Below are positions 1 to 64,000 of a stretch of DNA of 64,000 nucleotides, piece after piece. The first letter of the stretch is position 1. Each line of letters starts with the position of its first letter. Under the pieces are notes generated by a model, which was not told the DNA's origin, did not search any database, and worked only from the letters and a program-made list of their open reading frames with translations. The position numbers and the translations under genes are program-made. Origin of the DNA: Gemmatimonas phototrophica (lineage in GTDB: Bacteria > Gemmatimonadota > Gemmatimonadetes > Gemmatimonadales > Gemmatimonadaceae); assembly GCF_000695095.2 (NCBI RefSeq), contig NZ_CP011454.1, positions 930,001 to 994,000 of the forward strand, given 5' to 3'.

Positions 1-144
1 CTGAATGGAACGCGCCATCCCCAATGAGGCATTGAGCTCGTCGACGTCGCCGTACGCGTCAACGCGGGGATGGTCTTTGCCAACGCGGCCACCGCCAAAC
101 AGGGCTGTGGCGCCTTCGTCGCCGGAGCGGGTGTAGATCTTCAT
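1..144 (-). CDS. ATP:cob(I)alamin adenosyltransferase (PduO type), N-terminal part
   Basis: Only the first 48 codons are in the window; the gene continues past base 1. The visible residues include [20 protein letters not shown] and YGDVDELNA, the conserved N-terminal signature of PduO/MMAB-type adenosyltransferases. These transfer the adenosyl group of ATP to cob(I)alamin to make coenzyme B12. The ATG at 144 is preceded by TATTAT at a 5-nt distance and by no Shine-Dalgarno, which suggests a leaderless mRNA. It is divergent from the ferredoxin-NADP reductase gene. The family call is firm because this N-terminus is diagnostic; completeness cannot be judged. Confidence 0.88.
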
Positions 145-149
145 TCCGC

Positions 150-155
150 ATAATA
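150..155 (-). promoter_or_regulatory. -10 box (TATTAT) of leaderless adenosyltransferase gene
   Basis: TATTAT on the minus strand ends 5 nt before the ATG at 144. A start site 6-7 nt downstream of the hexamer would fall on or next to the start codon. No ribosome-binding site is visible. Confidence 0.5.
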
Positions 156-218
156 AGCGGGTCCCCCGGGGAGTGGAGGATCACGGCGTGCGATCTACGG
201 AAACGCCCGTCTTTTGTG

Positions 219-224
219 TACTTT
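219..224 (+). promoter_or_regulatory. -10 box (TACTTT) of ferredoxin-NADP reductase gene
   Basis: TACTTT ends 7 nt before the ATG at 232. The spacing fits leaderless transcription and favours this ATG over the in-frame TTG at 214, which would overlap the promoter. Confidence 0.5.
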
Positions 225-231
225 TGGAGCC

Positions 232-1266
232 ATGACGACCCACGAGATCAAGGACCTGACCATCATTGGCGGCGGCCCCACGGGGATCTTCGCCCTGTTT
301 TACGCCGGCATGCGCGGCGCCACGGCGCAAATCGTTGACGCGCTCCCCGAACTGGGGGGGCAGCTCACGGCGCTGTACCCGGAAAAATACATCTTTGATG
401 TGGCGGGTTTCCCGCGGGTACTGGCCAAGGATCTCGTGCGGAACCTCACTGAACAGGCGGCCCAGTTCCATCAGGAGAAGGGCATTCCCGCGCACCTGGG
501 GCAGCGCGTCGTGGGTCTCGAGGAGCACGACGACCATCTCGTGCTGGTCACGGACACCGATCGGTTTCCCACGCGGGCGGTCATCATTGCGGCGGGCATT
601 GGCGCCTTCAGCCCGCGCAAATTGCCGCAGGCGTGCGCCGAACCGTGGTACGGTCGTGGAGTGCACGCGCTGGTGTCCAACCCGGAGGAGTTCCGCGGCA
701 AGGATGTGCTGATCATTGGAGGCGGCGACTCGGCGTTTGACTGGTGCGCGCAGCTGCGTGACAAAGCCAAGAGCGTCACGCTCGTGCATCGCAGCGACCG
801 GTTCCGCGCGCACGCTGCGACCGTGTCGGAAGTGCAGGCCGCTGCCGCGCTTGGTGATGGGCGAGTGAACGTGTTCACGTTCCATGAGCTCGAAGCCATT
901 CAGGGCACCGACACCATTACCGGTGTGACCCTCAAGGACGTGAAGGCCAAGACGTCAAAGGACATTCCCTGCGACGTCATTCTGCCCATGCTGGGCTACG
1001 TCTCCGATCTCGGGGCGCTGCTCGAGTGGGACATGAATCTCGCGAAGGATGAGATCGTGGTCACCACCATGATGGAGACCGGCCGCAAGGGGGTGTACGC
1101 CTGTGGTGACATCACCACGTACCCCGGCAAGCTCAAGCTCATCGCGGCCGGTTTTGCCGAGGCGTCCATCGCCGTGAACCAGGCCGTGCACCATGTCTAC
1201 CCGGACAAAAAGGTGGCACCGGGGCACTCGTCGAATCTCGCGATCTTCGGGCAGAAAGACGACTGA
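232..1266 (+). CDS. Ferredoxin--NADP(+) reductase, thioredoxin-reductase-like
   Basis: The 344-residue flavoprotein moves electrons between NADPH and ferredoxin or flavodoxin in the cytoplasm. A first dinucleotide-binding motif, IIGGGPTGIFA, lies near residue 9 for FAD, and a second, LIIGGGDSAFDW, lies mid-protein for NADPH. The C-terminal part has ACGDITTYPGK followed by LIAAGFAEA, the FAD-contact region. There is no CxxC redox pair in the second domain, so it is not thioredoxin reductase; the pattern matches the YumC/FNR2 family. An in-frame TTG at 214 is possible but overlaps the proposed -10 box. It stands alone, convergent with dppB. Confidence 0.9.
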   Translation: MTTHEIKDLTIIGGGPTGIFALFYAGMRGATAQIVDALPELGGQLTALYPEKYIFDVAGFPRVLAKDLVRNLTEQAAQFHQEKGIPAHLGQRVVGLEEHDDHLVLVTDTDRFPTRAVIIAAGIGAFSPRKLPQACAEPWYGRGVHALVSNPEEFRGKDVLIIGGGDSAFDWCAQLRDKAKSVTLVHRSDRFRAHAATVSEVQAAAALGDGRVNVFTFHELEAIQGTDTITGVTLKDVKAKTSKDIPCDVILPMLGYVSDLGALLEWDMNLAKDEIVVTTMMETGRKGVYACGDITTYPGKLKLIAAGFAEASIAVNQAVHHVYPDKKVAPGHSSNLAIFGQKDD

Positions 1267-1308
1267 GTTCTGTGGTGCTGTTGACGCTGTCCAATGCACT
1301 GGAAGAGG

Positions 1309-2229
1309 CTACCGGACACGCGGATCAACTTTTCGGTACGCCATGTCCGTTAGCAGGTTCACGAGCACGAACACCAGCGACAGAAAGAGCACCGAGCCTT
1401 GCACGGCGGGGAGGTCGCGCCGGGAAATGGCCATCACGACATAGCGGCCGATCCCGGGCCAGCTGAAGATCGTTTCAGTGAGAATGCTGCCGGTGAGATA
1501 CGCGCCGAAGTCGAGACCAATAACGGTCACGACGGGAATGAGCGCGTTGCGCAGCGCATGCCGAACAACGACTGCGCGTTCGGTGAGTCCTTTGGCGCGT
1601 GCGGTGCGCACGAAGTCGGCGCCCAGTACGTCCAGCATGGACGAGCGGGTGACGCGCGCGAGGTAGGCAATGCTGCGTGAACCCAACGCCAGCGCGGGGA
1701 GTACGAGAAACTCTATGCGGCCATAGCCTGAGGCCGGAAGCCAGCGCAGGGTGACGGCGAAGAGCAGAATGAGCAGCAGCCCTATCCAATACACCGGAAA
1801 GGAGATGCCCAGATACGTGCTGGCCAGCGCGAGTCGGTCAAACCACCCGTTGGGGCGCACCGCGGCGAGCACGCCGAGGGTGACTCCGGTGATCGTGGCG
1901 AGCAGCATGGCCGCGCCGGCGAGCAGCATCGTGCGCGGAAAGCGCTCGGCAATGTCGGTCACGATGGGGCGATTGGTGATGTACGACCGCCCCAGATCGC
2001 CCCGCAGAATGTTGCCGGCATAGTTCGCAAACTGGACCGGTAACGGCGCATCGAGTTTGAGCTCTGCCCGCAAGCGCGCCATGGTGGCCGCATCGGCCCG
2101 CTCACCAACCATGGCCTGCACGGGATCACCCGGCGCGACATAGAGCAGCAGGAACACGACCACCAGCACCCCAGCCAGCGTGGGCACGGAGAGCATAAGA
2201 CGGCGGGCGAGCAAGGCGAGCATACCCAA
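1309..2229 (-). CDS. Peptide ABC transporter permease, DppB/OppB family
   Basis: This 306-residue inner-membrane permease belongs to the binding-protein-dependent transport family. The first membrane segment (about residues 8-31) is followed by the typical OppB N-terminal stretch containing APGDPV. The cytoplasmic coupling loop DFVRTARAKGLTERAV lies near residue 210, followed by the conserved ALRNALIPVVT. The family normally has six membrane segments. It lies downstream of the binding protein at 2499-4103 on the same strand, separated by a 269-bp gap holding repeats. No DppC or ATPase gene follows; a DppC-type permease occurs at 48426. Substrate is inferred as oligopeptide from the family. 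Confidence 0.9.
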   Translation of the reverse strand: MGMLALLARRLMLSVPTLAGVLVVVFLLLYVAPGDPVQAMVGERADAATMARLRAELKLDAPLPVQFANYAGNILRGDLGRSYITNRPIVTDIAERFPRTMLLAGAAMLLATITGVTLGVLAAVRPNGWFDRLALASTYLGISFPVYWIGLLLILLFAVTLRWLPASGYGRIEFLVLPALALGSRSIAYLARVTRSSMLDVLGADFVRTARAKGLTERAVVVRHALRNALIPVVTVIGLDFGAYLTGSILTETIFSWPGIGRYVVMAISRRDLPAVQGSVLFLSLVFVLVNLLTDMAYRKVDPRVR

Positions 2230-2249
2230 AGTGTAACCGCCCGTGCCTC

Positions 2250-2300
2250 CTGAGACTACCAGACTGCCGTCTGTCGTCTGGAGACTGCCAGACGTGGATG
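2250..2300. repeat. Heptamer-period GACT/GTCT repeat
   Basis: The bases just upstream of dppB step at about 7 bp through variants of GAGACTN, CCAGACT and GTCGTCT. CCAGAC and GTCTGG segments can pair. It resembles the other 7-bp-period intergenic repeats of the window and has no coding content. Confidence 0.5.
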
Positions 2301-2303
2301 TGT

Positions 2304-2494
2304 GAGCGTTGCGACTATCGAGGGGCGATGGATATCGAGTGTGAGAGTGTCGAGATAACCACGACCATGAGAAGTCCGAGCAGTTGCCTCCGCTCGGATG
2401 TGCCCCACACGGCCGCCGCTGGAACAGCGGCCGTCCCCGTTTTCCCCGCCCTTATTCGGTAACCCGATAACCCATGACCCATGACGCCGTTACT
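2304..2494. repeat. Dispersed ~190-bp intergenic repeat, copy A
   Basis: This stretch aligns with 11104-11273 through shared blocks: GAGCGTTGCGA, GCGATGGATATCGA, ATAACCACGA, GTCCGAGCAGTT and CCTCCGC. Both end in tracts of the TAACCC / CATAAC type followed by GCCGTT. It fills most of the gap between dppA and dppB. A hairpin around CCGCTG/CAGCGG (about 2415-2433) is present only here. A 44-codon frame (2328-2462) is open but is not conserved in copy B, so I do not call it a gene. Confidence 0.65.
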
Positions 2495-2498
2495 GCTG

Positions 2499-4103
2499 TT
2501 ACTTCCCGGCGCCCAATCGAACCGTGGTCCAGCGCTGCCCGTTGAAGATGACCGGGACCTCGAAGCCTTTGATCCACGGCTGCACGGCGTACACCTCGTT
2601 GTAGAAGAACAACGGAATCATCGCCACCTGTGCGTGCGCCACGGAGTCGGCCGACTGGTACAGGGCGGCCCGCTTCACGGCATCGGCTTCGCGTCGTGAG
2701 GCGGTGACGAGGCGGTCAAAGGTGCTGTCCTGGAAGAACGACACGTTGCCGCCGGCGCCCACGTTGGCGCTGTGCAGTAGGGGATACAGAAAGTTTTCGG
2801 CGTCGGGATAGTCGGCATACCAATCCTTGACCACGAGGTCGGTCTGGCCCGCGCGCGCGGCGGCACGCATGCTGGGCGCATCGCGCTGCACGAGTTTGAT
2901 GCGGATCCCCACCACACCCAGGTAGGCCTGAATCGTTTGCGCGAGTCGCGGCCACGGGTTGGTCTGGGAGCTCCACAGCTCCAGCTCCACGCCGTTGGGA
3001 TAGCCCGCCTCGGCGAGAAGCTTCTTCGCCGCCAGCGTGTCGTACGCGTGCGGCGCGCGACTGGTGTTGGCCCCTTCGAGCGATGGCGGAATGACGCCGT
3101 TGGCCACGGTGCCGCGACCGGCAAGCAGCTGCTCCAGCAGCGTTGGCACATCGAGTGCGTGCGCGATGGCCTGCCGCACCCGCACATCCTTGAGCGGGCC
3201 GCGCGTGGTGTTGACGCCCATGTACCAGAGACGCAGCGCGGGCGCGCTCACCAGGGCGCCCTTCTTTTCGTCCGTGTTTTCCCACTCGCGGGTCTGATCT
3301 TCCGGCACGTACAGCAGGTCCACCGTGCCCGCTTCAAACTCCGCCACCGCCGTGGACGGTTCGGGAATGATGCGGGCAATGAGCGTGTCCACGCTGGGCG
3401 CGCCGTCAAAGTACGACGCGTTGCGGGCGAACTTGAGGTAGTCGTCGTGCTTCCACTCCACGAGCGTCCACGGTCCGGTGCCAATGGGCTTTTCGCTGAA
3501 ATCAGCCCCCACACTGTCGGGTACAATGGAGGCTACCGGCATGGCCAGCAGTTTGGGGAAGATGGCCAGCGGTTCCGTGAGCGTGATGACCACCGTGCTG
3601 TCGTCGGGAGCCGTTACCCCCAGCGACGTCCCCTTGGCATCGGCCATCGCGCGGGCGCCCGCAATGGGATAGAGCGGCCACACCGTTCCCGCCTTGGTGG
3701 CCGGGTTGAGCACGCGCGTGAACGACTGCACCACATGGCGCGCCACGAGCGGGGTGCCGTCGTGAAAGCGGACACCGCGGCGCACATGGAACGTGTAGAC
3801 GAGTCCGTCCGGTGAAACGTCCCACGAAGTCGCCAGGCCGGGTTCCACCTGACCGCCGGGGGTGAAGCGGGTCAGTCCGTCGAAGAGGTACGCCACGGCA
3901 CGGCCGCTGGGAACGTCCGGGGCCCGTGCGGGGTCGAGTGACACCGGGTCGGACCAATCGCGCGAGTCCACAATCGCGTGACGATCGGGCGAAGAGTCCG
4001 CCTGCCGGCAGGCGCTCAGCGCCAAGGGCGCGATGCAGGCCGAGAGGCTCAGCAGGTGGGTGCGAGCGACCGAAAGAAAAACTGAGCGCGAATTGGTGCG
4101 CAT
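2499..4103 (-). CDS. Peptide ABC transporter substrate-binding lipoprotein (DppA/OppA, SBP family 5)
   Basis: This 534-residue extracytoplasmic binding protein captures oligopeptides for an ABC importer. It begins with a lipoprotein signal whose lipobox LSAC places the acylated cysteine at residue 32. The mature part has SBP_bac_5 landmarks: a VSPDGLVYTFHVRRGVRFHD-type segment, LLAEAGYPNG, and a C-terminal DWYADYPDAENF region. Length is usual for the family. Lgt, which would acylate it, is encoded at 22249. It is divergent from tamA and upstream of the dppB-type permease in the same orientation. No -10 box or strong ribosome site is obvious before the ATG. Confidence 0.92.
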   Translation of the reverse strand: MRTNSRSVFLSVARTHLLSLSACIAPLALSACRQADSSPDRHAIVDSRDWSDPVSLDPARAPDVPSGRAVAYLFDGLTRFTPGGQVEPGLATSWDVSPDGLVYTFHVRRGVRFHDGTPLVARHVVQSFTRVLNPATKAGTVWPLYPIAGARAMADAKGTSLGVTAPDDSTVVITLTEPLAIFPKLLAMPVASIVPDSVGADFSEKPIGTGPWTLVEWKHDDYLKFARNASYFDGAPSVDTLIARIIPEPSTAVAEFEAGTVDLLYVPEDQTREWENTDEKKGALVSAPALRLWYMGVNTTRGPLKDVRVRQAIAHALDVPTLLEQLLAGRGTVANGVIPPSLEGANTSRAPHAYDTLAAKKLLAEAGYPNGVELELWSSQTNPWPRLAQTIQAYLGVVGIRIKLVQRDAPSMRAAARAGQTDLVVKDWYADYPDAENFLYPLLHSANVGAGGNVSFFQDSTFDRLVTASRREADAVKRAALYQSADSVAHAQVAMIPLFFYNEVYAVQPWIKGFEVPVIFNGQRWTTVRLGAGK

Positions 4104-4141
4104 GTTGTGGTTGACGGGGTGAGCGTGTCGGTTGAGCTTTG

Positions 4142-4147
4142 TAGGCT
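4142..4147 (+). promoter_or_regulatory. -10 box (TAGGCT) of tamA
   Basis: TAGGCT lies 7 nt before the GTG at 4155, with no Shine-Dalgarno. It fits the leaderless pattern seen at several other genes here. Confidence 0.4.
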
Positions 4148-4154
4148 ATAGAAC

Positions 4155-6410
4155 GTGCGATTATTCGTCCATCTCCTCACTGCTGCCGTCGTCTACGGCG
4201 CGTCCGTTGCCGCCACTCCGCTCGCCGCGCAGGATCTCTCCTGTGAACGTGGTGATCGTGAGGTGCGGGCGCTCCGCTTCGCCGGCAATCGCGAATATCC
4301 CGCCTCGGTGCTGGCTGCGACAGTTGCCACCACCCCGTCAACACTACCGGGTGTCCCGTTGCTTGGCACCCGCCGCTGCCTCGATCCGGTGGAGTTTGCC
4401 CGGGATGTGCAGCGTCTGGAGACGCTCTACCGCCGTCGTGGCTACCCCGATGTGAAGGTGGACACCACCGTGCAGACGGTGAAGCCGTTGGTGATCGATA
4501 TCACCTTCACCATTCGTGAAGGGGAGCCCATGCGGGTGTCGGGCTTCGGCATGCGCGGGGTGGAACGGGATCCCGACTTGGAAGGGGCGGCGCGCGATTT
4601 CCCGCTGCGTGTGGGAGGGCTCTTTGACCGCAGCGCCCTCGAAGCTGGGCGCGACACCCTCGTGCGGCGATTGCGCAACCTGGGGTGGCCGCAGGCCGAA
4701 GCACTGCTGGCCTACACCACCAATACGGCGCGTCGCACTGCTGACGTGGAAGTGACCGTGGTTCCCGGTGCACGGGCCCGCGTGGGGCGCATCGCCATTG
4801 ATGTGGATACGAGCAATGGGCCCCGGTACGTGTCCGATGCCATGATTCGCCGCACGATGGCGTTGCGCGGTGGCGACTGGTATTCGGTGCGCCAGATCAT
4901 CGACGCGCAGCGGAATCTCTATCAGACCGACGCCTTTCAGCGGGTGGAGTTGCAGCCGGACAGTGTGCAGCCTCCAGGCGATACCGTGGTGAATCTCACG
5001 GCGCGGCTGGTGCAGGGCGACCGGTATGCCGCGCGCGGTGGGCTGGGGTGGGCCACGCTCGACTGTTTCCGCGCCCAGGGCTCGCTCACCGACCGGGATT
5101 TTCTCCCGTATGCGCAGCGTCTCGAGCTCACGGCGCGGGTGAGCAAGATTGGTCTTGGGGCGCCGCTCGATGGCGCCGACGATTTTTGTCAGGGGCAGGC
5201 CCGCAGCGACCCGTACAGTCGCACGCTCAACTACTACACCTCCATGACGTTGCGGCAGCCCGTGCGCGCCAATCAGGCGCGGGTGCCGTCGCTCACGTTG
5301 TTCAGCAGCACCCTGTCGGAGTACAAGGCGTATTTGCGACGCACTCCCATTGGTGGGGTGTTCTCGCTCTCCGACCCCTTTGCCTTCCGCCCGTCGCCAA
5401 ACACCCCGAGTACGCTGTCGTATCAGCTGGAGCTGGGACGTACCGAGGCGGAGCCGGCGTTTTTCTGCGCCGTGTTCAACGCCTGCGACGCGGATCTGCG
5501 CAACTTTCTGCAGCGCAACAACCGACTGGCTGCGCTGGAATTCTCGCTGTCTCGGCAGCGCGTGAATGATCCGTTGCGGCCCACCGGCGGCACCATTGTG
5601 CGGGCGACCGTCCGGCATGCCAGTACGCTCATTGGCTCCGATCAGACCCAACAGTTCAACCGCGCGACCGGCGATGCCTCGTGGTATCGGCAGGTGGCCG
5701 GTGCCACCATTACCGCCCATGTGCGGGCCGGTATCGTGCAGGGACGCGGCAGTGGCAATGGCGTGGGCAGTTTTATTCCGCCGCAAGAGCGTCTCTACGC
5801 CGGTGGCCCCACCACGGTGCGCGGCTTCCGCCAGAATGAGTTGGGGCCAGCGGTGTACATCGTGAGCGGGTATAGCACGATTGACGAAGACGGGGCGACG
5901 TACTTCCGGGCCGACGAGCAGAGCGTGGCCGAACGGGTGGTCCCCACGGGTGGCAACACACTGGTGGTGGGTAATCTCGAGGCGCAGTGGGCGAGTCCGG
6001 TGTTGCCCAAACTGCTTGAGCTGGCCGCCTTTGCTGATGCCGGACGTTTGTGGAATCGCGGATCGGGGGCGCGGGGGGCGTCGCTGCGTGCCGACGGGCC
6101 ACTGATCAAGATCACGCCGGGCTTTGGTGTGCGTGTCGCCTCTCCGTTTGGCGCCATTCGCATCGACCTTGCCTACAATCCGTATGCGCTACCCGCCGGG
6201 GCTGCGTATTTCAACGCGCCGCTTCAGGAAGGCATTGCGCCGTTGTATTGCGTGAGCCCGGGCAATACGCTCACCGTGACGGGGGCCACCGTAAACGGAC
6301 AACCCCCGGTGCAGCTGTCGGGCAGCTGTCCCTCCACGTATCGGCCGTCGCGTCGCACCGGGTTGTTCGGACGTCTCAATCCCAGCATCTGGATTGGGCA
6401 GGCGTTCTGA
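4155..6410 (+). CDS. Omp85-family outer-membrane assembly protein, TamA-like
   Basis: The 751-residue protein starts at a GTG and has a signal peptide ending near ATPLAAQD (about residue 25). POTRA-type repeats follow to about residue 330, including FTIREGEPMRV. A C-terminal 16-strand-type barrel contains the Omp85 loop-6 motif VRGF (in GGPTTVRGFRQN) and ends with an aromatic F. The next gene encodes a TamB-type protein, so the pair is best read as the TamA-TamB envelope-spanning machine that helps insert outer-membrane proteins or move phospholipids. A BamA role is possible but less likely with TamB adjacent. Confidence 0.88.
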   Translation: MRLFVHLLTAAVVYGASVAATPLAAQDLSCERGDREVRALRFAGNREYPASVLAATVATTPSTLPGVPLLGTRRCLDPVEFARDVQRLETLYRRRGYPDVKVDTTVQTVKPLVIDITFTIREGEPMRVSGFGMRGVERDPDLEGAARDFPLRVGGLFDRSALEAGRDTLVRRLRNLGWPQAEALLAYTTNTARRTADVEVTVVPGARARVGRIAIDVDTSNGPRYVSDAMIRRTMALRGGDWYSVRQIIDAQRNLYQTDAFQRVELQPDSVQPPGDTVVNLTARLVQGDRYAARGGLGWATLDCFRAQGSLTDRDFLPYAQRLELTARVSKIGLGAPLDGADDFCQGQARSDPYSRTLNYYTSMTLRQPVRANQARVPSLTLFSSTLSEYKAYLRRTPIGGVFSLSDPFAFRPSPNTPSTLSYQLELGRTEAEPAFFCAVFNACDADLRNFLQRNNRLAALEFSLSRQRVNDPLRPTGGTIVRATVRHASTLIGSDQTQQFNRATGDASWYRQVAGATITAHVRAGIVQGRGSGNGVGSFIPPQERLYAGGPTTVRGFRQNELGPAVYIVSGYSTIDEDGATYFRADEQSVAERVVPTGGNTLVVGNLEAQWASPVLPKLLELAAFADAGRLWNRGSGARGASLRADGPLIKITPGFGVRVASPFGAIRIDLAYNPYALPAGAAYFNAPLQEGIAPLYCVSPGNTLTVTGATVNGQPPVQLSGSCPSTYRPSRRTGLFGRLNPSIWIGQAF

Positions 6411-6435
6411 TGACTCCACGCCCCGGGCACTCCGT

Positions 6436-9400
6436 ATGACGCCGCGCCGACGCACCATTGTGCTGGGTACGGCCGCAGTGTTGCTCTCACTGCTGGTGGC
6501 CGTGGTGGGCGGCATCGTGTCCCTCACGCAAACCGACAGCGGCCGGGCGCTCATTTTGCGCACCGTGTTGCCGCTGGCACGCGCAGCGCTGCCGGGACGG
6601 TTGTACGTGGGCAAGGTGGGGGGCAATCTGTTCAACGACATCACCATTGATTCGGTGGATGTCCGTGCCCCCGATGGTACTCCGTTCCTGAGTACCGGCC
6701 CCATTCGGGTGCAGTTCGATCCTCGTGACTTGCTCGACGCCCGCATCGCGATCACGTCACTTGATGTCACGCGTCCGATCATCAATCTCGTGGACTACGG
6801 CAAGGACGACTGGAACTGGCGACGGGCGCTGCAGCGCAATCGCGGCAAGAAAAAAGCGCCGAGCACCAGTCGTTTTGGCAAATACATCGTGATTGATACG
6901 GTGTCGCTGCACGAAGCCACATTTGTCATGCATCTGCCGTGGCAGCTCCCCGATTCTCTCAAGGGCGCCAAGCGCGACAGCGCGCTCGCCTACAATCTCG
7001 GGCGATTGGATGGGGAGGTGCGCCGAGAGGACGGCCGCCTGGTGCGCATCTATCGGTTCGTGCGCGGCAATGTGGCCATGGGACGCACACGTCTTGCGCA
7101 CCCCGACAGCGCCGGCATGCGCATCCCCATGCGGCGGCTGGACGTCATGTGGATCTATCCCCCCTTCTGGTTCAAGGACCTGTCGGGCGATTTCCGACGA
7201 CTGGGCGACTCGCTGTGGGTGGACAGCGCCAAGTTCGATTTGCCGCGCAGCAAGGCTCGCGGAACCGCCAAGATTGTGTGGGGGAGTAATCTCCCGGTCC
7301 GCTATGATGTGCGCCTGCAACTGGACACGGTGGCGCTCAGTGATCTGGCATGGATTGACGAAACCGTGCCGCACACGGGCGGCGGGAAGGCCTCCCTCAC
7401 CATGCGCAATGATCCGGACAACCTCAACATCATTGAGTACGCCATCACCAACATGGATGCGCGATCGCTCAAGTCGCGCATCCGGGGCAACATGACGTGG
7501 GGCGTTGGTGGGTTTGTCACACGACTCACCAATGTGAATCTTGATCTGGAGCCAGCGCACACGGATCTCCTGAAGTGGTTCAACGGTGAGCCCTTCCCGT
7601 ATGACTGGCGCGGCGAGGTGCGCGGCAAGGTGGTGGCGCGTGGCGGCTACGTGACCGACTGGACGCTGGATGATGCGCAGCTGGTCTTCAGCGATGCCCA
7701 TGTGCCGGGCGCGGTGTCCCGCGGACGGGCGGCCGGTGCGCTCAACATTTTTCAGCCTGCCGAGGCCATTCTCAAAGGCCTCGATCTCCGGATCGACTAT
7801 CTGGATTTCCGCACACCGCGTTACGTGAACCCGGTGTTCGCCGAGTTGAACGGCTTTGCCCGCGGGACGGTCCGACTGGATTCACTCTGGTACGATGCCT
7901 GGTTCCGCGACGCGGACCTGGAGCTCGTGGACGGACCGGGACAGCCGTCCCGCTTTACCGGTGCTGGCCGGTATACGCTGGTGCCGGAAGGGGTGCTCTT
8001 TGATGTGGATCTCCAGGCGTTGCCCCTGTCGTACACCACGCTCTCCAACTCGTATCCCAACATGCCGCTGCGGGGCAGCGCGGTGGGACGGATTCAGGCC
8101 AAGGGCATGGCCGAAAAGTTTGATCTGCAAACCACGCTCTCCGGAGAAGGGGGCGAGTTGAGCTTTACCGGGGTGGCCGATGCGTTGGAGCCGGCTATGG
8201 GGGCAACGGGCACGTGGCGCGTTCGTGGCGGCAATTTGCAGGCGCTCTTCGGTACCAGCGCCATGCCCACGTCCACGCTCAACATGACGGGGACGGTGGA
8301 CCTGCTTGGCGAGGTAGACGCCATGGGCGAATTCATCAATAGCACGATCAAGGGGCCGCTCACCGCCACCATTGACCAGTTCTCGCGCATCGCCGATGCG
8401 CGCGTGTTTGGCGGGAGTGCATCCATTCGGTTCGACGCCGGCGTGGCGCGCGTGGATACGCTGACGGTGGAGAGTTCCGCCCTGCGGATGGTGGTCCGTG
8501 GCGGGGTCGGCCTCGATCGCAGCAAGCGCGACTCGCTGCGCTTTTCGGTGCTGGTCGATTCGCTGGGCGGGCTGCGACCCTGGTTGTCACCGTCGGATTC
8601 CACCAAGAAAGCGTTTATCCTCCCCGCCGATACGTTGCGGGGGACGATGGAGCTCACCGGGTCACTCTTCGGATCCATCGACACGCTCGATACCGACGGC
8701 ATGGATCTCGATGCGCGAGGCGACTTCCGAGATCTCGTCGTGGCCAGTTCGCGCAGTGTGCGTGCCGCCTTCGATCTCAACGTGAAGGATGTGCTGCGCG
8801 GCGCCAATGGTTTGCTCACGGCCTCTGCCGACTCGGCGTACGTGGCCGGCATCGATGTGGCGTCGGCGTCCGCGCGGTCCACGTTGCGCGGCGGACTGGC
8901 CGATCGCTTCCTCTTCTCGTTGCGCACGCCGTCGGAGTCGCGGATTGCGCTGGCCGGCGGCGTATCCCGACGTGGCGACTCCACTGATGTGAGGATCGAT
9001 ACGCTCACCGTGCGCGTGGACAGTGCCAGTGCGCGCCCCCGCGGATTCCTGCTGGCCGGTCCCAGTACGCTGCGGCTGTTGACCAACGGGGAAGGAATGC
9101 TGGATTCGCTGGTGCTGCAGCACACCGATACCGGACGGCTCTCGCTGACTGGGCAATTGGCCCAGAACGGAATTGTCAGTGGTCGCTTGGACGCGACCGC
9201 CGTGCCACTGGGGGATGTTGGGCGCTTGTTGCGACGCTCCGGCTTGGCCAAGGGCACCATGACCGCACAGGCTGTGGTGAGTGGCACGCGCGAGCAGCCA
9301 CGCATGGACGGCACCATTATGCTGCAGGACGCGGTGGCGGGACGGGTTCGACTGGGAGAGCTGACAGCGTCGGCGCACTACGACTCGTTGCGGCTCTCGT

Positions 9401-11034
9401 TGAATGGCGCCCTGCGTGTAAACAATACCCCCGCCCTCACTGCCACCGCGTCGTTGCCCATGGATCTGGCGCTGGCCAGTCGCAGCACGCGCACCATCGA
9501 CGAGCCGCTCACGGGTCGTATTCAGGCCAATCGCACCGATCTCACGCTGCTCGAAGCGCTGTTCCCCGATATCACGCGGGCGCGTGGAACGCTGGAAACG
9601 GATGTGCAACTCACCGGCACGTGGAAGCGCCCGCGGCTCCGCGGGCAGGTGCGCATGGATGGGGCGGCGCTCTCGCTGGAGAATCTCGGTATTCGCCTGG
9701 AAAATGCGACCGCCGATATCGGACTGACGGGGGACAGTATTCTCGTCCGTCGTTTCGGAGCGGTGAGTGGCGCGGCCACCGATACACTTGGGATCTCGGG
9801 GGTCATTGGGATCACGGAAATCGACAACCCGACGTTCAACCTGCGGCTGGCGGCCAACAACTTCCTCGCGGTAGACAAGGCGCGTTCGGCCACGCTGACG
9901 TTGACCACCACCACGCCCATCACCCTCACCGGCTCCAGCGACGCGGCGCGCCTGCGTGGGGCGGTGCGCGTCGATCGTGGTCGCGTGTACATCAGCCAGC
10001 TCACGCAGCGTCGGGCGCTCGATCTGAGCGACAACCTCGATCTGGTGGACACCACCCGACTGGCCATGAACGCGCTGCTCCCCAATGCCCCCAACATGCT
10101 CATGCGGAATCTGCAGTTGGACAACGTGCGCATTGGTATCGGGGATGACGTGTGGCTGCGTTCGCCGGAAGCCAACCTGAAACTTGGCGGACAGCTGCGG
10201 GTCACGCGGGCCCTCTCCCGCAATGGCGCGGGGGCGCAGTTGGCCCTGTCGGATTCGCTCACGGTGGAGCGTGGCACCTACCAGCTCAACCTCGGGCTGG
10301 CGCGCCCCAGCTTTGAGGTGGAGCGCGGGCTGGTGCGGTTCTTTGGCGATCCGGAGCTCACGCCCACGTTGGACATTGCGGCGCTGCACACCATTCGCGA
10401 AACGCGGGCGAATTCGAATCAGCAGAACGTGCGCATTCGGGTGAACATCGGGGGGACCGTGGATCGCCCCACGTTAGCGCTCACCAGTGCCGACAATCCG
10501 CCGCTGCCGGAAAGCGACATGCTGAGCTATCTGGTGACGGGCGAACCGGCGTATACGGTGCTCGGCAGCACCTATGCTGAGCAGGGCGCGACGTTGGCGC
10601 TGCGGTTGGCGGGGTCGTATCTGTCGAGCCGTCTGGCGGGCGGGCGCTTTGATGTGGTGCAGGTGGAACCCACTGCGCTGAATCCCGGGGATGCCGCCAA
10701 CCTGCGTCAGAACGGGCTGGGCATCCTGGCCTCCACCCGTGTTGGCGTGGGCGGACAGGTGGCGCGGAACACGTTCCTCACCTTCAGCACCGGCCTCTGC
10801 GGCCTGGCCCCGCAAAACGGCGGCGGCAGCGGCGACGCCCTCTCGCTGTTTGCGCAGGGACTGGGGGTCAAGGTGGAGCGGCGCTTCGAGGGAGGGCTCT
10901 CCGTGTCCGCTGGCGTCGAGCCAGGCTCCAGCGCCCAAGCCTGCGGACGGCTGGGGATCAGCCGCACCTTCCAGCAGACCCCGCCCCAAGTGGGCATCGA
11001 CTTCTTCAGACTCTGGACGTTTTCGAGGTTCTGA
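6436..11034 (+). CDS. TamB-like translocation and assembly module protein
   Basis: The start at 6436 gives 1532 residues. One N-terminal membrane anchor (about residues 7-27, rich in V, L and A) is followed by a very long repetitive beta-strand region of the AsmA/TamB kind and a C-terminal TamB (DUF490) domain over roughly the last 400 residues. The protein ends in a phenylalanine. TamB spans the periplasm from the inner membrane and docks on TamA. The tamA stop lies 25 nt upstream, so the two are cotranscribed. An upstream in-frame alternative start at 6394 would overlap tamA and lacks support. Confidence 0.88.
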   Translation: MTPRRRTIVLGTAAVLLSLLVAVVGGIVSLTQTDSGRALILRTVLPLARAALPGRLYVGKVGGNLFNDITIDSVDVRAPDGTPFLSTGPIRVQFDPRDLLDARIAITSLDVTRPIINLVDYGKDDWNWRRALQRNRGKKKAPSTSRFGKYIVIDTVSLHEATFVMHLPWQLPDSLKGAKRDSALAYNLGRLDGEVRREDGRLVRIYRFVRGNVAMGRTRLAHPDSAGMRIPMRRLDVMWIYPPFWFKDLSGDFRRLGDSLWVDSAKFDLPRSKARGTAKIVWGSNLPVRYDVRLQLDTVALSDLAWIDETVPHTGGGKASLTMRNDPDNLNIIEYAITNMDARSLKSRIRGNMTWGVGGFVTRLTNVNLDLEPAHTDLLKWFNGEPFPYDWRGEVRGKVVARGGYVTDWTLDDAQLVFSDAHVPGAVSRGRAAGALNIFQPAEAILKGLDLRIDYLDFRTPRYVNPVFAELNGFARGTVRLDSLWYDAWFRDADLELVDGPGQPSRFTGAGRYTLVPEGVLFDVDLQALPLSYTTLSNSYPNMPLRGSAVGRIQAKGMAEKFDLQTTLSGEGGELSFTGVADALEPAMGATGTWRVRGGNLQALFGTSAMPTSTLNMTGTVDLLGEVDAMGEFINSTIKGPLTATIDQFSRIADARVFGGSASIRFDAGVARVDTLTVESSALRMVVRGGVGLDRSKRDSLRFSVLVDSLGGLRPWLSPSDSTKKAFILPADTLRGTMELTGSLFGSIDTLDTDGMDLDARGDFRDLVVASSRSVRAAFDLNVKDVLRGANGLLTASADSAYVAGIDVASASARSTLRGGLADRFLFSLRTPSESRIALAGGVSRRGDSTDVRIDTLTVRVDSASARPRGFLLAGPSTLRLLTNGEGMLDSLVLQHTDTGRLSLTGQLAQNGIVSGRLDATAVPLGDVGRLLRRSGLAKGTMTAQAVVSGTREQPRMDGTIMLQDAVAGRVRLGELTASAHYDSLRLSLNGALRVNNTPALTATASLPMDLALASRSTRTIDEPLTGRIQANRTDLTLLEALFPDITRARGTLETDVQLTGTWKRPRLRGQVRMDGAALSLENLGIRLENATADIGLTGDSILVRRFGAVSGAATDTLGISGVIGITEIDNPTFNLRLAANNFLAVDKARSATLTLTTTTPITLTGSSDAARLRGAVRVDRGRVYISQLTQRRALDLSDNLDLVDTTRLAMNALLPNAPNMLMRNLQLDNVRIGIGDDVWLRSPEANLKLGGQLRVTRALSRNGAGAQLALSDSLTVERGTYQLNLGLARPSFEVERGLVRFFGDPELTPTLDIAALHTIRETRANSNQQNVRIRVNIGGTVDRPTLALTSADNPPLPESDMLSYLVTGEPAYTVLGSTYAEQGATLALRLAGSYLSSRLAGGRFDVVQVEPTALNPGDAANLRQNGLGILASTRVGVGGQVARNTFLTFSTGLCGLAPQNGGGSGDALSLFAQGLGVKVERRFEGGLSVSAGVEPGSSAQACGRLGISRTFQQTPPQVGIDFFRLWTFSRF

Positions 11035-11035
11035 T

Positions 11036-11076
11036 TTCGCGGATCTGAGATCGCGGATCTGAGATCGCGGATCTGA
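11036..11076. repeat. Tandem 14-bp (2 x 7) repeat after tamB
   Basis: Directly after the tamB stop the unit GATCGCGGATCTGA occurs three times, the first with a changed start. Each unit is two heptamers, GATCGCG and GATCTGA. It introduces the non-coding gap 11035-11412, the rest of which holds the dispersed repeat at 11104-11273 and a CT-rich stretch; I see no gene in it. Confidence 0.75.
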
Positions 11077-11103
11077 GACTGCCGACTCGAGATGTAGAGG
11101 TCC

Positions 11104-11273
11104 GAGCGTTGCGAGTCGCGAGGTGCGATGGATATCGACTGTGCGAGGCCCGATAACCACGATGGTGAGAGGTCCGAGCAGTTCCTCCGCGCGTGTGTGC
11201 CCCCCACCGACACCGCCAAAACAGCGCCCGTTCCCGCCGTTACCCGGTAACCCCATAACTCATAACGCCGTTT
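11104..11273. repeat. Dispersed ~190-bp intergenic repeat, copy B
   Basis: Homologous to 2304-2494 with shared blocks in the same order, and ending in a TTACCCGGTAACCCC / CATAACTCATAACG tract. It lies between tamB and the hybrid kinase. The frame from the ATG of the shared GATGGATATCGA block stays open to a TAA as in copy A, but the alignment needs single-base gaps that shift frame, so coding is unlikely. Confidence 0.65.
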
Positions 11274-11412
11274 CCGTCGCCCCTCTCGCCTCACAAATCT
11301 GACCTCTGACTCCCGCCTCTCCCGTCTCTCGTCTCAGTACCGAGACGAGCCAAGGTAACGCGCCGTTCATGCTGCGTCGGTTAGTTTCCGAGTTCCCAGC
11401 TGGCTCGTCCTT

Positions 11413-14400
11413 GTGGTGCCCATGATCCAGACGTTTACGCCGTCCACGGCGACGGCCATCAAGTCGTTGCACGATATGCTCGACGCGATCGATCGCGCCG
11501 AGTCTACAGGTGCGCGCGTGCAGGTGGCGGCGAATCTGCTGCACGAGATGGGTTTCGACCGGGTCGTGCTGACGCTGCGGGATCCCTCGCTCAACCCCAC
11601 CGTCGTGGCCCATGCCGGCAAGACGGACATGGCGTCGCTGACCGGGCTGGGGCTCAAACCGTTGCCGGGCGCCGTTTGGCGTCGGCGCTTGCCCCATCTT
11701 GAGCGCTTCCGGGTGGGCGATCTCTGTCTGCTGGACGGGAGCGATGAGTGGGTGGCCCGCGAGTTTTTCGGTGCGGATCCCTCGCCCGCCGGCGATGGGC
11801 AGAGCTGGCTTCCCACGGATCTGATTGTCGCGATTATGCGCGGGCCGAGGCAGGACGTGATCGGCACCATCAAGCTGGCCGGTGCCCGCGACGGGCGGCG
11901 CCCCAGTGATGCGCGCCGTCGTGACCTCGCTGCCATTGTGCGTCACCTGACGGCGCGGGTGTCGTACGACGCGCTGGAAGCGCTGGCCATGTTGCGTCAC
12001 GAACGGTTGTCGCTGCTGCAGGAAGCCGGCGCGTCACTGACACGTTCGCTTGACGAACAGGAGATCATGCGCGAGCTCGCGCGCCAGGTGCAGCGCGCCA
12101 TTCGGTGCGACGGTATCGCCGTGCTAGTCCCTGATTTGCAGCACGATATTCTCACCACGGCCTTGCGGCTGTTGCGTGGGGTGGAGCGCCCGCGCGGCCA
12201 GGTGCGCCTCGGGGAAGGGTTGGTGGCGGAAGTGGCGCGTACCGGGCGTCCGGTACGGGTGGGCGATCGTGAGGCCGACCGCGCCCGCGAGAAGGCGGGG
12301 CTCGCCCCGCCGCTGTCGATGTACGATATCGTCGGCGAATCGGGAGCGGCCACGAGTGCCGTGGCGGTGCCCATTCGCGTTGGGATCCGTCTGCTGGGCG
12401 TGCTGGCCGTGCACTCCACCAACGCCGACATGTACACGGCGGAAGACGAGGAGATGCTGGCCACGATGGCGTCGCAGGCCGCGACAGCCATTGCGAATGC
12501 CCGCCGCTACGCCGAGAGCGAGCGCGAACGCCGCACCACGGAAGCGCTCGCCGATGTGGCGCGCGCCGTGGGCGAGTCGCTGCGCCTCGGCGAAGTGCTG
12601 CGCCTCATTCTGCGCCATGCCGTCTCGCTGCTCAACGTGGAGGGCGCCTGCATTGCCCTGCGCACTGGCGACTATCTCCACATCGTGGCGTCCATCGGAA
12701 CGGCCGATGTGCTGAGCGGGGTGCACCTCCCCATCAACGCGAGCCTGATCGGGCGGTCGGTTCTTACGAACGATCTCATTCTGGTGAATGAGTTCAGTGG
12801 CGACAATGCGCTGAACCGGTCGGTGCAGCATCTGATGCGCATTCAGCGCACGCTGATTGCGCCGTTTGTGACGGGCGGCGGCACCATTGGCGCCATCTCC
12901 ATTCTCAATCGCGAGAAGCCGTTCGACGGAGAAGATGCCAAGGTGTTGCAGCGGCTGGCCGATCATGTGTCGGTGGCCATTGTGAACGCTCGGCTCTTTG
13001 AGGAAATCGAAAAAGCCACGCGTGAATGGAAGGTGGCCTTTGACAGTACTGCCAGCGGCATCGTGGTGCTGGAGGAATCGCTCACGGTCAGCCGCTGCAA
13101 CACACGGGCGGCCGAGTTGTGCGGCTTCAGCATTCCCGGGTTGCTGGGGCGTCGTTTCCGCGATGCGCTGGTTGGTGCCGGCGACTCACCGGAAGGGCAC
13201 CAGCTTGACGCCTTCATTTCACGCGCGCTCATCGACGGTGTGCCGGTACGCGGCACCGTGCGCGACATGGCGACCGGGCGCTTGTTCTCGCTGCTGGCGG
13301 CGTCGCATCCCGATGGCGGGTGTGTCATCACGTTTGACGACGTCACCGAAACCGCCCGCCTGGCGGAGCAGCACCGCAAAGTCCTCGATACCGTCTCCGA
13401 CGCGATTGTCATCACCGGGCTCGATGGGCGAATCATCTTCGCCAATCCGGCGGCGCATACCCTGTTCGGGCGGGGCAACCTTGTCGGGGAGTCCGCGTCG
13501 CGGCTGGTGTCAGATGGTTCGCGGCTGGAGGTCGAAGAGCATGAGCAGGCCGGCCGCCGCGGCGAAAGCCGTCGGTACGAATGCGAAGTCATGCACGCCG
13601 ACGGGTCCGCACGCATCGTTCAGGTCAGTAGTGCACCGTTGCACGAATTGCACGAAGTCACCGGAACGGTGTCCTGTCTGCGCGATGTAACGGCGCAGCG
13701 CGCTGATGCTCAGGCGCGCCAGCGCAGCGAAGAGCTGTACCGCCGACTCGTGGAGAGTGCAACCGACGCCATCTTCACGGTGGACGCTGACGGCCGTTTC
13801 ACCAGCGTCAATGCCGGCTTCCTCAAGGAAGCGGGGCTCTCGCGTGACCAGGTGCTGGGGCAGCATTATCTCGCGCTGGTGGATCCGATGGATCGCCCGG
13901 TGGCCGACCGCGAGATGCGCGCGACGCTCGCTGGCGAGCGGCGACGGGCCCAGGTCCGCTGCATTGGCGTGAGTGGATCACGACTGACCATGGTCACCAC
14001 GGCCCCGTTCGAGGACAGCGGCCAGGTGGTTGGGGCGCTCGGCATTGTCCGGGACATCACGAACGACGAAGTCCGACGCGAGGCCACCCTGCAACAGGCG
14101 CGACTCGCGGCCGTGGGGCAGTCGTTGGGACGTGTGGCCAATGAACTGAACAATCCGCTGGCCAGCCTGCTGGCCGTGGCGGAATTGCAAATCAGTTCGC
14201 CCACGATGGGAAGCGAGGACCGTCGCGCCGTGTCACAGATTGTCGAGGAGGCCAGACGCGCCTCGCAGATCGTGGGGCAGTTGCTCGATACCACCGGCGA
14301 AGCGCCACAGTTGGGCGGTACGCGTGCCCCGGTGGATGTGACCACGGTGCTGAAGCGCGCGCTGGATCATCACAGCTACACCTTGCGTTCCCTCGATGTC

Positions 14401-15243
14401 ACGGTGGAAAGCGACCTGGCGTCTGCCCTCCGATTGGTGGACGGCGACCGTCTGCAGCTGCAGCAGGTGATTTCCAATCTCATCACCAACGCCGAGCAGG
14501 CGTTGAGTGAACATCACGGGCGACGCGAACTGCGGGTGACCTCCGCCATGGATGGGGAGCGCGTTCGGATTACCGTGAAGGACTCCGGGCCCGGCATTCA
14601 GCCGCAGCACCTGAGCCGGCTGATGGAACCGATGTTCACGACACGCGGATCGCGTGGCCACCGCGGCCTCGGGCTCACGATCACGCACACGATCGTTCGT
14701 GACCATGGTGGGCACCTCGAGGTGCACTCCACGCCGGGAGACGGGGCCGAGTTTACCATCGTCCTGCCTGCCCTCCCGGCCCATGTGAAGGGGCCCAATG
14801 CCGCCGGCGGTACTGCGGCTCAGCTGGAAGTCACGCCGGTGGATACGCAGGCGATCCCTGATGAGCAGTCGCGTGGCGAGGCCATTCTGCTCATCGAAGA
14901 TGAACACACGTTGCGCGCTGCCATCAGCCGGTTCCTGCGTAGCAGCGGGTACGTCGTGGAGGTCGTCGACAACGGCAGCGCGGCCCTCGACCTGCTCAAT
15001 AGCAAGCGCTTCGATCTCATTCTGCTCGATTTGCGCATGAAGGGCATTACGGGGGAGGATGTGTACGAAACCATGCAGGCCATGCACCCGGAGCAGTCGT
15101 CCAAGGTGGTGTTCATGACCGGTGATCTGCACAGCCCTCAGGCCTCCCGCTTCATTCGTCTGACCGGACGCCCGGTGCTGGCCAAGCCGTTTACGCTGGC
15201 CGAATTGGCGCAACGCGTACAGCAGCTGCTGGCCTCCCAGTAG
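11413..15243 (+). CDS. Multi-sensor hybrid histidine kinase, phosphoacceptor His replaced by Asn
   Basis: The 1276-residue cytoplasmic protein has no membrane segment. Order: three GAF-like regions (about 20-185, 215-370, 385-530), three PAS domains (about 535-655, 660-765, 770-885), a dimerisation region (895-960), an ATPase domain (1000-1115) and a receiver (1150-1273). The ATPase domain has an N-box with NLITNAEQAL, DSGPGI and GLGLTI. The receiver has the acidic pair, the phosphoacceptor aspartate in LILLDLRMKG, and KPFT. The H-box reads RVANELNNPLASL: the expected His is Asn910 (AAT at 14140-14142). Autophosphorylation by the usual route is therefore doubtful. GTG at 11413 and ATG at 11422 are both possible starts; a TAGTTT at 11382 may be the -10. 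Confidence 0.88.
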   Translation: MVPMIQTFTPSTATAIKSLHDMLDAIDRAESTGARVQVAANLLHEMGFDRVVLTLRDPSLNPTVVAHAGKTDMASLTGLGLKPLPGAVWRRRLPHLERFRVGDLCLLDGSDEWVAREFFGADPSPAGDGQSWLPTDLIVAIMRGPRQDVIGTIKLAGARDGRRPSDARRRDLAAIVRHLTARVSYDALEALAMLRHERLSLLQEAGASLTRSLDEQEIMRELARQVQRAIRCDGIAVLVPDLQHDILTTALRLLRGVERPRGQVRLGEGLVAEVARTGRPVRVGDREADRAREKAGLAPPLSMYDIVGESGAATSAVAVPIRVGIRLLGVLAVHSTNADMYTAEDEEMLATMASQAATAIANARRYAESERERRTTEALADVARAVGESLRLGEVLRLILRHAVSLLNVEGACIALRTGDYLHIVASIGTADVLSGVHLPINASLIGRSVLTNDLILVNEFSGDNALNRSVQHLMRIQRTLIAPFVTGGGTIGAISILNREKPFDGEDAKVLQRLADHVSVAIVNARLFEEIEKATREWKVAFDSTASGIVVLEESLTVSRCNTRAAELCGFSIPGLLGRRFRDALVGAGDSPEGHQLDAFISRALIDGVPVRGTVRDMATGRLFSLLAASHPDGGCVITFDDVTETARLAEQHRKVLDTVSDAIVITGLDGRIIFANPAAHTLFGRGNLVGESASRLVSDGSRLEVEEHEQAGRRGESRRYECEVMHADGSARIVQVSSAPLHELHEVTGTVSCLRDVTAQRADAQARQRSEELYRRLVESATDAIFTVDADGRFTSVNAGFLKEAGLSRDQVLGQHYLALVDPMDRPVADREMRATLAGERRRAQVRCIGVSGSRLTMVTTAPFEDSGQVVGALGIVRDITNDEVRREATLQQARLAAVGQSLGRVANELNNPLASLLAVAELQISSPTMGSEDRRAVSQIVEEARRASQIVGQLLDTTGEAPQLGGTRAPVDVTTVLKRALDHHSYTLRSLDVTVESDLASALRLVDGDRLQLQQVISNLITNAEQALSEHHGRRELRVTSAMDGERVRITVKDSGPGIQPQHLSRLMEPMFTTRGSRGHRGLGLTITHTIVRDHGGHLEVHSTPGDGAEFTIVLPALPAHVKGPNAAGGTAAQLEVTPVDTQAIPDEQSRGEAILLIEDEHTLRAAISRFLRSSGYVVEVVDNGSAALDLLNSKRFDLILLDLRMKGITGEDVYETMQAMHPEQSSKVVFMTGDLHSPQASRFIRLTGRPVLAKPFTLAELAQRVQQLLASQ

Positions 15244-15251
15244 CGTCGCAG

Positions 15252-15257
15252 TAACTT
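15252..15257 (+). promoter_or_regulatory. -10 box (TAACTT) of NlpC/P60 gene
   Basis: TAACTT lies 6 nt before the GTG at 15264 and just after the kinase stop codon. It suggests a separate leaderless transcript and supports the GTG start. Confidence 0.45.
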
Positions 15258-15263
15258 TTCAGG

Positions 15264-16037
15264 GTGACTTCCCTGACGCTTTCCACCGCCGATCGCTTCA
15301 CGGTGCGATCGGCCATTGCCCCGCTCCTTGGCGAGGCGAGGATTTCCGCCTCGCTCACCTCCCAGCTGCTGGGGGGCGAAGTCGTGCACCTGGTAGACGG
15401 TCGCGGCGATTGGCTGCGCGTGCGTGGTGCCGACGAGTACGAAGGCTGGACGCACGTGGGTTACCTCATGCCGTGCAACGGGACCGAGGGCACGTGGCGT
15501 ATTTCGCTGGGGTGTGTCACCCGCGATGCGCACGGGACGACTCGGCGTTGGCCCTTGGGGGCGCGCTTGGCGCCAACACATGAGGTGCTTGACGGTGACG
15601 CCATTGCGTTGGAGGCCCGCGCCTCGCGTTTCCCGCGCGCCGTGCAGGCCATCGCCGACAGCGCCGCCACGCTGTTCACCGGCGCCAGCTATCAGTGGGG
15701 CGGTGTGACCCCCTGGGGCGTGGACTGCTCGGGGTTGGTGCAGCGCGTGCTGGCACTGCATGGCGTACCACTCCCGCGCGACGCCTGGCAGCAGGCTGAA
15801 GCCACCACGCCGGTGCACGACGATGCGGCGGCGCTGCATGCCCCCGGCGATCTCCTGTTCTTCTCGGACCGCGACGACCGCCGCATCACGCATGTCGGCA
15901 TCTCGCTCGGCGAGCGTCGCATGGTCCACAGTGCGCTCACCCGCGGTGGAGTGGCCATTGAGCAGATGGACCAGGACGAGCCCTACGTGGCGCGACTGCG
16001 GGCGCAGTGCACCGGAGTGCACCGCATAGGGGGATAG
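15264..16037 (+). CDS. NlpC/P60-family cell-wall endopeptidase with SH3-like N-terminus
   Basis: The 257-residue protein has an N-terminal bacterial SH3-like region (about 1-120, with WLRVRGADEYEGWTHVGYL) and a C-terminal NlpC/P60 (C40) peptidase domain. The catalytic cysteine is Cys155 in GVDCSGLVQR, and the catalytic histidine is in THVGISLG. Such enzymes cleave the D-Glu/diamino-acid bond in peptidoglycan peptides, often after recycling. No signal peptide is seen, unlike most wall-acting members, so a cytoplasmic recycling role or a missed upstream start is possible. It follows the hybrid kinase by 20 nt and is convergent with the DUF6941 gene. Confidence 0.88.
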   Translation: MTSLTLSTADRFTVRSAIAPLLGEARISASLTSQLLGGEVVHLVDGRGDWLRVRGADEYEGWTHVGYLMPCNGTEGTWRISLGCVTRDAHGTTRRWPLGARLAPTHEVLDGDAIALEARASRFPRAVQAIADSAATLFTGASYQWGGVTPWGVDCSGLVQRVLALHGVPLPRDAWQQAEATTPVHDDAAALHAPGDLLFFSDRDDRRITHVGISLGERRMVHSALTRGGVAIEQMDQDEPYVARLRAQCTGVHRIGG

Positions 16038-16042
16038 GGCCG

Positions 16043-16474
16043 TCAGCTCACCATCGCCGGCGGCTGCGTGGGCAGCGCGGGCGCCTGACCGCCGTGTACC
16101 TGCAGCGTGCAGGTGGCGGTATGCTGTGATCCGACATTGATGATCATGCGATACTCGCCGGTGACATCGAGTGGCAGATCGAGCTGAATGATGACCGGCA
16201 TGTCGATCTCACTCGTGCCGGCCGGTGCCGCGCCAACTTCGAGTTCGGCCTGTGAGCTCCACAATTCGTTGCCACGCGGATTCATCCAGCGCAACGTGAG
16301 CGGGTGGACTCCCACATCCTGTGAGGTGGCCTTGAGGCGCAACACGAAGGTGGTGCGGGGATGCAGGGTAGGGAACTGGCCAACCTGCACGGCGTCAAAG
16401 ACGCCGAGGATGTTGAGCTTCCCTTCCTGGGAGATGTTCGCCGCGTCGGCGAAGAGCGCAAAGGAGACATGCAT
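16043..16474 (-). CDS. DUF6941 family protein
   Basis: The 143-residue protein opens with HVSFALFADAANISQEGKLN, which matches the DUF6941 pattern; the family has no known function. The rest is predicted beta-rich, with no signal peptide or membrane segment. The ATG at 16474 is chosen because TATCTT sits 6 nt before it; an in-frame upstream ATG (16492) overlaps that box. It is divergent from the EamA transporter with about 60 bp between starts. Role unknown. Confidence 0.75.
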   Translation of the reverse strand: MHVSFALFADAANISQEGKLNILGVFDAVQVGQFPTLHPRTTFVLRLKATSQDVGVHPLTLRWMNPRGNELWSSQAELEVGAAPAGTSEIDMPVIIQLDLPLDVTGEYRMIINVGSQHTATCTLQVHGGQAPALPTQPPAMVS

Positions 16475-16480
16475 CCGGTG

Positions 16481-16486
16481 AAGATA
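16481..16486 (-). promoter_or_regulatory. -10 box (TATCTT) of DUF6941 gene
   Basis: TATCTT on the minus strand, 6 nt before the ATG at 16474; no Shine-Dalgarno. Confidence 0.45.
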
Positions 16487-16523
16487 ACCCACCTCGCGCT
16501 ACCCCGGGTGCCGCTGCCCTGCC

Positions 16524-16529
16524 TACATT
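16524..16529 (+). promoter_or_regulatory. -10 box (TACATT) of EamA transporter gene
   Basis: TACATT ends 5 nt before the ATG at 16535, back to back with the DUF6941 promoter. Confidence 0.45.
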
Positions 16530-16534
16530 GGAAG

Positions 16535-17509
16535 ATGTCGTCTCCGTCCTCCTCACCGGCCGCCGCCGAGCGTCGCCAGCCTCCCGCCGTCGCGACCCCG
16601 AACGGGTTCGGTATGACGGACGCCGGCCTGGTGCTCATGGCGACCATCTGGGGAGTGAACTACAGCGTGGTGAAGGCCGGGCTGCAGGCCATGACCCCGC
16701 TGTCGTTCACTGCAGTGCGCATGGTGTTCGCGGCGCTCGTGCTCTTTGCCGTGGCGCAATTCATCCGCGATGCGTGGCCCTCGCGTCGCGATGCGCTCCA
16801 GCTGTTTCTGCTCGGCCTGCTGGGCAATGGCTTTTATCAGCTGCTGTTCATCTCGGGCATGGCCCGTACGCGGGCCGGTGTGGCCGCGCTCATCGTCGCC
16901 GCCGGGCCAGCCTGGATTGCCATCATGTCCCGCATGTTGGGGCGCGAACGCGTGTCGCGTCTGGGATGGGGCGGGATTGGCTTGCAGCTGGTGGGTGTTG
17001 TCTGCGTGGTGGGCAGTACGCAGGGGTTTGAAGGCGGCGAGCAGGGGCTCATTGGCGCCGTGCTCATCTCGGCCGGCAGTATCGCGTGGGCGCTGTACAG
17101 CGTGCTGCTGCAGCCGTACACGCAGCGGGCCCACGCCCTGCATCTCTCGGCCATTACACTCGCCAGTGGCGCGCTGATGATGGCCATCGTTGGCTTGCCT
17201 GACATGCTGCGTCTCGACTGGGGCGCGGTGAGTCGTACCGGTTGGGGGGCGGTCGCCTATTCGGCGCTGGGCGCCATGGTGGTGGGGTACATGTTGTTCT
17301 ACCACGGCGTTCGGGTGCTGGGCCCCACCAAGACGGCCATGTATGGCAATCTCCAGCCCATCATTGCCATCGCCGTTGCGTGGGCCATGCTGCACGAGAC
17401 GCCCACCAGCTGGCAGCTGCTCGGGGCTGGATTCATCATGGCGGGGCTGCTCGTCTCGCGGACTGCCAAAGTCCGACCGGCCCCGGAAGCCCTGGAGGAA
17501 GCGGCATGA
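16535..17509 (+). CDS. EamA/DMT-superfamily membrane transporter
   Basis: From the ATG at 16535 the product is 324 residues with about ten hydrophobic segments, arranged as two EamA repeats. The first repeat starts with GLVLMATIWGVNYSVVKAGL and the second carries YGNLQPIIAIAVAWAMLHE. Members export or import small metabolites such as amino acids; the substrate here is not evident. The N-terminal 25 residues are Ser/Pro/Ala-rich and may be dispensable; ATG 16613 is an alternative start. The stop overlaps the start of the HAD gene by 4 nt (ATGA), so the two are translationally coupled. Confidence 0.87.
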   Translation: MSSPSSSPAAAERRQPPAVATPNGFGMTDAGLVLMATIWGVNYSVVKAGLQAMTPLSFTAVRMVFAALVLFAVAQFIRDAWPSRRDALQLFLLGLLGNGFYQLLFISGMARTRAGVAALIVAAGPAWIAIMSRMLGRERVSRLGWGGIGLQLVGVVCVVGSTQGFEGGEQGLIGAVLISAGSIAWALYSVLLQPYTQRAHALHLSAITLASGALMMAIVGLPDMLRLDWGAVSRTGWGAVAYSALGAMVVGYMLFYHGVRVLGPTKTAMYGNLQPIIAIAVAWAMLHETPTSWQLLGAGFIMAGLLVSRTAKVRPAPEALEEAA

Positions 17510-18195
17510 AGGTGGTGTTGTTTGATATCGATGGCACGTTGCTGCGCACGGACGGTGCCGGGCGTCGCTCCATGGAGCATGCCCTGTTTACCGTGTTCGG
17601 GGCGCACGGCGATCCCGCGTATCGCTACGATGGCAAGACGGATCGCCAGATCACCCGCGAACAGATGCGCTGGGCCGGTGTCTCCGATGACGTGATTGAC
17701 GCCCGCATGCACGACGTGTTCAGTCTGTACGCCGAACGGCTGGCGCAGGAACTGGCGAGCGGAACGGAGCAGGCCGTGCTCATGGAAGGAATTCCGCCGT
17801 TGCTCGAACGGCTCGGGGCGCACGAGCACGTCACCCTGGGGTTGCTCACGGGCAATATCGAGCAGGGCGCAAAGCAGAAAATTCACGCCGTGAAGCTGGC
17901 CTGGGAGCAGTTCCTGGTGAACGCCTTTGGCAGCGATCACGAACACCGGCCCATGTTGCCGGCCGTGGCGCAGCAGCGTGCCCAGGCGCTGCTGGGTCGG
18001 GAGATCCCCGGTGAACAGATGGTGATCATTGGCGATACGCCGGCTGATATCCATTGTGGTCGATCGCTCAACGTTCGCGCCATTGGCGTGGCGACGGGGC
18101 GCTACTCGGTGAGCGAACTGTTGGCGCACGACCCGGCGGCGGTGTTTGCCACGCTTGCCAATACGGATGCCGTGGTGGAGAGCATCCTCGCGTGA
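17506..18195 (+). CDS. HAD-superfamily phosphatase, phosphoglycolate-phosphatase-like
   Basis: The 229-residue cytoplasmic hydrolase carries motif I as FDIDGTLLRT (both catalytic aspartates), motif II as LLTGN, and motif IV as IIGDTPADI. The helical cap between motifs I and II is of the beta-phosphoglucomutase/phosphoglycolate phosphatase type. Substrate cannot be told from the sequence. The ATG overlaps the EamA stop. The unknown gene at 18227 follows 31 nt later, and all three may form one transcript. Confidence 0.87.
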   Translation: MKVVLFDIDGTLLRTDGAGRRSMEHALFTVFGAHGDPAYRYDGKTDRQITREQMRWAGVSDDVIDARMHDVFSLYAERLAQELASGTEQAVLMEGIPPLLERLGAHEHVTLGLLTGNIEQGAKQKIHAVKLAWEQFLVNAFGSDHEHRPMLPAVAQQRAQALLGREIPGEQMVIIGDTPADIHCGRSLNVRAIGVATGRYSVSELLAHDPAAVFATLANTDAVVESILA

Positions 18196-18226
18196 CGATA
18201 TACATGGCGGACCGGGTTGGCACTGT

Positions 18227-18979
18227 ATGAACTCCCCGTCGGATTTCCCCCCCGATGCGCTGTCGGTGCAAGTCGTGGGCATTGTGCGCGGGCGCGAGAT
18301 CAATGCCACGGCCGTCGTGACGCTCGATACGGCGGCGGTGGTGTTGTCGTGGCCCACGGCCGCCGCCTGGCGTCTGGAGCTCGACGGCATTGAAGGCGTG
18401 GGCACGGGCCCGTCGTCGCTGACGGTGTACTTGCGTGACCACGATGTGCTGGAGCTCTCCGGCAGCGACGCGTTGCGTCCGCTGGCACAGGCCATTGTCG
18501 ATCGTGCCTGTCGCATGCCTGAGCTCACGCGCGGCCTGCGTGAGCTGGGCGCCGTGCGCCGTACGGATATCCGCGCCAACGGCCGCAGTCCCCTGCATAC
18601 CGCGCACGATATGTGGTTCGCGCCGCTGCTCGCGGCGCGGCAGGCGGTACATGGAGTGAGCGATCCATCGCGGCAAGTCACGCTCATGGATGGCGCTGCG
18701 TTGACCGCGGCCATGTCGGCAGCCTCGGCGCAGATTGCCACGACGCTCGCGCCGGAGAACGCCGCCGAACAGCGTGCGCTGGAAGCCGCCATTGAAGATG
18801 AAGCGGCGCCGCTGTTTGCCGCGCTGGAGCGGTTACGGCTGGCGGGTCAGACGGTACAGACCGGTGCGACGGATACCCGCATTGCCGACTGGCGCCGGTG
18901 GGTACTGGCGGCGCGCGATGTATTTGCGGGCGCCGACGAGGCGTGGGGTCAGATTGCGCAGATTGTGGGGGAGAGTTGA
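18227..18979 (+). CDS. Hypothetical protein, unrecognised
   Basis: The 250-residue product matches no family I can name. The N-terminal half (about residues 10-90) looks beta-rich, with VVGIVRGREINATAVV and a VYLRDHDVLELSG stretch. The C-terminal half is Ala-rich and helical, ending in DWRRWVLAARDVFAGADEAW. There is no signal peptide or membrane segment. ATG 18227 is preferred because frames upstream lack support. It is the last gene of the EamA-HAD group and convergent with the feo genes across a heptamer repeat. Confidence 0.7.
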   Translation: MNSPSDFPPDALSVQVVGIVRGREINATAVVTLDTAAVVLSWPTAAAWRLELDGIEGVGTGPSSLTVYLRDHDVLELSGSDALRPLAQAIVDRACRMPELTRGLRELGAVRRTDIRANGRSPLHTAHDMWFAPLLAARQAVHGVSDPSRQVTLMDGAALTAAMSAASAQIATTLAPENAAEQRALEAAIEDEAAPLFAALERLRLAGQTVQTGATDTRIADWRRWVLAARDVFAGADEAWGQIAQIVGES

Positions 18980-18985
18980 GCGCAC

Positions 18986-19120
18986 GAAGACTGCAAACTG
19001 ACAAGTCGAACTGACAACTGAAAACTCCTACTGACCACTGAAAACTCGTGAGCCGCAGGCGAGTGGTCAGTTTTCAGTTTGAGTTGTCAGTAATCAGTAT
19101 CAGTTGTCAGTTCTCAGTCC
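18986..19120. repeat. Palindromic AACTGAN heptamer repeat (family I)
   Basis: The left half is built from AACTGAC/AACTGAA/AACT-type heptamers. The right half carries the complements (TTCAGTT, GTTGTCAGT) around a short unrelated centre. The strand can form a long imperfect hairpin. It lies between two convergent gene ends (18979 and 19130), where a bidirectional terminator would be expected. Confidence 0.75.
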
Positions 19121-19129
19121 AACTGGCAT

Positions 19130-19258
19130 TCACCCGCACCCGCAATCGCTGCCGCATCCGCTCTTGGGTTTACGGGCCGCAGCGAGCGAAGCCCACGCTC
19201 GGCGCCCCACGAAAGCGGCGGCTGCGCCGACGATCAGGACAACCACGATCGTTTCCAT
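19130..19258 (-). CDS. FeoB-associated Cys-rich membrane peptide
   Basis: The 42-residue protein begins METIVVVLIVGAAAAFVGRR, one membrane segment, continues with a basic linker, and ends in the Cys-rich tail SGCGSDCGCG. This layout matches the FeoB_associated family found after feoB in many bacteria. The ATG at 19258 follows the feoB stop region directly (feoB ends at 19260), so it is the last gene of a feoA-feoB-peptide operon. The role in ferrous iron uptake is inferred from family and position. Confidence 0.82.
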   Translation of the reverse strand: METIVVVLIVGAAAAFVGRRAWASLAAARKPKSGCGSDCGCG

Positions 19259-19259
19259 C

Positions 19260-21485
19260 TCAGCCTCCCCAGCCAAGGGCGGTACCGCCCGCGTACACGA
19301 TCCAGGCGGCAACGTACGCGAGCACCAGCATGTAGCCGAACTGAATCGTGGCCCATTTCCACCCGAGCGCGCCGCCACCGGCCTCGCGCACGGTAACGGC
19401 AACCGTGCTGATGCACATGAGAGCGAACACGTAGAACACCATGAGGCCAATGGCCACCAGCGGCGTGTACACGCGCTGCCCGGTGACCGGGTTGGTTTCG
19501 GCGACCAGCTTCTCCGTGAGTGCCGCTTCGTTCTCGCTGCCGACGCCGTAGATGGTGCCCATGGTGGACACAAATACTTCACGGGCGGCGAAGGAGGCAG
19601 CGATGGAGACACCAATCTTCCAATCGTACCCCAGCGGGCGCACTACAGGTTCAATGGCGTGCCCGATTTGCCCCAGGACGGAGTGTTCGAGTTGTTGTTC
19701 CTGCTGCGCTTCGGCGGGGAGTGACGCGTCCACGGCCGACTTGGGGTAGGTGGCCATGGCCCAGAGCACGATGCTGAGCGCCAGAATGACGGTACCGGCG
19801 CGGCGCAGGAACAGCTGACAGCGTTGCGCCACACTTACCAGCAGCGACCACGCGCTGGGCAACCGGTAGGGGGGCAGTTCGAGAATCATGGGGCGCACGG
19901 GCCCCTTGAGGAGCGTGCGCTTGAAGATGGCGGCCACCGCCAATGCCGCCACCGTGCCCAGCAGATACATGCCCAGCATCGTGGCGCCCTGCAGCGTGAG
20001 TCCCGGAATGAGCGACGTGGCGGGGACAAACGCACCAATGAGCAACGTGTACACGGGGAGCCGCGCCGAACAGCTCATGAGTGGCACCACCATGATGGTG
20101 GCGAGGCGGTCCTTGGGATCTTCAATGGTACGCGTCGCCATCACCCCCGGCACCGCACAGGCATAGCCGGAGAGCATGGGAATGAAGCTTTTCCCGTGCA
20201 GCCCCACCGTGCGCATGATGCGATCCATGAGGAACGCCGCGCGCGCCATGTACCCCGAGTGCTCAAGCAGCGTAATGAACGCGAAGAGAATGGCGATCTG
20301 TGGCAGAAAGACCAGCACCGAACCCACGCCACCAAACACGCCATCGACGACGAGCGATTTGAGATCGCCGTCGGCCATGCGGTCACCCACCGCGCCACCC
20401 AGCGCACCTATGAGCACCTCAATGCCGTCCATGAGTGGTGTCGCCCAGGAGAAGACCGCCTGGAAGACGACCGCCATGAGCACGAGAAAGATGACCGGCC
20501 CAAGCACCCGGTGCAGGGCGATGCGGTCAATCTGATCGCTGAGGTTCTGCTTGATGGTGCGAGGGCGGGACACCGTACGTTCAATGACTCCCGCAATCCA
20601 CGCGTACCGCACTTCGCTTTCGAGGCGATTGGGGGTGAACCCGCGGTTCTTGAGCGTGGCCATGGCATCCTGGATCTGCACCTGCAGCTGGGGCACGGTG
20701 ACCAGATGCGGTTCACTCTTGCTGACGCTGAGCAGCCGGAGCGCTTCCATCCCGGCGGCAGTCGGCGTGAGTCCGGCCTCCACCAGGCAGCTCTTGAGCG
20801 GCGCGAGGGCGTCTTCCACGTCGGCAGGGAGCACAAACTTGCGCGCCGGGGCCGGGAGGGAGGCGGCGGTAATCAGGGCCCGCTTGAGCGGATCGAGTCC
20901 TTCGCCGCGCTTGGCCACGGTGGGCACAATGGGCACGCCCAGCTCGTGAATGAGCTCCGGCACATCGATCGCAATCCCTTCGTCCTGCGCGACATCAAAC
21001 TGATTCAGCGCAATGACGACCGGGATGCCGAGCTCGAGGACCTGACTGGCGAGAAAGAGATTGCGCTCGAGGTGGACGGCGTCGATGACGACGAGGACGA
21101 CGTCGGGGGTCCACCGGTCGGCGTCCCGGTGCAGGAGCACTTCGAGTGCCACCTGTTCATCGGGCGACCCGGCGGACAGCGAGTAGCTCCCGGGCAGGTC
21201 GAGGACCGTAATGCGGCGGCCGTCGGGGCCCTTGAAGCCGCCTTCGACTCGCTCGACGGTGACACCGGCAAAGTTGCCGACGCGCTGGCGCAGCCCGGTG
21301 AGGGCGTTGAAGAGCGTCGTCTTGCCGGTGTTGGGGTTGCCAATGATGGCGACCCGCAGCAGCTCCTGGCGGCCGTCGTGACGGGCTTCAGTCGCGACCG
21401 GCGTGGTGCTGTCGGTCGGGGAAGGTTGGATAGTCGTCACGGGGTTGCGAGCGTGTGTCGCTGGAGGATCGCGACACGGGGCCAA
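19260..21485 (-). CDS. feoB: Ferrous iron transport protein B
   Basis: The protein is 741 residues from a TTG at 21485, or 726 from the in-frame GTG at 21440, which is also plausible. An N-terminal GTPase domain has G1 GNPNTGKTT, the switch segment VGNFAGVTVE, G3 DLPGSYSL and G4 NQFD. A helical insertion domain and the membrane domain follow, with the paired gate motifs FLPQIAILFAF and PMLSGYACAVPG. FeoB imports Fe(II) across the inner membrane. It follows feoA by 18 nt and precedes the Cys-rich peptide. Length is usual. Confidence 0.95.
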   Translation of the reverse strand: MAPCRDPPATHARNPVTTIQPSPTDSTTPVATEARHDGRQELLRVAIIGNPNTGKTTLFNALTGLRQRVGNFAGVTVERVEGGFKGPDGRRITVLDLPGSYSLSAGSPDEQVALEVLLHRDADRWTPDVVLVVIDAVHLERNLFLASQVLELGIPVVIALNQFDVAQDEGIAIDVPELIHELGVPIVPTVAKRGEGLDPLKRALITAASLPAPARKFVLPADVEDALAPLKSCLVEAGLTPTAAGMEALRLLSVSKSEPHLVTVPQLQVQIQDAMATLKNRGFTPNRLESEVRYAWIAGVIERTVSRPRTIKQNLSDQIDRIALHRVLGPVIFLVLMAVVFQAVFSWATPLMDGIEVLIGALGGAVGDRMADGDLKSLVVDGVFGGVGSVLVFLPQIAILFAFITLLEHSGYMARAAFLMDRIMRTVGLHGKSFIPMLSGYACAVPGVMATRTIEDPKDRLATIMVVPLMSCSARLPVYTLLIGAFVPATSLIPGLTLQGATMLGMYLLGTVAALAVAAIFKRTLLKGPVRPMILELPPYRLPSAWSLLVSVAQRCQLFLRRAGTVILALSIVLWAMATYPKSAVDASLPAEAQQEQQLEHSVLGQIGHAIEPVVRPLGYDWKIGVSIAASFAAREVFVSTMGTIYGVGSENEAALTEKLVAETNPVTGQRVYTPLVAIGLMVFYVFALMCISTVAVTVREAGGGALGWKWATIQFGYMLVLAYVAAWIVYAGGTALGWGG

Positions 21486-21503
21486 TCAGCGCCGTCGTGC
21501 GCG

Positions 21504-21788
21504 TCAGGCGCGCGCGGAGACAGGCTGGACGGTGATGCCCGCAGTGAGGGCGGAGCCGAGCGCGAGGCGCGTCCCGCGCACTTCGAGGAGCATGGAGTCC
21601 CGGGCGTCGATGATATTGACGGCGGTGCCTTCACAGAGGCCGAGCGCGCGGAGGCGACAGGCTTCATCACCGGAGCACTCGATATCAATGACGGTGGCGC
21701 GGGTTCCGGCGCGACAAGCGCTCAATGCGCACGTGGTGCGCGGAGCGAGGTCAGCGGGCTGGAGCGTAGGGAGGGAAGCCGAGCGCAC
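21504..21788 (-). CDS. feoA: FeoA-domain protein
   Basis: The 94-residue cytoplasmic protein has an SH3-like FeoA domain over about residues 30-92, with CRLRALGLCEGTAVNII and DSMLLEVRGTRLALG. FeoA is an accessory of the FeoB iron transporter. Translation starts at a GTG. The N-terminal 25 residues precede the domain and contain two cysteines. It is the first gene of feoA-feoB and lies behind a consensus-like promoter and a Fur-type palindrome. Confidence 0.9.
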   Translation of the reverse strand: MRSASLPTLQPADLAPRTTCALSACRAGTRATVIDIECSGDEACRLRALGLCEGTAVNIIDARDSMLLEVRGTRLALGSALTAGITVQPVSARA

Positions 21789-21797
21789 GTGTCTAGT

Positions 21798-21812
21798 TGA
21801 GAATGGTTCTCA
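21798..21812. promoter_or_regulatory. Fur-like operator TGAGAATGGTTCTCA
   Basis: A perfect 6-3-6 palindrome (TGAGAA, TGG, TTCTCA) resembles the core of known Fur boxes such as GAGAAT..ATTCTC. It lies between the likely transcription start and the feoA GTG, so a bound repressor would block feoA-feoB when iron is plentiful. No regulator gene is in the window; a DtxR-type protein cannot be excluded. Confidence 0.65.
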
Positions 21813-21825
21813 GGGGTGATATTGG

Positions 21826-21855
21826 AGTATACACGAGACCGGGCGATTCCCGCAA
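21826..21855 (-). promoter_or_regulatory. Sigma70-type promoter of feoA-feoB
   Basis: TTGCGG at 21850-21855 and TATACT at 21826-21831 are 18 bp apart. This is the closest match to a vegetative promoter that I found in the window. Confidence 0.6.
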
Positions 21856-22022
21856 TGGGGAATTGGGTGGTCGGCATTGATACCGTATAGAGGTCTGCAA
21901 CTGCGGTTCGGGGAACGGCAACCGCGGTTCGGGTTTGGACCTGCCACGGCAGTCTTTGGACAGCCACTGCAGGTGTGGACTGCCACTGCAGTTGAGGAGC
22001 ACGGCGGTTTGGGTTTCTGCGG

Positions 22023-22056
22023 AACGTGCCGCCCGGCTTCGCCTGGGCGGCACGTT
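22023..22056. terminator. Strong GC hairpin in the array centre
   Basis: AACGTGCCGCCC and GGGCGGCACGTT pair perfectly over 12 bp around a TTCG-containing loop. The T-tract is weak on both strands, so it may be a terminator or simply a structural hairpin. Confidence 0.5.
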
Positions 22057-22112
22057 CTTGGTGGTTGATGTACCAGCCACTGCAGTGGTCGTAAGGAAGC
22101 CACCAAAGGAAT

Positions 22113-22140
22113 GCGCCCGCCCGGCAAAGCCGGCGGGCGC
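22113..22140 (-). terminator. Likely terminator of the tgt-lgt operon
   Basis: GCGCCCGCC-C-GGC and GCCGGCGGGCGC pair with one bulge around AAA, with GGAA/TTCC extending the base. On the minus strand the hairpin is followed by ATTCCTTTGG, a modest T-rich tail, about 110 nt after the lgt stop. Confidence 0.6.
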
Positions 22141-22248
22141 TTCCATACAGACCCCAACTGCGGTGCACCTCAACTGCAGTGGAGGTCCACAACTGCGGTG
22201 GCAGTCCAGAACTGCAGTGGCAGGTCTAAACCCGAACCGCGGTTGCCG

Positions 22249-23067
22249 TTACACGCTACGCCGACGTCCAACCATCAGCGCCACCCCGATCGAGCCAATC
22301 GTCAGCGCGATGATCTGGGCCGTGGTCAGCCCAATCGTGAGGGCGTCGTCCTTGGCGCGGAAGAACTCGACGATGAAGCGCTCGATACCGGCGGCGATGC
22401 AATAGGCGCCAAAGAGCCAGCCGTCCTTGTGGGTGTGCTTCCGGAACCGCCACAGGATGGCAAACATGATGAATCCCATGATGGTCTCGTACAGCTGGGT
22501 GGGATGCACGGCCACCACATCGGTCGGGTTCGTGCCGGCCGGAAAATCGACGCCGAACTGCGAGCTCATCACGGCGACCGTGCTGGGGGGCGCGCCCTCA
22601 GGGAACTGCGTGGCGAAGAACCCGTTGAAAGGGCGCCCGTAGTCGTCGCCCACGGCCCAGCAGCCGGTACGTCCTACCGCGTAGCCAGCCGCAATGGCAA
22701 TACCTGCCACATCGGCGATACGCAGGAAATTGAGCTTCTTGTACTTGATGGTGGCCCAGCAGAGCGCCACCGACCCAATGAAGCCGCCCCAGAACACGAA
22801 GCCGCCGCGGCTGAAGAACGCGCCGGGGTCGCCGGTGAGCACCACGTAGTAGGTCTTGGCGCCAATGAGCGTACCAATGAGCGCCGCCATCACCACATCG
22901 GGAATGGCATCGGCCTCGCGGTCATGGCCTCGTCGCCACAGCTCGCGCTGACAGACGATCTGCGCAATGGCAAACGCGGCCAGCACGGCCAGCCCGAAGC
23001 CGGTGAGTTCCAGCGGGCCAAGGTGAAAGACCGTGGGGTGGTGCTGTATGGGAAAAAGCATCGTCAA
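22249..23067 (-). CDS. lgt: Prolipoprotein diacylglyceryl transferase
   Basis: The 272-residue multi-pass inner-membrane enzyme transfers diacylglycerol to the lipobox cysteine of prolipoproteins. The family signature appears as GRTGCWAVGDDYGRPFNG, with GGFVFWGGFIG upstream and HPTQLYE downstream. Its likely clients in this window include the dppA-type lipoprotein. The start overlaps the tsaD stop by 4 nt. It is the last gene of a long minus-strand operon, followed by a hairpin terminator. Confidence 0.94.
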   Translation of the reverse strand: MTMLFPIQHHPTVFHLGPLELTGFGLAVLAAFAIAQIVCQRELWRRGHDREADAIPDVVMAALIGTLIGAKTYYVVLTGDPGAFFSRGGFVFWGGFIGSVALCWATIKYKKLNFLRIADVAGIAIAAGYAVGRTGCWAVGDDYGRPFNGFFATQFPEGAPPSTVAVMSSQFGVDFPAGTNPTDVVAVHPTQLYETIMGFIMFAILWRFRKHTHKDGWLFGAYCIAAGIERFIVEFFRAKDDALTIGLTTAQIIALTIGSIGVALMVGRRRSV

Positions 23068-24131
23068 AACTTACCTGAAAAAATCCCGGGGATCGGTAAC
23101 GACGCCGTGGCGGTCATGGCCGGATCGGCGTGTTCCCCTTTCATGGCGCGAAACAGCCCCGCCGCAGCAATCATGGCCGCATTGTCGGTGGCCAACCGGG
23201 GCGATGGCGCAAATACCTCGCCCCCGCGTCCGGCAAAGCGTTCCCGCATGGCGGTCTGCAGCGCGCCATTGCAGGCCACGCCACCGCCCAGTACCACCCG
23301 CGTGCGACGTCGGAGTTTCGCCGCCCGATACACCTTCTCCACCAGCGTCTCGATCACCGCGTCCTGAAAGCCGCGCGCAATGCTGGCCCGCTGTCCCTCG
23401 AGATCACCCGCCTGCTCGGCGTGACGTACGGCATGCAGGACCGCCGTCTTGAGTCCACTGAACGAGCAGTCGAAGTAGTCGTCGTCGGAGATCACCGCGC
23501 GTCGCCGCAACATGGGGCGCGGAAACTGGTGCGGATGCCCATGCGATGGACTCGGGGCGGTCGCCGCCAGCTGTTCCACCGGACGGCCGCCGGGATACGG
23601 GAGCCCCAGCAGCTTGGCCACCTTGTCAAAGGCCTCGCCTACGGCATCATCGCGCGTCTGTCCCAGGAGTTGATAGCGCCCCCAGGCCGGCACATCCAGC
23701 AGCAGGGTGTGGCCCCCACTCACCAGCAACGCGGTGAACGGGGGCTGCGCGTGCCCATGCTCCAGCAGCGTGGCAAACAGATGCCCCTCGAGATGGTGCA
23801 CGGGCACCACCGGCTTGCCATAGGCCAAGCCAAGCGCCTTGGCGTAGCTCGTGCCAACCAGCAGCGCTCCCACCAACCCTGGCGCGTGCGTCACCGCAAT
23901 GGCGTCCACGTTGGGCATTTCCACCTGCGCATCCCGCAGCGCCGTTTCTACCGCCGGCACAATGCCGGTGAGGTGCTGGCGACTGGCAATCTCCGGCACC
24001 ACCCCACCAAAGAGGCGATGCACGTCCTGCGAGAGAATGACCAGCGACTCCAGCGTCATGGCGTCGGGGGTGCCATGCACGATGGCGGCCGACGTTTCGT
24101 CGCAGGAGGTTTCGATGCCGAGGATGCGCAC
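23064..24131 (-). CDS. tsaD: tRNA N6-adenosine threonylcarbamoyltransferase
   Basis: The 355-residue enzyme adds threonylcarbamoyl to A37 of ANN-decoding tRNAs with TsaB and TsaE partners, which are not in the window. It has the ASKHA N-terminus LGIETSCDETSAAI, the metal-binding motif VHHLEGHLFA (HxxxH), SGGHTLLL, and the C-terminal FAPSPRLATDNAAMIA. Length and motifs are intact. It lies 16 nt downstream of the TlpA-type gene. Confidence 0.95.
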   Translation of the reverse strand: MRILGIETSCDETSAAIVHGTPDAMTLESLVILSQDVHRLFGGVVPEIASRQHLTGIVPAVETALRDAQVEMPNVDAIAVTHAPGLVGALLVGTSYAKALGLAYGKPVVPVHHLEGHLFATLLEHGHAQPPFTALLVSGGHTLLLDVPAWGRYQLLGQTRDDAVGEAFDKVAKLLGLPYPGGRPVEQLAATAPSPSHGHPHQFPRPMLRRRAVISDDDYFDCSFSGLKTAVLHAVRHAEQAGDLEGQRASIARGFQDAVIETLVEKVYRAAKLRRRTRVVLGGGVACNGALQTAMRERFAGRGGEVFAPSPRLATDNAAMIAAAGLFRAMKGEHADPAMTATASLPIPGIFSGKF

Positions 24132-24147
24132 GCGAACGGGTGCGGCG

Positions 24148-24705
24148 TTACGACTTGGGCTGCGCGAGCAGCTGCTCGAGCAGACGCTTGTTGCCGTCGT
24201 AGTTCAGGGTAAGATCGGTGTGGCCAATGAGCCGCTTCCGCACCACCCCTTCGCGGTCGATGATGAACGTTTCCGGCACACCAGTGGTGCGATAAATGCC
24301 CTGAATGGATCCGGAGGCGTCGTGCAGCACTTCGAAGTTCAGGCCGAACTCCTTCACGAAGTCACGGATCTTCTGTTCTTCGCCTGCGTTGTCCACGCTG
24401 ACCGCCACAATCTTGAGTCCCTTACCCCCCAGCTCCTGGTGCAGGCGCTCGATGGCCGGCATCTCCTCACGGCACGGACCGCACCAGGTGGCCCAGATAT
24501 TGAGCAGAATGACTTCGCCGCGATAATTGCTGAGCGACTTCATCTGCGGCGTCGCATCGACGGTGGACGCCGCAAAGCCCGGCGCATCAGAGCCGGTGGT
24601 GACGTTGGTCAGTTCGTCCTTGAGGAAATGCGATGCGGTGAAGGCGCCGCCGACCAGAAAGGCCACGATGCCGAGCACCACCATCCACTGCTGTTTCGCG
24701 GTCAT
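24148..24705 (-). CDS. Membrane-anchored TlpA/ResA-type thioredoxin
   Basis: The 185-residue protein has an N-terminal membrane segment (about residues 8-27) and a periplasmic thioredoxin fold with the active site WATWCGPCREEMPA. It also carries the TlpA-type FVKEFGLNF region and a cis-Pro segment TGVPETFIID. It would reduce or oxidise cysteines of envelope proteins, for example in cytochrome c maturation; the actual substrate is unknown. Its start is overlapped by the rpe stop region in an operon otherwise about translation. Confidence 0.9.
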   Translation of the reverse strand: MTAKQQWMVVLGIVAFLVGGAFTASHFLKDELTNVTTGSDAPGFAASTVDATPQMKSLSNYRGEVILLNIWATWCGPCREEMPAIERLHQELGGKGLKIVAVSVDNAGEEQKIRDFVKEFGLNFEVLHDASGSIQGIYRTTGVPETFIIDREGVVRKRLIGHTDLTLNYDGNKRLLEQLLAQPKS

Positions 24706-25367
24706 ACGCTTTCCGAACAGAGGTTGCGCAGCACGGCGATTTCCTGCTGCGGATGTGCTGCCCCAAAGACGGCGTTGCCGGCCACGAACGTGTCGGCCCC
24801 CGCCTTCCAGCAGCGGTGAATGGTGTCGCGCGAAATGCCCCCGTCCACTTCCAGCACGGCGGGGCTCTGCGCCTGGTCAAGCAGGAAGCGCGCGCGTTCG
24901 ATCTTGTCCACCGAGTAGTCGATGAACTTCTGGCCGCCGTAGCCCGGATTGACGCTCATGATGAGCAGCAGGTCGAGCATGTGCGCCACTTCTTCGATGG
25001 CGCTGAGCGGAGTGGCCGGATTGAGTGCCACGCCGGCTTTGACGCCCAGTTCCTTGATGCGCGCGAGCTGACGATCGAGATGGGGCGCCGCTTCCGCGTG
25101 AATGGTGAGCACATCGGCGCCCGCCTTCACGTAGTCTTCGAAATAGTTCTCCGGCTCCAGCACCATGAGATGCACGTCCACCACCTTGGTGGTGGACTTC
25201 TTCACGGCTTCAATGACCTTCACGCCGAACGACAGATTCGGCACGAACCGACCATCCATGACATCCACGTGAATCCAGTCGGCGCCGCCGGCTTCACACA
25301 TGGCAATCTCGTCGCCGAGTTTCCGGAAGTCGGCGCTGAGGACGGACGGGGCGATGCGAACGTTCAT
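24702..25367 (-). CDS. rpe: Ribulose-phosphate 3-epimerase
   Basis: The 221-residue TIM-barrel enzyme interconverts ribulose 5-phosphate and xylulose 5-phosphate in the pentose phosphate cycle. It carries the metal- and substrate-binding signatures HVDVMDGRFVPNLSFG, DVHLMVLEPE, VNPGYGGQKF and EVDGGIS. It overlaps both its upstream PASTA neighbour and the downstream TlpA gene by 4 nt, which ties expression to the operon. Confidence 0.95.
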   Translation of the reverse strand: MNVRIAPSVLSADFRKLGDEIAMCEAGGADWIHVDVMDGRFVPNLSFGVKVIEAVKKSTTKVVDVHLMVLEPENYFEDYVKAGADVLTIHAEAAPHLDRQLARIKELGVKAGVALNPATPLSAIEEVAHMLDLLLIMSVNPGYGGQKFIDYSVDKIERARFLLDQAQSPAVLEVDGGISRDTIHRCWKAGADTFVAGNAVFGAAHPQQEIAVLRNLCSESV

Positions 25368-25921
25368 GGGGCGAAAGGGGACGAGGGTCTGGACAACGTA
25401 TCGGTGCCGGTCCGCCCGTCACTGAGGACGAGGGTGACCGGTGTTTGCGGGGCGACCTGGGCTCCGGCCAGGGGCATGGACGCGAGCACGGTGCCCGCCG
25501 GCTTGGACGACGCCTGGAACTGCACTTCTCCCACCTGCAGTCCGGCATCGAGGAGCGCGTTCCGGGCGGCGCCCTCTTCCATGTCTGTTACCTGCGGCAC
25601 GGCAGTGAGTTCAACCGGCGGGGCTTCCGCCTCGCTGCTCACGCTGTCGGCCTTGCGTTTGGCTTCGGCGGAGCGCTCCTGAGCCGTCGGCTCGGGGATG
25701 CGCCCCTTGGCAATGCTGTCGAGCATGACGGCGAGCGAATCCACACCGGTGCCACGCCCCGGCTCGAGTTTGCTCACGGTCATCACGCCGGCGCCGGCGC
25801 CAATGGAGACACCGGCCACGATGGCAATGAGGGCGCGAATGCCCCACAGCTTGAACGCTGCTGCTCCGGCGCGGCGGCCGCCGTTCGTCGCCTTGGTCGT
25901 AGTCTTTTTGGTGGTAGCCAT
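25364..25921 (-). CDS. Membrane-anchored PASTA-domain protein
   Basis: The 185-residue protein has a Lys/Thr-rich cytoplasmic tip, one membrane segment (about residues 28-48), a spacer with charged and Glu-rich residues, and a single PASTA domain (about 107-170: QVTDMEEGAARNALLDAGL then PAGTVLASMPLAGAQV). PASTA domains bind muropeptides or cell-wall polymers and usually sit on Ser/Thr kinases or penicillin-binding proteins. No kinase domain is fused here or encoded next door. It lies between rsmB and rpe with overlapping codons. Confidence 0.85.
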   Translation of the reverse strand: MATTKKTTTKATNGGRRAGAAAFKLWGIRALIAIVAGVSIGAGAGVMTVSKLEPGRGTGVDSLAVMLDSIAKGRIPEPTAQERSAEAKRKADSVSSEAEAPPVELTAVPQVTDMEEGAARNALLDAGLQVGEVQFQASSKPAGTVLASMPLAGAQVAPQTPVTLVLSDGRTGTDTLSRPSSPFAP

Positions 25922-27270
25922 CAGGCACTCCTCCGGAGACGCGCGGCAAAGGCACCGTCAAAGCCGTGGCGATGCGGCAGCACACGCAGATACCCACCGT
26001 CGAGCACATCGTCGGGGACCACGCCGGGGGCCGGGGCCTCCAGCGTGAACTCCGGGTGTGCGGCCAGAAACTGCTGCACCTGTTCGTCGTTCTCTTCGAG
26101 CTCCAGTGAGCAGGTGCTGTAGATCAGCAAGCCGCCCGGCTTCACCACCGTCGCGGCGGCGCGCAGAATCTGCTTCTGCAATGCGCCCAGCACCGCAAAA
26201 TCGCTCACCTGCAACCGCCACCGCGCATCCGGGTGCCGACGAAAGGTGCCAGTCCCGGTGCAGGGCACATCCACCAACACCGCTTCCACCGGGGTGATGG
26301 CGGGGTGCCTGGCATCGGCCACCAGCACATGCAGCCGCTCGGCATCCAACCGGCCAAAGCCGTTCATCATGCGATCCACACGCGTCATGTTCCGATCGGC
26401 GGCGAGCACCAGGCCAGCGCGGCGCGAGAGCTCCAGCGCCTTGCTCCCCGGTGCGGCGCACAGGTCGGCCACGGTGCTGCCTTCGGCCACATGCGCGTAC
26501 TGCACCACCAACGTGGCCGCCGGGTCCTGCACGTAGAGGGCGCCCTGCTTGAAGGCGCCCAGTTCGGTGAGCGCCACCCCTGTGGCCAGGCGCAACGAAT
26601 CGGCAACGCGCGGGACCTCGTGTGTTTCCACGCCAGCGCCATCGAGCATGGCCTCCAGCTGTTCGCGCACCACACCGTACGGACGCACCACAATGCTGGC
26701 TGCGGCGTTGTTGGCGTCGAGCAGGGCCCGCGTCTCCTCCATGCCCCAGCGCTCACTCCACCGCTGCACCACCCACCGGGGATGCGAGTACTGCTGCGCC
26801 AGCGCTTCCAGGGCATCCGAGGGCGTGGCTGGCTCAATGGTGGCCCGCTCCCGGTCAATGCGCCGCAATACGGCGTTGGCCAGCTTGCTGGCTCCAATAC
26901 CGTGCCGCTGCTTGGTGAGCTGCACCATCTGCCCAATGGCGGCGTAGGGCGGCACGCTCCCCATACTGAGCAGCTGATAGGTGCCCAGTCGCAGCAGATC
27001 GGCCACGTCCACATCGATCTTGGCAATGCCGCCGCGCACGCGGTCGGCCAGAATGGCGTCGAGTCGGCCGCGACTGCGCAGCATCCCCCACACCAACTCC
27101 TGCACCCAGCGACGATCGCGCGCGTCGAGGGCCAGCGTCCGCTTTTCGAAGGCGCCATCCAGCAGCTGCCCCGCCCGCAGGTCGGCCAGCATGTTGGCCG
27201 CTGCGGTGCGTGACTCCGTCACATCGGGGCCTTTCTGTTCGCCCTGGTACGGCCGCTTCACGACACTCAC
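25921..27270 (-). CDS. rsmB: 16S rRNA (cytosine-967-C5)-methyltransferase
   Basis: The 449-residue enzyme has an N-terminal NusB-like RNA-binding domain (about residues 20-150) and a C-terminal SAM-dependent methyltransferase domain. DLCAAPGSKALELS binds SAM. The two catalytic cysteines of m5C RNA methyltransferases are in VDVPCTGTG and YSTCSLE. It starts at a GTG overlapping the fmt stop and its stop shares a base with the PASTA start. The fmt-rsmB order is common in bacteria. Confidence 0.93.
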   Translation of the reverse strand: MSVVKRPYQGEQKGPDVTESRTAAANMLADLRAGQLLDGAFEKRTLALDARDRRWVQELVWGMLRSRGRLDAILADRVRGGIAKIDVDVADLLRLGTYQLLSMGSVPPYAAIGQMVQLTKQRHGIGASKLANAVLRRIDRERATIEPATPSDALEALAQQYSHPRWVVQRWSERWGMEETRALLDANNAAASIVVRPYGVVREQLEAMLDGAGVETHEVPRVADSLRLATGVALTELGAFKQGALYVQDPAATLVVQYAHVAEGSTVADLCAAPGSKALELSRRAGLVLAADRNMTRVDRMMNGFGRLDAERLHVLVADARHPAITPVEAVLVDVPCTGTGTFRRHPDARWRLQVSDFAVLGALQKQILRAAATVVKPGGLLIYSTCSLELEENDEQVQQFLAAHPEFTLEAPAPGVVPDDVLDGGYLRVLPHRHGFDGAFAARLRRSA

Positions 27271-28250
27271 GGCAACGCGTCCGGCGTCACGACGTCAAAC
27301 TGATCGCCGGCCGCCACACCACGGCCACGGCCCCAGGACGCGGCCGTCATGCGCGGCTTGCCACTGGGCTGCACATCCATGAATCGCACGGCGCCCACGC
27401 CGCAGCGTACCAGCAACCCGTCGTCGCCGGCGCTGCGCACGGTGCCGGGAGGGCTGGCCTGCGTAGGTTCGTCCAATGCGGCATCGCTGCCATCGCCCAC
27501 GACGCGCACCCCGAAGCACTTCACATCCTGTCCCTTCAGGGACGCATACGCCCCCGGACGCGGATCAAAGGCGCGCGCCACGCGCGACACCAGCGCGGCC
27601 GGCTGCGCAAAGTCGAGGCGCGCCATGGAACGATCGATCTTGGAGGCGTACGTGGAGAGCGCGTGGTCCTGCGCAATAGCACGCGACACCCCCGCCTCGA
27701 TGAGCGTCAGTGCCTGCACAATGGCCAGCGCTCCCATCTCCGCCAGCTGGTCGTGCAGTTCCCCATAGGTGGTGTCCGGACCAATGGGGGTGCGCACCAC
27801 ATGCAGCATGTCACCCGCGTCGAGCGCTGGTACCATCTGCATGATGGTGACGCCCGTCTCCGTCATGCCCTGCAGGATGCACGCCTGAATCGGCGCCGCG
27901 CCACGCAGCTCGGGGAGCAGCGACGCGTGAATGTTGAGCGTGCCGTGTGGCGGCAGATCGATCACGGCCTTGGGCAGAATGTGCCCGTAGGCCACCACAA
28001 CCGAGATGTCCGGCGCCAGCTCACGCACCTGCTGCATGAACGCATCGCCGCGCGGCTTGAGCGGCTGCAGCACCGGAAGGCCTTCTTCGAGCGCCACCAC
28101 CTTGACCGGCGACGGGTCGAGCTGCGTGCGCGAGCGTCCCCGTGGTTTGTCGGGCTGGGTGACCACGCCCACCACGTCGTGCCCTTCACCGAGAAGGGCG
28201 CGGAGGGGCGGCACGGCGAAGTCTGGCGTGCCCCAGAAGAGAATTCTCAC
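27267..28250 (-). CDS. fmt: Methionyl-tRNA formyltransferase
   Basis: The 327-residue enzyme formylates the initiator Met-tRNA using 10-formyl-tetrahydrofolate. The start is the GTG at 28250, giving the canonical N-terminus RILFWGTPDFAVP. Catalytic landmarks include the SLLPELRGAAPIQ segment, followed by GVTIMQM and DAGDML. The open frame continues upstream into def but without homology. It follows def by 14 nt; the paired deformylase removes the formyl group that this enzyme adds. Confidence 0.95.
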   Translation of the reverse strand: MRILFWGTPDFAVPPLRALLGEGHDVVGVVTQPDKPRGRSRTQLDPSPVKVVALEEGLPVLQPLKPRGDAFMQQVRELAPDISVVVAYGHILPKAVIDLPPHGTLNIHASLLPELRGAAPIQACILQGMTETGVTIMQMVPALDAGDMLHVVRTPIGPDTTYGELHDQLAEMGALAIVQALTLIEAGVSRAIAQDHALSTYASKIDRSMARLDFAQPAALVSRVARAFDPRPGAYASLKGQDVKCFGVRVVGDGSDAALDEPTQASPPGTVRSAGDDGLLVRCGVGAVRFMDVQPSGKPRMTAASWGRGRGVAAGDQFDVVTPDALP

Positions 28251-28264
28251 GGGGCCGCGTCGCC

Positions 28265-28831
28265 TTACGCGTCCGAGCCCGCGGCGCCCTTCTCGGGGGG
28301 CAGATCGCCCACCGGAAGCACGCGCAGATTTTTCGGATACTTGGACTTTTCGTAGTCCCACTCTTTCATGGCCGATCGCTTCTTGAGCAGGCTGAGTCGG
28401 TCGGTGAAGAGTTTGCCGTGCAGGTGATCGATTTCGTGCTGCAGGCAGCGGCCCAGGAGATTGGCCGCGTCTTCGATTTCGTACCACACCCCATCGATGT
28501 CCTGCGCCCGCACCGTCACCCGCGCGTGGCGGCTGACGTCGGCATAGATCTCGGGAATGGAGAGGCAGCCTTCTTCGCCTTTCACCAGCCCGCCGTCGTG
28601 ACTGACGATTTCCGGGTTGATGACCACCAGCCGGGTGTCGTCGGCGTCCACCACACACAGACGCTCGCTGCGCCCCACCTGCGGCGCGGCAAGCCCCACA
28701 CCCTTGGCGGCTTCCATCGTCTCGAACATGTCGTCCACGAGACGGCGGAGCTCCGGGGTGATTTGCGTAACGCGCTCGGTGTCCTGTCGCAGGATGGGAG
28801 AGCCGAGGACGTGAATATCGAGACGGGCCAT
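28265..28831 (-). CDS. def: Peptide deformylase
   Basis: The 188-residue metalloenzyme removes the N-formyl group from new proteins. All three motifs are intact: GVGLAAPQVG, EGCLSIPE (metal cysteine) and QHEIDHLHG (HExxH, two histidines and the catalytic Glu). The C-terminal tail is slightly longer than usual and charged. It lies between yajC and fmt in the operon. Confidence 0.95.
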   Translation of the reverse strand: MARLDIHVLGSPILRQDTERVTQITPELRRLVDDMFETMEAAKGVGLAAPQVGRSERLCVVDADDTRLVVINPEIVSHDGGLVKGEEGCLSIPEIYADVSRHARVTVRAQDIDGVWYEIEDAANLLGRCLQHEIDHLHGKLFTDRLSLLKKRSAMKEWDYEKSKYPKNLRVLPVGDLPPEKGAAGSDA

Positions 28832-28843
28832 GGAACCGAGCGC

Positions 28844-29194
28844 TTACGCGGCGGGGGTACCACCGCCAACCGCGGCAATACGGCCGCGTTCGACGATCAG
28901 CTTGCTCTCACCCGACTTGATCGTGATTCGATCGGCCAGGGTGGCGGCGCCGTCCTTGCCCTGTGAAGCGATGTGCAGCACTTCGCCCACAATGCCGCCG
29001 GCGGTGACGATTTCATCGCCCTTCTTGAGCGTCTTCACGCGCTCCTCGTGCGACTTGCGCTGCTTCTGCTGCGGGCGGATGAGCACGAAGTAGAAGATCG
29101 CGAAGATCGCGCCGTACATGAAAATCATCTGCGGGATGGCCTGGGTAGGCGCGCCCTGCAGAAGTGCGAAGCTGGCAATGACGGAAGCGGTCAT
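28844..29194 (-). CDS. yajC: Preprotein translocase subunit YajC
   Basis: The 116-residue protein has one membrane segment, MIFMYGAIFAIFYFVLIRPQ, directly followed by the conserved basic QQKQRK stretch and the cytoplasmic domain with LKKGDEIVTAGGIVGEV. YajC associates with SecDF-type Sec accessory complexes. secD and secF are not in the window. The start overlaps the tgt stop by 4 nt; the tgt-yajC order is classic. Confidence 0.94.
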   Translation of the reverse strand: MTASVIASFALLQGAPTQAIPQMIFMYGAIFAIFYFVLIRPQQKQRKSHEERVKTLKKGDEIVTAGGIVGEVLHIASQGKDGAATLADRITIKSGESKLIVERGRIAAVGGGTPAA

Positions 29195-30345
29195 GAGGCG
29201 GTCTTTCTGGAGTGGTAGCGGGCGAGCCAGTCACGGCTCCAGCCCTCGAACGTGCCGGCCTGGACGGCGGCCCGGGCGTCGCGCATCAACGCGACAAGGA
29301 AATGTACATTGTGCAGGCTCAGGAGGCGGAGTCCGAGAATCTCTTCGGCCACGAATAAGTGCCGGATGTAGGCCTTCGAGAAGCGGGTACAAGCGGCGCA
29401 GGTACACCCCACCTCCAGCGGCTCCGGGTCAGTCCGCCACTGGGCGTTCTTGATGCTCCGGCGCCCGGTGCTGGTAAAGAAGGCCCCGGTCCGGCCCATC
29501 CGGGTGGGGGCCACACAGTCAAAGACATCCACACCGCGGGCCACCCCCTCCACCAGATCCTCCGGGAAGCCGACCCCCATCAGGTACCGGGGGCGGTCGG
29601 TGGGCAGCTCCTCGTTGACCACGTCCAGCATGGCGTACATGTCGGGCTTGGCTTCGCCCACGGACAGGCCGCCAATGCCGTACCCCACCCAATCCCCCGC
29701 GTTGCGAATGGCCTGGGCGGACGCCCGGCGGAGGTCGGCATGAATTCCCCCCTGCACGATGGGGAAGAGCGCCTGCACGGGGGTGGGGGCACTGAGATCG
29801 GTGGCCTGGAGTTCGTCAAAGGCAATCCGGCACCGGTCGAGCCACCGGATGCTGCGTTCCATGGCCACCTTGGCCAGGTCGTGCGGCGACTGCCCGGGGA
29901 CCACGTGATCGAATTGCATGATCACGTCAGCGCCCAGATTGCGCTCAATGCGCATGACCGATTCGGGGGTGAACTGCTGCAGCGACCCGTCAAGGTGGCT
30001 GCGGAATTCGACCCCTTCTTCCTGGATGGTGCGCAGCCCCTCCAGGGAGAACACCTGGAACCCCCCGGAGTCGGTGAGCATGGGCCCGGACCACTGCATG
30101 AATTGGTGCAGGCCACCCATGGTGCGCACGAGCTCATCGCCTGGCCGCAGGCGTAGGTGGTACGCGTTGGCCAGCACCATGGTGGCGCCCAGCCGCGACA
30201 GGTCTTCGGGATCGAGCGACTTCACGCTGGCGAGCGTGCCAACAGGCATGAACTGCGGCGTTTCCACGGGGCCATGCGGGGTGTGAAAGACCCCGGCCCG
30301 GGCGTGGCCGTCAGTGTGTTGGGTTTCGAAGGAGAAGTGGGACAC
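29191..30345 (-). CDS. tgt: Queuine tRNA-ribosyltransferase
   Basis: From the GTG at 30345 the protein has 384 residues. It exchanges guanine 34 for preQ1 in GUN-anticodon tRNAs. Seen: TPQFMPVGTLASVK, the catalytic-aspartate region MLTDSGGFQVFSLE, IGGLSVGEAK, and the zinc site with CTCAACTR followed by a histidine. The GTG fits the family N-terminus and lies 5 nt after TATTTT; a longer frame exists upstream but includes the promoter. It heads the ten-gene operon. queA, the next step in queuosine synthesis, lies upstream on the same strand beyond two repeat copies. Confidence 0.95.
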   Translation of the reverse strand: MSHFSFETQHTDGHARAGVFHTPHGPVETPQFMPVGTLASVKSLDPEDLSRLGATMVLANAYHLRLRPGDELVRTMGGLHQFMQWSGPMLTDSGGFQVFSLEGLRTIQEEGVEFRSHLDGSLQQFTPESVMRIERNLGADVIMQFDHVVPGQSPHDLAKVAMERSIRWLDRCRIAFDELQATDLSAPTPVQALFPIVQGGIHADLRRASAQAIRNAGDWVGYGIGGLSVGEAKPDMYAMLDVVNEELPTDRPRYLMGVGFPEDLVEGVARGVDVFDCVAPTRMGRTGAFFTSTGRRSIKNAQWRTDPEPLEVGCTCAACTRFSKAYIRHLFVAEEILGLRLLSLHNVHFLVALMRDARAAVQAGTFEGWSRDWLARYHSRKTAS

Positions 30346-30350
30346 GCCGG

Positions 30351-30356
30351 AAAATA
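30351..30356 (-). promoter_or_regulatory. -10 box (TATTTT) of the tgt operon
   Basis: TATTTT on the minus strand, 5 nt before the tgt GTG. It implies that tgt is transcribed independently of queA as a leaderless mRNA. Confidence 0.5.
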
Positions 30357-30420
30357 CACTGCCTGGGCCGTGCGGTGGCTTGTGGCGTTCCACTATTGCC
30401 GGCGTCTGGGCTGACACCGC

Positions 30421-30638
30421 TGAACGGCATTACGAGGACTGGTCCGTGTATTCGGACAGGGCGTCTGACCGAGGACGGCGACGGTGTGAGCGACCGGCAC
30501 TCTCCACCTCCGCCAGTTCAACATTTTTAAAGATTGAACACACTGGCCGCAGCAGTACGCCGCCTGACTCATGCCGGAACCAGTCCTCGTTTGGACGCCC
30601 TGTCCGCGACATCGGAGCAGTCCTCGGTTGGCAGTTCC
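30421..30638. repeat. Structured ~217-bp element, copy 1
   Basis: This copy is nearly identical (two differences over about 219 bp) to copy 2 lying 260 bp further on. It carries nested complementary segments: TTACGAGGACTG with CAGTCCTCG at the ends, GGACAGGGCGTC with GACGCCCTGTCC inside, and an inner hairpin GCCAGT..ACTGGC. The right end differs from copy 2 (CGGTTGGCAGTTCC instead of CGTAATGCAGTTCA). The gap 30346-30924 between tgt and queA holds both copies and no recognisable gene. Confidence 0.8.
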
Positions 30639-30680
30639 AACCCGGCTCGCGATTCGCACCGGTGCTTGGGCTGGCACCGC

Positions 30681-30898
30681 TGAACGGCATTACGAGGACT
30701 GGTCCGTGTATTCGGACAGGGCGTCTGACCGAGGACGGCGACGGTGTGAGCGACCGGCACTCTCCACCTCCGCCAGTTCAACATTTTTAAAGATTGAACA
30801 CACTGGCCGCAGCAGTACGCCGCCTGACTCATGCCGGAACCAGTCCTCGTTTGGACGCCCTGTCCGCGACATCGAAGCAGTCCTCGTAATGCAGTTCA
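30681..30898. repeat. Structured ~217-bp element, copy 2
   Basis: This is the best-formed copy. Its ends GCATTACGAGGACTG and CAGTCCTCGTAATGC are perfectly complementary over 15 bp, extended by TGAAC/GTTCA. Inside are GGACAGGGCGTC/GACGCCCTGTCC (12 bp), CGAGGAC/GTCCTCG, and a hairpin GCCAGT-TCAA / TTGA-ACTGGC around an AT-rich loop. It ends 26 bp from the queA stop. Confidence 0.82.
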
Positions 30899-30924
30899 AC
30901 GGGGCCCGTGGTACACCCCACACG

Positions 30925-32007
30925 TCAGATGATGCACATCGCATCACCGTACGAGTAGAACCGATACTCGTTCTCCACCGCCACCCGGTACGCATGCATG
31001 GTCTGCTCGTAGCCGGCAAAGGCCGCGACGAGCATGACCAGCGTGGACTTGGGCAGGTGAAAGTTGGTGATGAGATGGTCAACGCCGCGGAACTGGTAGG
31101 GCGGGCGCAAAAAGATGTTCGTGTCGCCGGTGTATGGCTGCACGATCCCATGCGCATCGGTGGCCGTCTCGAGGGTGCGCACGCCGGTGGTGCCCACCAC
31201 CCAGATCTTGTTGCCGCGGGCCCGTACGGCATTCAGGCGGTCGGCGGCCTCTGGGGTCACCTCACACCATTCGTCGTGCATGAGGTGCTGCGACGGGTCC
31301 TCGTCGCTGACCGGGCGAAAGGTGCCCGCGCCCACATGCAGCAGCACATTCACGCGTTCCACGCCCTTGGCCTGCATCTGCGCCAGCAGGTCGTCGGTGA
31401 AGTGCAGCCCGGCGGTCGGCGCTGCCACGGATCCGGCTTCCCGGGCATACACCGTCTGATACCGATTCACGTCGCCCGCTTCGTCCGCCCGCTCAATGTA
31501 CGGCGGCAACGGTACGTGGCCATGCGTCTCAATGGCGGCGAGCGGATCCCCATCGGTGTGGAGCTTCACGATGCGCGTGCGACGCGGCGTGGTATCCACG
31601 ATTTCCACTTTGAAGCCATCGGCGATGGTGACCACGCGCCCCGGGCGCAGTTTGCCGCCCGGATGAATCATGGCTTCAAAGTGCACTCCGTCGGCGTGGC
31701 CCTCGGCCGGACGCAGCAACAGAATTTCGGCCGGTCCACCACTCTCACGATGCCCCAGCAGGCGCGCGCGGAACACTTTGGTCGTGTTCAGGACAATCGC
31801 GTCCCCCTCGGGAATCAGCCCCAGCACGTCGCGGAACGTGCGATGCGACACCCCTCCCGTGGTACGATCGACCACGAGCAACCGGCTCGCATCGCGCGGC
31901 TCAACGGGCCGCTGGGCAATGCGAGCTTCGGGAAGCTCGTAGTCATAGTCGGACGTACGGGCACCTTTCGGTGGCGAAACGCCCACGGAATCGGACGGGA
32001 GGGTCAT
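30925..32007 (-). CDS. queA: S-adenosylmethionine:tRNA ribosyltransferase-isomerase
   Basis: The 360-residue enzyme transfers and rearranges the ribosyl part of SAM onto preQ1-tRNA to make epoxyqueuosine. Seen: DYDYELPEARIAQRPVEPRD at the N-terminus, the GGPAEILLLRP segment, TAGLHFTDDLL, and the C-terminal FHLPKSTLVMLVAAF. The ATG at 32007 is chosen; an in-frame TTG 18 nt upstream is possible. It lies on the same strand as tgt but separated by the 260-bp tandem element. Confidence 0.95.
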   Translation of the reverse strand: MTLPSDSVGVSPPKGARTSDYDYELPEARIAQRPVEPRDASRLLVVDRTTGGVSHRTFRDVLGLIPEGDAIVLNTTKVFRARLLGHRESGGPAEILLLRPAEGHADGVHFEAMIHPGGKLRPGRVVTIADGFKVEIVDTTPRRTRIVKLHTDGDPLAAIETHGHVPLPPYIERADEAGDVNRYQTVYAREAGSVAAPTAGLHFTDDLLAQMQAKGVERVNVLLHVGAGTFRPVSDEDPSQHLMHDEWCEVTPEAADRLNAVRARGNKIWVVGTTGVRTLETATDAHGIVQPYTGDTNIFLRPPYQFRGVDHLITNFHLPKSTLVMLVAAFAGYEQTMHAYRVAVENEYRFYSYGDAMCII

Positions 32008-32100
32008 AGAAGCTGCGAAAGACAATCGAAACGGCTCCGCCGCGCAACGGCTCGGCTCGTTTTCGTCCCGCCCGGATGTGTTTCCGTCCCTCCCGGGACA

Positions 32101-34374
32101 TTAACGAATGGAAAACTCCGTATCCCGCGAAACGCGTTTCCCGGACCCCAGGTCCGATATTTCCACACGCAGCTTGTAACGGCCGCTCGGGGCTTCGCTC
32201 ATATCCAGCGAGAGATAGTCCACCAGCGTTGGCGACGCGGCCGCGGTGCGGTCGAAGCTGATGGTGAACTTGTCTCGCGACTGCTGGGGGCGACCAACGG
32301 CCTTGCCCAGTCCATCCAACACCCGCACACCAAAGCCCAGCGGGCCACCGCGCTCGGTTCGTTCCACCGAAATGGCCACCCGGTAGCGGCCATTCCCCTG
32401 CTTGGCGGTCAACTCGTACAGCTCCCACACGAGGCCGACCGACGACCCCTTGTCGAAGGCCCCAACGCTCGGCGTGGTCACGACATCCTTCCAGCTGCCC
32501 GCGGCGTTCTTGCCGTCGGCCAACGCCGGCTTGGAGCCCAGCAGCACATCGCTCATGGCAAAGCCAGTCGTGGCCACAGGGTTGAGACGCACGGTGCCAC
32601 GGGCCGCGCGACGCGTATCGGCCTGCAGCGCTTCCACGCGTACCACATTGATCCCCGGGCCCAATCGGCGCGTCCATGTGCGCCGCTCCCGTTCGGTCAG
32701 CGAATCGGGGGCATACGACCCCTGCGTGGATTCCATCCCCTGAACGCGCACGAACTGGTCGAAAATGCGGAAGTCGAAATCCACCGGTACCCGGTCCAGC
32801 GGGGTGTTGCGGACCAGTGAATCCAGAGGAACACGTGCCGCCACGACCGCATCGAGTGAATCGCCACCGGCCCGGAAGCGCGCCACGCGAACTGGTATGG
32901 TGTCGAGCATGTTCGTGGTGGCGATGTTGTCGAACGTCGCGGGCAACGCGTCGCGCACGCGGTTCACGTAATCCTGATCGTTGCGCGCGATCCTGGCCGT
33001 ATTGAACGACGGCACCAGATCAAAAAAGAACACTGCGGTCGGGTACTCCCAGATGAGTGTGGCGTTTGCCGCAAACTCACTCGACGTCCATGTGTTGCCG
33101 GCGGACGTGATCTCCACTTTGGGGGGACCGTAGCGCACATAAATATCACCCCGGTCGGTGTCGGCTCCCCGCAACTCCATCTCCTCATCCGTCCAGCGGA
33201 AGTCGGCGTAGGTCACGCGCGCCAGAAATTCCAGCCTCAGCTCGTTCTCTGCCGTGAGCGTAAGCGGGTCGTTCATGAGCCAGTACATGGCTTCGAGGCC
33301 ACGCTGCTGCTCAGCGGGCAACGACGCGAACTGCGCCGAGTCGGTGGTGGGCGTTCGCTTGTCCATCGACTTGGGGCGCAACAGCCGAGTGAAGCGCGTA
33401 AGGCGCTCGGCCTCGGCGTCGTCCATGAGCACGAGCGCCGAGTCAAATGCGGCCTTGGCGTCGGCAAAGCGACGGAGCCGGTGCAGCGCGAGTCCGCGCG
33501 CCAGCCGCGCCTGATAATCCACCGGAAATTGCGCGCTGCGGCGCGACGCGACGCTAAGTAGCTCTTCCCACCGATCCTTGGCCGCGAGCGTCATGTACAA
33601 ATGACGACTGAAGCGCAGGTTGGTGGAATCGGCGCCCACGGCGGTGCGGAAATGATTGAGTGCGCTGTCGTACGACTCGGTGCCGGTAGGCGGCTCGATC
33701 TTCTTGAGAAAGCTGGACACCACATCGCCAGCATCCTTGCGCATGAAATTGTCGTTCCCGCTCAGTTGCACACGGCGGCCATCAGCGGCAAGACCACGAT
33801 TGCCGATGGACTCGTAACTGCGCCAGGCGAACATGCCGGCGATATCCGACGCCACGGCCAGCGTAGCCATATCCCCAACGCGCTTGGCGGCATCGATGCC
33901 ATCGTTGGCCTGCAGTCGTCCCGCCGCCCGGGCCATGGCGTAGCCCGATTTGAGCGTGAAACGGCCAAGACTTACATGATAGCGGGCACTGTCGGGCGCG
34001 AAGTTCACGGCCAGCCGCAACGAACTGTCGGCCGCCGCCACCATGCGCACCATCTTCTGCGAGGGGAATACGTTGGGGCGCATCCTGAGCCCTGTTTGCG
34101 CCCAGAGGTACATGCCCTGGTAATACCAGGAGACGGCATCGCGCGGGTTCTTTCGCACCGCGCTGTCGAGCAGCGCCAGCGCCCGCGTGGTATCACCCAT
34201 ACTGGCAATGGAGTCGGCGCGCGCAGCAGGAGTACCAGCGGCGGCACCGTAGGGGGCCACCAATTCGATGGCGGCTTGCGCGGAGAGGAGCGCGGGGACG
34301 ACGAGCGCGACCAGCGATACCACGGCAAGTCGCGCACGACGGCGGGCAAGAGTCAGCATATCACCGAAAATCAT
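32101..34374 (-). CDS. Secreted GWxTD-domain protein with variant motif
   Basis: The 757-residue protein has a signal peptide (basic start, hydrophobic core, ending near LLSAQA). An alpha-helical region with TPR-like spacing follows (about 50-330; IASMGDTTRALALLDSAVRKNP is one such unit), then a GWxTD-type domain at about 365-470. The hallmark region reads RGADTDRGDIYVRYGPP, so the usual Trp is Ala while TDRG and YGPP are kept. The C-terminal half is beta-rich. GWxTD proteins are common in Gemmatimonadota, Acidobacteriota and relatives; their function is unknown. An ATG 15 nt downstream of the annotated start is equally plausible. Confidence 0.82.
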   Translation of the reverse strand: MIFGDMLTLARRRARLAVVSLVALVVPALLSAQAAIELVAPYGAAAGTPAARADSIASMGDTTRALALLDSAVRKNPRDAVSWYYQGMYLWAQTGLRMRPNVFPSQKMVRMVAAADSSLRLAVNFAPDSARYHVSLGRFTLKSGYAMARAAGRLQANDGIDAAKRVGDMATLAVASDIAGMFAWRSYESIGNRGLAADGRRVQLSGNDNFMRKDAGDVVSSFLKKIEPPTGTESYDSALNHFRTAVGADSTNLRFSRHLYMTLAAKDRWEELLSVASRRSAQFPVDYQARLARGLALHRLRRFADAKAAFDSALVLMDDAEAERLTRFTRLLRPKSMDKRTPTTDSAQFASLPAEQQRGLEAMYWLMNDPLTLTAENELRLEFLARVTYADFRWTDEEMELRGADTDRGDIYVRYGPPKVEITSAGNTWTSSEFAANATLIWEYPTAVFFFDLVPSFNTARIARNDQDYVNRVRDALPATFDNIATTNMLDTIPVRVARFRAGGDSLDAVVAARVPLDSLVRNTPLDRVPVDFDFRIFDQFVRVQGMESTQGSYAPDSLTERERRTWTRRLGPGINVVRVEALQADTRRAARGTVRLNPVATTGFAMSDVLLGSKPALADGKNAAGSWKDVVTTPSVGAFDKGSSVGLVWELYELTAKQGNGRYRVAISVERTERGGPLGFGVRVLDGLGKAVGRPQQSRDKFTISFDRTAAASPTLVDYLSLDMSEAPSGRYKLRVEISDLGSGKRVSRDTEFSIR

Positions 34375-34413
34375 TGAAGGCCTGGCACTCGCGCCGAGTT
34401 CGGCGCGCCGTGG

Positions 34414-35442
34414 TCAAAATAGGCCGGGTTGTTCGGCGCTGCCAATGGGTGGGACGAATCCCAGGTGACGATACGCATGCGCCGTGGCGACTCGTCCCCG
34501 CGGCGTGCGTTGCAGAAATCCGTGCTGCACCAGAAACGGCTCATACACCTCTTCGATGGTCCCGGCATCTTCGCCGATTGCCGCGGCAATGGTGCCGAGG
34601 CCAACGGGGCCACCGTCAAACTTTTCGATGATGGCTCGCAGGAGACGCGAGTCCATATCGTCCAGTCCGAAATGATCCACGTCGAGGAGCGACAGGGCTG
34701 CCTGTGCTACGTCGAGCGTGATGATGCCGTTGGCCCGGACCTGGGCGTAATCGCGCACGCGCCGCAACAGGCGGTTGGCCACGCGAGGCGTGCCGCGAGA
34801 GCGCTTGGCAATTTCGTGGGCGCCGGCCGCATCCATTTCCACCCGCAACACATCACCGGTACGCCGCACAATGACTTCGAGTTCTTCGACCGGATAGAAC
34901 GCCAGCTGGTGCACCAGCCCAAAACGGGCCCGCATGGGCGCGGTCAGCATCCCCAGCCGGGTCGTGGCGCCCACCAGCGTGAACTTCTCGATGTTCATGG
35001 TGACCGTCTGCGCCTTCGGCCCTTCAGACAGGCGGATATCGATCTTGTAATCCTCCATGGCCGGATAGAGGAACTCCTCGATTACCGGGCGCAGGCGGTG
35101 GATTTCATCGATGAACAGCACATCGCCTTCGCGCAGGTTCGTGAGCGGCCCGACCAGGTCGCCCGGCTTTTCCAGCGCCGGGCCGGACGTGGTGGTGAGA
35201 TTCACCCCCAATTCGCGGGCAATCAGATCGGCCAGTGTGGTCTTGCCGAGTCCGGGCGGACCAAAAAACAGGATGTGATCAAGCGGCTCCCGGCGTGCCT
35301 TGGCGGCGTCGATGGCAATACCAAGGCTTTCCTTGACCTTTTTCTGTCCAATGAACTCCGCCAGCCGCTGGGGGCGCAGCGACAGCTCAACAAGCCCCTC
35401 CTCGGAGAGGGCCTCAGGGGTGGTGATTTCCGCGCGGCTCAT
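34414..35442 (-). CDS. ruvB: Holliday junction branch migration helicase RuvB
   Basis: The 342-residue AAA+ motor drives branch migration with RuvA. Seen: [13 protein letters not shown], Walker [14 protein letters not shown], Walker [10 protein letters not shown], sensor [17 protein letters not shown], and the winged-helix end with [12 protein letters not shown]. The ATG at 35442 is preceded by TATATT at 7 nt. Unlike ruvA and ruvC, which sit together at 40.5-41.6 kb, ruvB is alone here after the GWxTD gene. Confidence 0.96.
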
Positions 35443-35449
35443 GGCCGGA

Positions 35450-35455
35450 AATATA
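35450..35455 (-). promoter_or_regulatory. -10 box (TATATT) of ruvB
   Basis: TATATT on the minus strand lies 7 nt before the ATG at 35442; no Shine-Dalgarno. Confidence 0.5.
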
Positions 35456-35540
35456 CCGAAAGGGGCTTTCTGAGTCGCCAAGGCAACATTCGGCCCCAAT
35501 CCGCGTATCTTTCAGTATCACGTCCCATTCGAGACCGCCT

Positions 35541-36086
35541 ATGACGCGTCGTACCCATTCGCTGCTTTCCGTTGCCGGCCTGGCTGCCCTGGTGGTCGTT
35601 GGCTCGGCATTTACGCTGCCTGGCAAACCCCTGCCCAAGGCCAAACTGGCCGTGACCACGCCGGCCAAGGCCACAGATCGTCCGTCGGCGCTGCTCACGG
35701 GGGCCGATGCCCAGCAGCCGGTGAACATCGACTGGCGCGTGCTGGCCGGGCTCGATTACACCAACGGCAAGGCCACCGATACGCTCAAGAAGCTGGAAGG
35801 CAAGCAGGTGCGCATTCCGGGCTTTGTGGTGCCGCTCGACGACTTTCAGGAAGAGGGCGCAGAGTTCCTGCTGGTTCCGTACTACGGCGCCTGCGTGCAC
35901 ACCCCGCCCCCGCCCCCGAACCAAATCGTGATGGTGGAGATGACTGGCAAGAAAGCCATCAAGCTCAACCTGTTCGACGCGGTGTGGATGTCAGGCACGC
36001 TCAAGATTGCCTCCGTGGAAAGCCCGTACGGTACGGTGGGGTATACGCTCGAAGGTCTCAAGGTCGAGCCGTACTCCTCCAAGTAG
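35541..36086 (+). CDS. DUF3299 family exported protein
   Basis: The 181-residue protein has a signal peptide (about residues 1-24). Its conserved DUF3299 core reads IPGFVVPLDDF and then LLVPYYGACVHTPPPPPNQI, which includes a Cys-Val-His pair that could bind metal. In several proteobacteria DUF3299 proteins are encoded beside LolD/FtsX-like ABC genes in zinc-responsive clusters; the same arrangement occurs here, with the ATPase 40 nt downstream. A role in metal handling is therefore an inference, not shown. Confidence 0.83.
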   Translation: MTRRTHSLLSVAGLAALVVVGSAFTLPGKPLPKAKLAVTTPAKATDRPSALLTGADAQQPVNIDWRVLAGLDYTNGKATDTLKKLEGKQVRIPGFVVPLDDFQEEGAEFLLVPYYGACVHTPPPPPNQIVMVEMTGKKAIKLNLFDAVWMSGTLKIASVESPYGTVGYTLEGLKVEPYSSK

Positions 36087-36126
36087 GTCGCGCCGCACGG
36101 CGTATTCCCTTTCGCATTCCCTTCGC

Positions 36127-36882
36127 ATGACGACTCCGGCATCGACGGCTCCGGCCGTCGAACTGTCGAAGCTCCGATTCGCCTACCGGACTGGCCAGGA
36201 TGTACTGGCAATCGATCACTTGTCGATTGCCCGCGGCGAGACGGTGTTTCTGCACGGGCCGAGCGGCAGTGGCAAGACCACGCTGCTCGGCCTTCTTGCG
36301 GGGGTCCTGCAAGCGACGGCAGGGCAGGTGAAGGTGCTTGGACAGGACTTCAGCACCATGTCCAGCGGTGCCCGCGATGCGTTCCGGGCGCGGCATCTGG
36401 GCTACGTCTTCCAGATGTTCAACCTCATCCCGTACCTCTCCATGCGGGAGAATATTCTGCTCCCCATTCGCCTCGAAGCGGCCCGGCGGGCGCGGCTCGG
36501 CGGGCGGTCGTTTGATGAGGCGGTGCGCGATGTGGCCAGTCAACTGGACATCGCCCGCTATCTCGATACGCCAATTGGCGAGTTGAGTGTAGGACAGCAG
36601 CAGCGCGTGGCGGCGGCGCGGGCGTTGATTGGCAGTCCCGAAGTGGTGATTGCCGACGAGCCCACCAGCGCGCTCGATACCGACCGGCGTGAACAGTTTC
36701 TCGAATTGCTCTTCAAGTCGTGCGCGAACGCCAGCGCGACGCTGGTCTTTGTCAGTCATGACCACACGCTCATGCCACTGTTTTCGCGCATTGTGGAGCT
36801 GGGTGAGATCAATGCCGCCGCGCAGGTGCATCGGGTCAATACGGCCACCTCTGCGGTGCCAACCGCCGGGGGGACGCCCTGA
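36127..36882 (+). CDS. ABC transporter ATP-binding protein, LolD/MacB type
   Basis: The 251-residue ATPase has Walker A LHGPSGSGKTTLL, the Q-loop in GYVFQMFNLIPYL, signature LSVGQQQRVAAARAL, Walker B VVIADEPTSALD and the switch histidine in FVSHDHT. It partners with the permease whose ATG overlaps its stop (TGATG). The start at 36127 is the first ATG before the family N-terminus. The LolD/MacB class acts in lipoprotein release or mechanotransmission rather than classic uptake; the neighbouring DUF3299 gene hints at metal-related work. Confidence 0.92.
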   Translation: MTTPASTAPAVELSKLRFAYRTGQDVLAIDHLSIARGETVFLHGPSGSGKTTLLGLLAGVLQATAGQVKVLGQDFSTMSSGARDAFRARHLGYVFQMFNLIPYLSMRENILLPIRLEAARRARLGGRSFDEAVRDVASQLDIARYLDTPIGELSVGQQQRVAAARALIGSPEVVIADEPTSALDTDRREQFLELLFKSCANASATLVFVSHDHTLMPLFSRIVELGEINAAAQVHRVNTATSAVPTAGGTP

Positions 36883-38507
36883 TGCTCATTCTTCGACTGG
36901 CACTGGCCTCACTGCGCAGCCGCAAGCTGACCACGGCCCTCACGGTAGCGAGCATTGCGCTGTCGGTCACGCTGCTGGTGGGTATTGAAACGGTGCGCGC
37001 GGGAGTGCGCGACAGCTTTGCCGGCACCATTCGTGGCGTGGATCTCATTGTCGGCGCGCGTGGGGGCACGCTGCAGGTGTTGCTGAGCAGCGTGTTCGGC
37101 ATTGGCAGTCCGTCCGGTTCGGTGCAGCTGCGTACCATGGAGCGGTGGCAGCAGCATCCGGCGGTAAAGTGGGTGGTACCGTATTCGCTGGGCGACAGCC
37201 ACCGCGGCTTTCGCGTGGTGGGCACGAGCACGGAGTTCTACGAGCGGTATCGATTTCGCAAAGACGGCCGGATTACGTTCGCTGCCGGGGGCGTAGCGCA
37301 GGCCGACAGTGATGTGGTGGTAGGCAGCGAGGTGGCGGAGCGCCTCAACTACACAGTGGGCACCCCAGTGGTGGTCACACACGGGCTGCGCGACATCGGC
37401 ACCAGCAATCATGAGGCGCATCCGTTTCGTGTCGTGGGGGTGCTGGCGCGTACGTTCACGCCCATTGATCGCAGCGTGTATGTGACGCTGGAAGGCATTG
37501 AGGCGATGCACGAAGAGGGGGAGTTCGCGGCTGCGCCATCAGCAGCTCCTCCGATGCCGGTTAAAACAGGAAGCAGGGAGCAGGATGCAGGGAGCAGGAA
37601 GCAGGCGGTGATTGCGGCGAACAAACGGCGGGCGGCGGCTATTCCCACCACGCCACCGGCGGGGGTGCCCATGGCGATGCCGGGCGCGGAACCACCGCCG
37701 GGAACGCCCATGGTGATGCCCGGGGCGTCGCCACCGCCGGGAACACCAACGGTCATGCCCGGTGCATCGCCGCCGCCGGGCGCCACGCTGGTCATGCCGG
37801 GGGCCGAGCCGCCACCGCAAGTCATGGAGCAGGTGAACGCGGCGGCGGAAAAGGCGCGCGAGGCGGCCAAGGCGAAAGCTGTAGCGGCGGCAGTTACGAG
37901 CGTTTCGAAGACGGATACGACCGACACGGCCGAGGCGGAACACGATCACGGCGACGACCAGATCACGTCGTTCTTCGTCGGGACCAAAAATCGCTTTGAA
38001 GCACTGATGCTGCAGCGTGAGATGAACACCGATCTTGCGGAGCCGCTCACCGCCATCATTCCCGGCGTCGCGCTGGGCGAACTGTGGCAGAACATCGGCA
38101 GCGCCGAAGTGGGGCTGCGCGTTATTGCCATGTTCGCGGTGCTCATCAGCATCACAGGCATGCTGGTGGCGCTGTACTCATCGCTGGAAGCCCGACGTCG
38201 GGAGATGGCCATTCTGCGGGCCATTGGTGCCGGGCCGCGTACCATTCTCGCGTTGCTCGTCCTCGAAAGCACCATGCTGGCGTTCCTCGGCTGCGTCATT
38301 GGCGTAGCCATTGTGTACGCGGGGCTCGCCCTCGGGCAGTCACCCATCGAGCAACGGTTCGGCATTCACCTCGCGCTGCGCGCGTTGGGGGAAACCGAGT
38401 ACGGCTACCTCGCCATGGTGATGATTGCCGGCATGCTCATTGGTTTCGTGCCCGCGTGGAAGGCGTACAGAACCAGTCTGGTGGATGGATTGTCGCCGCG
38501 GGCGTAG
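36882..38507 (+). CDS. FtsX/MacB-type ABC permease with repeat-derived insert
   Basis: The 541-residue permease has one N-terminal membrane segment (about residues 12-35), an extracytoplasmic MacB-like domain (about 40-210), and three C-terminal segments in an FtsX domain (about 415-540). Between them is a long insert (about 220-365). It holds a stretch encoded by a DNA heptamer repeat (37567-37605), four 13-residue Pro/Met repeats (about 263-314), an Ala/Lys-rich helix and the acidic, His-containing EAEHDHGDDQ that could bind metal. The core motifs are intact, so it should work with the upstream ATPase. Confidence 0.88.
   Translation: MLILRLALASLRSRKLTTALTVASIALSVTLLVGIETVRAGVRDSFAGTIRGVDLIVGARGGTLQVLLSSVFGIGSPSGSVQLRTMERWQQHPAVKWVVPYSLGDSHRGFRVVGTSTEFYERYRFRKDGRITFAAGGVAQADSDVVVGSEVAERLNYTVGTPVVVTHGLRDIGTSNHEAHPFRVVGVLARTFTPIDRSVYVTLEGIEAMHEEGEFAAAPSAAPPMPVKTGSREQDAGSRKQAVIAANKRRAAAIPTTPPAGVPMAMPGAEPPPGTPMVMPGASPPPGTPTVMPGASPPPGATLVMPGAEPPPQVMEQVNAAAEKAREAAKAKAVAAAVTSVSKTDTTDTAEAEHDHGDDQITSFFVGTKNRFEALMLQREMNTDLAEPLTAIIPGVALGELWQNIGSAEVGLRVIAMFAVLISITGMLVALYSSLEARRREMAILRAIGAGPRTILALLVLESTMLAFLGCVIGVAIVYAGLALGQSPIEQRFGIHLALRALGETEYGYLAMVMIAGMLIGFVPAWKAYRTSLVDGLSPRA
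37567..37605. repeat. GCAGGGA/GCAGGAT heptamer repeat inside a coding sequence
   Basis: Five consecutive heptamers of the GCAGGRN type lie in the linker of the FtsX-like permease and are translated in frame as SREQDAGSRKQ. The 39-bp length keeps the reading frame. Confidence 0.7.
37668..37819 (+). repeat. Four 39-bp coding repeats (13-residue Pro/Met units)
   Basis: Units of the form PMVMPGASPPPGT occur four times with small changes (AMPGAE, VMPGAS, VMPGAS, VMPGAE). This is a proline-rich linker in the permease's extracytoplasmic insert. Confidence 0.75.
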
Positions 38508-38531
38508 GACCGAAGTTCCCGAACCACCGTT

Positions 38532-38668
38532 GCACTGTACAACTGATGACTGAAAACTCGAACTGACAACTGAAAACTTGAACTGTACACTGAAAACGTC
38601 CGCGCCCGAAGAAGTAGTCAGTTTTCAGTTGGAGTTGTCAGTTGTCAGTTGAAGTTTTCAGTCTTGAG
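38532..38668. repeat. Palindromic AACTGAN heptamer repeat (family I)
   Basis: ACTGAAAACTCG/AACTGACAACTG units on the left are matched by CAGTTTTCAGTT and GTTGTCAGTT on the right, with a centre of about 20 bp. It lies between the permease and the M28 peptidase, which point the same way, so here it precedes a gene start. Confidence 0.75.
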
Positions 38669-38692
38669 TTTCCTCCTTCCCTCGAATCGCCC

Positions 38693-40324
38693 ATGCATCG
38701 CCTCGCCCTCCTCACCCTCTCCCTACTCGCCGCAACCACCGCGCACGCTCAGCGCCCCGGTGGTCGCGGGCCGGCGCCTGTGGCACCCAACCCGCAGGCG
38801 CTACCCGTTTCGCCGGCGCCCGACTATGTGCGCACCACCGCACCCACCGACGCGAATATTCTGAAGCTGTGGGAAGAGGGTATGCAGCGCTCCAAGGCGG
38901 CGGCCTATGCGCAGGCACTGCTTGATTCAGTGGGGCCGCGCCTCACCGGGTCGCCCAACATGACGCGTGGCCAGGACTGGCTGCTGGCCACGTACAAGCA
39001 ACTGGGCGTGTCCGCGCGGAAGGAACGCTACGGCACCTGGAATTCGTGGAAGCGAGGGGTGGCCTTTGCGCAGCTCACGGCGCCCCGGGTGAAGCCGCTG
39101 GAAGCCACCATGTTGTCGTGGAGCGGCAATACCGCCGGCAAGTGGGTGGACGGCGATGTGGTGACCCTCAAGCCGTATGCGTCACCCGACGAGTTCAAGG
39201 CGTGGTTGCCGAGCGTGAAGGGCAAGGTGGTGTTGGCGAGTGCGCCGCGCCTCACGTGCCGGATGCCCAGCCAGGTGGCGGAGTTCGCCACCCCGGCGTC
39301 GGCAGCGGCGCTCGATTCGGCACAGCGTGACCTCACGGCCACCTATCAGGGACTTACGCAGCGCGTGCCCACCTTCTACGCCGATCTCAAGGCGGCGGGG
39401 GCGGTGGCCGTCTTCGAGTCCAACTGGTCCAGTTTTCCCGGCGTGGACAAAATTTTCGGTTCGCCGCGCAACAGTGCGTTACCCACCTTCGATGTTGGCT
39501 GCGAAGACTACGGCATGCTCTTCCGCCTCGCGCAAAATGCGCAGGGCCCCAAGGTCAAGCTGATGGCGGAGAACGAGCATCTGGGTGAGCAGCCGGTGTT
39601 CAACGTGATCGCCGAGATCAAGGGCTCATCAAAGCCCAACGAGTACGTGGTGTTGTCGGCACACTTTGACAGCTGGGAAGGGCACAGCGGGGCGACCGAC
39701 AACGCCACCGGTACGGTGACCATGCTGGAAGCGCTGCGCATTCTCAAGACGGTACTGCCCAACCCGAGCCGCACGATTGTGGTGGGCCACTGGAGTGGTG
39801 AAGAGCAGGGGCTCAACGGCTCCGGCGCCTTCGCGGCCGACCACCCCGAGGTGGTGAAGGGATTGCAGTTTCTCTTCAATCAGGACAACGGCACCGGCCG
39901 CATTGTGAGCACCGGGCCCAGTATTCTCCCGGAGAATGGCCCGCGGTTGGCGCAGTACATGGGGCAGATGCCCAGCCAGCTTACGCAGTACATCCGACTC
40001 AGCGGTCCCAGCGGCATTGGCGGCGGCAGCGACCACGCGTCGTTCCTGTGCTACGGTGCGCCGGCCGCCAGCCTTGGTGCGCTGTCGTGGGATTACAGCA
40101 ACAGCACGTGGCACACCAACCGTGATTCGTTCGACAAGGTCATGCAGGATGACCTCAAGCACAACGCGACGCTCACGGCCATGTTCGCGTATCTCGCCAG
40201 CGAAGATCCGCAGCCCAGCTCGCGTACGCTCATGAGCCCGCTGCCGAATGGCCCCAACGGCCAGCCCATCACGATCCCCAGCTGCGGCAAGCCGCTGCGC
40301 GAATCGACGGGGTATCGACGGTAG
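38693..40324 (+). CDS. Secreted M28-family metallopeptidase
   Basis: The 543-residue protein has a signal peptide cut near ATTAHAQRP, a PA-domain insert (about 150-300), and a zinc peptidase domain. The metal ligands are visible in order: SAHFDSWEGH, the bridging aspartate in GATDNATG, the catalytic pair in GEEQGL, NQDNGTG, and the last histidine in GGGSDHASF. It should release N-terminal amino acids or dipeptides outside the cytoplasm. Start ATG 38693 gives the signal peptide; the upstream open frame runs through the heptamer repeat. Confidence 0.92.
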   Translation: MHRLALLTLSLLAATTAHAQRPGGRGPAPVAPNPQALPVSPAPDYVRTTAPTDANILKLWEEGMQRSKAAAYAQALLDSVGPRLTGSPNMTRGQDWLLATYKQLGVSARKERYGTWNSWKRGVAFAQLTAPRVKPLEATMLSWSGNTAGKWVDGDVVTLKPYASPDEFKAWLPSVKGKVVLASAPRLTCRMPSQVAEFATPASAAALDSAQRDLTATYQGLTQRVPTFYADLKAAGAVAVFESNWSSFPGVDKIFGSPRNSALPTFDVGCEDYGMLFRLAQNAQGPKVKLMAENEHLGEQPVFNVIAEIKGSSKPNEYVVLSAHFDSWEGHSGATDNATGTVTMLEALRILKTVLPNPSRTIVVGHWSGEEQGLNGSGAFAADHPEVVKGLQFLFNQDNGTGRIVSTGPSILPENGPRLAQYMGQMPSQLTQYIRLSGPSGIGGGSDHASFLCYGAPAASLGALSWDYSNSTWHTNRDSFDKVMQDDLKHNATLTAMFAYLASEDPQPSSRTLMSPLPNGPNGQPITIPSCGKPLRESTGYRR

Positions 40325-40332
40325 CAAGAAGA

Positions 40333-40469
40333 AAAACTGGAAACTCATGACTTGCACTGACAACTGACGACTCCTACTGATGACTGAAAACTCCCGGCAG
40401 TCCGCCAGACGTTCTCAGTTGCCAGTTCGAGTTTTCAGTTTTCAGTTCGAGTTCTCAGTTGTCAGTTCC
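40333..40469. repeat. Palindromic AACTGAN heptamer repeat (family I)
   Basis: CACTGACAACTGACGA and ACTGAAAACTC on the left face GTTCTCAGTTGCC and GTTTTCAGTTTTCAGTTCG on the right. It fills the gap between the convergent ends of the M28 peptidase and ruvA genes. Confidence 0.75.
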
Positions 40470-40475
40470 AACGTC

Positions 40476-41072
40476 CTACCGCCCCGTCAATTTCCCCAGC
40501 GCACCGCGTACGACTACGCTGACATCGGCAGCGCCGCCAGTTTCCAGCACGGCCCGCACGGCGCGATCCGCATCGGCCTGGTTATAGCCCAGCGCCATCA
40601 GGGCACGCATGGCGTCATCGGCGACGGGACTTGAGGGCGCGCCAGTGGCCGTGGGCCCGCTGCCCACGCTGTCCACCTTGTCGGCCAGGTCGAGAATGAT
40701 CTGCTCGGCCTTCTTGCGCCCCACGCGAGGGACGCGCATGAGCGTCGTGATGTCTTTCTCGCGCAGGGCACGTACGACGCGCTCGGGGGTGAGCGCCGAG
40801 AGAATGCCCAGCGCCAGCGAGGGGCCCACGCCTTTGGCCACCAGCAGCTTCTGAAAGACCGCGCGTTCATACGCGTGCGAAAAGCCGAACAGCTGCCAAG
40901 CGTCCTCACGCACGGCGAGGTGCGTGAACAGCGTCACCTTCTGGCCAAGTGCCGGGAGTGCCTCGTAGACCGACAACGGAATGAGGCATTCGTAGGCGAG
41001 CCCGCCTGCCGTCATGACTTCCACGCGATCGAGTTCGCGGGTAATGAGCGTGCCCTGGACCTGCGAAATCAT
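40476..41072 (-). CDS. ruvA: Holliday junction branch migration protein RuvA
   Basis: The 198-residue DNA-binding subunit has the N-terminal beta-barrel (ISQVQGTLITRE), two helix-hairpin-helix motifs (LLVAKGVGPSLALGIL and LMRVPRVGRKKAEQIILDL), and the C-terminal RuvB-contact domain (DDAMRALMALGYN). Its ATG overlaps the ruvC stop by 4 nt; the upstream gene is yebC. Length is normal. Confidence 0.95.
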   Translation of the reverse strand: MISQVQGTLITRELDRVEVMTAGGLAYECLIPLSVYEALPALGQKVTLFTHLAVREDAWQLFGFSHAYERAVFQKLLVAKGVGPSLALGILSALTPERVVRALREKDITTLMRVPRVGRKKAEQIILDLADKVDSVGSGPTATGAPSSPVADDAMRALMALGYNQADADRAVRAVLETGGAADVSVVVRGALGKLTGR

Positions 41073-41608
41073 TTGCGCTTCTCCTGTGCTGCCTTGGCGA
41101 GCAGCGTGCTGAGCTTCAGTTCGGGCAGTTTGGGAAGGGTGGCTGTCATGCAGGCGCAGAGCGCGGCCGCCACCCCGTCCGCGGCATCGGCGGGCTGCGG
41201 TGCACTCTTGAGGCGCAGCAACCGCGTGACCATGAACTGCACCTGTTCCTTGGTGGCCGCCCCCCGGCCGGTAATCGCTTTCTTGATTTCCGCCGGCGGG
41301 TACTCGTGAATGGTGAGCCTGGCCTGCTGACCCGCCAGGAGAATGACACCTCGGGCATGCCCAAGCACCACCGTGGTGCGCACGTTCTTGGCGTAGAACA
41401 CATCCTCGATCGCAATGGTATCGGGACGGTGGCGGGCAATCAGCTCGCTCACGCCCGCGTGCACCTCGTGCAGGCGCTGCGCCAGCGGATCGCGGGCATT
41501 GGTGCGAATCACCCCACACTCCACGAGTGTGGGGGCACGTCCCTCCAGGGCAACCACGCCAAAGCCGGTAACCGCTGTGCCCGGGTCAATCCCGAGCACG
41601 AGTTTCAC
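41069..41608 (-). CDS. ruvC: Holliday junction resolvase RuvC
   Basis: From the GTG at 41608 the nuclease has 179 residues, the usual size. The catalytic acidic residues are in LGIDPGTAVTGFG, AIEDVFYAKN and the C-terminal DAADGVAAALC. It cuts four-way junctions produced with RuvAB. The start codon lies 29 nt after the yebC stop; longer upstream frames add residues with no family match. Confidence 0.95.
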   Translation of the reverse strand: MKLVLGIDPGTAVTGFGVVALEGRAPTLVECGVIRTNARDPLAQRLHEVHAGVSELIARHRPDTIAIEDVFYAKNVRTTVVLGHARGVILLAGQQARLTIHEYPPAEIKKAITGRGAATKEQVQFMVTRLLRLKSAPQPADAADGVAAALCACMTATLPKLPELKLSTLLAKAAQEKRK

Positions 41609-41636
41609 GCGAGCCTCGTGAGCCGCCCAGTCGGCA

Positions 41637-42380
41637 TCAGTCTTCGGCCATCGCGCTTTCGTCCATCTCGAAGTTGGCATCGACTTTCTGTACGTCGTCG
41701 AGCTCTTCGAGCGCTTCCAGCAGCTTGAGCAGGTTGGCGGCGTTCTCGCCTTCCACCTTCACGGTGTTCTTGGGCACCCAGGCGAGTTCCGCGTCTTCCA
41801 CCTTGTACTTCTTCGACTCCAGCCCTTCCTTCACCGCGTGCAGTGCCGCCGGCTCGGTAGTGATGGTGAACTGATCGTCCTCGCGCACCACATCATCGGC
41901 GCCCGCTTCCAGCGCCGCTTCGATGAGCACGTCTTCGTTCACGCCCTCGGCGGACACCGACATCTGTCCCTTGCGGTCAAACATGAACGCCACCGAGTTG
42001 CTGGTGCCCATGTTGCCGTGGTTCCGCGACAGCTTGTGGCGCACGTCGGCGACGGTACGCGTGGGATTGTCGGTCACGGCGGCAATCATGATGGCCACCC
42101 CGCCCGGTCCGTACGCTTCGTACAGCACTTCGGTATACTCGGCGCCTTCCAGTTCGCCGGTACCCTTCTTGATGCCGCGCTCGATGTTGTCCTTCGGCAT
42201 CGACACGGCCTTGGCATTGTCGATGGCGGTGCGCAGGCGCGGGTTGCCGCCAGGATCACCGCCACCGAGCTTGGCGGCCATGGTGATTTCGCGAATGAGA
42301 CGCGTGAACAGCGAGCCCCGCTTCTTGTCGGTGGCCGCTTTCGCGCGCTTGATCGTCTTCCACTTACTATGACCAGCCAC
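41637..42380 (-). CDS. YebC/PmpR-family regulatory or translation-associated protein
   Basis: The 247-residue cytoplasmic protein starts at a GTG with the invariant AGHSKWKTIKRAK. It continues with the three-domain YebC pattern (AKLGGGDPGGNPRLRTAI, then EAYGPGGVAIMI). Members have been described as DNA-binding regulators and, for some, as factors that relieve ribosome stalling. yebC-ruvC-ruvA is a widely conserved order. A GAGGG lies 6-7 nt before the GTG and may serve as ribosome site, so this gene is probably not leaderless. Confidence 0.93.
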   Translation of the reverse strand: MAGHSKWKTIKRAKAATDKKRGSLFTRLIREITMAAKLGGGDPGGNPRLRTAIDNAKAVSMPKDNIERGIKKGTGELEGAEYTEVLYEAYGPGGVAIMIAAVTDNPTRTVADVRHKLSRNHGNMGTSNSVAFMFDRKGQMSVSAEGVNEDVLIEAALEAGADDVVREDDQFTITTEPAALHAVKEGLESKKYKVEDAELAWVPKNTVKVEGENAANLLKLLEALEELDDVQKVDANFEMDESAMAED

Positions 42381-42448
42381 AGCCCGCCCTCAGTATGGTT
42401 TGGAGGGAAAATACCCACGCCGGCGGCCCAACTGCAGTAGTGGACACG

Positions 42449-42558
42449 CGTAAAAGCGTCATGGGTTACGGGTTAGCGGGTCACCGAGTAACTGCGGGAA
42501 CTGCGGTTACCGCGTGAACCCGGTAACCCGGTAACCCATAACCCATAACGCTGTTACG
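42449..42558. repeat. Long hairpin with GGGTTA/TAACCC heptamers (family II)
   Basis: The left arm (CGTAAAAGCGTCATGGGTTA, then GGGTTAGCGGGT) pairs with the right arm (ACCCGGTAACCC, then CCCATAACCCATAACG, then GTTACG) over about 45 bp with mismatches. CCCATAA repeats at 7 bp. It lies between yebC and the RecA-like gene on the same strand; weaker relatives end the dispersed repeats at 2.4 and 11.2 kb. Confidence 0.72.
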
Positions 42559-42566
42559 CAGACGTC

Positions 42567-43403
42567 TCACTCCGCTACGTCTTCAAATCGCCCAAATCGC
42601 GCGTCGAAGTACAGGTCCACGTAGCCTTTGGCGCCGTCCCGGTTCTTGAGAATGAGCAGCTCGGCCGCTCCGGAGACGCCGTGGTCGAAGTCGTACATTT
42701 CTTCCCGGTAGAGCCCGAGCACCAGGTCGGCCTGCGCGCCCACGGTGCCGCCCAGCCCGAAATCCGTGAGACGGGGACGGCGGTCTGGCCGGTGGCGATC
42801 AAGGCCGGGCAGATGTGTGGTGAGCAGTACCACCACATGGTTCTTGAGCGCCAGTCGCTTGAGGGCCAGTACGGCGTAGCTCAGCGCTTCGTCCTGCCCG
42901 TGGTCGCGATGCAGTATGCCCTCAAGGGTGTCCACAATCACCAGACCGGCGCCCGGCGTCGCCTCCACCGCCCGCTCAATGTTGCTCAGCCCTCCCTGGA
43001 GGAACGTTTCCACCACAGGGACCTGATCGCGCAGCGAGACGGCTGCCGTGGCCAGGCGAATGCGCTCTTCGTCTGTCACCGCGCCCAGCCGGATATTCTC
43101 GAGAGAAACCTTGGCGCAGGTGGCCAGCGCCCGTTCGTATACTCGGTCGGGCTGCATTTCACTGGTGAGCAACAACGCCCGCTGCGCCCCGCGTAACGCG
43201 ATGCCGAGGGCCAGCGCAGACGACCCTACACTGTCGTCGCCGCCAAGCACGACGAGGTCGCCGCGTCGGAATCCCCCCCCCAACGCCTTGTCGAGTGAGG
43301 GGAAGTTGGAGGGAACGAGGTCGAGATCGACCTCCCCCGCGGCGGCGCGATCGAGGCGGGCCACGATGCGGGTGAGGGGCGAAATGTCGTGGTCGTGCGG
43401 CAT
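42567..43403 (-). CDS. RecA/DnaB-fold protein with degenerate Walker A
   Basis: The 278-residue protein resembles the C-terminal ATPase domain of the replicative helicase DnaB, without its N-terminal domain. It keeps NFPSLDKALGGGFRRGDL, the catalytic-glutamate region LLLTSEMQPDRV (like SLEM), Walker B GLVIVDTLEG, and the VLGLYREEMYD region followed by LILKNRDG. The P-loop reads GGDDSVGSSALAL: the usual Gly-Lys-Thr is Gly60-Ser61-Ser62, so nucleotide hydrolysis is doubtful. It follows the small unknown gene at 43427-43822 by 23 nt, likely in one transcript. Confidence 0.85.
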   Translation of the reverse strand: MPHDHDISPLTRIVARLDRAAAGEVDLDLVPSNFPSLDKALGGGFRRGDLVVLGGDDSVGSSALALGIALRGAQRALLLTSEMQPDRVYERALATCAKVSLENIRLGAVTDEERIRLATAAVSLRDQVPVVETFLQGGLSNIERAVEATPGAGLVIVDTLEGILHRDHGQDEALSYAVLALKRLALKNHVVVLLTTHLPGLDRHRPDRRPRLTDFGLGGTVGAQADLVLGLYREEMYDFDHGVSGAAELLILKNRDGAKGYVDLYFDARFGRFEDVAE

Positions 43404-43426
43404 GGCGTACCGGCGTCGCGGGAGAA

Positions 43427-43822
43427 TCAGGTCCCGGCGAGCTGCCGGGCGAGCTTTTCAAGCTCCTGCACGGATGGCCCGTCGAGATGCGCGCCGGCGG
43501 CGGCCACGAGGCTGCGCAGGGCGCCGGCCACCTGGAGCGGTGTGCCGGTGGTGGACTCCACACAGCGTGCAAAGGGCACACGGGTGGTCGCCGGGAGCGC
43601 GAGCGACGCCAGCCACACTTTGGCGGCAGCGGCCCGTGACGCCCGATCGGCCGGCGGCAGCGGCTCACCGGTACTCACGCTCAACGCCAGGCGAGCGGCC
43701 AGCAACGAGGCCAGGGCTACCTCCCGGCCACCACCAAGCGGCAGCCGCCCCGCGAGGGCGGCCAGAGCGGGGAAGGGGAAACGCAGTGTTTCCAGCGCGA
43801 AAGGCAGGGATTCGGTCAGCAC
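43427..43822 (-). CDS. Small Ala-rich helical protein, unrecognised
   Basis: The 131-residue product from the GTG at 43822 is Ala/Leu-rich and predicted helical, with PFARCVESTTGTP as its most distinctive stretch. I recognise no family. There is no signal peptide or clear membrane segment. The GTG is supported by TAGAAT 7 nt upstream. It forms an apparent two-gene unit with the RecA/DnaB-like protein, so a partner role is possible. It is divergent from the PorX-type regulator. Confidence 0.65.
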   Translation of the reverse strand: MLTESLPFALETLRFPFPALAALAGRLPLGGGREVALASLLAARLALSVSTGEPLPPADRASRAAAAKVWLASLALPATTRVPFARCVESTTGTPLQVAGALRSLVAAAGAHLDGPSVQELEKLARQLAGT

Positions 43823-43829
43823 AGGGGAT

Positions 43830-43835
43830 ATTCTA
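43830..43835 (-). promoter_or_regulatory. -10 box (TAGAAT) of the two-gene unit
   Basis: TAGAAT on the minus strand ends 7 nt before the GTG at 43822. Confidence 0.5.
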
Positions 43836-43892
43836 CCATGTCGGCCCGCCGTTCGGTGGATCTGCCGCACAACTGTCGGTAGCGGCGTCGTT

Positions 43893-43898
43893 TATCTT
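43893..43898 (+). promoter_or_regulatory. -10 box (TATCTT) of the PorX-type gene
   Basis: TATCTT lies 8 nt before the ATG at 43907; a leader of at most a few bases is implied. Confidence 0.45.
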
Positions 43899-43906
43899 TT
43901 CAGAAT

Positions 43907-45469
43907 ATGGCGCAACCGGCAAAAACCATCTTGTGGGTGGACGACGAGGCCGAGCTCCTCGAGCCCCACCGGCTCCTGCTCGGCGATAAAGGCTATGTGG
44001 TGGTGACCGCCACCAACGCCGACGACGCGCTGGAGTTGCTGCGGCGGCACAGCTACGACCTGGTGCTGCTGGACGAACAGATGCCCGGAACGCGGGGGCT
44101 GGATGCCTACAAGGACATCCGGGAGCTGTCGCCCACGTTGCCGGTGGTCATGGTCACCAAGAGCGAAGAAGACGCGACGCTCAAGGAGGCCATTGGCGCG
44201 AATATTCGCGACTATCTCGTAAAGCCCGTCACGCCGCGGCAGGTGCTGTCGGTAATCACCAAGATTCTCGATGGGCCGCTCATTCGCTCGCAGGCCATGG
44301 CACGCGCCTTTGTGGAGCGGTTCCGGGCCATTGAGCAGGAACGGTACGCCAATCTGGACTGGCGCGGCTGGATTGAGCGGTTCGCGGAGCTGATGCAGTG
44401 GGATGTGGAGCTGGCCGAAGCCGGGGAGCTGGGGTTGCACGAGTCGCTGCGCGGGCTGTATCCCGACATGCACCGCGCCTTTGCCGACTACATGCGTCGG
44501 GAGTACCCGCGCTGGCTGCGCGAGCTGGAAGGCGACCGTCCGCCGCTCTCGGTGGATGTGTTTCAGGAGTTCGTGCTGCCCGTGCTGCAGCGCGATCGCA
44601 AGGTGATTTTTGTGGTGATCGATTGCCTGCGTCTCGACCAGTGGCGGGTGCTGGAGCCGTTGCTGGCGCCGCTCTTCGAGGTGGAAACCACGCACTACTA
44701 CTCCATTCTGCCCACGGCTACGCCCTACGCGCGCAACGCGCTGTTCAGCGGGCTGTTTCCGGGGGAGATTGCCGCGCGCTTTCCCGACTGGTGGGGAGAG
44801 CGCGACGACGAAACGCTCAACGCGCACGAAAAGGATCTGCTGGTCGCGCAGTTGGCCGAGCTGCAGGTGGCGGCCACGGTGCGCTACCAGAAGTTGACCA
44901 CCGCAAACGATTCCGACGATCTCGAGCGGCATTTGCCGGCGGCCATTGCCGGGGAAGGGGTGCATGCCTTCGTCTTCAATTTCGTGGACATGCTCACGCA
45001 TGGCCGGTCGGAGAGCATGATTCTGTACGAAGTGGCGCGCGACGAGATTGCGCTGCGGGCACTTACCAAGCAGTGGTTTGAGCGGTCGGCGCTGCTGTCG
45101 CTGCTGCGCGAGGCCTCACGCCGCAATATTTCGGTGGTCGTGACCAGTGACCACGGCGCGCTGCACTGCAACACGCCAGCCACGGTGTTTGCCAAGCGTG
45201 ACGCCACCGCCAACCTGCGCTACAAGTTTGGCGAAGATATTCGCTCCGAAAAGAGCGAGCACGCGCTGCTCTTCAGCAACCCCGACGATTTGCGGTTGCC
45301 GCATCGCGGTCCGGGAAACAACTCACTCATCGCGGCCGGTGACACGTTCTTTGTGTATCCCACCAAGCTGCGCGAGTATCAGGGACGGTACAAAGGCTCG
45401 TTCCTGCACGGTGGTGTGACCCCTGAGGAGTGCATTCTCCCGGTGTCGCTGCTCACTCCCAAGCGCTGA
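43907..45469 (+). CDS. PorX-type response regulator with PglZ phosphodiesterase domain
   Basis: The 520-residue cytoplasmic protein has a receiver domain (about 5-122) with the acidic pair VDDE, phosphoacceptor Asp56 in LLDEQMPG, Thr84 and Lys106. A helical linker follows, then a PglZ/alkaline-phosphatase-fold domain (about 225-515). The metal set looks intact: Asp239 (VIDCLRLDQW), Thr272 (PTATPYARN), Asp361 and His365 (FVDMLTH), Asp415-His416 (TSDHG) and a late histidine in FLHGG. PorX of Porphyromonas has this architecture, controls the type IX secretion system and hydrolyses oligonucleotides. No type IX genes or PorY kinase occur here. The ABC exporter follows after 2 nt. Confidence 0.9.
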   Translation: MAQPAKTILWVDDEAELLEPHRLLLGDKGYVVVTATNADDALELLRRHSYDLVLLDEQMPGTRGLDAYKDIRELSPTLPVVMVTKSEEDATLKEAIGANIRDYLVKPVTPRQVLSVITKILDGPLIRSQAMARAFVERFRAIEQERYANLDWRGWIERFAELMQWDVELAEAGELGLHESLRGLYPDMHRAFADYMRREYPRWLRELEGDRPPLSVDVFQEFVLPVLQRDRKVIFVVIDCLRLDQWRVLEPLLAPLFEVETTHYYSILPTATPYARNALFSGLFPGEIAARFPDWWGERDDETLNAHEKDLLVAQLAELQVAATVRYQKLTTANDSDDLERHLPAAIAGEGVHAFVFNFVDMLTHGRSESMILYEVARDEIALRALTKQWFERSALLSLLREASRRNISVVVTSDHGALHCNTPATVFAKRDATANLRYKFGEDIRSEKSEHALLFSNPDDLRLPHRGPGNNSLIAAGDTFFVYPTKLREYQGRYKGSFLHGGVTPEECILPVSLLTPKR

Positions 45470-45471
45470 CC

Positions 45472-47313
45472 ATGGCACAGACCGGGAATGTCCGGACGCC
45501 GGGCACGTTGCTTTGGCGGCGGCTCTGGCGCTTTGTGGGACCGCACAAGGGCAAGCTCTTTCTGGTGGTGTTGCTGAACGCACTGGCCGCCTTTGCCGAC
45601 GTGTTTTCCTTCACGTTGCTGGTGCCGTTCTTCAACGCGTTCTTCAAGTCGGACCAGCTGTTGCCCACCACGGGGACGATTGGGCGGCTGCTGCAAAGCT
45701 CCATTGGTTTTCTGCTTGATGAGCAGGACCGCATGGGGTCGCTGCGCAATGTGATGCTCATCGTTATTGGCGCCGTCACCCTCAAGAACACGCTGGTGTG
45801 GTTCGCCGGGCAGGTGGGCGTCAAGTTGCAGGAGTTCGTGGTGCGTGATCTGCGCACGGCGGTCTATGCGCATCTGCTGCGGTTGCCGCTGCCGTGGTTC
45901 ACGCGCAACAAGGTGGGGCAGATCATTTCGCGCGTGCTCACCGACACGAGCAACGCCAAAACGGTCGTCACGGAACTGGTGACCCGCTCGCTGTGGAGTG
46001 GCGCCCAGGTGCTTGCCACCCTCGTGGCCATGTTCACCACGTCGTGGCGCCTGTCGCTCGCCGCGCTGGTCATTGCGCCCATCACCATTGGCGCCATTCA
46101 GCCGGTGCTGCGCAAACTGCGCAAAGGGTACCGCACGCTGGGCAATGAGCAGGGCGAAATGACCAGCCTGGTGCAGGAAGTGGTGAGCGGCGTGCGGCTC
46201 GTGAAATCGTATCGGGCCGAAGGGCGCGAAGAGCGCAAATTCACCGACAAGAACAACGCCTTTGCGCGTGGCTTCGTAAAGGTCGGGCGGCTGGCCCTGC
46301 TGAGCGGGCCGGTCACGGAAACACTGGGCACGTTCACGGCGGTCGCCATTCTCTGGTACGGCGCTCAATTGGTGCTCGTGGAAGGCACGCTCACCGGCGC
46401 CGAACTGCTGGTGTTTCTGGTGCAGGTCATGCGTCTGTTGCAGCCGCTCAAGCAACTGTCGCAAACGCCGGCGGCGGCACAGCAGTCGCTGGCCAGCGCC
46501 GAACGTCTCTTCGAAATTCTGGATTCGCCGTCGGAGACGGCGGCCGACCGGGGAACGCGCACCACGGCGTCGTTTACCCGCGACATCGTCTTTGAGCACA
46601 CCGGGTTTCAGTACACCGATGGCGCTGCGGCACTCATCGACGTGTCGTTCACCGCACGCAAGGGCGAAGTGGTGGCGCTCGTGGGTGCCAGCGGGGCCGG
46701 CAAGAGCACGCTGGTGGACTTGCTCCCGCGATTCATCGACCCAACCAGCGGGCGCATTCTGCTTGATGGCGTGGATTTGCGCGAGATCAAGCTGGATGCG
46801 CTGCGCACCCTTACTGGCATCGTGAGTCAGGATACCGTGCTGTTCAACGATTCCGTACGGGCCAATGTGGGCTTCGGCACGCCAGATGCCACGCAGGAAC
46901 AGCTGAATGCGGCCGCCAGTGCGGCCAACGCGCTGGGCTTCATTGAAGCGCTTCCGGAGGGGTGGGATACCAACCTGGGCGAGCGTGGTACCCGGTTGTC
47001 CGGCGGGCAGCGGCAGCGACTGGCCATTGCGCGGGCGCTGGTGTCCGACCCGCCCATTCTCATTCTCGACGAGGCCACGTCGGCACTGGACGTGGAGAGC
47101 GAGCGACTGGTGCAGGAGGCCATTGATCGCCTGCTGCAGGGGCGCACCGTGTTCGTGATTGCGCATCGGCTGGCCACCATTCAGCACGCCGACCGCATTC
47201 TGGTTCTGGACGATGGTCGATTGGTGGAGGAAGGCACGCACGCGGCGTTGCTGGCGAGTGGTGGGGCTTACGCCCGTCTGCATGCGCTGCAGTTCGACCC
47301 GCGCCCCGAGTAG
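45472..47313 (+). CDS. ABC exporter (fused membrane and ATPase domains, MsbA-like)
   Basis: The 613-residue half-transporter has six membrane segments in the first 330 residues and an ATPase domain with Walker A LVGASGAGKSTLVDLL, the Q-loop region in GIVSQDTVLFNDS, signature LSGGQRQRLAIARAL, Walker B ILILDEATSALD and the switch histidine in VIAHRLATI. It would flip lipids or export other envelope substrates as a homodimer. It lies between the PorX-type gene and a glycosyltransferase remnant, a setting suggesting surface glycolipid export. Confidence 0.92.
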   Translation: MAQTGNVRTPGTLLWRRLWRFVGPHKGKLFLVVLLNALAAFADVFSFTLLVPFFNAFFKSDQLLPTTGTIGRLLQSSIGFLLDEQDRMGSLRNVMLIVIGAVTLKNTLVWFAGQVGVKLQEFVVRDLRTAVYAHLLRLPLPWFTRNKVGQIISRVLTDTSNAKTVVTELVTRSLWSGAQVLATLVAMFTTSWRLSLAALVIAPITIGAIQPVLRKLRKGYRTLGNEQGEMTSLVQEVVSGVRLVKSYRAEGREERKFTDKNNAFARGFVKVGRLALLSGPVTETLGTFTAVAILWYGAQLVLVEGTLTGAELLVFLVQVMRLLQPLKQLSQTPAAAQQSLASAERLFEILDSPSETAADRGTRTTASFTRDIVFEHTGFQYTDGAAALIDVSFTARKGEVVALVGASGAGKSTLVDLLPRFIDPTSGRILLDGVDLREIKLDALRTLTGIVSQDTVLFNDSVRANVGFGTPDATQEQLNAAASAANALGFIEALPEGWDTNLGERGTRLSGGQRQRLAIARALVSDPPILILDEATSALDVESERLVQEAIDRLLQGRTVFVIAHRLATIQHADRILVLDDGRLVEEGTHAALLASGGAYARLHALQFDPRPE

Positions 47314-47317
47314 CGCC

Positions 47318-48423
47318 ATGCGTGTGCTTGTGGTGGCCACCACCCCGCAGTGGGACGCCGGTACCCGGCTCATGGCCTCGCTGGCGGCCGGTCTTTCTGC
47401 GCGCGGCGATGTGGTGGCCATTGCCTGTGCCCCGCACAGTGCGTCCGAAGCGGCGATTGAACGCACGTGGCCCCGCATGTCGCTGCGCACCGTGACCGGG
47501 CAGGGGTGGTTCCGACAGGGGATGAGCTTGCGCGCCATTGTCACGGCGCTGCGCCCGGATGCGTTGCTGGTGAGTGGTGAGGCCGATGCGGTTCTGGCCG
47601 CGTTTGCGATGGGGAAGCGGGGCGGGATCGTACGCCGATATACCACCGATGAGCGCGAAGGGATGACGCTGGCCGATGCGCACGACGCGTTGCCGTGGCG
47701 GGCACGGTACACGCTGTCGCGGGCCTCCATCACGGCGTGGGGCGCCTCGTCGCTGGCGCTGGGATGGCCGATGGCTGATCCTCCCGCGGATACGGACGGT
47801 GCGACGTCGGTGCATCGACTCCCGGTGGTGGCGCCGCACATCGTGCTGGTGCCGGCCGCGATGCACGATGAGGTCACCGCCAACGCCTGCGGGCCATTGC
47901 GCATGTGCGATCACGGCACGGCGCGTTGCGGATCTCCTTGCTGGGTGAGGCCAGTGCCTTGCAGGCCACGCGACTGCACGCCGCAGCGCTTGATCTGTCA
48001 GGATGCGTACAGGTCGTACCGCTCGACACGCTGTTGCACCACGCGTTCCGCGGGCCGCATCCGCAGGCAAGTGTGGCCTGGATTGCCGCCGGGGGAGATG
48101 CCGGCGCGCTGGGCACGCTGGCGGCGATGCAGCAGGGCATGCCGGTCGTGGTGCCACAGGAGGCGGCCTACGCCGAGTTGGTCACGCCGGGCGTGACCGG
48201 CTTCCGCGTTCCGGCCGACTCGAGTGTGACGGTGGTGGCCGAGGTGGCGCGGGTGCTGTCGGACGCGTCGGCGCAGCGGGCGATGGGTGAAGCCGCCGCT
48301 GTTCGCGCCGCACGGGACTACGCGTGGGACCGCTTTGTGGATACGGCCGCGACGTTGCTGGCGCAGGCCGGCGGTGTGGCCGGGACGCGGGTGACGCGCC
48401 GGCCGTCACTCACCCCGGCCTGA
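47318..48423 (+). pseudogene. Glycosyltransferase-like gene interrupted by a frameshift
   Basis: The first frame from ATG 47318 gives a Rossmann-like start (VLVVATTPQWDAGTRL) and runs sensibly to about 47915. It then turns Cys/Arg-rich (CGSPCWVRP) and ends at 48196. The expected continuation, LRISLLGEASALQATRL and the GT4-type GMPVVVPQEAAYAELV, lies in another frame (open from 47905 to 48423). The junction needs a net +2 or -1 change near the GC-rich run ggcacggcgcgttgcgg (about 47912-47930). Both halves look otherwise undamaged, so this is either a recent lesion or a sequencing error. Glycosyltransferase is the best guess from the C-terminal motif. Confidence 0.68.
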
Positions 48424-48425
48424 GC

Positions 48426-49298
48426 ATGAGCGTTCCGGTTTCCCCCCAGAGCGCGGCGCTCGCCAACGGATCGCAGACGTGGCGCAAGCTGCGCCGCGAT
48501 GGCCGCAGTTGGCTGGGAGTGACGGTGGTGTTGGTGCTTGTCCTGCTGGCCATCGCGGCGCCACTGGTTACCAGCCACGATCCGTCGCGCATTGACCTGC
48601 GTCACACGCTGGAGGCACCCAGTCGTACGCACCTGCTGGGCACCGATGCGCAGGGGCGTGATGTGTGGTCGCGGCTCGTCTACGGCGCGCGCATCTCGCT
48701 GCTGGTCGGGTTGGCGTCGCAAGGGATTGCGCTCGCCATTGGCGTTGGCCTGGGGCTTGTTGCCGGCTACAGAGGCAAGTGGACGGATGATGTCGTGATG
48801 CGAATGGCCGACGTGACCCTGGCCTTCCCGTCGCTCCTGTTGCTGATCGCCATGGCGGCAGCCTTTGAGCCGTCACTCACCATGGTGTGTGTCGTGATTG
48901 GTGTGGTGGGGTGGGCGGGCATGGCACGACTGGTGCGCGGCCAGGTGCTGGTGGTGCGCGAGCTGGAGTTCGTGCAGGCCATGCGGGCCATCGGTGCTGG
49001 TGACGCCCGTATTCTGTTTCGCCACGTATTGCCCAACGTGATGGCGCCGGTGGTGATTGCCGGCACGCTGGGCATTGCCGGCGCCATCATGGCCGAAGCC
49101 GCACTCAGCTTTCTGGGACTCGGCGTACAACCCCCTACGCCCAGCTGGGGGGCCATGATTGCTGATGGGCGCGACCTGTCGCAGCTTCGGAATGCGCCGT
49201 GGACGTCGCTGGCGCCCGGGCTCGCCATCGGGTGCGCGGTGCTGGGCTTCAATCTGTTGGGCGATGCGGTACGTGACGCAGTGGATCCGCGATCCTGA
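48426..49298 (+). CDS. Peptide ABC transporter permease, DppC/OppC family
   Basis: The 290-residue permease starts at ATG 48426, three bases after the preceding stop. It has the OppC N-terminal segment with a first membrane span (about 27-50), HLLGTDAQGRDVWSRLVYGAR, the coupling loop ELEFVQAMRAIGAGDARI and LSFLGLGVQPPTPSWGAMI. It is the natural partner of a DppB-type permease; the only one in the window is at 1309-2229, next to the binding protein. No ATPase of the DppD/F type is present. Confidence 0.9.
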   Translation: MSVPVSPQSAALANGSQTWRKLRRDGRSWLGVTVVLVLVLLAIAAPLVTSHDPSRIDLRHTLEAPSRTHLLGTDAQGRDVWSRLVYGARISLLVGLASQGIALAIGVGLGLVAGYRGKWTDDVVMRMADVTLAFPSLLLLIAMAAAFEPSLTMVCVVIGVVGWAGMARLVRGQVLVVRELEFVQAMRAIGAGDARILFRHVLPNVMAPVVIAGTLGIAGAIMAEAALSFLGLGVQPPTPSWGAMIADGRDLSQLRNAPWTSLAPGLAIGCAVLGFNLLGDAVRDAVDPRS

Positions 49299-49349
49299 GG
49301 GGCATGTTGCCATGGCGTTCCTTCTTTCTTCCGCTTACTGCCGCGTCTC

Positions 49350-50492
49350 ATGATCGATACGACTGCGCTCCGCCATCGTGAATACGCCTGGATGGCCACC
49401 GATCCTGGCATCTACCTCAATGCGGCATCCGTGGGTCCCATGCCGCAACGGGCGGTCACGGTGGCGAATGAGTGGAGCGCCCTGCGCGCGCAGCCGCATC
49501 ATCTCCCGTTTCAGCGCATGCTCGACGCGGCATCCACGGCGCGGCAGAATTTCGCCGCGCTGGTGGGAGCGGACGCTGACGAGATTGCGCTGATGCCCAA
49601 CACCACCTACGGGCTCAACCTTGCCGCCCGCGCCTTGCCGCTCCGCCCCGGGGTCATTCTGTCCTTCGACGGCGAGTTCCCGAGCTGCGTCTATCCGTTT
49701 CAGGCACTGGGCTCACGCGGTATTGAGCTGGAGCTGGTGCCGCGCGTGAATGGGTTGCCTGACGAAGACACCTTGGTGCAGGCCATTGAACAGCGCACCG
49801 ATGTGGTGGCGGTGGTGGTCAGCTGGGTGCAGTTCGCGACGGGTTTTGTGGCCGACCTCGAGCGCATTGGCCATGCCTGTCGGGGCAAGGGCATCTTTTT
49901 CATTGTGGATGGCATTCAGGGGTGCGGGGTGCGCCCCATCAACCTGCATGCCTTGCCGGTGGATCTGTTTGCCAGCGGCGCGCAGAAGTGGCAGCTAGGC
50001 CCGTGGGGGACCGGTTTTGTGTACGTGCGCCGCGAATTGATCACCGCGCTCGAGCCGCACGATGTGGGGTGGGCGTGCATGAAGAGCACCACCGATTACA
50101 CGCGCCTCACCGACTACGAGTTCGATTTCTTCGATGATGCCCGTCGCTTTGAAGTGGTAACGCTCGCGTACCACGATTTTGCCGTGGCCAACGCCGGGAC
50201 GTCGCTCCTGCTGGAGCTCGGGGTGGCCAACGTGGCCGCCCATCTCGACGCCTTGGGCACCCGCCTGGTGGAGTGGGCGCAGTCGCGGCGGGATGTGCGG
50301 CTCGTGACGCCGCCACTTTCGTCCCGTCGCGCTGGTGTCGTGGCCTTTGCTCCCGACGCGCTCGACGAAATGGCGGCCCGCCTCACACGGGCCCACGTCA
50401 CGTTTACGGTGCGCGAAGGGGCAATTCGCCTCTCTCCACACTGCTACAACAGCATGGACGACATTCACCAGGTCCTCGGGCTGCTGGAGTAA
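49350..50492 (+). CDS. Class V PLP-dependent aminotransferase
   Basis: The 380-residue enzyme has the fold type I class V layout of cysteine desulfurases and isopenicillin-N-epimerase-like proteins. Visible are NTTYGLNLAARAL, the cofactor-aspartate region FFIVDGIQGCGV, and the Schiff-base lysine Lys213 in ASGAQKWQLGPWGTGF. The desulfurase catalytic cysteine loop is not evident, so a lyase, epimerase or kynureninase-like reaction is as likely. Neighbours (peptide permease, GNAT gene) do not settle the substrate. Confidence 0.87.
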   Translation: MIDTTALRHREYAWMATDPGIYLNAASVGPMPQRAVTVANEWSALRAQPHHLPFQRMLDAASTARQNFAALVGADADEIALMPNTTYGLNLAARALPLRPGVILSFDGEFPSCVYPFQALGSRGIELELVPRVNGLPDEDTLVQAIEQRTDVVAVVVSWVQFATGFVADLERIGHACRGKGIFFIVDGIQGCGVRPINLHALPVDLFASGAQKWQLGPWGTGFVYVRRELITALEPHDVGWACMKSTTDYTRLTDYEFDFFDDARRFEVVTLAYHDFAVANAGTSLLLELGVANVAAHLDALGTRLVEWAQSRRDVRLVTPPLSSRRAGVVAFAPDALDEMAARLTRAHVTFTVREGAIRLSPHCYNSMDDIHQVLGLLE

Positions 50493-50588
50493 CGCGTTGC
50501 CGGTGCCGGATGCATCAAAACCACCGGCACCACTGGACCTGCCGTACAGACTCGCCATCTTACATGGGCAGGTCTCTCTTGCCCACAG

Positions 50589-51191
50589 ATGTCTCGCCAC
50601 TCCAAAGCTCGTCCCCCGATGGCCCTTGCGGAGCGCACCGTGTCGGAAGCGCTGCGGCTCTTTGTGCGCCATCCGCAGGGGGGCGCCGCCCCGCCGGCCG
50701 CCGCTCATGAGACGATGCCGGCCATTCGGGGCGACGAGCTGATTGCACTGGTGGATGAGCGGACACTGACCGCAGAACCACCGCCCATGGCGATGCTCGT
50801 GTATGCGCCAGCGCCCATGCTGATGGATACCCTGCGCTTTGATGTGAGCCAGGAAGAATGGCGTCCATTTGCCCGCGCCCACGACGAGGCGGCGGGCGCC
50901 GTGCTGCGGGTCGGCGCGATGCGCGGCGGCGTGCTGGTGGCCCTCGCCTCCGCGGAACGTCCGCAGGGGCGACTCTCGCGGCTGCGGGTCCTCGTGTCAC
51001 CCACGTTCCGTCATATCGGGCTGGGTCATCTGGTGCTGCATCGCGCGGCGCGCGCCCTGCTGTACGACGGCCTGCTCCCCTACGCCCGCCTGGCCACCAC
51101 CGACTTCGGGGCCCGTGCACTCGCCCGGGCCGTGGGATTTGTAAATATCACCCGCAGCCTCGGGCTGGGTGGCATGACGTTGGCCACCTGA
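50589..51191 (+). CDS. GNAT-like N-acetyltransferase
   Basis: The 200-residue protein has an unassigned N-terminal half and a C-terminal GNAT-like fold. The acetyl-CoA loop appears as VSPTFRHIGLGHLVLHRAAR (an R-x-x-G-x-G variant), followed by the helix and ALARAVGFV typical of the family end. Substrate unknown. The leader (50560-50588) holds TTACAT and a small hairpin GGGCA/TGCCC between it and the ATG, so this gene is probably not leaderless. Confidence 0.7.
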   Translation: MSRHSKARPPMALAERTVSEALRLFVRHPQGGAAPPAAAHETMPAIRGDELIALVDERTLTAEPPPMAMLVYAPAPMLMDTLRFDVSQEEWRPFARAHDEAAGAVLRVGAMRGGVLVALASAERPQGRLSRLRVLVSPTFRHIGLGHLVLHRAARALLYDGLLPYARLATTDFGARALARAVGFVNITRSLGLGGMTLAT

Positions 51192-51246
51192 AATCGCAGA
51201 CGGCGTAGCGGCCAGCCTGAATTGCCGGTACAGAGCCGGCTCCGCG

Positions 51247-51463
51247 CAACTGCATTACGAGGACTGGCCCGTGTGGTCGGACAGGGCGTCTCGACGAGGA
51301 CTGTGACGGTGGAGGCGACAAATACTCGCCACCTCCTCAAGATCCACAATCGAAAATAATGAACAACCGTGCGGCAGCAGTACGCCGCTCGACTCATGCC
51401 GGAGGCAGTCCTCGTTGGACGCCATGCCCGCCACATCGGAGCAGTCCTCGAAAGGCAGTTGCA
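51247..51463. repeat. Structured ~217-bp element, copy 3 (diverged)
   Basis: It aligns without gaps to copies 1 and 2 over at least 150 bp, at roughly three-quarters identity. The ends are GCAACTGCATTACGAGGACTG and CAGTCCTCGAAAGGCAGTTGC, so the outermost TGAAC/GTTCA pair of copy 2 is here CAAC/GTTG. Inside, CGAGGACTG pairs perfectly with CAGTCCTCG. It fills most of the 324-bp gap between the convergent GNAT and tyrS genes (51192-51515), which has no recognisable gene. Confidence 0.8.
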
Positions 51464-51515
51464 GTCCGGGCCAGTCAACCGCGCCGCGGCGGTGGCCCGC
51501 ACTGGGCCCAACCGC

Positions 51516-52802
51516 TTACGGCACCTGAATGAGGCCAAACTCGCGCTGGCCTTTCTTGATCAGCAGGTGACGACCGGGCAACAGCTGGTCATTCGACACC
51601 ATGGCCGACGTCACCTTGGTGCCGTTCACGCTGATTCCGCCCTGCTCCAGCAGCCGTTTGGCCGCGCCACGTGACGCGGCGATACCCAGCAACACCAAAC
51701 CGTGCAGCACATCCACGTCGGCCGACGTGCCCTCCGCTGGCGCCTCGTACACGGCAAACGGAATCTCCTCGCGTAACGCCCCCAGGGCCGCCGTCGAGAG
51801 CCCCTGCGGATCGGCCTTCTCAAAGAGCAGCGCCGATACTTCCTGCGCCACGCGTGCCGCTTCGGCACTGTGCACACGCGCGGTGACGTCGGCGGCCAAC
51901 GCGCGCTGCGCCGCCCGCTTTTCCGGGGCGCTGCGCACCTGCTCGTCGAGGGCCGTGATGTCCTCGAGTGACAGCAGCGTGTAGAAGCGCAGGTAGCGGG
52001 ACACGTCGCGGTCGTCGGCGCCCATCCAGAACTGATAAAACTTGTACGGCGATGTGCGGGCCGGGTCGAGCCACACCGAACCGCCGCCGGTGCTCTTGCC
52101 AAACTTGGTGCCGTCGGCGTTGGTGATGAGCGGGAAGGTCAGCCCGTGAGCCTCAGCGCCCTTCGACTTGCGAATGAGTTCCAGTCCGGCGGTGATGTTG
52201 CCCCACTGGTCGCTCCCACCCATCTGCAGGGTGACCCCTTCGCGTTGGTGCAGCTCGAGGAAGTCGTAGGCCTGCATGAGCATGTAGGTGAACTCCGTGA
52301 ACGAAATGCCCGTCTCCAGACGGCTCTTCACCGAGTCCTTCGCCATCATGTAGTTCACCGAGAAGTGCTTCCCGGTATCGCGCAGGAAATCGATGAGCGA
52401 GATGCTGCAGAGCCAGTCGGCGTTGTTGACCAGCTTCGCGGCGCTGGGGCCCTCGAAGTCAAGGAACTTGGCCAGCTGCTTCCGAATGGCCTCGGCGTTG
52501 GCACCGATCGTCTCGAGGTCCTGCAAATTCCGCTCGTTGCTGCGCCCACTGGGATCGCCAATCATGCCGGTGCCGCCACCCACCAGCGCAATGGGCCGAT
52601 GACCGGCGCGCTGCAGATGGACCAGTCCCATGATGGGTATGAGGTTCCCGACGTGCAGGCTGTCCGCCGTGGGGTCGAACCCCACGTACGCGGAGACCTG
52701 GCCGTCGGCAAACGCGGCCGGGAGGCCCTCGGTGTGCTGGCTGAGCAGCTCGCGCCAGGCGAGTTCTGCGAGGGGGGAGGCGGAAAGTGTGCGCTCGGAC
52801 AT
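51516..52802 (-). CDS. tyrS: Tyrosyl-tRNA synthetase
   Basis: The 428-residue class I synthetase charges tRNA-Tyr. The HIGH-type motif appears as DSLHVGNLIPI and the KMSKS-type motif as KFGKSTGG. The tyrosine-binding region is QAYDFLELHQREGVTLQMGG with GSDQWGN. A C-terminal S4 RNA-binding domain covers about 360-425 (GAAKRLLEQGGISVNGTKV). Start ATG 52802 follows TATGTT by 6 nt. It is divergent from the penicillin-binding protein gene. Confidence 0.96.
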   Translation of the reverse strand: MSERTLSASPLAELAWRELLSQHTEGLPAAFADGQVSAYVGFDPTADSLHVGNLIPIMGLVHLQRAGHRPIALVGGGTGMIGDPSGRSNERNLQDLETIGANAEAIRKQLAKFLDFEGPSAAKLVNNADWLCSISLIDFLRDTGKHFSVNYMMAKDSVKSRLETGISFTEFTYMLMQAYDFLELHQREGVTLQMGGSDQWGNITAGLELIRKSKGAEAHGLTFPLITNADGTKFGKSTGGGSVWLDPARTSPYKFYQFWMGADDRDVSRYLRFYTLLSLEDITALDEQVRSAPEKRAAQRALAADVTARVHSAEAARVAQEVSALLFEKADPQGLSTAALGALREEIPFAVYEAPAEGTSADVDVLHGLVLLGIAASRGAAKRLLEQGGISVNGTKVTSAMVSNDQLLPGRHLLIKKGQREFGLIQVP

Positions 52803-52808
52803 GCTCAA

Positions 52809-52814
52809 AACATA
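52809..52814 (-). promoter_or_regulatory. -10 box (TATGTT) of tyrS
   Basis: TATGTT on the minus strand ends 6 nt before the ATG at 52802. No T-box-like leader can exist if the mRNA is leaderless. Confidence 0.5.
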
Positions 52815-52853
52815 AGCGCCCCCTGAAGTGGTACCGATCCCTCCGCCGGGGTG

Positions 52854-52859
52854 TACCTT
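52854..52859 (+). promoter_or_regulatory. -10 box (TACCTT) of the penicillin-binding protein gene
   Basis: TACCTT ends 10 nt before the ATG at 52870, giving a leader of only a few bases. Confidence 0.35.
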
Positions 52860-52869
52860 CCACCCTGCT

Positions 52870-55023
52870 ATGGCTCTCTTTTCTGTGCTTTCGCGACGCC
52901 CCTGGCTGGGGTGGCTCCTGGTGCTCGGCGTTTTTGGCGGGGCCATTGGCGCGGGCGTGCTCGCCGGCGCCTGGGCCGTCATTTGCCGGGATGGGCGCTG
53001 TCCCTCCATTGCCTCCCTCGAGCAGTACGTCCCACGGCAAACGTCCAAGGTCTACGCCGCCGACGGTCGGTTCATCACCGAGCTCGGTCTCGAGCGCCGG
53101 ACGCTCATCACGCTCAAGGATATCCCCAAGCACGTCCGCGACGCGGTGATCATCACCGAAGACAAACGCTTCTACAGCCACGACGGGATCGACTACTTCC
53201 GCATCTTTGGCGCCCTCGCGCGCAATGTGCGCGCCGGCAGCTACGTGCAGGGGTTCTCCACCATCACCATGCAGCTGGCCCGTAACGTGTTTTCCGACCG
53301 CATCTCGCGTGAGAAAACACTGTTGCGCAAGATCAAGGAAGCCCGCGTCTCCCGGGCGATTGAGCGTCGATACAGCAAGGACAAGATTCTTGAGCTGTAT
53401 CTCAATCAGGTGTATCTGGGGAACGGCGCCTACGGCGTGGAGACTGCGTCGCAGCGCTATTTCGGCAAGAGTGTGCGCGAGGTCACCGTGGCCGAAGCCG
53501 CCGTCCTGGCCGGGCTGCTGAAGGGGCCGGAACGGTACAACCCTCGCCGGTTTGCCGACCGGGCCATTTTGCGTCGCAACACGGTGCTGGAGCTCATGCG
53601 CCGCGGCGGAGCCATTTCCAACGCCGACGCCTCACTGGCCAAGGCCTATCCGCTGCAGCTGGCCGAACGCACCGAGTCGGGCGACGTGGCCCCGTATTTC
53701 GTGGAATGGGTACGTCAGGAGCTGGAGCAGCACTTTGGCAAGCGGTTGTACGCCGAAGGGTTGAAGGTGTACACCACCCTCGACGTGGACATGCAGACCG
53801 CGGCCGAACGGGCACTCGAGAATCAGCTGCAGGCCATTGAAGCCGGACGCCATGGCAAATACACGCACCTGACCTACGAAGCGTACCTGGCCCGAAGCGC
53901 CGAGGGCGGAGAGACCGGCGCGGCCAACTCGCCATATCTGCAAGGCTCGTTTGTCGCCATTGATCCGCGTTCCGGTGCGGTGCGCGCCATGGTGGGTGGT
54001 CGTGATTTTGGTGACAGCAAGTTCAACCGGGCCACACAGGCACTGCGTCAGCCAGGGTCGACGTTCAAGCCCATCGTGTACGCGGCCGCCGTGCACGAAG
54101 GCTTCGGCCCGGGGCAGGTGGTAGACGATTCGCCCATTGCGCTTGATCAGGTGAGCGGCGAAACGTGGACGCCCCAGAACTACGACCTGAAGTTCATGGG
54201 CAACATGCCCATGCGAAAGGCGCTGTATCAGTCACGCAATCTGGCCGCCATTCGCACCGGACTCGCGGTGGGCAGCGATGCGGTCATCACCATGGCACGT
54301 CGCTTTGGCATTACCACGCCCATCCCGCCGTATCCGTCGGTCTTCATTGGCTCCGCCGACACGTACCCCCTGCAAATGATCGGGGCGTACAGCGTTTTTG
54401 CCAATCTTGGCCTGCGCACCACGCCGCACAGCATCAGCAAGGTGGAGAACGCCGACGGCAAGGTGGTGTGGAAGCCGGAGCTGTCGCGCGAAGCGGTCCT
54501 GTCGCCCGAAGAAGCATGGCTCATGGTGAACATGATGAAGGATGTCGTGATTCGTGGCACGGGTGCGCGCATCTGGAGCTCCGGGTTCCGGGTCCCGGCC
54601 GGCGGCAAGACCGGCACCACCAACGATGGTGCCGACGTGTGGTTCATTGGCTATACGGCCGATCTCGTGGCTGGACTCTGGATGGGGTTCGACAAGCCGC
54701 AGAAAATCAAAAGCAATGCCCAGGGTGGTGAATTGGCGACCCCGGCGTGGTCGGCGTTCATGACCGAGGTCTACCGCCGCAAGCCGCAGCCGCCTGATTG
54801 GCCACGTCCCGATGGCGTCATCGTGCGCGAAATCGATGCCGCCACTGGGCGCCTGGCCAACGCCAGCTGCACCGCCGAACTGGCGACGGAGTTCTTTGTG
54901 CAGGGCTACGAACCCACCAAGACGTGCACCGACCCATCAGAACCGTCGCCGTTTACGCTGGACAGTGCGCGGGCCTCGGTGCGGCGTGATACCGCCAATC
55001 CGTTCCGACTGCCGCCGGACTGA
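52870..55023 (+). CDS. Class A penicillin-binding protein (PBP1A-like)
   Basis: The 717-residue bifunctional enzyme has an N-terminal anchor (about 10-35), a GT51 glycosyltransferase domain (about 55-235) with IITEDKRFYSHDGID, GFSTITMQLARN and LELYLNQVYLGNGAYGVE, and a transpeptidase domain. The latter has the nucleophile Ser397 in PGSTFKP, an SRN triad element, and Lys580 in GGKTGTTND. It polymerises and cross-links peptidoglycan in the periplasm. Length is normal and all motifs are intact. The amidohydrolase follows after 6 nt. Confidence 0.95.
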   Translation: MALFSVLSRRPWLGWLLVLGVFGGAIGAGVLAGAWAVICRDGRCPSIASLEQYVPRQTSKVYAADGRFITELGLERRTLITLKDIPKHVRDAVIITEDKRFYSHDGIDYFRIFGALARNVRAGSYVQGFSTITMQLARNVFSDRISREKTLLRKIKEARVSRAIERRYSKDKILELYLNQVYLGNGAYGVETASQRYFGKSVREVTVAEAAVLAGLLKGPERYNPRRFADRAILRRNTVLELMRRGGAISNADASLAKAYPLQLAERTESGDVAPYFVEWVRQELEQHFGKRLYAEGLKVYTTLDVDMQTAAERALENQLQAIEAGRHGKYTHLTYEAYLARSAEGGETGAANSPYLQGSFVAIDPRSGAVRAMVGGRDFGDSKFNRATQALRQPGSTFKPIVYAAAVHEGFGPGQVVDDSPIALDQVSGETWTPQNYDLKFMGNMPMRKALYQSRNLAAIRTGLAVGSDAVITMARRFGITTPIPPYPSVFIGSADTYPLQMIGAYSVFANLGLRTTPHSISKVENADGKVVWKPELSREAVLSPEEAWLMVNMMKDVVIRGTGARIWSSGFRVPAGGKTGTTNDGADVWFIGYTADLVAGLWMGFDKPQKIKSNAQGGELATPAWSAFMTEVYRRKPQPPDWPRPDGVIVREIDAATGRLANASCTAELATEFFVQGYEPTKTCTDPSEPSPFTLDSARASVRRDTANPFRLPPD

Positions 55024-55029
55024 CGGCCG

Positions 55030-56403
55030 GTGAGCCCCGCGCACACGCTCTACACCGCCGACTGGGTGTTGCCCATGGTCACGCCCCCTCTTCCACAGGG
55101 GGCGGTGCTGGTGCGCGACGGACAGATTGCGTGGGTGGGACCGGCGGCCCATGCCACCGCACACATGCCCGCCGACACGCCCGTGCACGCGCTGGGCACC
55201 GTGGCGCTCATGCCCGGGCTGGTCAATGCGCACTCGCATCTGGAACTCACCGGACTGCGAGGCTTTCTCGAAGGGCTCGACTTCCGCGAGTGGTTGCGCA
55301 CGCTCACCATTGTGCGGCGTGATCTGCTCTCTGAAGACGATCTGCTGGATGCCTCGCGCCTCGGCATCGCGGAAGCGCTGCGGCACGGCATCACCACGCT
55401 GGCCGACTGTACCGACTCGGCGTTGCCACTGGCCGCCATGCGAGAGCTGGGCGTGCGTGGCATTGGCTACGTGGAAGTCTTTGGCCCGGATCCGCTGCAA
55501 TGCGACGAGTCGATGGCGCGCTTGCGGCAACGGGTCGCGGTGTTGCGGGCGGCCGATACGTCGCTCGTGCGCACCGGAGTCTCACCCCACGCACCGTACA
55601 CGGTGTCGGCGACGCTCTTTGCGGCCACGGCCGCGTTTGCCCGCGCCGAAGAGCTGCCCATGGCGGTCCATGTCGGTGAGAGTGCGGCGGAAAGCGCTTT
55701 TGTCGTGGAAGGCACCGGCCCCTTCGCGGTACGACTGCGGGAGCGGGGCATTGCGGTCGCGCCGCAAGCGTTGTCGCCCATTGCCTTGCTCGAGGACACC
55801 GGCGTGCTGGCGGCGCGGCCACTGCTCGTTCACGTCATTCGTGCCGATGACCGTGACTTTGCACGCATCGCTGATCACGGCGCCACGATTGTGCACTGCC
55901 CCATCTCCAACGCCAAGCTTGGGCACGGCATCGCACCGCTCGACCGGATGCTGGCGCACGGGATTGCCACCGGCCTTGGCTCCGATTCGGTGGCGAGCAA
56001 CGACCGCATGCATCTGCTGGACGAAGCGCGACAGGCTACGCTGTTCCATGCGGTCCGATCGGGCAGTCCTGACTCCTTGTCCGCCCACGACGCGCTCGGG
56101 CTTGCTACCCATGGTGGAGCGCGGGCGCTGGGGCTCGGTGACACAATTGGTACGATCGAGCCAGGCAAAGCGGCGGACCTCGCGGCGTTTGCCTTGGACG
56201 GCACCGATATTCAGCCGGTTCATGACCCGGCGGTGGCACTGGTGCACGCGTTGGCCGGGCGCGCGACGGCCCTTCTGGTCATGGTCGCGGGGCGTGTCTT
56301 GGTGCGGGACGGTCAGCTGCAGGCCGCCAGCGCTGACTGGGAAGCGCGACAACGTGTGACGGCGGCGCGGCTGGGGGAGTGGCGGCAGCGCCGTTCGCAG
56401 TGA
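55030..56403 (+). CDS. Amidohydrolase of the TrzN/MtaD deaminase-type family
   Basis: The 457-residue metal-dependent hydrolase starts at a GTG. Its metal and catalytic residues fit the cytosine/S-adenosylhomocysteine/guanine deaminase group: PGLVNAHSHLELTG (two His), AVHVGESAAES, VHCPISNAKLG and GSDSVASND (Asp). A role in aminodeoxyfutalosine or methylthioadenosine deamination is possible; no pathway neighbour confirms it. It is probably cotranscribed with the penicillin-binding protein gene. Confidence 0.87.
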   Translation: MSPAHTLYTADWVLPMVTPPLPQGAVLVRDGQIAWVGPAAHATAHMPADTPVHALGTVALMPGLVNAHSHLELTGLRGFLEGLDFREWLRTLTIVRRDLLSEDDLLDASRLGIAEALRHGITTLADCTDSALPLAAMRELGVRGIGYVEVFGPDPLQCDESMARLRQRVAVLRAADTSLVRTGVSPHAPYTVSATLFAATAAFARAEELPMAVHVGESAAESAFVVEGTGPFAVRLRERGIAVAPQALSPIALLEDTGVLAARPLLVHVIRADDRDFARIADHGATIVHCPISNAKLGHGIAPLDRMLAHGIATGLGSDSVASNDRMHLLDEARQATLFHAVRSGSPDSLSAHDALGLATHGGARALGLGDTIGTIEPGKAADLAAFALDGTDIQPVHDPAVALVHALAGRATALLVMVAGRVLVRDGQLQAASADWEARQRVTAARLGEWRQRRSQ

Positions 56404-56622
56404 TATGCTTCGATATGCACCCGCGCAACGAACTGGCCGTCTTCAGGAGTAGCAGTCGCCGCAGAGCCTGCGGATGGCCCGTTGTTGCCACAAGGGTCGT
56501 GCACCGCTGAGCAGTACCTCTCCCCGCTCCCTGATGGTCGGCCTTTGTGTCGACGCAGTGGCGGGGATTTGTTTTGCCAGCAGCGCACGGTTGGCCGTCT
56601 ACGACTCAGCGGAGGGTAGGGC
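56404..56622. other. Intergenic gap before the HNH gene
   Basis: This 219-bp gap holds a short hairpin CCGCAG/CTGCGG near 56458-56475 and a ribosome-site-like GGAGGG about 6 nt before the HNH start. I see no gene, tRNA or heptamer repeat in it. Confidence 0.4.
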
Positions 56623-57201
56623 GTGATTGCCGGATGTCTCGCACTGAACGCGTCGTACGAACCACTCACCATGGTGCCGCTTCGGCGTGCGCTGCGACTT
56701 GTGATCGACGGCAAGGCCGAGATCGTGGAAGCCGACAGCCACGCCGTGGTGCGCTCCGAGCGCCAGGCGTTTCCACGGCCGGCAGTGATTCGCCTGACCC
56801 GCTACGTCCACGTGCCGCGGCGTTTCCGCCGGCAGGTGACCAATACCTTCCTGTTTGCGCGCGACGACTATCAGTGCCAGTACTGCGGTCGGAAAGCCAA
56901 CGAGCTCAAGCCGCGGGAGTCGCTCACGCGTGACCACCTCATTCCCATGTCGCGCGGCGGCACGAATGAATGGTCCAACGTGGTCACGGCCTGCAGCAGC
57001 TGCAACACCAAGAAGGCCAACCGAATGCCGAACGAAATCGGCATGCAGCCGCTGCACACGCCGGTGGAGCCGCACTTCGTGCATCTCTCCTGGGCCGTGC
57101 GACGTCTGACGCCCATTCAGGCCCAGTACATCCGGACCTTCTACGGCGAGGATACGCTGCGCGAACTCGAGAAGATCGAGGGGGCTTCGCTGGCGGTGTA
57201 G
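56623..57201 (+). CDS. HNH endonuclease family protein
   Basis: The 192-residue protein has an HNH domain (about 75-145) with two zinc-knuckle pairs, CQYCGRK and CSSCNTKKAN, and the catalytic core TRDHLIPMSRGGTNEWSN (D-H and N). The N-terminal part (NASYEPLTMVPLRRALRL) is the conserved region seen in free-standing, housekeeping-type HNH proteins of many bacteria, so it is probably not a mobile homing enzyme. The start is a GTG with a good GGAGGG 6 nt upstream, in contrast to the leaderless genes. Confidence 0.9.
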   Translation: MIAGCLALNASYEPLTMVPLRRALRLVIDGKAEIVEADSHAVVRSERQAFPRPAVIRLTRYVHVPRRFRRQVTNTFLFARDDYQCQYCGRKANELKPRESLTRDHLIPMSRGGTNEWSNVVTACSSCNTKKANRMPNEIGMQPLHTPVEPHFVHLSWAVRRLTPIQAQYIRTFYGEDTLRELEKIEGASLAV

Positions 57202-57210
57202 GAGGATGGG

Positions 57211-57345
57211 AACAACTGACGACTGAAAACTCAAACTGAGAACTGACAACTCGTACTGTGAACTGAAGACTTCCTACGGTCCGCGGGAGTTTTCAGTAGT
57301 CAGTCTGAGTTTTCAATTCTCAGTTCGGGTTGTCAGTACTCAGTG
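57211..57345. repeat. Palindromic AACTGAN heptamer repeat (family I)
   Basis: ACTGACGACTGAAAACTC and AACTGAGAACTGACAACTCG on the left face GTTTTCAGTAGTCAGTC and GTTTTCAATTCTCAGTTCG on the right. It lies between the convergent HNH and DUF4390 genes. Confidence 0.75.
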
Positions 57346-57347
57346 AA

Positions 57348-57995
57348 CTAAAACGTCATCGTCGGACTTCTCGCCTCCAGCTGTCTCACCTCGCCCCCCA
57401 GAATGCGCGAGGCCAACGTGCGCACGCCACGGGTGAGCGCGGACGCCGGGCTGCGTTTGCCTCGCACGGCGGGAGTGGCTTCGCCGCGCAGCCAGCGCTC
57501 CACTTCATCGAGGTCGGAGACGTCCAGCGTTTGCAGTTCGGCCTGCACGAGGATGTACCCCTTCTGTCCTCGCCTGGGCGTTGGCAGCGTCGGCAGATAG
57601 GCCAGCTCGCTGGCGGCGCGGGCGTCGGCGAATCGCAGGTAACTGCCCAGTGGGGTCACGCGCTCTCCCACCAGGCGCGCCACTTCGTAGCTCTTTTCAA
57701 TGACGTTGTACTGCACAATCACATCCCACTCGGCGCGGCCACGGACATCGTCGAAGTAGCGCCCCACCGTCCACACTTCGGCGCGAATATGCAGGCGCGC
57801 CGGAAACCCGTTCCGCAGCAGTTCGCCAAATGGCTGTTCCTCAAGCACGTTGCGCACCGCCACCAGCGGCGGGTACGACTGCGCGGTGACCCGAATATCA
57901 ATCTCCGGACGCGCTTGCGCCTGCGCCACAACGCTGCCGCCCGCGAGGAGCAGCAGCGTCAGCAACAGGTACCGCACTACGCGGCGCTGTGGCAT
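57348..57995 (-). CDS. Exported protein, DUF4390-like
   Basis: The 215-residue protein has a signal peptide (basic start, Leu-rich core, cut near VVAQAQA). The beta-rich body has EEQPFGELLRNGFPARLHIR, then AEWDVIVQYNVIEKSYEV, and a Leu/Glu-rich helix. The pattern fits DUF4390, which in proteobacteria is often encoded beside NtrY-type kinases; here the NtrX/NtrY-type genes lie upstream on the same strand. It follows the barrel gene by 23 nt. Function unknown. Confidence 0.68.
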   Translation of the reverse strand: MPQRRVVRYLLLTLLLLAGGSVVAQAQARPEIDIRVTAQSYPPLVAVRNVLEEQPFGELLRNGFPARLHIRAEVWTVGRYFDDVRGRAEWDVIVQYNVIEKSYEVARLVGERVTPLGSYLRFADARAASELAYLPTLPTPRRGQKGYILVQAELQTLDVSDLDEVERWLRGEATPAVRGKRSPASALTRGVRTLASRILGGEVRQLEARSPTMTF

Positions 57996-58018
57996 ACGGA
58001 AGAAGGTGGCCGGAGAGA

Positions 58019-59854
58019 TCAGAAGCGTCGTCCGAGTCGCACGTAGACATTGGGCGACACCCCACTCTGCGAGACAGCCTGCGCGATGTACACGCCGAAG
58101 TCGCCAAAGTCGAAGCCGCCACCCAGGTCGGTGCGCCAGGTGCCGATATCCGGCACACGGTTGCGGCCGAAGCGCAGCGGATCGGCCGCCAGATCAGCTG
58201 CCGTACGCACACCCGACGTTCCGTGATTCACGAGCCAGCCGCGTCCACTGTTGGCGAACACCACCCAGGTGCCGTCGGCGCCGCCGCGGCCAAACTGCCA
58301 GCGGCGATCGCCGCCATCGTCATCACCGAACGGCTCAAAGCGGAAGTCCCCCTTCCACTCCACCTGCAGCAGCGCCATGCGCTCACACTGGGCTGGTCGG
58401 CCCAACGCCGCGTAGCCGGCCTCGTCGCCCGTGGCACAGGTGCCCACATCGTTGGTGCCAAGCGACCGACGGAAATCAAAGCCGGGCAGCGCATCAATAC
58501 CGCTCACCGACAGCCGGCGCTGTACCGGTAGCGGATCACCGTTCATCCAACCGCCAAACACCGCGCGCAGATTGAGCTGCGCGTTGGGGCCCAGTCGGTT
58601 GTAGCGACGCAGGTCAAGGAGGGCGCGGCCGTAGGCCAGTCGGGTGTCGGCAACGCTGCTGGCTGTGGCCGCCAATGGGCGAGCCCCCGCGGTAAGGGCA
58701 TTGCCGGGGAGGAAATCGGTGCTGGTTCCTCGCTCGTATTCCCCCCGCAGATACCAGCCGGAGAGCGGGTTCTTCGGATTCGTGCGAGTGTCGAAGGTGC
58801 CGCTCAGCGTGAGCAGGCGCATGACCCCTTCGTCACCCTGCGGGTTGGGACGTAACGCCACCTCATCATTCAGCCGGAACACATCGCGGCTGCGGCGCGC
58901 GTTCCAGCGCTCCTCGCCAACCGAGGCCCGCAGTTCGTGGCCTCGGCCGGCGAAGATCGACACATAGCCCTGTGCGCCGTGCCGCTCCCAGTAATCGCGG
59001 TAGTCGCGGGAGAAGAGAAACGTGGCCAGCCCCACTTCGGCGTCCGTAAGCTGCCAGCGTTCCATGGCGTCCACTTCGTCAAACAGCCGGCCGCCCACGG
59101 CGATGCCCCTCGTGTTCCCCTGACGCACTTCGAAAAGCACCCGGTGACCCAGGTTCTCATCCTTCCAGACGAGTTGGTCGCCGGTGCGGAAGATGCCAAA
59201 GACCTCGGCGCGTACCCGCGTATCACCATGGCGGGTGCGGAACCGGGGCCCGATAAAGATGGGGAGCCCCTCGACGCGATTGTATGTATGGGCGGTGGTA
59301 ACGAAGAGCTGGCTCTGCGTGCTACCCTCATCCTCGTCGCGCACCCACTCCGAGAAACGGGTTAGAAAATCGGTGTCCGCCACCAGCGTGTCACCCGACT
59401 CCTGATAGCGATAGCGCGAACTCCAGACGCGGATTTCCCCCGCCACATTGGGGCGCTCTGGTGATTCAAAGGTGCCCCCCAGTACGGTGAGCCCTTTCCC
59501 CAGGCGGGCGCCGTCGGCCAAAAACGCGTCGCCATTGAGCACCACGACATCGCCGTAGACCACGCCGGACAAGCGGGCATTACCATTGAGAATGGCCAGG
59601 TCGCCCCTTACGGTATCGGTGGCGGCGAGCGTGAAATCGCCGCGCACCCGTCGCGTGGTGGATGCGTTGAACAGGTGCGTCACCTCGAGGGCCACCTCTC
59701 GCGGCACACTGCCCACCCGGCGCTCGCGCTGAGCCAACGCATCCCGTTGCGGGACCGCCAGAGCGGCCAGGACCACTGCAAGCGCCAGCGTGGACGGGCG
59801 CCGGAAACGGCGAGCGGGGCGAACATGACCTGAGGCGGTCATGGAAACAGTCAT
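58019..59854 (-). CDS. Predicted outer-membrane barrel with bactofilin-like N-terminal repeat
   Basis: The start at 59854 follows AGGAG by 6 nt and gives 611 residues. A signal peptide (cut near DALAQRE) is followed by a right-handed-helix-like segment (about 65-125) with repeated GD and NG turns: DTVRGDLAILNGNARLSGVV, VYGDVVVLNGDAFL. This resembles polymer-forming bactofilin repeats. The rest looks like a beta-barrel related to the surface-antigen (D15) group, with PVQRRLSVSGIDALPGFDF near the end and a terminal RRF. No POTRA domain is visible. It lies downstream of the NtrX-type gene. Confidence 0.75.
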   Translation of the reverse strand: MTVSMTASGHVRPARRFRRPSTLALAVVLAALAVPQRDALAQRERRVGSVPREVALEVTHLFNASTTRRVRGDFTLAATDTVRGDLAILNGNARLSGVVYGDVVVLNGDAFLADGARLGKGLTVLGGTFESPERPNVAGEIRVWSSRYRYQESGDTLVADTDFLTRFSEWVRDEDEGSTQSQLFVTTAHTYNRVEGLPIFIGPRFRTRHGDTRVRAEVFGIFRTGDQLVWKDENLGHRVLFEVRQGNTRGIAVGGRLFDEVDAMERWQLTDAEVGLATFLFSRDYRDYWERHGAQGYVSIFAGRGHELRASVGEERWNARRSRDVFRLNDEVALRPNPQGDEGVMRLLTLSGTFDTRTNPKNPLSGWYLRGEYERGTSTDFLPGNALTAGARPLAATASSVADTRLAYGRALLDLRRYNRLGPNAQLNLRAVFGGWMNGDPLPVQRRLSVSGIDALPGFDFRRSLGTNDVGTCATGDEAGYAALGRPAQCERMALLQVEWKGDFRFEPFGDDDGGDRRWQFGRGGADGTWVVFANSGRGWLVNHGTSGVRTAADLAADPLRFGRNRVPDIGTWRTDLGGGFDFGDFGVYIAQAVSQSGVSPNVYVRLGRRF

Positions 59855-60114
59855 CCGGTACTCCTGCTGAGGTTCGCGTCCGGAGAAGGCAGGTCGTGTA
59901 CCAGTGCGACCTGGATCACCCTTCCCGATGGCGGCGCAGGGGATCACGCGGGCTTTCTCCGAGGGAATATCACCCGTTCCGGGCCCCTCGCGCACGGGGA
60001 CGGCGGCAGCTGTCGCCGAACGTCGGTGCGCACAATTGAGGACACCGGTGTGTCGGACCGTTACGGGGAAAGACCGATGGACATCTGCTTGTCTCGAAAG
60101 GTTTGAACGCCCCG
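59855..60114. other. Intergenic gap between the ntrX-type and barrel genes
   Basis: This 260-bp gap has a GATATT that could be a -10 box for the barrel gene on the minus strand. I looked for a sigma54 -24/-12 element (GG and GC ten bases apart in context) and found none. No gene or repeat is evident. Confidence 0.35.
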
Positions 60115-61506
60115 CTATTCGGTGGCCGAGGCCAATCCCAAACGCCGCATACGGCGATACAGGTTGGGGCGATCGGTCTGCAGCCGCCGCGCCGCTTCGG
60201 CCACGTTCCCGTCGCTGTGCGCCAACGCGGCCGCAATGAGTCGGCGCTCGTAGGCGTCGAGCGCGTCGCTCAGTGGCAGCAGGTCGCCCGCATCCGTGAC
60301 GGACACACCGTTGGACGGGGTCCGCTGCCCCGGACCGTGCGCGGCCTCCGGAATGACCTGCACCACGTCGGCGCGCGAGACCTCGCTGCCAGCATGCAGA
60401 ATGGCCAGCCGCTCCACCACATTGGCCAGTTCACGCACATTGCCCGGCCAACGGTACGCACTGAGTGCAGCCAACGCGTCGGGGTGCCATGTGACCTGCG
60501 GACGCCCCGTGCGGGTGCGGTGGCGGGCCGAAAAGTGGCGCACCAGCGCCGGCAGATCCCCCGGCCTGTCGCGCAGCGGCGGCAGTTGCATGGGGATGAC
60601 GTTCAACCGGAAGAAGAGATCTTCCCGGAAAGAACCGTCGGCCACGGCCTTGGCGAGATCCTTGTTGGTGGCCGCCAGAATGCGCACATCCACTTTGATG
60701 GGCTTGCCGCCACCCACCCGCTCAATTTCGCGGGCTTCAATGGCGCGCAGCAACTTGGCTTGCGCCTCCGCCCCCAGGTCGCCCACCTCGTCCAGAAAGA
60801 GCGTCCCGGTGTGTGCCAATTCAAAACGACCTATACGGCGTTCCGTAGCGCCGGTAAAGGCGCCGCGTTCGTGACCGAACATCTCGCTCTCCACCAGATC
60901 ACGCGGAATGGCCGCACAGTTCACGCGCACAAACGGCTTGTCACGTCGCGGGCTGGATTCGTGCAGCGCGGCCGACACCAGTTCCTTGCCGGTCCCCGAC
61001 TCGCCGGTAATGAGTACTCGCGCGTCGGTTGGGCCAATGCGCGCGATCATGGCGCGCACGTCGCGCATGACGGGGGAATCCCCAATCATCTCGCCCGAAA
61101 TACCCAGGTCTTCGCGCAGCGCAGCGGCCGTGCGACGCGCCTGGCGCAGCTCAAACGCCGACGCGAGGGCGAGCAGCACGCCTTCCGGTGTGAGCGGCTT
61201 CTCGAGGAAGGTGAAGGCCCCCAGCTTCGTGGCGCGCACCGCGTCCGTGAGAGCGGCGCGCCCGCTCATCATGACCACCGGTACATCGGGGCGGCGCTCG
61301 CGCAGCTTTTCCAGGAGCCCCAGCCCATCAAGCTCACCCGGCATCATGAGATCGATGAGCGCGATGTCCGGTTCCAGCGCTTCCGCGAGGGCGAGACCCG
61401 TGCTGCCGTCGGCGGCATCGCGCACATCATAGCCCTCGGCGCTGAGCAGCGCCCCGACCATGCGTCGGATGTTCGGTTCGTCGTCAACGATGAGGACGCT
61501 GGGCAT
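60115..61506 (-). CDS. Sigma54-dependent response regulator, NtrX-like
   Basis: The 463-residue regulator has a receiver (about 1-120; acidic pair VDDEPN, phosphoacceptor Asp52 in LIDLMMPG), an AAA+ domain (about 140-370) with Walker A GESGTGKE, the sigma54-contact loop GAFTGA and Walker B-type LFLDEVGDL, and a C-terminal Fis-type helix-turn-helix (HSDGNVAEAARRLQTDRPNLYR). It activates RNA polymerase with sigma54. The kinase partner is the NtrY-like protein at 62690. Two small membrane proteins sit between kinase and regulator. Confidence 0.93.
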   Translation of the reverse strand: MPSVLIVDDEPNIRRMVGALLSAEGYDVRDAADGSTGLALAEALEPDIALIDLMMPGELDGLGLLEKLRERRPDVPVVMMSGRAALTDAVRATKLGAFTFLEKPLTPEGVLLALASAFELRQARRTAAALREDLGISGEMIGDSPVMRDVRAMIARIGPTDARVLITGESGTGKELVSAALHESSPRRDKPFVRVNCAAIPRDLVESEMFGHERGAFTGATERRIGRFELAHTGTLFLDEVGDLGAEAQAKLLRAIEAREIERVGGGKPIKVDVRILAATNKDLAKAVADGSFREDLFFRLNVIPMQLPPLRDRPGDLPALVRHFSARHRTRTGRPQVTWHPDALAALSAYRWPGNVRELANVVERLAILHAGSEVSRADVVQVIPEAAHGPGQRTPSNGVSVTDAGDLLPLSDALDAYERRLIAAALAHSDGNVAEAARRLQTDRPNLYRRMRRLGLASATE

Positions 61507-61515
61507 ACGGCGGCC

Positions 61516-62223
61516 TTACGCCCGATGGTTGGCAACGGGCACGCCGGCCGGGACGTCCACCGGAATGGCCGGCTGCCGTTCGGAGAGCAGCCGGTTGGTA
61601 AAGCGTTGCCCCTCGGCCAGTCGCTCCATTTCAATGGCGACCGTATCCACGTTGCGTTCAAGTGTTTCGAACCGTTCGCGAAGGCGCGCCTCGAGCGCGG
61701 CGGCGTCGTTGTTCGACACATTCTTGCGATTGAGCCAACGAATGACCGCGCGCGAAATGGGCCACCAGATAAGAAAGATGGAGAGCGTGGCCGGCACCGC
61801 CCAGGCAATCTGTGCGGCCTCGCGTGGCACAAGGTCGCGCATGGGGATGACCTGCGTGGTCCCATTTTGCGACAGGGTAAGCACGCCCTTGTCGAAGTTG
61901 ACGCTCACCGGATTGCCGTCGGAGTTGAAGACGATGGCGTTGGGTGCGGCGGGCGGCGGCGGCGGCTCCGCGGGATCCGTTGCATCGACCGCGTCGACCG
62001 CACGCTCGGCCTCCCGAATGGCGTTCTCGATCTGCTGGTCAGCGGCAATACGGGCTTGCTCTGCCGTGGCACGTGCCTGTTCGCCGGCCACGCGCGCCTG
62101 TTCGCCGGCCACGCGCGCCTGTTCCGCGTTGCGCACGGCCTGATCGGCATTGGTGCCGGCGGACCTGCCGGTCGACCCGAGGGAGAGACCAAAGCGCATG
62201 GTCACGGTGAGCTGCGGGGTCAT
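61516..62223 (-). CDS. Coiled-coil membrane protein of the kinase operon, paralogue 1
   Basis: The 235-residue protein has a coiled coil at about 30-75 made of 7-residue repeats (EQARVAG twice, then EQARATA, EQARIAA), whose DNA repeats at 21 bp. A Pro-rich linker follows, then a short beta-like region (NSDGNPVSVNFDKGVLTLSQ) and one membrane segment near 140-160. The C-terminal coil ends in VAIEMERLAEGQRFTNRLL. That last block matches the end of the next protein. It lies 9 nt before ntrX-type gene and overlaps the 157-residue gene by 4 nt. I recognise no family. Confidence 0.72.
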   Translation of the reverse strand: MTPQLTVTMRFGLSLGSTGRSAGTNADQAVRNAEQARVAGEQARVAGEQARATAEQARIAADQQIENAIREAERAVDAVDATDPAEPPPPPAAPNAIVFNSDGNPVSVNFDKGVLTLSQNGTTQVIPMRDLVPREAAQIAWAVPATLSIFLIWWPISRAVIRWLNRKNVSNNDAAALEARLRERFETLERNVDTVAIEMERLAEGQRFTNRLLSERQPAIPVDVPAGVPVANHRA

Positions 62224-62693
62224 CGGATGCGTTCCATATCGGCCGGCGCGCGGTCGGCCAGCAGTTTCGAGGTAAACCGTTGTCCTTCACTGATGCGTTC
62301 GACTTCCACGGCGACGGAATCGATGGCCTGTTCAATGGAGGCCAACCGATCTTCAATCGCCCGGTGCTGCTTGATGTCGTCGCGCTTCTCTATTCGCCGG
62401 CCGAACGCTTTGGCGATTGGCGTACCGATGGAGGTAATGGCGACCATGGCACTGATGGCGATCATGATGTCCACGACGCCCTCGGGCAGCGCTTTGCGGC
62501 GTGGCTCGCTGGGGGCGGCGGGCGCCGTGGTCGCCTGACCGGGGGCGGCGTCGGCACTGGAGATACTTCCGTCCTCACCAATCTTGATGCGCTGGACCTT
62601 GCCGTCGGCCTGCTGGATGCTGATGACCTGGCCACTGCCTGTTTTGAGCACTTCAACCACTGCTGGATCTTGCTGCATCACGTCTCCCGTCAT
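62220..62693 (-). CDS. Coiled-coil membrane protein of the kinase operon, paralogue 2
   Basis: The 157-residue protein starts with a short beta-like region (VVEVLKTGSGQVISIQQADG), a Pro/Ala linker, one membrane segment (about 72-92), and a C-terminal coil ending VAVEVERISEGQRFTSKLL. The end block shares the pattern VA-E-ER--EGQRFT--LL with the neighbour, so the two are paralogues. Both its ends overlap adjacent genes by 4 nt, so it is part of the kinase operon. No known family. Confidence 0.72.
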   Translation of the reverse strand: MTGDVMQQDPAVVEVLKTGSGQVISIQQADGKVQRIKIGEDGSISSADAAPGQATTAPAAPSEPRRKALPEGVVDIMIAISAMVAITSIGTPIAKAFGRRIEKRDDIKQHRAIEDRLASIEQAIDSVAVEVERISEGQRFTSKLLADRAPADMERIR

Positions 62694-63997
62694 GACGCCG
62701 TCACCGGCAGTCGCATCGTCATCGTGGTCCCTTGCCCGAGAGTGCTCTCCGCCTGGATGGTCCCCTGATGCGCCTGCACGGTTTGCAGGGCAATCGCGAG
62801 TCCGAGCCCGGTGCCGCCAGGCTTCGTTGTCACGTAGGGATCAAAAATGCGGGCCAGCGTGTCCGGGGCGATACCACACCCGCTGTCCCTTACGGCAATG
62901 ACCACCCAATTGGTGTCAGCCGGGGACGAGGAATTTTCCGCCGCCACCGTAATGGCGACCGTTCCGCCGGCCGCGGTGGCGTCAACAGCGTTGAGCAGCA
63001 CGTTGGTCACCGCCCGGACCAACGGTTCGAAATAGGCCGTCACCAACGGGAGCCCCGGCGCAATCTGCAGGTCGAGCGTCAGCCAGTCGGGAACGATGGT
63101 CTCCGCCACCCGGCTCACCAGTTCGGCCAGGTCCACCTCGGCCGCCGGGCCGTCGGGGAGGCGGCCAAACTGCGCGAAGCTCTTGGCCATGACCTCGAGG
63201 CGGGTGGCCTCTTCGGCCAGCACATCCACGGTATCGCGGAGGTCGTCGGGGACCCCGCGACGCAGCCGGTCCACCGCAAATCGAATGGGGGTGAGGGGAT
63301 TCTTGAGCTCGTGAGCAAACCGCCGCGCCGATTCGCGGAACGCTTCGGCGCGCTCGGCCTCAAGCGCCCGTTTGCGTCCCGACTCCAGCTCCGTGGCCAT
63401 GGTCCGCATCCCGGTGCGGAGCACTTCGAATTCCGGCGCACCGCGGCGGTCGGTGTGGGGTGGTATGGCGCGGCCGCTGCGAATGAGCCCCGTCCAGCCA
63501 ACCAGTTCGTCGAGTGGCCGACTGAGCTGTCGGCTGAGATGACCGGCCACCCGCGACGCGCCCAGTGCAATCAGCACGACCACCAGGACGGCGCCGACCA
63601 ACACCAACCGCATGGAGCGTTCGGTGACAAAATCAAAACGGCGCGCCAGCTGGACCGACTCGCGGAGCTCCGCCTGATGGCGTTCCAGCGCGGCGCGCTG
63701 GGCGGGGGTGAGCGGGGCTGTTTCAACCACGCGGAACGCCTCGTCGCCGCTGACGGCAATGCGTTCCCAGGCGGAACGGGCCGAGAAGAGCGAGAGGGTA
63801 CGGGAGGCGGCACCGGCCCAGACCAGCGTGACCGCCACCGTGGGGACCACGGCAAAGAGCAGCAGCATGGCGAAGAGCCGTGTGCGGAACGGCGCCCGGG
63901 ATGACTCCCGGGCCGCGGTCGAAGAGGTGGGACGGGCCCCGGTGGCAGAGAAATCCTCGTCCGGTTTCGTGGCGGTCAACTTCCGCATCTCGTTCAT
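62690..63997 (-). CDS. Membrane sensor histidine kinase, NtrY-like
   Basis: The 435-residue kinase has two membrane segments (about 42-64 and 129-150) flanking a short periplasmic region of about 65 residues. A HAMP-like linker follows, then a dimerisation domain with the phosphoacceptor His229 in RRFAHELKNPLTP and an ATPase domain with LLNAVDATAAGG, DSGCGI and TGLGLAIA. The FAHELKNPLTPI form is characteristic of NtrY-type kinases. The gene starts 3 nt inside the window edge, so an upstream neighbour or promoter is not visible. Confidence 0.92.
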   Translation of the reverse strand: MNEMRKLTATKPDEDFSATGARPTSSTAARESSRAPFRTRLFAMLLLFAVVPTVAVTLVWAGAASRTLSLFSARSAWERIAVSGDEAFRVVETAPLTPAQRAALERHQAELRESVQLARRFDFVTERSMRLVLVGAVLVVVLIALGASRVAGHLSRQLSRPLDELVGWTGLIRSGRAIPPHTDRRGAPEFEVLRTGMRTMATELESGRKRALEAERAEAFRESARRFAHELKNPLTPIRFAVDRLRRGVPDDLRDTVDVLAEEATRLEVMAKSFAQFGRLPDGPAAEVDLAELVSRVAETIVPDWLTLDLQIAPGLPLVTAYFEPLVRAVTNVLLNAVDATAAGGTVAITVAAENSSSPADTNWVVIAVRDSGCGIAPDTLARIFDPYVTTKPGGTGLGLAIALQTVQAHQGTIQAESTLGQGTTMTMRLPVTAS

Positions 63998-64000
63998 AGT

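Follow-up and report, generated by a model that had tools for sequence, protein, structure and literature searches.

A modular inverted-repeat family at gene ends in Gemmatimonas phototrophica and its possible role as a two-directional transcription stop

Structure of the element between lgt and feo

The gap between lgt and feoA is occupied by a long inverted repeat, element A (Table 1), in the window analyzed here, a stretch of 64,000 nucleotides of the Gemmatimonas phototrophica genome. Pfam searches confirmed lgt, FeoA, FeoB and TsaD. The right edge of the element (22250) adjoins the lgt stop codon, and its left edge is positioned ~110 bp from the feo promoter region, in which a TGAGAACCATTCTCA box, conserved across the genus and a probable iron-regulator site, is found at about 21800 upstream of feoA. 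An earlier note on this DNA had proposed that the repeat insulates a ten-gene lgt operon from the iron-regulated feo promoter, and it does lie between the end of lgt and that promoter.

Table 1 Positions of element A, neighboring genes and related features. Coordinates are those of the window unless a genome and contig are given.
Feature	Position	Strand	Basis
Element A, full-length copy	21915..22250	none	nhmmer score 365, HMM positions 2-336 of 337
Left arm, array of ~20-bp units around ACTGC(A/G)GT	21915..22021	+	repeat and motif scan
GC hairpin 1 (GAACGTGCCGCCC..GGGCGGCACGTTC), then TTGG	22022..22057	+	13-bp perfect arms
Central hairpin GGTGGTTGAT..CCACTGCAGTGG..AAGCCACC	22060..22104	none	consensus columns 155-160 / 235-240, 99.5% paired
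GC hairpin 2 (GCGCCCGCC..GGCGGGCGC)	22108..22145	-	consensus helix 10, 95.7% paired
Right arm, unit array inverted, up to lgt stop codon	22146..22250	-	81% identity of oriented tails
lgt, prolipoprotein diacylglyceryl transferase	22249..23067	-	Pfam LGT, E 8.7e-51
feoA	21504..21788	-	Pfam FeoA
feoB, after feoA	19260-21485		Pfam FeoB
Family B, AACTGACAACTGAAAACT-like words, 105-130-bp hairpins	19008-19113, 38541-38670, 40356-40466, 57215-57344
Family C, inverted-repeat arms GAGGACTGG..GGACAGGGCGTC	30417-30906, 51246-51462
Conserved half-element	G000:C1:141954-142125; G006:C5:83150; G009:C282:74; G018:C199:58036
Locus of 23S rRNA-intervening-sequence-type gene between two element A copies	G000:C1:3663571-3664672 (L087); G006 L244; G018 L263		PF05635 in G. 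phototrophica

The repeat had been described in the earlier note as two near-reverse-complementary arms of ~95 bp built from ~20-bp units, with about 15 palindromic sites. Inverted arms of such units are indeed observed, as an outer pair (45 nt, 91%; 21909-21953 / 22211-22255) and an inner pair (77 nt, 78%; 21957-22033 / 22132-22208), though each arm is ~105 bp long and the count gives about 12 units. Across the 64-kb window there are 11 matches to the unit MACYGCRGTK against 2.2 expected, and 9 of the 11 are inside element A. The two terminator-like GC hairpins that the note had seen between the arms are present (22022-22057 and near 22112-22142), and the combination of unit arms with two GC hairpins bears out its view that the layout is more than a simple terminator. 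GC hairpin 1 is terminator-like toward rightward transcription and GC hairpin 2 toward leftward transcription, i.e. for lgt. The left arm (21915..22021) folds into a hairpin by itself, and the two oriented tails at this site, one for rightward transcription and one for lgt, each fold strongly alone. As single-stranded DNA the whole copy gives a fold of -164 kcal/mol (z = -14.8), which none of 100 shuffles equaled in stability and which is the most stable of the entire 64-kb window.

The anatomy is common to the family. Alignment of 44 full copies exhibits one order of parts, namely unit arm, hairpin 1, central hairpin, hairpin 2 and inverted unit arm, and the GC hairpins differ in sequence from copy to copy with their pairing kept: the stem of GC hairpin 1 is altered on both sides in many copies, and compensatory changes are found in 5 of 8 pairs of GC hairpin 2 (consensus helix 10). 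Over the whole structure 95.6% of cells are paired compared with 91.7% in shuffles, with 27 doubly changed pairs compared with 16.5, the shuffles being uncorrected for relatedness. For the outer stem alone, with relatedness likewise uncorrected, the figures are 95.7% compared with 93.3% and 16 doubly changed pairs compared with 10.6. When single arms were folded against shuffles, z was below -2 for 25 of the 44 left arms and for 35 of the 44 right arms.

The stability of the fold and the pairing of the outer stem, including its 16 doubly changed pairs, would also fit selection on the entire 335-nt stem, whether as a cruciform in DNA or as a giant RNA hairpin; read-through of convergent genes might, for instance, yield dsRNA or a substrate for RNase III. 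This is very unlikely given how the arms resemble one another. Among G. phototrophica copies, left arms are 0.805 identical to other left arms and right arms 0.804 to other right arms; left and right arms are 0.799 identical between copies and hardly more alike within a copy (0.812; not significant), and in the other genomes the corresponding values are 0.832 and 0.858. The arms are thus one module used twice and interchangeable across copies, and most arm pairing is observed because both arms are that same module, which weakens the case for the cruciform raised in the earlier note. Furthermore, the internal terminators would stop transcription of a full stem. Capture of the inner hairpins from a local ancestral terminator was considered for the ferredoxin site (G013 compared with G018) and dropped, because the core is shared with copies at other sites.

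A repeat family placed at gene ends

An nhmmer profile built from G. phototrophica's own copies detected 11 full copies of ~335 bp in the single-contig genome (4,716,552 bp), together with several fragments; the window copy is 79-90% identical to the other 10, and the flanks of the copies are unrelated to one another. The earlier note had allowed that the array might be unique, that it might not be conserved at this site in relatives, or that it might be a collapsed assembly region. The genome scan for further unit clusters disposes of the first concern, while the second is correct, as discussed below. An assembly artifact was rejected, since flanks are unique and the same element is found in four separate assemblies. 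Full families of about 10-12 copies each are found in only 3 of 60 related genomes (G006, G009 and G018). A single degenerate copy is present in G013; in G001, G004 and G023 similar units form arrays, with the full element absent. An end motif gave a single outside match, in a Gemmatimonas MAG. Element A matched no Rfam family at the gathering threshold, and we found no description of it in the literature. The G. phototrophica genome also contains two type-II reaction-centre genes.

Partial and compound forms are also observed. Four species share a half-element reaching the centre (HMM about 2-174) at one site, a palindrome of two inverted right halves lies at G000:C1:206632-206869, and in three species two copies flank a small gene whose product is of the 23S rRNA-intervening-sequence type.

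Gene-end statistics were taken from the 64-kb window and from 20-kb samples of four further regions, 400 kb in all, with genes called by a simple home-made codon-usage caller and comparison gaps of at least 40 bp. Convergent gaps hold about 30 of the 44 full copies, though copies at orthologous sites are non-independent, and for this reason the figure for G. phototrophica alone is the fair one: 7 of 11 full copies compared with 25 of 210 sampled gaps (12%; p about 7e-5). The median distance from element edge to flanking stop codon is 8 bp (n = 73), with 80% between -1 and 24. Element A is an unusually large, modular gene-end repeat that fills convergent gaps from stop codon to stop codon. Exceptions are one site in a divergent gap (G. 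phototrophica 601 kb and the G009/G018 equivalents) and several copies in tandem gaps, among them the lgt copy.

Dispersal at gene ends leaves unsupported the locus-specific protein-binding array, cruciform or chromosome-structuring site that the earlier note had suggested. In its general form, a dimeric protein bound to ACTGCNGT palindromes would bridge or constrain DNA domains. The many closely spaced palindromic units would suit such binding, as would the lack of copies in 0.95-3.1 Mb, a stretch expected to contain the terminus region. We nonetheless consider it highly improbable, in that the units are variable (ACTGCAGT, ACTGCGGT, ACCGCGGT, ACGGCAGT) and other hairpins at the same kind of place, in G. 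phototrophica and relatives, are built from unrelated words. Repeats in general are, moreover, reported to avoid the terminus domain: a 2024 study of G. phototrophica counted 86 repeats outside this domain and 4 inside it (PMC11237797). Element A, with no copies in 0.95-3.1 Mb, resembles these repeats and is probably among those counted, as far as can be judged from the main text of that study, which gives counts and size classes and in which the words hairpin, terminator and convergent are absent.

Variation among relatives at the same sites

The sites where element A is found carry other hairpins in related species. At the convergent ferredoxin site a 360-bp element A is present in G. phototrophica, G018 and G006; some 20 other species have a gap of 20-195 bp (mostly 50-125), usually with a GC hairpin, and among the word-built forms there are arms of CTCCCTG words in G005 and G016 and a hairpin of CCCCAAAC words in G022. 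The distance from the lgt stop to the feo iron box is 436 bp in G. phototrophica; relatives lack element A there and have 64-132 bp, apart from G016 and G009, whose gaps contain inverted repeats built of other words. Element A at lgt is a lineage-specific gain. Between the convergent MSYG and 377-aa genes G018 has element A and G. phototrophica a 27-bp gap with unit remnants, and therefore losses occur too.

Sequence relationships among copies are largely non-orthologous between G. phototrophica and the other three genomes. Among G006, G009 and G018, likeness is 0.905 for copies that share a site and 0.77 between sites, so that inheritance is site-wise over short times; the G006 copy at the RQLP site clusters with the copies of a different site and seems to be a single recent replacement. 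Between G. phototrophica and these genomes, same-site copies are 0.761 alike, compared with 0.815 for different sites within G. phototrophica. Site-wise descent forced on all seven shared sites costs a delta lnL of 383 and was rejected jointly by the AU test; single-site AU tests rejected it for five of the seven, the exceptions being the ferredoxin and SKSF sites. This pattern reflects either concerted evolution or repeated insertion. Judged from these relationships, gene conversion between sites would best explain sites common to several species with sequences homogenized within species, with repeated insertion as the rival.

Repeated insertion forms part of a broader alternative, that element A is a non-autonomous mobile element (MITE or REP-like) inserting at terminators or just after stop codons. 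Termination would then be a by-product of tolerated insertion sites, and the clustering of G. phototrophica copies would reflect lineage-specific bursts with re-insertion at the same targets. Element A does have inverted terminal repeats and dispersed copies at unrelated sites, as MITEs have, and it was gained at lgt and lost or fragmented at other sites; REP repeats likewise are placed beside convergent ORF ends (PMC3733652). However, no Y1/RAYT transposase was found in the G. phototrophica genome, no copy lies beside a recognised transposase among the contexts inspected, and very strong targeting would be required for 7 of 11 identical sites to be struck independently in two lineages. Searches of phages, plasmids and viral contigs gave no match, and an origin in such elements was rejected. 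No target duplication is visible at lgt (compared with relatives) or at the MSYG/377-aa site (compared with G018; unit remnants remain there). We consider a mobile element rather unlikely.

Comparison with known repeats and the proposed role

Comparison with described repeat classes identifies partial similarities. REP repeats and BIMEs are palindromes tagged with GTAG or CGTC, with proposed roles in termination and mRNA stability, and convergent REPs lie <20 bp from both stop codons (PMC3733652). Element A shares with them extragenic palindromic units in head-to-head pairs, dispersed beside gene 3' ends and mostly between convergent or co-directional genes near stop codons. It differs in being a ~335-bp composite, in which unit arrays enclose a pair of GC hairpins with a centre between them, whereas REPs are 20-40-bp hairpins often accompanied by a RAYT transposase. 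Inspection of the 44-copy consensus by eye found no constant GTAG or CGTC at the ends of the ~20-bp units, and RAYT (Y1_Tnp, PF01797) had no match in the G. phototrophica genome, with positive controls; as both tag and transposase were not found, element A was not assigned to the REPs. The ERIC repeats of enterobacteria are about 127 bp long and contain neither unit arrays nor twin terminator hairpins. ERIC/IRU sequences resemble element A as interspersed, intergenic, long imperfect palindromes that are presumably transcribed, and are set apart from it by description, in length and sequence. A further parallel may be drawn with bidirectional intrinsic terminators between convergent genes, which element A matches in position, in GC-rich hairpins (1 and 2) conserved as structure, and in the replacement of ordinary terminators at the same site, while differing from them in having two separate hairpins instead of one, long unit arms and weak T-tracts, and in being dispersed and homogenized as a family.

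The best-supported function, which we regard as fairly probable from the arrangement and conservation described above, is that of a two-directional transcription stop with a shared 3' tail at gene ends, probably with protection of the mRNA 3' end as well. Each copy comprises one directional module used twice, head to head, with a small hairpin in the centre. Within a module the palindromic ~20-bp units come directly behind the stop codon and the GC-rich hairpin follows, so that each of two convergent genes would transcribe its own module first and both mRNAs would receive the same tail of unit-array hairpin and terminator hairpin. At lgt, element A would end the lgt operon ahead of the feo promoter. 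On this reading the element has replaced or expanded ordinary small terminators that most relatives still keep and has reached new gene ends, lgt among them, and copies within a genome are homogenized, most simply through gene conversion between sites.

Three observations fit the two-way stop less well. An intrinsic-terminator scan (≥5 T in 8) detected no T-tract at the hairpins of element A; the copies in divergent and tandem gaps are located where a two-way stop is not needed; and the half-elements at G. phototrophica 141954-142125 and in three relatives present their centre first relative to the upstream gene, the reverse of what the simple module reading implies. Should the copies set mRNA ends, one 3' tail undergoing concerted evolution would be common to many unrelated genes, and the idea that gene conversion both spreads REP-like repeats and keeps them alike could be tested directly in a cultured phototroph for which transcriptome data exist.

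Element A is accompanied by other gene-end repeats. All four family B hairpins of the window are at gene ends, and three of them lie between convergent genes, with about 38 places found genome-wide; family C, also at gene ends, is found at about 33 places (non-overlapping matches for both families), often two or three in a row with ~260-bp spacing. Among gaps sampled in five species, long inverted repeats are present in 15 of the 48 that are convergent, in 22 of the 257 that are tandem and in 1 of the 76 that are divergent. We tentatively raise the possibility, for which the odds are somewhat against, of a genome-wide gene-end system in Gemmatimonas, in which terminators would be repeatedly replaced by lineage-specific, word-built hairpin tails, several families per genome, and rewritten in concert by gene conversion; many unrelated genes would then have one evolving 3' tail in common. 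Gene-end inverted repeats with arms of up to 220 bp are also observed in other Gemmatimonas (G029 L155-L159; G004 L165-L168), where the words include ACCCACAACCC, ACTCGGAACTC, CTCTGCG, GCCCATG and others.
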